DNA of 7,254 bases. Origin: Candidatus Aenigmatarchaeota archaeon. GTDB lineage: Archaea > Aenigmatarchaeota > Aenigmatarchaeia > PWEA01 > JAGHBM01. Numbering within the stretch: position 1 is the first letter of the stretch; every line of letters begins with the position of its first letter. Under the pieces are notes generated by a model. That model saw nothing but the letters and a program-made list of their open reading frames with translations, did not search any database and was not told where the DNA came from. The stretch spans positions 1-7,254 of the forward strand of contig JAGLWW010000035.1 of the NCBI GenBank assembly GCA_023133195.1. The letters are read 5' to 3'. The translations under genes were made by a program, and so were the position numbers. This document shows positions 1-7,254 of this stretch, piece after piece.

Positions 1-2473
1 AAATAGATTTTTTAAGTGAACGCATGTTGAAAAGATTGAACAACTGGGTGAAAGACATGACTACAAAGGCACCTGTCCGCGCCTTTTCCTCGTAAGGCAG
101 GTAAGTATTGAATACTGATACGGTCAAAATTACCATGATGCTTATCATCAAAACCAGGAACGGTATTATTTCTTTTGACAGTATATCTTCTTTCGCATTT
201 CTCGGCGATTCTTCCGAAATATCGCCATGTCCCGGTTCGGCAGCCAAAGATACGCCAGTGACGCCGTCTGTGACCAAGTTTAACCATAATATCTGGGTTG
301 GCAACAAAATCAGGTTATTAAACAGAAGTAATGCACTTATGAAAGTCACCGACTCTGCAAAATTAGTGGTGACAAGGAAAAAGCTTGCCCGGCGAATATT
401 CTTGAAGACAATCCTTCCCTCTTCTATTGCATTTACTATGCTCGCGAAGTTGTCATCAGCAAGAATTATCTCGCTTGACTCCCTGGCCACATCAGTGCCT
501 ATTATTCCCATTGATATGCCTATGTCCGATTTTTTTAATGCGGGTGCGTCGTTAACGCCGTCGCCTGTCATTGCCACGATATGACCCTGTTTTTGTAAAG
601 CTTCCGCAATCCTTAGTTTCATGTCTGGTGTCAGGCGGGCAAAGATAGAAACATTTTTCACAGCCTCTTCAAACTCCTTTTCCGACAGTTCCATTAACTC
701 CTGTCCCGTAAGAGCTTTCAAATCCTCGGTGAGTCCGATTTCCCTTGCGATTGCAACTGCCGTTCCCTTGTGGTCGCCTGTTGTCATTATCACCCTTATC
801 CCTGATTTCCTTGCTTTGGCAATTGCCCCCTTTACCTCGGGTCTTGGAGGATCTATCATCCCGACTATACCTACAAAAGTCAGTCCTGTTACCATATTTT
901 CCGACAAGTTATCTGTATTGGAAGGGACTTCCTTGTAGGCCAAGGCAAGAACCCTCATCGCCTTTCCTGTCAGGTCATCCACCTGGCCCAGGATTTCCTG
1001 CCTGCTTTTCGGGGTCTTCACTTCACTAACGTTGTTCCTAAGAATATGACTGGAATACTCGAGAACTGCCTCTGGTGCGCCCAGAACATAGATTTGTTTC
1101 TTTTCATTCTCTTCAACAAGGACTGATAGTGATGCCCTGTATTTAAGTTCAGGATTAAAGGGGAGGTCGTCTATCCTTTTTTCTATTTCTTCCAAATCTT
1201 CCTTCTCCAGTCCAGCCTTTTCCGCAAGAACCACGAGCGCAGCCTCAGTCGGATCTCCAATAATTTTATAACCGTCCGCCTCTTTTTTCAAAAGTCTTGA
1301 GTTATTACAAACGGAGGCTATGTGCAAAAGTTTTGACATGTGAGGATGTTCCAGAGGGAAAATTATATTGCCTTTCTGGGAAAAATTTCCTTCCGGCACC
1401 CACCCCGATCCTGTTACACTTATTTCATCTTCACCGGGAAGGATTACCTTCTCAACTGTCATGGTATTCTCCGTAAGAGTGCCTGTCTTGTCTGTTGCTA
1501 TGACATCCACTATACCAAGGGTCTCTGTTGCAGGCAGAGTCCTGACTATTGCGTTTCTCTTGGCCATCCTGTGAGCACCTATGGCAAGCACAACTGCCAT
1601 CACGGCAGGCAGACCTTCAGGAATAGCTGATACCAAGGAGGCTATTGTAAAAAGGAATATCTCTTTTAAATCCGTGCCGCTTATGAAAAATCCTATGACA
1701 AAGACAAGAAAGGCTCCCAGGCAGGCGATGACTGCCATCTGTTTTGCAAGTTTGTCTGTCTTTTCCTTGAAATGGCTTTTTTTCCTCTTTATTTTTTCTA
1801 TGTCCTGGGCTATATTGCCTATTGCCGTATCAAGTCCTATTGAAGTGACAACTGCCCTGGCACGCCCCCCAACAACAAAAGTTCCCATCAGAACCATATT
1901 CTTCCAGTCGGCCAGAGCTGTCTTCTCATGCAAAACCTTTAACTCCTTGTCCACAGGGAAAGACTCCCCCGTGAGGGACGCCTCCACCGTCCTGAAATTC
2001 TTTATTTCAATAAGCCTCGCATCTGCGGGAATTTTGTCCCCCTCTTCCAGAAGTATTATGTCTCCGGGAACAAGTTCCCTTGCATCTATCTGCAGCAAGT
2101 CTCCCCTGTAGACCTTTGCATGAGGTACAATCATTTTTTTCAGGGCCTGGATGGCGGTTTCTGCCTTATGCTCCTGCACAAAACCTATTATGCCGTTAAC
2201 CAAAATCACGAAAGAAATCACGTATACGTCAACAACGTGGCCGATTAAAAATGATATTACTGCAGCAACGATCAGTATGTAAATCATCATGTTGTTAAAC
2301 TGTTTCAAAAAAATGAAGACCGGGTTACGGGCCTTCTTTTCAGGTATTTCATTCTGTCCGTACTTCTCCTGCCTGTTCTTGGCCTCCTCCATAGAGAGAC
2401 CATGCATGTTTGACTCCAGACTCCGAAGAACTTCCTCCGCAGTCCAGGAATGGGGGCAGGTCAGTTTGTCCAT
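1..2473 (-). CDS. P2-type Ca2+-transporting ATPase (SERCA/PacL-like), C-terminus beyond window
   Basis: This is an integral membrane ATPase expected to export cations, most likely Ca2+, through an aspartyl-phosphate cycle. I translated the minus strand from the ATG at 2473 and found 824 open codons running off the left edge. Motifs appear in order: N-terminal cation-ATPase domain (about 5-50), M1/M2 (about 60-98), actuator TGES (168-171), M4 PEGLP (285-289), phosphorylation motif DKTGT with Asp328, hinge TGDGVNDAP (636-644), M5 with N704 and E707, M6 NLVTD (732-736), M7 and part of M8. SERCA Ca2+ ligands E309, N768, E771, N796, T799 and D800 all have matching residues; the E908 position appears to be Q810. 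The family is usually about 850-950 residues, so only the last helices are missing. The start is the first ATG after an in-frame TGA and has no Shine-Dalgarno. Family is certain. Ca2+ is inferred, and another cation remains possible. Confidence 0.95.
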   Translation of the reverse strand, partial: MDKLTCPHSWTAEEVLRSLESNMHGLSMEEAKNRQEKYGQNEIPEKKARNPVFIFLKQFNNMMIYILIVAAVISFLIGHVVDVYVISFVILVNGIIGFVQEHKAETAIQALKKMIVPHAKVYRGDLLQIDARELVPGDIILLEEGDKIPADARLIEIKNFRTVEASLTGESFPVDKELKVLHEKTALADWKNMVLMGTFVVGGRARAVVTSIGLDTAIGNIAQDIEKIKRKKSHFKEKTDKLAKQMAVIACLGAFLVFVIGFFISGTDLKEIFLFTIASLVSAIPEGLPAVMAVVLAIGAHRMAKRNAIVRTLPATETLGIVDVIATDKTGTLTENTMTVEKVILPGEDEISVTGSGWVPEGNFSQKGNIIFPLEHPHMSKLLHIASVCNNSRLLKKEADGYKIIGDPTEAALVVLAEKAGLEKEDLEEIEKRIDDLPFNPELKYRASLSVLVEENEKKQIYVLGAPEAVLEYSSHILRNNVSEVKTPKSRQEILGQVDDLTGKAMRVLALAYKEVPSNTDNLSENMVTGLTFVGIVGMIDPPRPEVKGAIAKARKSGIRVIMTTGDHKGTAVAIAREIGLTEDLKALTGQELMELSEKEFEEAVKNVSIFARLTPDMKLRIAEALQKQGHIVAMTGDGVNDAPALKKSDIGISMGIIGTDVARESSEIILADDNFASIVNAIEEGRIVFKNIRRASFFLVTTNFAESVTFISALLLFNNLILLPTQILWLNLVTDGVTGVSLAAEPGHGDISEESPRNAKEDILSKEIIPFLVLMISIMVILTVSVFNTYLPYEEKARTGAFVVMSFTQLFNLFNMRSLKKSI

Positions 2474-2490
2474 ACTATTATTTCGCAGTC

Positions 2491-2500
2491 TTTTATTAAA
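2491..2500 (-). promoter_or_regulatory. TATA-like box of the P-type ATPase gene
   Basis: Read on the minus strand, TTTAATAAAA lies with its centre about 22 bases before the ATG at 2473. An archaeal TATA box sits about 25 bases before the transcription start, so the transcript would begin at or beside the ATG (leaderless). No Shine-Dalgarno is present. This is a prediction from spacing and composition only. Confidence 0.5.
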
Positions 2501-2570
2501 TGTTCAAGGTAACGGAAAAAGAAAAGAAGGACGTTGAAGTGAAATTCTAAAGTCTTTAAACTTGTTTATT

Positions 2571-2578
2571 TTTTATAT
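2571..2578 (+). promoter_or_regulatory. TATA-like box of the HerA-like gene
   Basis: TTTTATAT is centred about 24 bases before the ATG at 2599, which predicts a leaderless transcript. No Shine-Dalgarno lies before the ATG. A second candidate, CTTTAAAC at 2554-2561, would instead give a leader of about 15 bases. The 125-base gap is shared with the divergent ATPase promoter, so the two genes may influence each other. Confidence 0.5.
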
Positions 2579-2598
2579 TCTTTTTTCCAATACTAATC

Positions 2599-3882
2599 AT
2601 GCCTCTAAGAGAGATAGTCGTGGGAAGAAATGCCGTTGATTTGGAGAAATACGGAAGCAAGGGAACCATTTTTCTCGGTCGTCATCTGGTGGGCCAGGGT
2701 GAAAACGCCAATCTTACCAATCCTGTGATGCTTGATGTGGCCCGTCCTCATGTTATGCTTATTTGTGGCAAGAGAGGTTCAGGTAAGTCTTATTCCGGAT
2801 GCGTGATTGCAGAAGAAATCCTGAAACTGCCAGAAGAGATAAGAAACAACCTATCAGTCCTTATGATAGACACCCAGGGCATATTCTGGTCAATGAAGAA
2901 TCCGAATGAGAAGGATGTAATGCTCCTCAACCAATGGAAAATAAAACCCCAAGGATTTCCTGTTGAAATCTTCATACCTGAGGGTGTCAAGGAAAATTTC
3001 AAAAGGGAAGGCATACCCTTTGACAAGGTATTTACAATAAAACCTTCCGAATTCACTTCGGAGGACTGGTGCCTTTCTTTTTCCATTTCTCTGATAGAGC
3101 CGCTTGGAATCCTGCTTGACAGGTGTATAAGGAAAATCAGAAGCCAGACTTTGGACTACACAATAGATAATATAATAGACATAGTAAACGATGACGTGCT
3201 TTCGGAAAAAAAGGAAAAGCTTGCCCTGGTGAACAGGTTTATGTCTGCCAAGGAATGGGGCATTTTTTCAAAAAAAGGAATGAATATAGAGGAACTGATA
3301 CAACCCGGGAAAGTCTCCATAATAGATATCTCTTTTTTCAGCCAGGTAGCGGAGGGCTGGAGCATAAGAAACCTTTTGGTCGGGCTTATATGCAGAAAAA
3401 TCCAGCACATAAGGACAGTGGCCAGAAGGGAGGAAGAAATGGAAACCATGGCCGGCTTTCACAAGATAAAGATACCCATTACATGGATAATGATAGATGA
3501 AGCGCACAATTTCCTTCCGGCAGAGGGAAAGACTGCCTCCTCTGACCCGTTGCTTACGATAATAAAGGAAGGTAGGCAACCGGGCATATCCTGCGTCCTG
3601 ATTACGCAGAGGCCGGACAAGCTTCACGAGGACGCCATTTCTCAGGCCGATATAGTTTTGTCACACAGGCTCACAGCGGAGCCTGATTTGAAAGCGCTAA
3701 GAAGCATAATGCAGACATACCTGCTTTATGACATAACCAAGTACATAGGGGACCTCCCCAGAAGGCCCGGCTCGGCAATAATACTGGATGACAACAGCGA
3801 GAGAATTTATCCCGTGGCCGTGAGGCCAAGGCAAAGCTGGCACGCAGGCGGGACGCCAATAGCAATTACAGATGAGGAATAG
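2599..3882 (+). CDS. HerA-like hexameric P-loop ATPase (COG0433/DUF87 type), short N-terminus
   Basis: This 427-residue protein belongs to the HerA/FtsK-like ATPase superfamily, whose members form hexameric rings and move or unwind DNA. Walker A is GKRGSGKS (57-64) and Walker B is IMIDEAHNF (297-305, with D300 and E301). An ITQRP segment (335-339), typical of the HerA group after Walker B, is followed by SHRLT (355-359). Canonical archaeal HerA has an N-terminal HAS beta-barrel of roughly 100 residues or more before Walker A. Here only 56 residues precede it, so that domain is short or absent. No nurA, mre11 or rad50 lies beside it in this window, unlike the usual end-resection operon. It is therefore a relative of HerA and not clearly the resection motor. 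The gene stands alone, with its own promoter, and converges on the small gene downstream. The ATPase call is firm; the DNA role is inferred. Confidence 0.9.
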   Translation: MPLREIVVGRNAVDLEKYGSKGTIFLGRHLVGQGENANLTNPVMLDVARPHVMLICGKRGSGKSYSGCVIAEEILKLPEEIRNNLSVLMIDTQGIFWSMKNPNEKDVMLLNQWKIKPQGFPVEIFIPEGVKENFKREGIPFDKVFTIKPSEFTSEDWCLSFSISLIEPLGILLDRCIRKIRSQTLDYTIDNIIDIVNDDVLSEKKEKLALVNRFMSAKEWGIFSKKGMNIEELIQPGKVSIIDISFFSQVAEGWSIRNLLVGLICRKIQHIRTVARREEEMETMAGFHKIKIPITWIMIDEAHNFLPAEGKTASSDPLLTIIKEGRQPGISCVLITQRPDKLHEDAISQADIVLSHRLTAEPDLKALRSIMQTYLLYDITKYIGDLPRRPGSAIILDDNSERIYPVAVRPRQSWHAGGTPIAITDEE

Positions 3883-3905
3883 TCAGATGATAAATTCAAT
3901 GGCCT

Positions 3906-3950
3906 TCAATACTTCGCTCTTATACTAATTATCTTTTGACATAGTATTGA
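3906..3950. terminator. Weak inverted repeat between convergent genes, possible terminator
   Basis: TCAATACT (3906-3913) is the exact reverse complement of AGTATTGA (3943-3950), with a 29-base loop. An alternative shorter stem is ATACTA (3922-3927) with TAGTAT (3942-3947). The region lies between the convergent stops at 3882 and 3964. The stem is short and AT-rich, and archaeal terminators depend mainly on T-runs, of which only weak ones occur here (for example around 3932-3937). This is suggestive only. Confidence 0.2.
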
Positions 3951-3963
3951 TTATTTATACTTT

Positions 3964-4185
3964 CTACTCTCCAAGCTCTATTTCAAGGAATTTTATGTAG
4001 AATTCCATGCCTTCTTCCTTGGTTTCTTTTTTCACTCCGGTTACAAAACAGTGTGTCAAAAATTCGCAGTCTAGGGAATTCATTTTTATTTCTGTTTGCT
4101 CTTCGCTAAAACCCTGCTTTTTGAGCTTTTCCCTAAGTTTGGTTTTGACTTCCTTCAACGTATCGCTTAATTCTATCAACTTCAT
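3964..4185 (-). CDS. Small charged protein of unknown function (73 residues)
   Basis: I do not recognise this protein. It is soluble in appearance and rich in Lys and Glu. The N-terminal half (about residues 1-35) looks like an amphipathic helix with many charges. A central DCEFLTHCF segment holds two cysteines six residues apart, too few for an obvious metal site. There is no signal peptide or membrane segment. The case for a real gene is the well-placed TATA-like box before the ATG (leaderless arrangement) and the absence of any competing gene on the other strand. It is divergent from the methyltransferase-like gene and, if that gene is an insertion, may once have been divergent from the helicase gene. 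Confidence 0.65.
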   Translation of the reverse strand: MKLIELSDTLKEVKTKLREKLKKQGFSEEQTEIKMNSLDCEFLTHCFVTGVKKETKEEGMEFYIKFLEIELGE

Positions 4186-4206
4186 GATTATTTTTTCCGC
4201 GGGTTT

Positions 4207-4214
4207 TATTTAAA
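4207..4214 (-). promoter_or_regulatory. TATA box of the 73-residue gene
   Basis: On the minus strand TTTAAATA ends 21 bases before the ATG at 4185 and is centred about 25 bases upstream, preceded by AAAGG that could serve as BRE. The spacing predicts a leaderless transcript, and no Shine-Dalgarno is present. It abuts and partly overlaps the left copy of the 19-base repeat (4211-4229). Confidence 0.6.
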
Positions 4215-4229
4215 CCTTTAATGCACTCT
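4211..4229 (+). repeat. Left copy of 19-base imperfect direct repeat
   Basis: The sequence TAAACCTTTAATGCACTCT matches 4910-4928 at 17 of 19 positions; both differences are purine changes. The copies bracket the AT-rich gene at 4289-4906. On the minus strand this copy contains part of the TATA/BRE region of the 73-residue gene. Confidence 0.7.
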
Positions 4230-4251
4230 AAATAATTTAAACATTAATCAA

Positions 4252-4268
4252 CCGAAAGGCATAAAAAG
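4252..4268 (+). promoter_or_regulatory. BRE plus TATA box of the methyltransferase-like gene
   Basis: CCGAAAGG (4252-4259) resembles a BRE and is followed directly by CATAAAAAG (4260-4268), centred about 25 bases before the ATG at 4289. This is the clearest promoter in the window and again predicts a leaderless transcript. No Shine-Dalgarno precedes the ATG. Confidence 0.65.
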
Positions 4269-4288
4269 TTTACCCTTCTCATATTCAT

Positions 4289-4906
4289 ATGAAAGTAGAC
4301 ACATGCCACTGGAAAGACAAATCCTTTACCGAATTTATGAAATATTTCCTGGATTTAAGTGGTTATAATGAAAATATAGTAGAAATTGGATCAGACACAC
4401 AACTAAAATTAGCCTTAGACCTGTCGGGTCATTGTAACACAATTTATTCTGTTGATTTTGAACATTCCAATTCCTATAAACGTGGTTGGTGTGAAATGCA
4501 CAGCAAAAGGGGAATAAATAACATAAAATTAATCGATGGTAATGTTAAAAATCTTTCATCTCTGATTAAAAATGCAGACCTTATCTTTACACGAAGGGTT
4601 GTATTAGAATACGAAGCCGGAGATATGAAAAAACATATGTCATACGAACGGGGTGAAAAAGAACTAACTAAAAATGAGATATCCCAACTTAAGGACAACT
4701 TTCAGAGAGCACCTAAAGAGGTTTATGAAGAATTCCTAAGAGTTGCAAATCCTGGCTATCTGGTTCTTTTCAATCCGGCAGATTTTGAAACTGAGAATAC
4801 AATAAAATCATTGGGCTTAGAAGAAAACGTAGTCACCGTAAATCTACTCGCAGAGCCTTGGAAAGAAGTATGGCCATGTGTTATTGTTGATAATACTAAC
4901 TCTTAA
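4289..4906 (+). CDS. Rossmann-fold, SAM-methyltransferase-like protein with degenerate motif I
   Basis: The 205-residue product resembles a small class I SAM-dependent methyltransferase. It has a first-strand motif VEIGSD (31-36), an acidic end of strand two at VDFE (55-58), an IDGNV stretch (82-86) where motif III is expected, ADLIFTRRVV (96-105) at the motif IV position, and a later EEFLRVANPGYLVLF segment typical of the region before strand five. The usual GxGxG after strand one is reduced to GSDTQ, so SAM binding is not assured. There are no membrane segments. Codon use is distinctly AT-rich: I count 10 of 20 leucines as TTA or CTA, against roughly 5 in the much longer helicase gene. With the flanking repeats this suggests recent acquisition. 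The substrate cannot be guessed, and a non-catalytic Rossmann protein is possible. Confidence 0.7.
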   Translation: MKVDTCHWKDKSFTEFMKYFLDLSGYNENIVEIGSDTQLKLALDLSGHCNTIYSVDFEHSNSYKRGWCEMHSKRGINNIKLIDGNVKNLSSLIKNADLIFTRRVVLEYEAGDMKKHMSYERGEKELTKNEISQLKDNFQRAPKEVYEEFLRVANPGYLVLFNPADFETENTIKSLGLEENVVTVNLLAEPWKEVWPCVIVDNTNS

Positions 4907-4909
4907 TTC

Positions 4910-4928
4910 TAAACCTTTAATACGCTCT
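4910..4928 (+). repeat. Right copy of 19-base imperfect direct repeat
   Basis: The sequence TAAACCTTTAATACGCTCT matches the copy at 4211-4229 except at two purine positions. It begins four bases after the stop of the methyltransferase-like gene and contains the presumed TATA region of the helicase gene. Confidence 0.7.
4914..4923 (+). promoter_or_regulatory. TATA-like box of the helicase-rhomboid transcript
   Basis: CCTTTAATAC is centred about 27 bases before the ATG at 4946, with AAAC just upstream as a possible BRE. This gives a leaderless start like the other first genes here. A GGTGA at 4929-4933 could act as a Shine-Dalgarno, but its 12-base spacing is long, and it would matter only on a transcript reading through from the gene upstream. 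Confidence 0.5.
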
Positions 4929-4945
4929 GGTGACAAATATTCCTC

Positions 4946-6508
4946 ATGCCTGATTATGTGGATTACCCACTGATAAAGAAGGATTCTCTGGAGAAAAGGC
5001 TTTATCAGGAGACCATTCTGGATACATGCGTGAAGGGAAATACCATGGTAGTCATCCCGACGGGAATGGGTAAAACCGCCTGCGCCGTGCTCTTGGCCGC
5101 GCACAGGATGAACAAGGTCGGCGGGAAAGTGATGGTTCTCGCTCCGACAAGGCCTCTTGTGGAGCAGCACAAAAAGACCTTTGCCGGTTTTATGGAGATA
5201 GCGGAGGGGGATATGAAGATTTTCACAGGAAAGATAAACCCTTCCCAGAGGGAAAAGGAGTACAAAAAAGCGACCATGGTCTTTGCAACGCCGCAGGTTA
5301 TACAGAATGACATTATTTCAGGGAGGTTCTCTTTTTCAGATTACTCATTGTTGGTGATAGACGAATGTCACCGAGGCGTAAAAGATTATCCCTATCCTTT
5401 CATAGCAGAGTTTTACATGAAGCGGGCTTCCGACCCCAAGATACTGGGTCTCACCGCTTCTCCAGGAGGAACGAAAGACAAGATAGACCAGGTCTGCAAG
5501 AATCTTTACTTTGACTCTGTGGAAATACGCACGGAAAAGGACGAGGATGTGGAACCATATGTGCAGAAGATAAAAATGGAATGGAAAATGGTTGAACTTC
5601 CGGAAGAATTTAAGAAAGTCCATGAACTTATAACAAAGGCGCTCAGGGAGAGGTACAAAAAACTCAAGGAAATGGAATTCACCGATACTGTAGATTTGAG
5701 AAAGAGAGACCTCTTGCAGATGCAGGGAAGATTTAGGAGCATTTTATCCAAGTGTGCCAGTCCCAATCCGGCAATATTCCACGGAATTTCCGTGCTGGCC
5801 GAGGCCCTGAAAATAGAACATTGTCTAAACCTCCTGGAGACGCAGGGTTCAAAATCACTTCTGGAATATTTCAAGAGAATGAGGGATGCTGCAGACAAGG
5901 GTAAAACAAAGGCTGTGAAGCGCATCATGAAAGACCCCAAGATGGAAACGGCTTTCATAAAGGCTTATGACCTTGTAGGAGAAGGAATAGAACACCCGAA
6001 ACTCAGTGAACTTTACAAAATACTTGAAAAACAGTTCAGGGATTATCCCAGGTCCAAGGTAATAGTTTTCTCCCATTACAGGGACACCGTAAACAGGATT
6101 GTTGGTATAATAAAAGAAATGGAGAACTGCAGGCCCATAGGATTTTTCGGCCAAGCCGGAGAAGACGGATTAACGCAAAAAAAACAGGTCATGATTCTGG
6201 AAAAATTTAAAGAACTCAAATACAATACAATAATATGTACTTCGGTGGGAGAGGAAGGACTTGACATACCTGCGGTAGACCTAGTGGTTTTCTACGAACC
6301 CGTGCCATCGGAGATACGCACAATACAAAGAAGGGGCAGAACCGGTCGCCAGAAGTCCGGGCGAGTGGTGGTGCTAATAGCAAAGGATACAAGGGACGAG
6401 GCATTCTTCTGGGTGGCAAAACATAGGGAGAAGAAAATGAAATATGTTCTCAGAAACATGAGAAACCATTATGACGAAAAGCAAAGCAAGATAGGTGAAT
6501 ATAATTGA
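4946..6508 (+). CDS. Hef/FANCM/Mph1-type superfamily 2 DNA helicase without the nuclease domain
   Basis: This protein is predicted to bind and remodel branched DNA such as stalled forks, using ATP. All SF2 motifs are present: Q-motif RLYQ (18-21), motif I PTGMGKT (38-44), Ia APTRPL, II DECH (139-142), III TASP (170-173), IV VIVFSHY, V GEEGLDIP (435-442) and VI QRRGRTGR (461-468). The charged helical region between motifs III and IV (about 195-345) matches the thumb-like insertion typical of Hef. Canonical euryarchaeal Hef is about 750 residues, with an ERCC4 nuclease and HhH domains fused at the C-terminus. This one stops at 520, soon after the helicase core. A separate ERCC4-type gene begins at about 7172, so Hef appears split. 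The start fits the family N-terminus. Its stop overlaps the next gene's start. Confidence 0.95.
   Translation: MPDYVDYPLIKKDSLEKRLYQETILDTCVKGNTMVVIPTGMGKTACAVLLAAHRMNKVGGKVMVLAPTRPLVEQHKKTFAGFMEIAEGDMKIFTGKINPSQREKEYKKATMVFATPQVIQNDIISGRFSFSDYSLLVIDECHRGVKDYPYPFIAEFYMKRASDPKILGLTASPGGTKDKIDQVCKNLYFDSVEIRTEKDEDVEPYVQKIKMEWKMVELPEEFKKVHELITKALRERYKKLKEMEFTDTVDLRKRDLLQMQGRFRSILSKCASPNPAIFHGISVLAEALKIEHCLNLLETQGSKSLLEYFKRMRDAADKGKTKAVKRIMKDPKMETAFIKAYDLVGEGIEHPKLSELYKILEKQFRDYPRSKVIVFSHYRDTVNRIVGIIKEMENCRPIGFFGQAGEDGLTQKKQVMILEKFKELKYNTIICTSVGEEGLDIPAVDLVVFYEPVPSEIRTIQRRGRTGRQKSGRVVVLIAKDTRDEAFFWVAKHREKKMKYVLRNMRNHYDEKQSKIGEYN
6493..6498 (+). promoter_or_regulatory. Shine-Dalgarno of the rhomboid gene
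   Basis: AGGTGA lies six bases before the TTG at 6505 and fits the archaeal anti-Shine-Dalgarno (complement of AGGAGGTGAT). It supports the TTG as the true start, because the next in-frame Met is residue 60, past the first membrane helix and the HxxxxHxxxN motif. It sits inside the end of the helicase gene, as expected for translational coupling. Confidence 0.75.
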
Positions 6509-7125
6509 GAAAATACTCTTTAGTCCTGGTTGGAATCTGTGTTTTTGTTTTCATTTTACAGATATCTTTCCCTTTCATTGAGGACAACTTCGCGCTTTAC
6601 AGCAGTCGCGTCTTCAGTGAGCCATGGTTATTGGTAACGTCAATCTTTCTTCATGGAAGTTTTCAGCACCTTTTTTTCAACATGTTTGCCCTGGGACTTT
6701 TCGGTTTTATAACGGAGAACATAATAGGCTCCAAAAAATTTATCCAGATTTATCTTTTGTCAGGCATCGTGGCAAGTGTCGGGGCCGCTATTTTCTATCC
6801 CGCGGCCCTTGGAGCTTCAGGAGCCATTTACGGCATAATGGGAACGCTTGCAGTACTTAGGCCGAAGATGAGGATATGGATAATGGGATTCTTTCCCATG
6901 CCCATGTACATGGCAGCAATAGTATGGGCCGGGATGGACCTGCTTGGCATGTTTGCTCCCTCGGGAACCGCCAACGCGGCCCATTTGTTCGGCCTCGGCG
7001 CCGGCATCGTGGCCGGTTTCATTCTTAGGGGCGACTTCCGTTTGCCAAAAAGGAGGAACGATCCACTGAGTGAAAGCGACAGAAAAAGAATAGAAACATA
7101 CTTTGACAGACTTGAGGAATTCTAA
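6505..7125 (+). CDS. Rhomboid-family intramembrane serine protease
   Basis: Rhomboids cut transmembrane segments of other proteins within the lipid bilayer. The 206-residue product has the six-helix rhomboid pattern: a first helix (about 4-24), a helix with H50, H55 and N59 (the HxxxxHxxxN signature whose His and Asn stabilise the oxyanion), the catalytic GASGAIYG with Ser105, and AHLFGLGAG with catalytic His160 in the last helix. The C-terminal tail of about 30 residues is charged and presumably cytoplasmic. The core is complete and should be active; no extra domain is present. The TTG start overlaps the helicase stop (TTGA), and a Shine-Dalgarno is well placed, so the gene is translated from the helicase mRNA. 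Its position between the two Hef parts is odd and does not by itself show a repair role. The substrate is unknown. Confidence 0.93.
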   Translation: MRKYSLVLVGICVFVFILQISFPFIEDNFALYSSRVFSEPWLLVTSIFLHGSFQHLFFNMFALGLFGFITENIIGSKKFIQIYLLSGIVASVGAAIFYPAALGASGAIYGIMGTLAVLRPKMRIWIMGFFPMPMYMAAIVWAGMDLLGMFAPSGTANAAHLFGLGAGIVAGFILRGDFRLPKRRNDPLSESDRKRIETYFDRLEEF

Positions 7126-7130
7126 AGAAG

Positions 7131-7140
7131 CTTAAAAAAC
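7131..7140 (+). promoter_or_regulatory. Possible TATA-like box before the nuclease gene
   Basis: CTTAAAAAAC, preceded by AAAGAAG, is centred about 36 bases before the ATG at 7172. A transcript from it would start near 7160 with a leader of about 10 bases holding GGTG (7161-7164), a partial Shine-Dalgarno seven bases before the ATG. The gene may equally be co-transcribed from the helicase promoter. Confidence 0.3.
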
Positions 7141-7171
7141 AGAAAAAACAAATTCTATTGGGTGTGTGTGG

Positions 7172-7254
7172 ATGAAAAACCAGAAAGTTCTAAAAATGGA
7201 CAAGATTGTTATAATAGCCGACAACAGGGAGTTTGCCTCAAAGGTTGTGAAGGA
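7172..7254 (+). CDS. Start of an ERCC4 (XPF/Hef-type) nuclease, cut by the window edge
   Basis: Only 27 codons are visible. After a short lead, the segment KIVIIADNREFASKVVK resembles the first strand and helix of the ERCC4 nuclease domain in XPF and Hef, where a hydrophobic strand ends in D-x-R-E followed by a Ser and a helix. The catalytic GDx(n)ERKx3D motif would lie beyond the window, so activity cannot be judged. The ATG at 7172 is chosen because GGTG lies seven bases before it. An in-frame GTG at 7166 and an ATG at 7196 are alternatives, the last starting right at the domain. It lies 46 bases after the rhomboid stop, on the same strand as the Hef-like helicase, which fits a separately encoded Hef nuclease subunit. 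Confidence is limited by the short visible length. Confidence 0.6.
   Translation, partial: MKNQKVLKMDKIVIIADNREFASKVVK

Follow-up and report, generated by a model that had tools for sequence, protein, structure and literature searches.

Genes at the locus

The window analysed here is an entire contig of 7254 bp, whose right edge is the contig end, from an Aenigmatarchaeota genome that is about 80% complete and divided into 178 contigs. Its features are given in Table 1. The helicase matched the NCBIfam model NF010337 ('Hef nuclease') with 671 bits at a cut-off of 610, the alignment spanning only positions 3-516 of the 781 positions of the model. Motifs I, II, III, V and VI could be read as PTGMGKT, DECH, TAS, TSVGEEGLD and QRRGRTGR, and the thumb-like insertion between the RecA domains was recognised as the helical bundle PF21210 at residues 231-336 (70.8 bits). 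The predicted fold had a mean pLDDT of 90.4, and its top match in the PDB was the helicase domain of P. furiosus Hef, 1wp9 (E 2.4e-45). No nuclease domain was found before the stop codon (TGA) at 6506-6508, and the rhomboid gene lies between this stop and the nuclease gene, so that Hef is not a single polypeptide in the window. Family model, insertion, motifs and stop codon all agreed with an earlier sequence-only reading, which had described a helicase with the full set of SF2 motifs and the thumb-like insertion and without a nuclease. A second, fused Hef elsewhere in the genome, named there as an argument against a split, was not observed in the roughly 80% of the genome available, in which PF02732 gave no match and the only further helicase match was a single remote one of 23 bits.

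Table 1. Features of the 7254-bp window
Feature	Position	Strand	Evidence and remarks
HerA-like ATPase gene	2599..3882	+	PF01935, 51 bits; context, outside Hef proper
Hef helicase half, SF2, 520 aa, complete	4946..6508	+	NF010337, PF00270, PF00271, PF21210; fold match 1wp9
PIP-box-like C-terminal tail, residues 513-519 of 520 (QSKIGEY)	6482..6502	+	PCNA binding predicted
Rhomboid intramembrane serine protease, 206 aa, TTG start	6505..7125	+	PF01694, 111.7 bits
Likely Hef nuclease half, gene start	7172..7254	+	27 codons and 2 bases, then contig end

The readable part of the gene starting at 7172 is MKNQKVLKMDKIVIIADNREFASKVVK; only GA of codon 28 lies within the window, which encodes D or E, and E was assumed for comparison. 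Among the proteins collected in the analysis, the start of a stand-alone protein of 222 aa with PF02732 and HhH domains (P0128) was 93% identical over these 28 residues (E 7e-13). The assignment of this gene to the nuclease in the sequence-only reading was thus borne out by identities of up to 93% to complete stand-alone ERCC4-HhH nucleases of relatives; chance is excluded as the source of the match, and the gene is likely to encode a nuclease of this kind, whose own catalytic motif would lie beyond the contig end. The ERCC4 catalytic motif of the nuclease of L031 (CP070662.1), a genome of the window's genus assembled as one contig, is GDYILSDRVCAERKTAAD, and ERKx3D was present in 112 of 120 nuclease homologues (the best 120 of 960 database matches). 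The nuclease of another relative (G003) showed tandem HhH domains (PF14520/PF12826), and its predicted fold matched both the A. pernix XPF structure 2bgw (E 2.2e-20) and the nuclease of P. furiosus Hef, 1j24 (E 1.7e-18). A partly masked nuclease (G001) was left out of the nuclease sets.

Distribution of the two halves in Aenigmatarchaeota

ERCC4 nucleases (PF02732) were detected in 137 of the 156 Aenigmatarchaeota genomes examined, and no open frame combining ERCC4 and helicase was found among these 156 genomes. Judged by gene sequence, Hef is shown to be encoded by two genes throughout the phylum, and the split noticed in the window is confirmed. A few long frames were inspected as candidates for a fused protein. 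An ERCC4 frame of 811 aa (G036) proved by Pfam to be an intein-bearing nuclease; frames of 528, 367 and 346 aa (G135, G103 and G034), judged by reading their sequences, owed their length to upstream extensions; and all remaining ERCC4 frames of the phylum were 331 aa or shorter. The second copies in one genome (G004) consisted of a 710-aa helicase frame free of ERCC4 and a separate 232-aa ERCC4 gene, and perhaps originated in another archaeon. Both halves were present in 52 of 60 genomes, many of them incomplete. A search of the open-licence PMC literature yielded no published split Hef.

As the sequence-only reading had proposed to check, the order of helicase, rhomboid and nuclease recurred in relatives. 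It was the same in L031; in a relative (G001) the gap held an additional open frame of 118 aa, and in G003 a serine hydrolase gene and a 181-aa gene besides the rhomboid. In G002 the gap contained a gene for a 138-aa protein and another with an HD domain.

The PIP-like end of the helicase

The tail of the window helicase contains one aromatic residue, the second aromatic of a PIP box being absent, and with a mean pLDDT of 51 over residues 511-520 it appears to be flexible. At the motif level it corresponds to the QxxhxxF(F) element that PCNA clients carry at an exposed terminus. A lenient pattern, [LIV]xx[FWY] within the last 9 residues, was found in 48 of 56 split helicases and a strict one in 41 of 56, both patterns having been composed after the tails had been inspected, and the counts leaving out a partial helicase (G025) and the second copy of G004. 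In 2000 shuffles the lenient pattern occurred in a mean of 3.9 and a maximum of 11 helicases, and internal windows of the same proteins gave 1.5, compared with 48 at the C-termini. Among the database matches listed, 70 of 81 helicase proteins shorter than 600 aa carried the lenient motif. Among 221 further open frames at the loci retrieved, 47 (21%) passed the lenient pattern and 4 the strict one. The lenient motif was absent from 8 of the 56 split helicases and occurred in under half of the rows in 5 of 22 families.

Fen1, a standard PCNA client, served as positive control: all 24 Fen1-type genes of the phylum carried the lenient motif at the C-terminus, only 4 of 24 passed the strict pattern, and Fen1 of the window's own genome ends QSRLDSFR. 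A PCNA gene was present in 57 of 60 genomes, including that of the window. The PIP box consensus is QXXhXXaa (PMC4929162), and Hef binds PCNA in other archaea, as described in PMC7776575. The PIP-box-like end of the split helicase half appears to be described here for the first time.

In fused Hefs, [LIVM]xx[FWY] lay no more than 13 residues ahead of the nuclease strand in 37 of 38 linkers (shuffled mean 7.9, maximum 16); one protein (P0060), whose nuclease strand was not located by the pattern, was left out. None of 39 fused Hefs had a PIP-like motif at its C-terminus. At the sequence level the break is thus shown to fall just past the motif that fused Hefs have in the linker, indicating that this motif became, or always was, the C-terminus of the helicase. 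The PIP-like element expected between the two domains of a Hef is accordingly found in the split form as well, as a helicase end. The split nucleases were shown, likewise from their sequences, to retain ERCC4 and two HhH motifs and to lack a C-terminal PIP motif of their own, which was seen in only 2 of the 120 matches listed. Since the helicase carries a PIP-like tail and the split nuclease has none at its C-terminus, PCNA would anchor the helicase, the nuclease being an untethered partner.

Function and origin of the two-gene Hef

The probable reading is that the window holds a complete Hef helicase half, a rhomboid gene and the likely start of the nuclease, and that the Hef of this phylum is a two-gene system, in which the helicase would be anchored to PCNA by its PIP-like tail and a separate XPF-type nuclease would cut as an untethered partner. 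The tail is predicted to hold the helicase on PCNA at forks. Stalled forks would be remodelled by the helicase and incised by the nuclease, which presumably acts as a homodimer. Co-transcription of neighbouring genes, instead of a covalent linker, might coordinate the supply of both halves.

P. furiosus Hef (PDB 1wp9, 1j22, 1x2i) likewise consists of an SF2 helicase with a thumb-like bundle and an ERCC4 plus (HhH)2 nuclease; along the chain, a PIP-like motif stands between the two. It is, however, one polypeptide with a linker, whereas the Aenigmatarchaeota have two genes and no linker, the motif forming the helicase C-terminus. The linker of Hef is described as disordered and as binding PCNA and HAN (PMC5717133, PMC7776575). 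The crenarchaeal XPF (Aeropyrum pernix, 2bgw/2bhn) resembles the split nuclease as a short stand-alone ERCC4 plus (HhH)2 protein, with 33-35% identity in the structural match. It differs in its C-terminus: among the 120 matches listed, 44 crenarchaeal XPFs carried the PIP-like motif at the end and 78 within the last 14 residues. The split nuclease is not an XPF of this C-terminally PIP-bearing type, and it groups with Hef nucleases. According to the literature, crenarchaea lack Hef. Eukaryotic FANCM, which has FAAP24 as its partner, shares a homologous helicase/translocase (9el5, TM 0.82-0.84) and an ERCC4-like C-terminus but is one long polypeptide, in contrast to the separate genes and the ERKx3D nuclease found here. 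Proteins encoded in two genes are also reported from other DPANN archaea, the Nanoarchaeota (PMC3655853, Table 1); those are individual proteins of N. equitans and/or Nst1, whereas the present split is phylum-wide and lies at a domain border. The available part of that list names a 'large helicase-related protein' and not Hef (PMC3655853).

Hef has been described as a single enzyme specific to euryarchaea (PMC7776575), and in a published model HAN, bound to the Hef linker, selects the activity, helicase or nuclease, that gains access to the fork (PMC5717133). A whole phylum with a linker-free Hef is a natural experiment on this model; if the tail binds PCNA, the two activities would be brought together by PCNA and not by a covalent tether. 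The two-gene Hef also offers a ready two-part system for reconstitution, and it bears on the age of the Hef/FANCM fusion relative to DPANN archaea.

The halves might no longer form one functional unit, the helicase acting as a translocase similar to FANCM and the nuclease as an XPF-like enzyme of general use, each with partners of its own. The lack of a C-terminal PIP motif on the nuclease would agree with this, as would the separation of the genes in several families: in 18 of the 52 genomes with both halves they lay apart (separate contigs in 14, opposite strands in 2 and distances above 7 kb in 2). In 30 of the 52, however, the two domains were less than 600 bp apart on one strand, and the joint retention of both halves in so many partly incomplete genomes also argues against independent roles, making this a possible but rather unlikely explanation.

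A further alternative concerns the order of events, namely that a PIP-tailed helicase and a small XPF nuclease came first and were fused into Hef later, on the branch from which euryarchaea and other DPANN archaea descend. Nuclease trees were computed in three settings and gave opposed answers; the match lists used in the analysis covered the best 120 of 7997, 960 and 411 database matches. When the tree was rooted on 13 crenarchaeal XPFs, near-copies, the P. furiosus row and the single A. pernix row being omitted, all 30 fused halves formed one clade (98/96, starred) with the split nucleases outside, in line with a two-gene ancestor; a starred branch separated XPF from Hef-type nucleases and placed the split ones with Hef. 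This result may, however, reflect long-branch attraction. In a reduced tree with fewer outgroups and fewer, nearer split rows, chosen by hand as presumably shorter-branched ones, the split nucleases formed one clade (100/100, starred) nested within the fused ones and grouped with euryarchaeal-type Hef (99/96, starred). AU tests gave p values of 0.70 and 0.70 for the first setting, 0.19, 0.066 and 0.19 for the 13-XPF setting and 0.0996 and 0.10 for the reduced one, so that none in this range of 0.066 to 0.70 reached 0.05. In a quick helicase tree with midpoint root, the split rows fell together except for one long branch (G019). The shared motif fits equally well with an ancestral two-gene state, since fusion with a nuclease would turn the PIP at the helicase end into a linker PIP. 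Fused proteins nevertheless occurred under the names of two other DPANN groups, Diapherotrites and Woesearchaeota (among the best 120 of 7997 matches); the scenario would then call for additional transfers or for more than one fusion, and an ancestral two-gene state is doubtful. Its extension to eukaryotes, in which Aenigmatarchaeota would have kept a pre-fusion Hef/FANCM, with a PCNA-anchored helicase and a free XPF nuclease meeting on the clamp, and euryarchaeal Hef and eukaryotic FANCM would have arisen later by joining the PIP tail to the nuclease, is considered unlikely. Because the tree settings disagree and the AU tests are indecisive, fission is not claimed as shown; there is a weak indication that a fused Hef was divided once, before the radiation of the phylum.

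Instead of binding PCNA, the helicase tail might dock onto the nuclease or some further protein. Only 19 of the 48 tails with the motif had the Q at its position, the second aromatic of QXXhXXaa was usually missing, and a conserved QxxL near the start of 64 of the 120 split nucleases listed (13-14 residues from the catalytic D in 59) might be the counterpart. The similar ends of the Fen1-type genes (e.g. QSRLDSF) and the match in position between the tail motif and the linker motif of fused Hef make a docking function improbable and favour PCNA anchoring.

The rhomboid carries the catalytic Ser/His features (GASG at residues 103-106, AHLFGLGAG at 159). In the window as well as in L031 the first codon of the rhomboid gene overlaps the stop of the helicase, so the two genes are probably translated together, and the rhomboid follows the helicase in all four genomes of the window's family. 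A partnership with Hef, in which the protease might for example free or break down a repair factor at the membrane, would fit these observations. When coordinates were compared, however, no rhomboid lay within 5 kb of the helicase on any sampled contig outside this family, and the gap also holds other genes, which makes such a partnership very improbable; a role in repair is unsupported, and the gene is most likely a mere passenger. The four family rhomboids formed one clade (98/97, starred), and the nearest rows, joined at a wider fork (91/86, not starred), sit elsewhere in genomes of other families. We read the rhomboid as a relocated gene that joined the operon before the genomes of the window's family diverged. 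It is not the cause of the split, which other families show with no rhomboid there; since the split is phylum-wide and the rhomboid restricted to one family, the split is early and the insertion late. The interpretation given in the sequence-only reading was thus supported in part: the split and the recurring gene order hold, its option of a late split with the rhomboid inserted fails, and its other option, the unfused state of Hef, corresponds to the ancestral two-gene state considered above, a doubtful reading. An assembly or sequencing artefact, suggested by the many contigs and the contig end, can be practically dismissed, as can the frameshift already discounted in that reading, since the arrangement recurs in L031 and the halves are split phylum-wide.

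Directly upstream of the Hef helicase (less than 4 kb, same strand), a HerA-like ATPase gene was present in 22 of the 52 genomes.

Two genes for Hef across the phylum

The window helicase scored 671 bits with the NCBIfam Hef model, and coverage was limited to the helicase part (3-516 of 781), in agreement with the sequence-only reading that this gene lacks a nuclease part. Its predicted structure, built on 45 sequences, had a mean pLDDT of 90.4, and the best structural match by E-value was 1wp9, the P. furiosus Hef helicase domain. The 27 codons from 7172, with the 28th residue taken as E, matched the N-termini of stand-alone ERCC4-HhH proteins at up to 93%; judged by this match, the truncated gene very likely encodes the nuclease half of Hef, as had been proposed. 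The suggested recurrence of the helicase-rhomboid-nuclease order in relatives was observed in L031 (CP070662.1), a single-contig genome of the same genus with a helicase 82% identical to that of the window, where an extra 118-aa open frame follows the rhomboid gene; its nuclease starts MAQKVLKTERIIIMADNREFASKVVKE and runs on through GDYILSDRVCAERKTAAD. The window is one entire contig, and its source genome comprises 827 kb in 178 contigs, with a completeness of about 80%.

Features of the window
Feature	Coordinates	Strand	Remark
P-type cation ATPase	2-2473	minus	cut by contig start
HerA-like ATPase	2599-3882	plus	427 aa
Small gene without clear family	3964-4185	minus	
Small gene without clear family	4289-4906		205 aa; between HerA-like gene and Hef helicase
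Hef helicase	4946-6508	plus	NCBIfam Hef model
Rhomboid	6505-7125	plus	
Start of further gene	7172-7254	plus	first 27 codons; cut by contig end

The two-gene split of Hef is phylum-wide. A PF02732 search gave hits in 137 of the 156 Aenigmatarchaeota genomes covered, and no ERCC4 (PF02732) frame joined to a helicase was detected across these 156; apart from four frames, each inspected, all were at most 331 aa long. Among the matches listed, database-named near relatives were Aenigmarchaeota or Aenigmatarchaeota. Fused proteins of about 740 aa occurred among the best 120 of 7997 helicase homologues, including ones named Diapherotrites, Woesearchaeota, Hydrothermarchaeota and Hadesarchaea. In a sample of 60 genomes, made up of that of the window and 59 relatives, the helicase was present in 57, one of them partial, the nuclease in 53 and both in 52. 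With distances taken between the helicase match end and the ERCC4 match start, the halves lay at most 600 bp apart on one strand in 30 of these 52 genomes, 1 to 2 kb apart in four and farther apart in two; they were on opposite strands in two and on different contigs in 14. The two genes abut in G004 (family f2), are about 40 bp apart in G013 (f5) and flank an 89-aa frame in G006 (f4).

Genome G004 also carried a second, more distant Hef-like helicase (L088, contig C78; 710-aa frame), in which ERCC4 was absent and the C-terminus gave only weak winged-helix-like matches, and a second ERCC4 gene (contig C5, 70 bits); these may be contamination or belong to a second system. The nuclease gene of G036 (contig C7; L069 485-2917, minus strand) contained an intein (PF14890, 53 bits; PF14528, 47 bits) within the ERKx3D catalytic motif, immediately after ERK. 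The nuclease frame of G062, from the same genus, leaves no room for an intein, being only 215 aa long.

A PIP-box-like tail on the helicase half

Split helicases ended in peptides such as QSKIGEYN (window), QRGLKDF, QTSLTELF and KKTLFDF. The tail patterns were composed after inspection of the tails. The lenient one, [LIV]xx[FWY] within the last nine residues, was found in 48/56 helicases against 47/221 other open frames in the retrieved loci, and the strict one in 41/56 against 4/221. At least half of the rows carried the motif in 17 of 22 families; shuffled tails gave a mean of 3.9 and a maximum of 11 (2000 shuffles), and internal windows 1.5. The motif was also present in 70 of the 81 database helicase proteins under 600 aa among the best 120 of 7997, and 19 of the 48 motif-bearing tails had Q at the expected position. 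Fen1 is a core PCNA client; Fen1-type genes (PF00867; 24 found across 26 genomes) showed the lenient motif in 24/24 and the strict one in only 4/24. In the window's own genome the helicase ends QSKIGEYN and Fen1 ends QSRLDSFR. PCNA was encoded in 57/60 genomes, including the window's own, and the helicase tail was flexible in the predicted structure (pLDDT 51). The literature defines the PIP box as QXXhXXaa, with a 3-10 helix following Q (PMC4929162), and reports Hef binding to PCNA for three archaea and a PIP box in Haloferax Hef (PMC7776575). From the tail sequences, PCNA binding by the split helicase is predicted.

Fused Hefs carried [LIVM]xx[FWY] in the linker, 4-12 residues ahead of the first nuclease strand (37/38), whereas in split helicases the motif is C-terminal, indicating that the break lies directly behind it. 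At the C-terminus of fused Hefs it was absent (0/39). Crenarchaeal XPFs commonly had a C-terminal motif, within 14 residues in 78 of 120 matches listed, while split nucleases had one in only 2 of the best 120 of 960 matches. In the same 120 split nucleases, a QxxL-type motif was seen at the N-terminus of 64 (e.g. window 7172-7220), in 59 of them 13-14 residues ahead of the catalytic D. The Q of the fused Hef linker motif lies 15-16 residues ahead of this D in 15/28, close to the QxxL position; QxxL may be a leftover or a copy of that motif.

According to PMC5717133, Hef regresses forks through its helicase and incises them through its nuclease, and HAN bound to the linker has been proposed to govern the domain exchange. 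Here there are two genes, motifs are intact in complete halves and the PIP-like motif is on one half only. In Aenigmatarchaeota, PCNA may keep the helicase on the fork, and a freely diffusing nuclease would act as its partner, with one operon supplying both wherever the genes adjoin.

Origin of the split and of the rhomboid gene

With a single crenarchaeal XPF as root of the nuclease tree, the split nucleases formed one clade (100/97, starred) within the fused ones; monophyly of the fused ones was not rejected by the AU test (p 0.70). A tree with 13 XPFs and a diverse set of split rows put the fused Hefs into one clade (98/96, starred) with the split ones outside; in AU tests, nested positions gave p 0.066 and 0.19, and a single split clade p 0.19. 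In a reduced tree, with fewer rows picked by us as nearer and shorter-branched, split nucleases again formed one clade (100/100, starred), nested with euryarchaeal-type Hef (99/96, starred), and fused monophyly gave p 0.0996. We lean to fission of a fused Hef, because long-branch attraction should affect the reduced set less and because Hef is fused in other DPANN.

The rhomboid gene followed the helicase in 4/4 genomes of family f1 (the window's, G001, G002 and G003), and in the window and L031 its start overlaps the stop codon of the helicase. By coordinates, no genome of the sample outside f1 had one on the helicase contig at a distance of 5 kb or less; contig ends could conceal a case. The four f1 rhomboids formed one clade (98/97, starred); the nearest rows, from f20, f6 and f2, are located elsewhere in their own genomes, with a joining fork of 91/86 (not starred). 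The helicase-nuclease gap of G003 also held two further genes, one for a serine hydrolase and one of 181 aa. In G002, where no nuclease was found in the assembly, the stretch up to the contig end also held a 138-aa gene and an HD-domain gene. The rhomboid is a late insertion, and we read it as a passenger. Thus, of a late split with the rhomboid inserted, as earlier considered, the late insertion held, for f1 only, and the late split did not, the split being phylum-wide.

The HerA-like gene upstream

The HerA-like ATPase was present in 54/60 genomes and lay directly upstream of the Hef helicase (<4 kb, same strand) in 22/52, possibly forming a HerA-Hef repair operon. Only 63 bp separate the two genes in G002, as against the 205-aa gene in the window's genome; the protein of that gene gave a weak methyltransferase-like match (E 0.015), and its family assignment is not confident. 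HerA-like frames of 866 aa (G023, contig C26) and 863 aa (G024, C23) matched in two pieces, about 3-69 and 63-426, and those of 860 aa (G038, C8) and 600 aa (G031, C4) matched only from residue 54-64 onward; these four genes possibly contain inteins near the P-loop.
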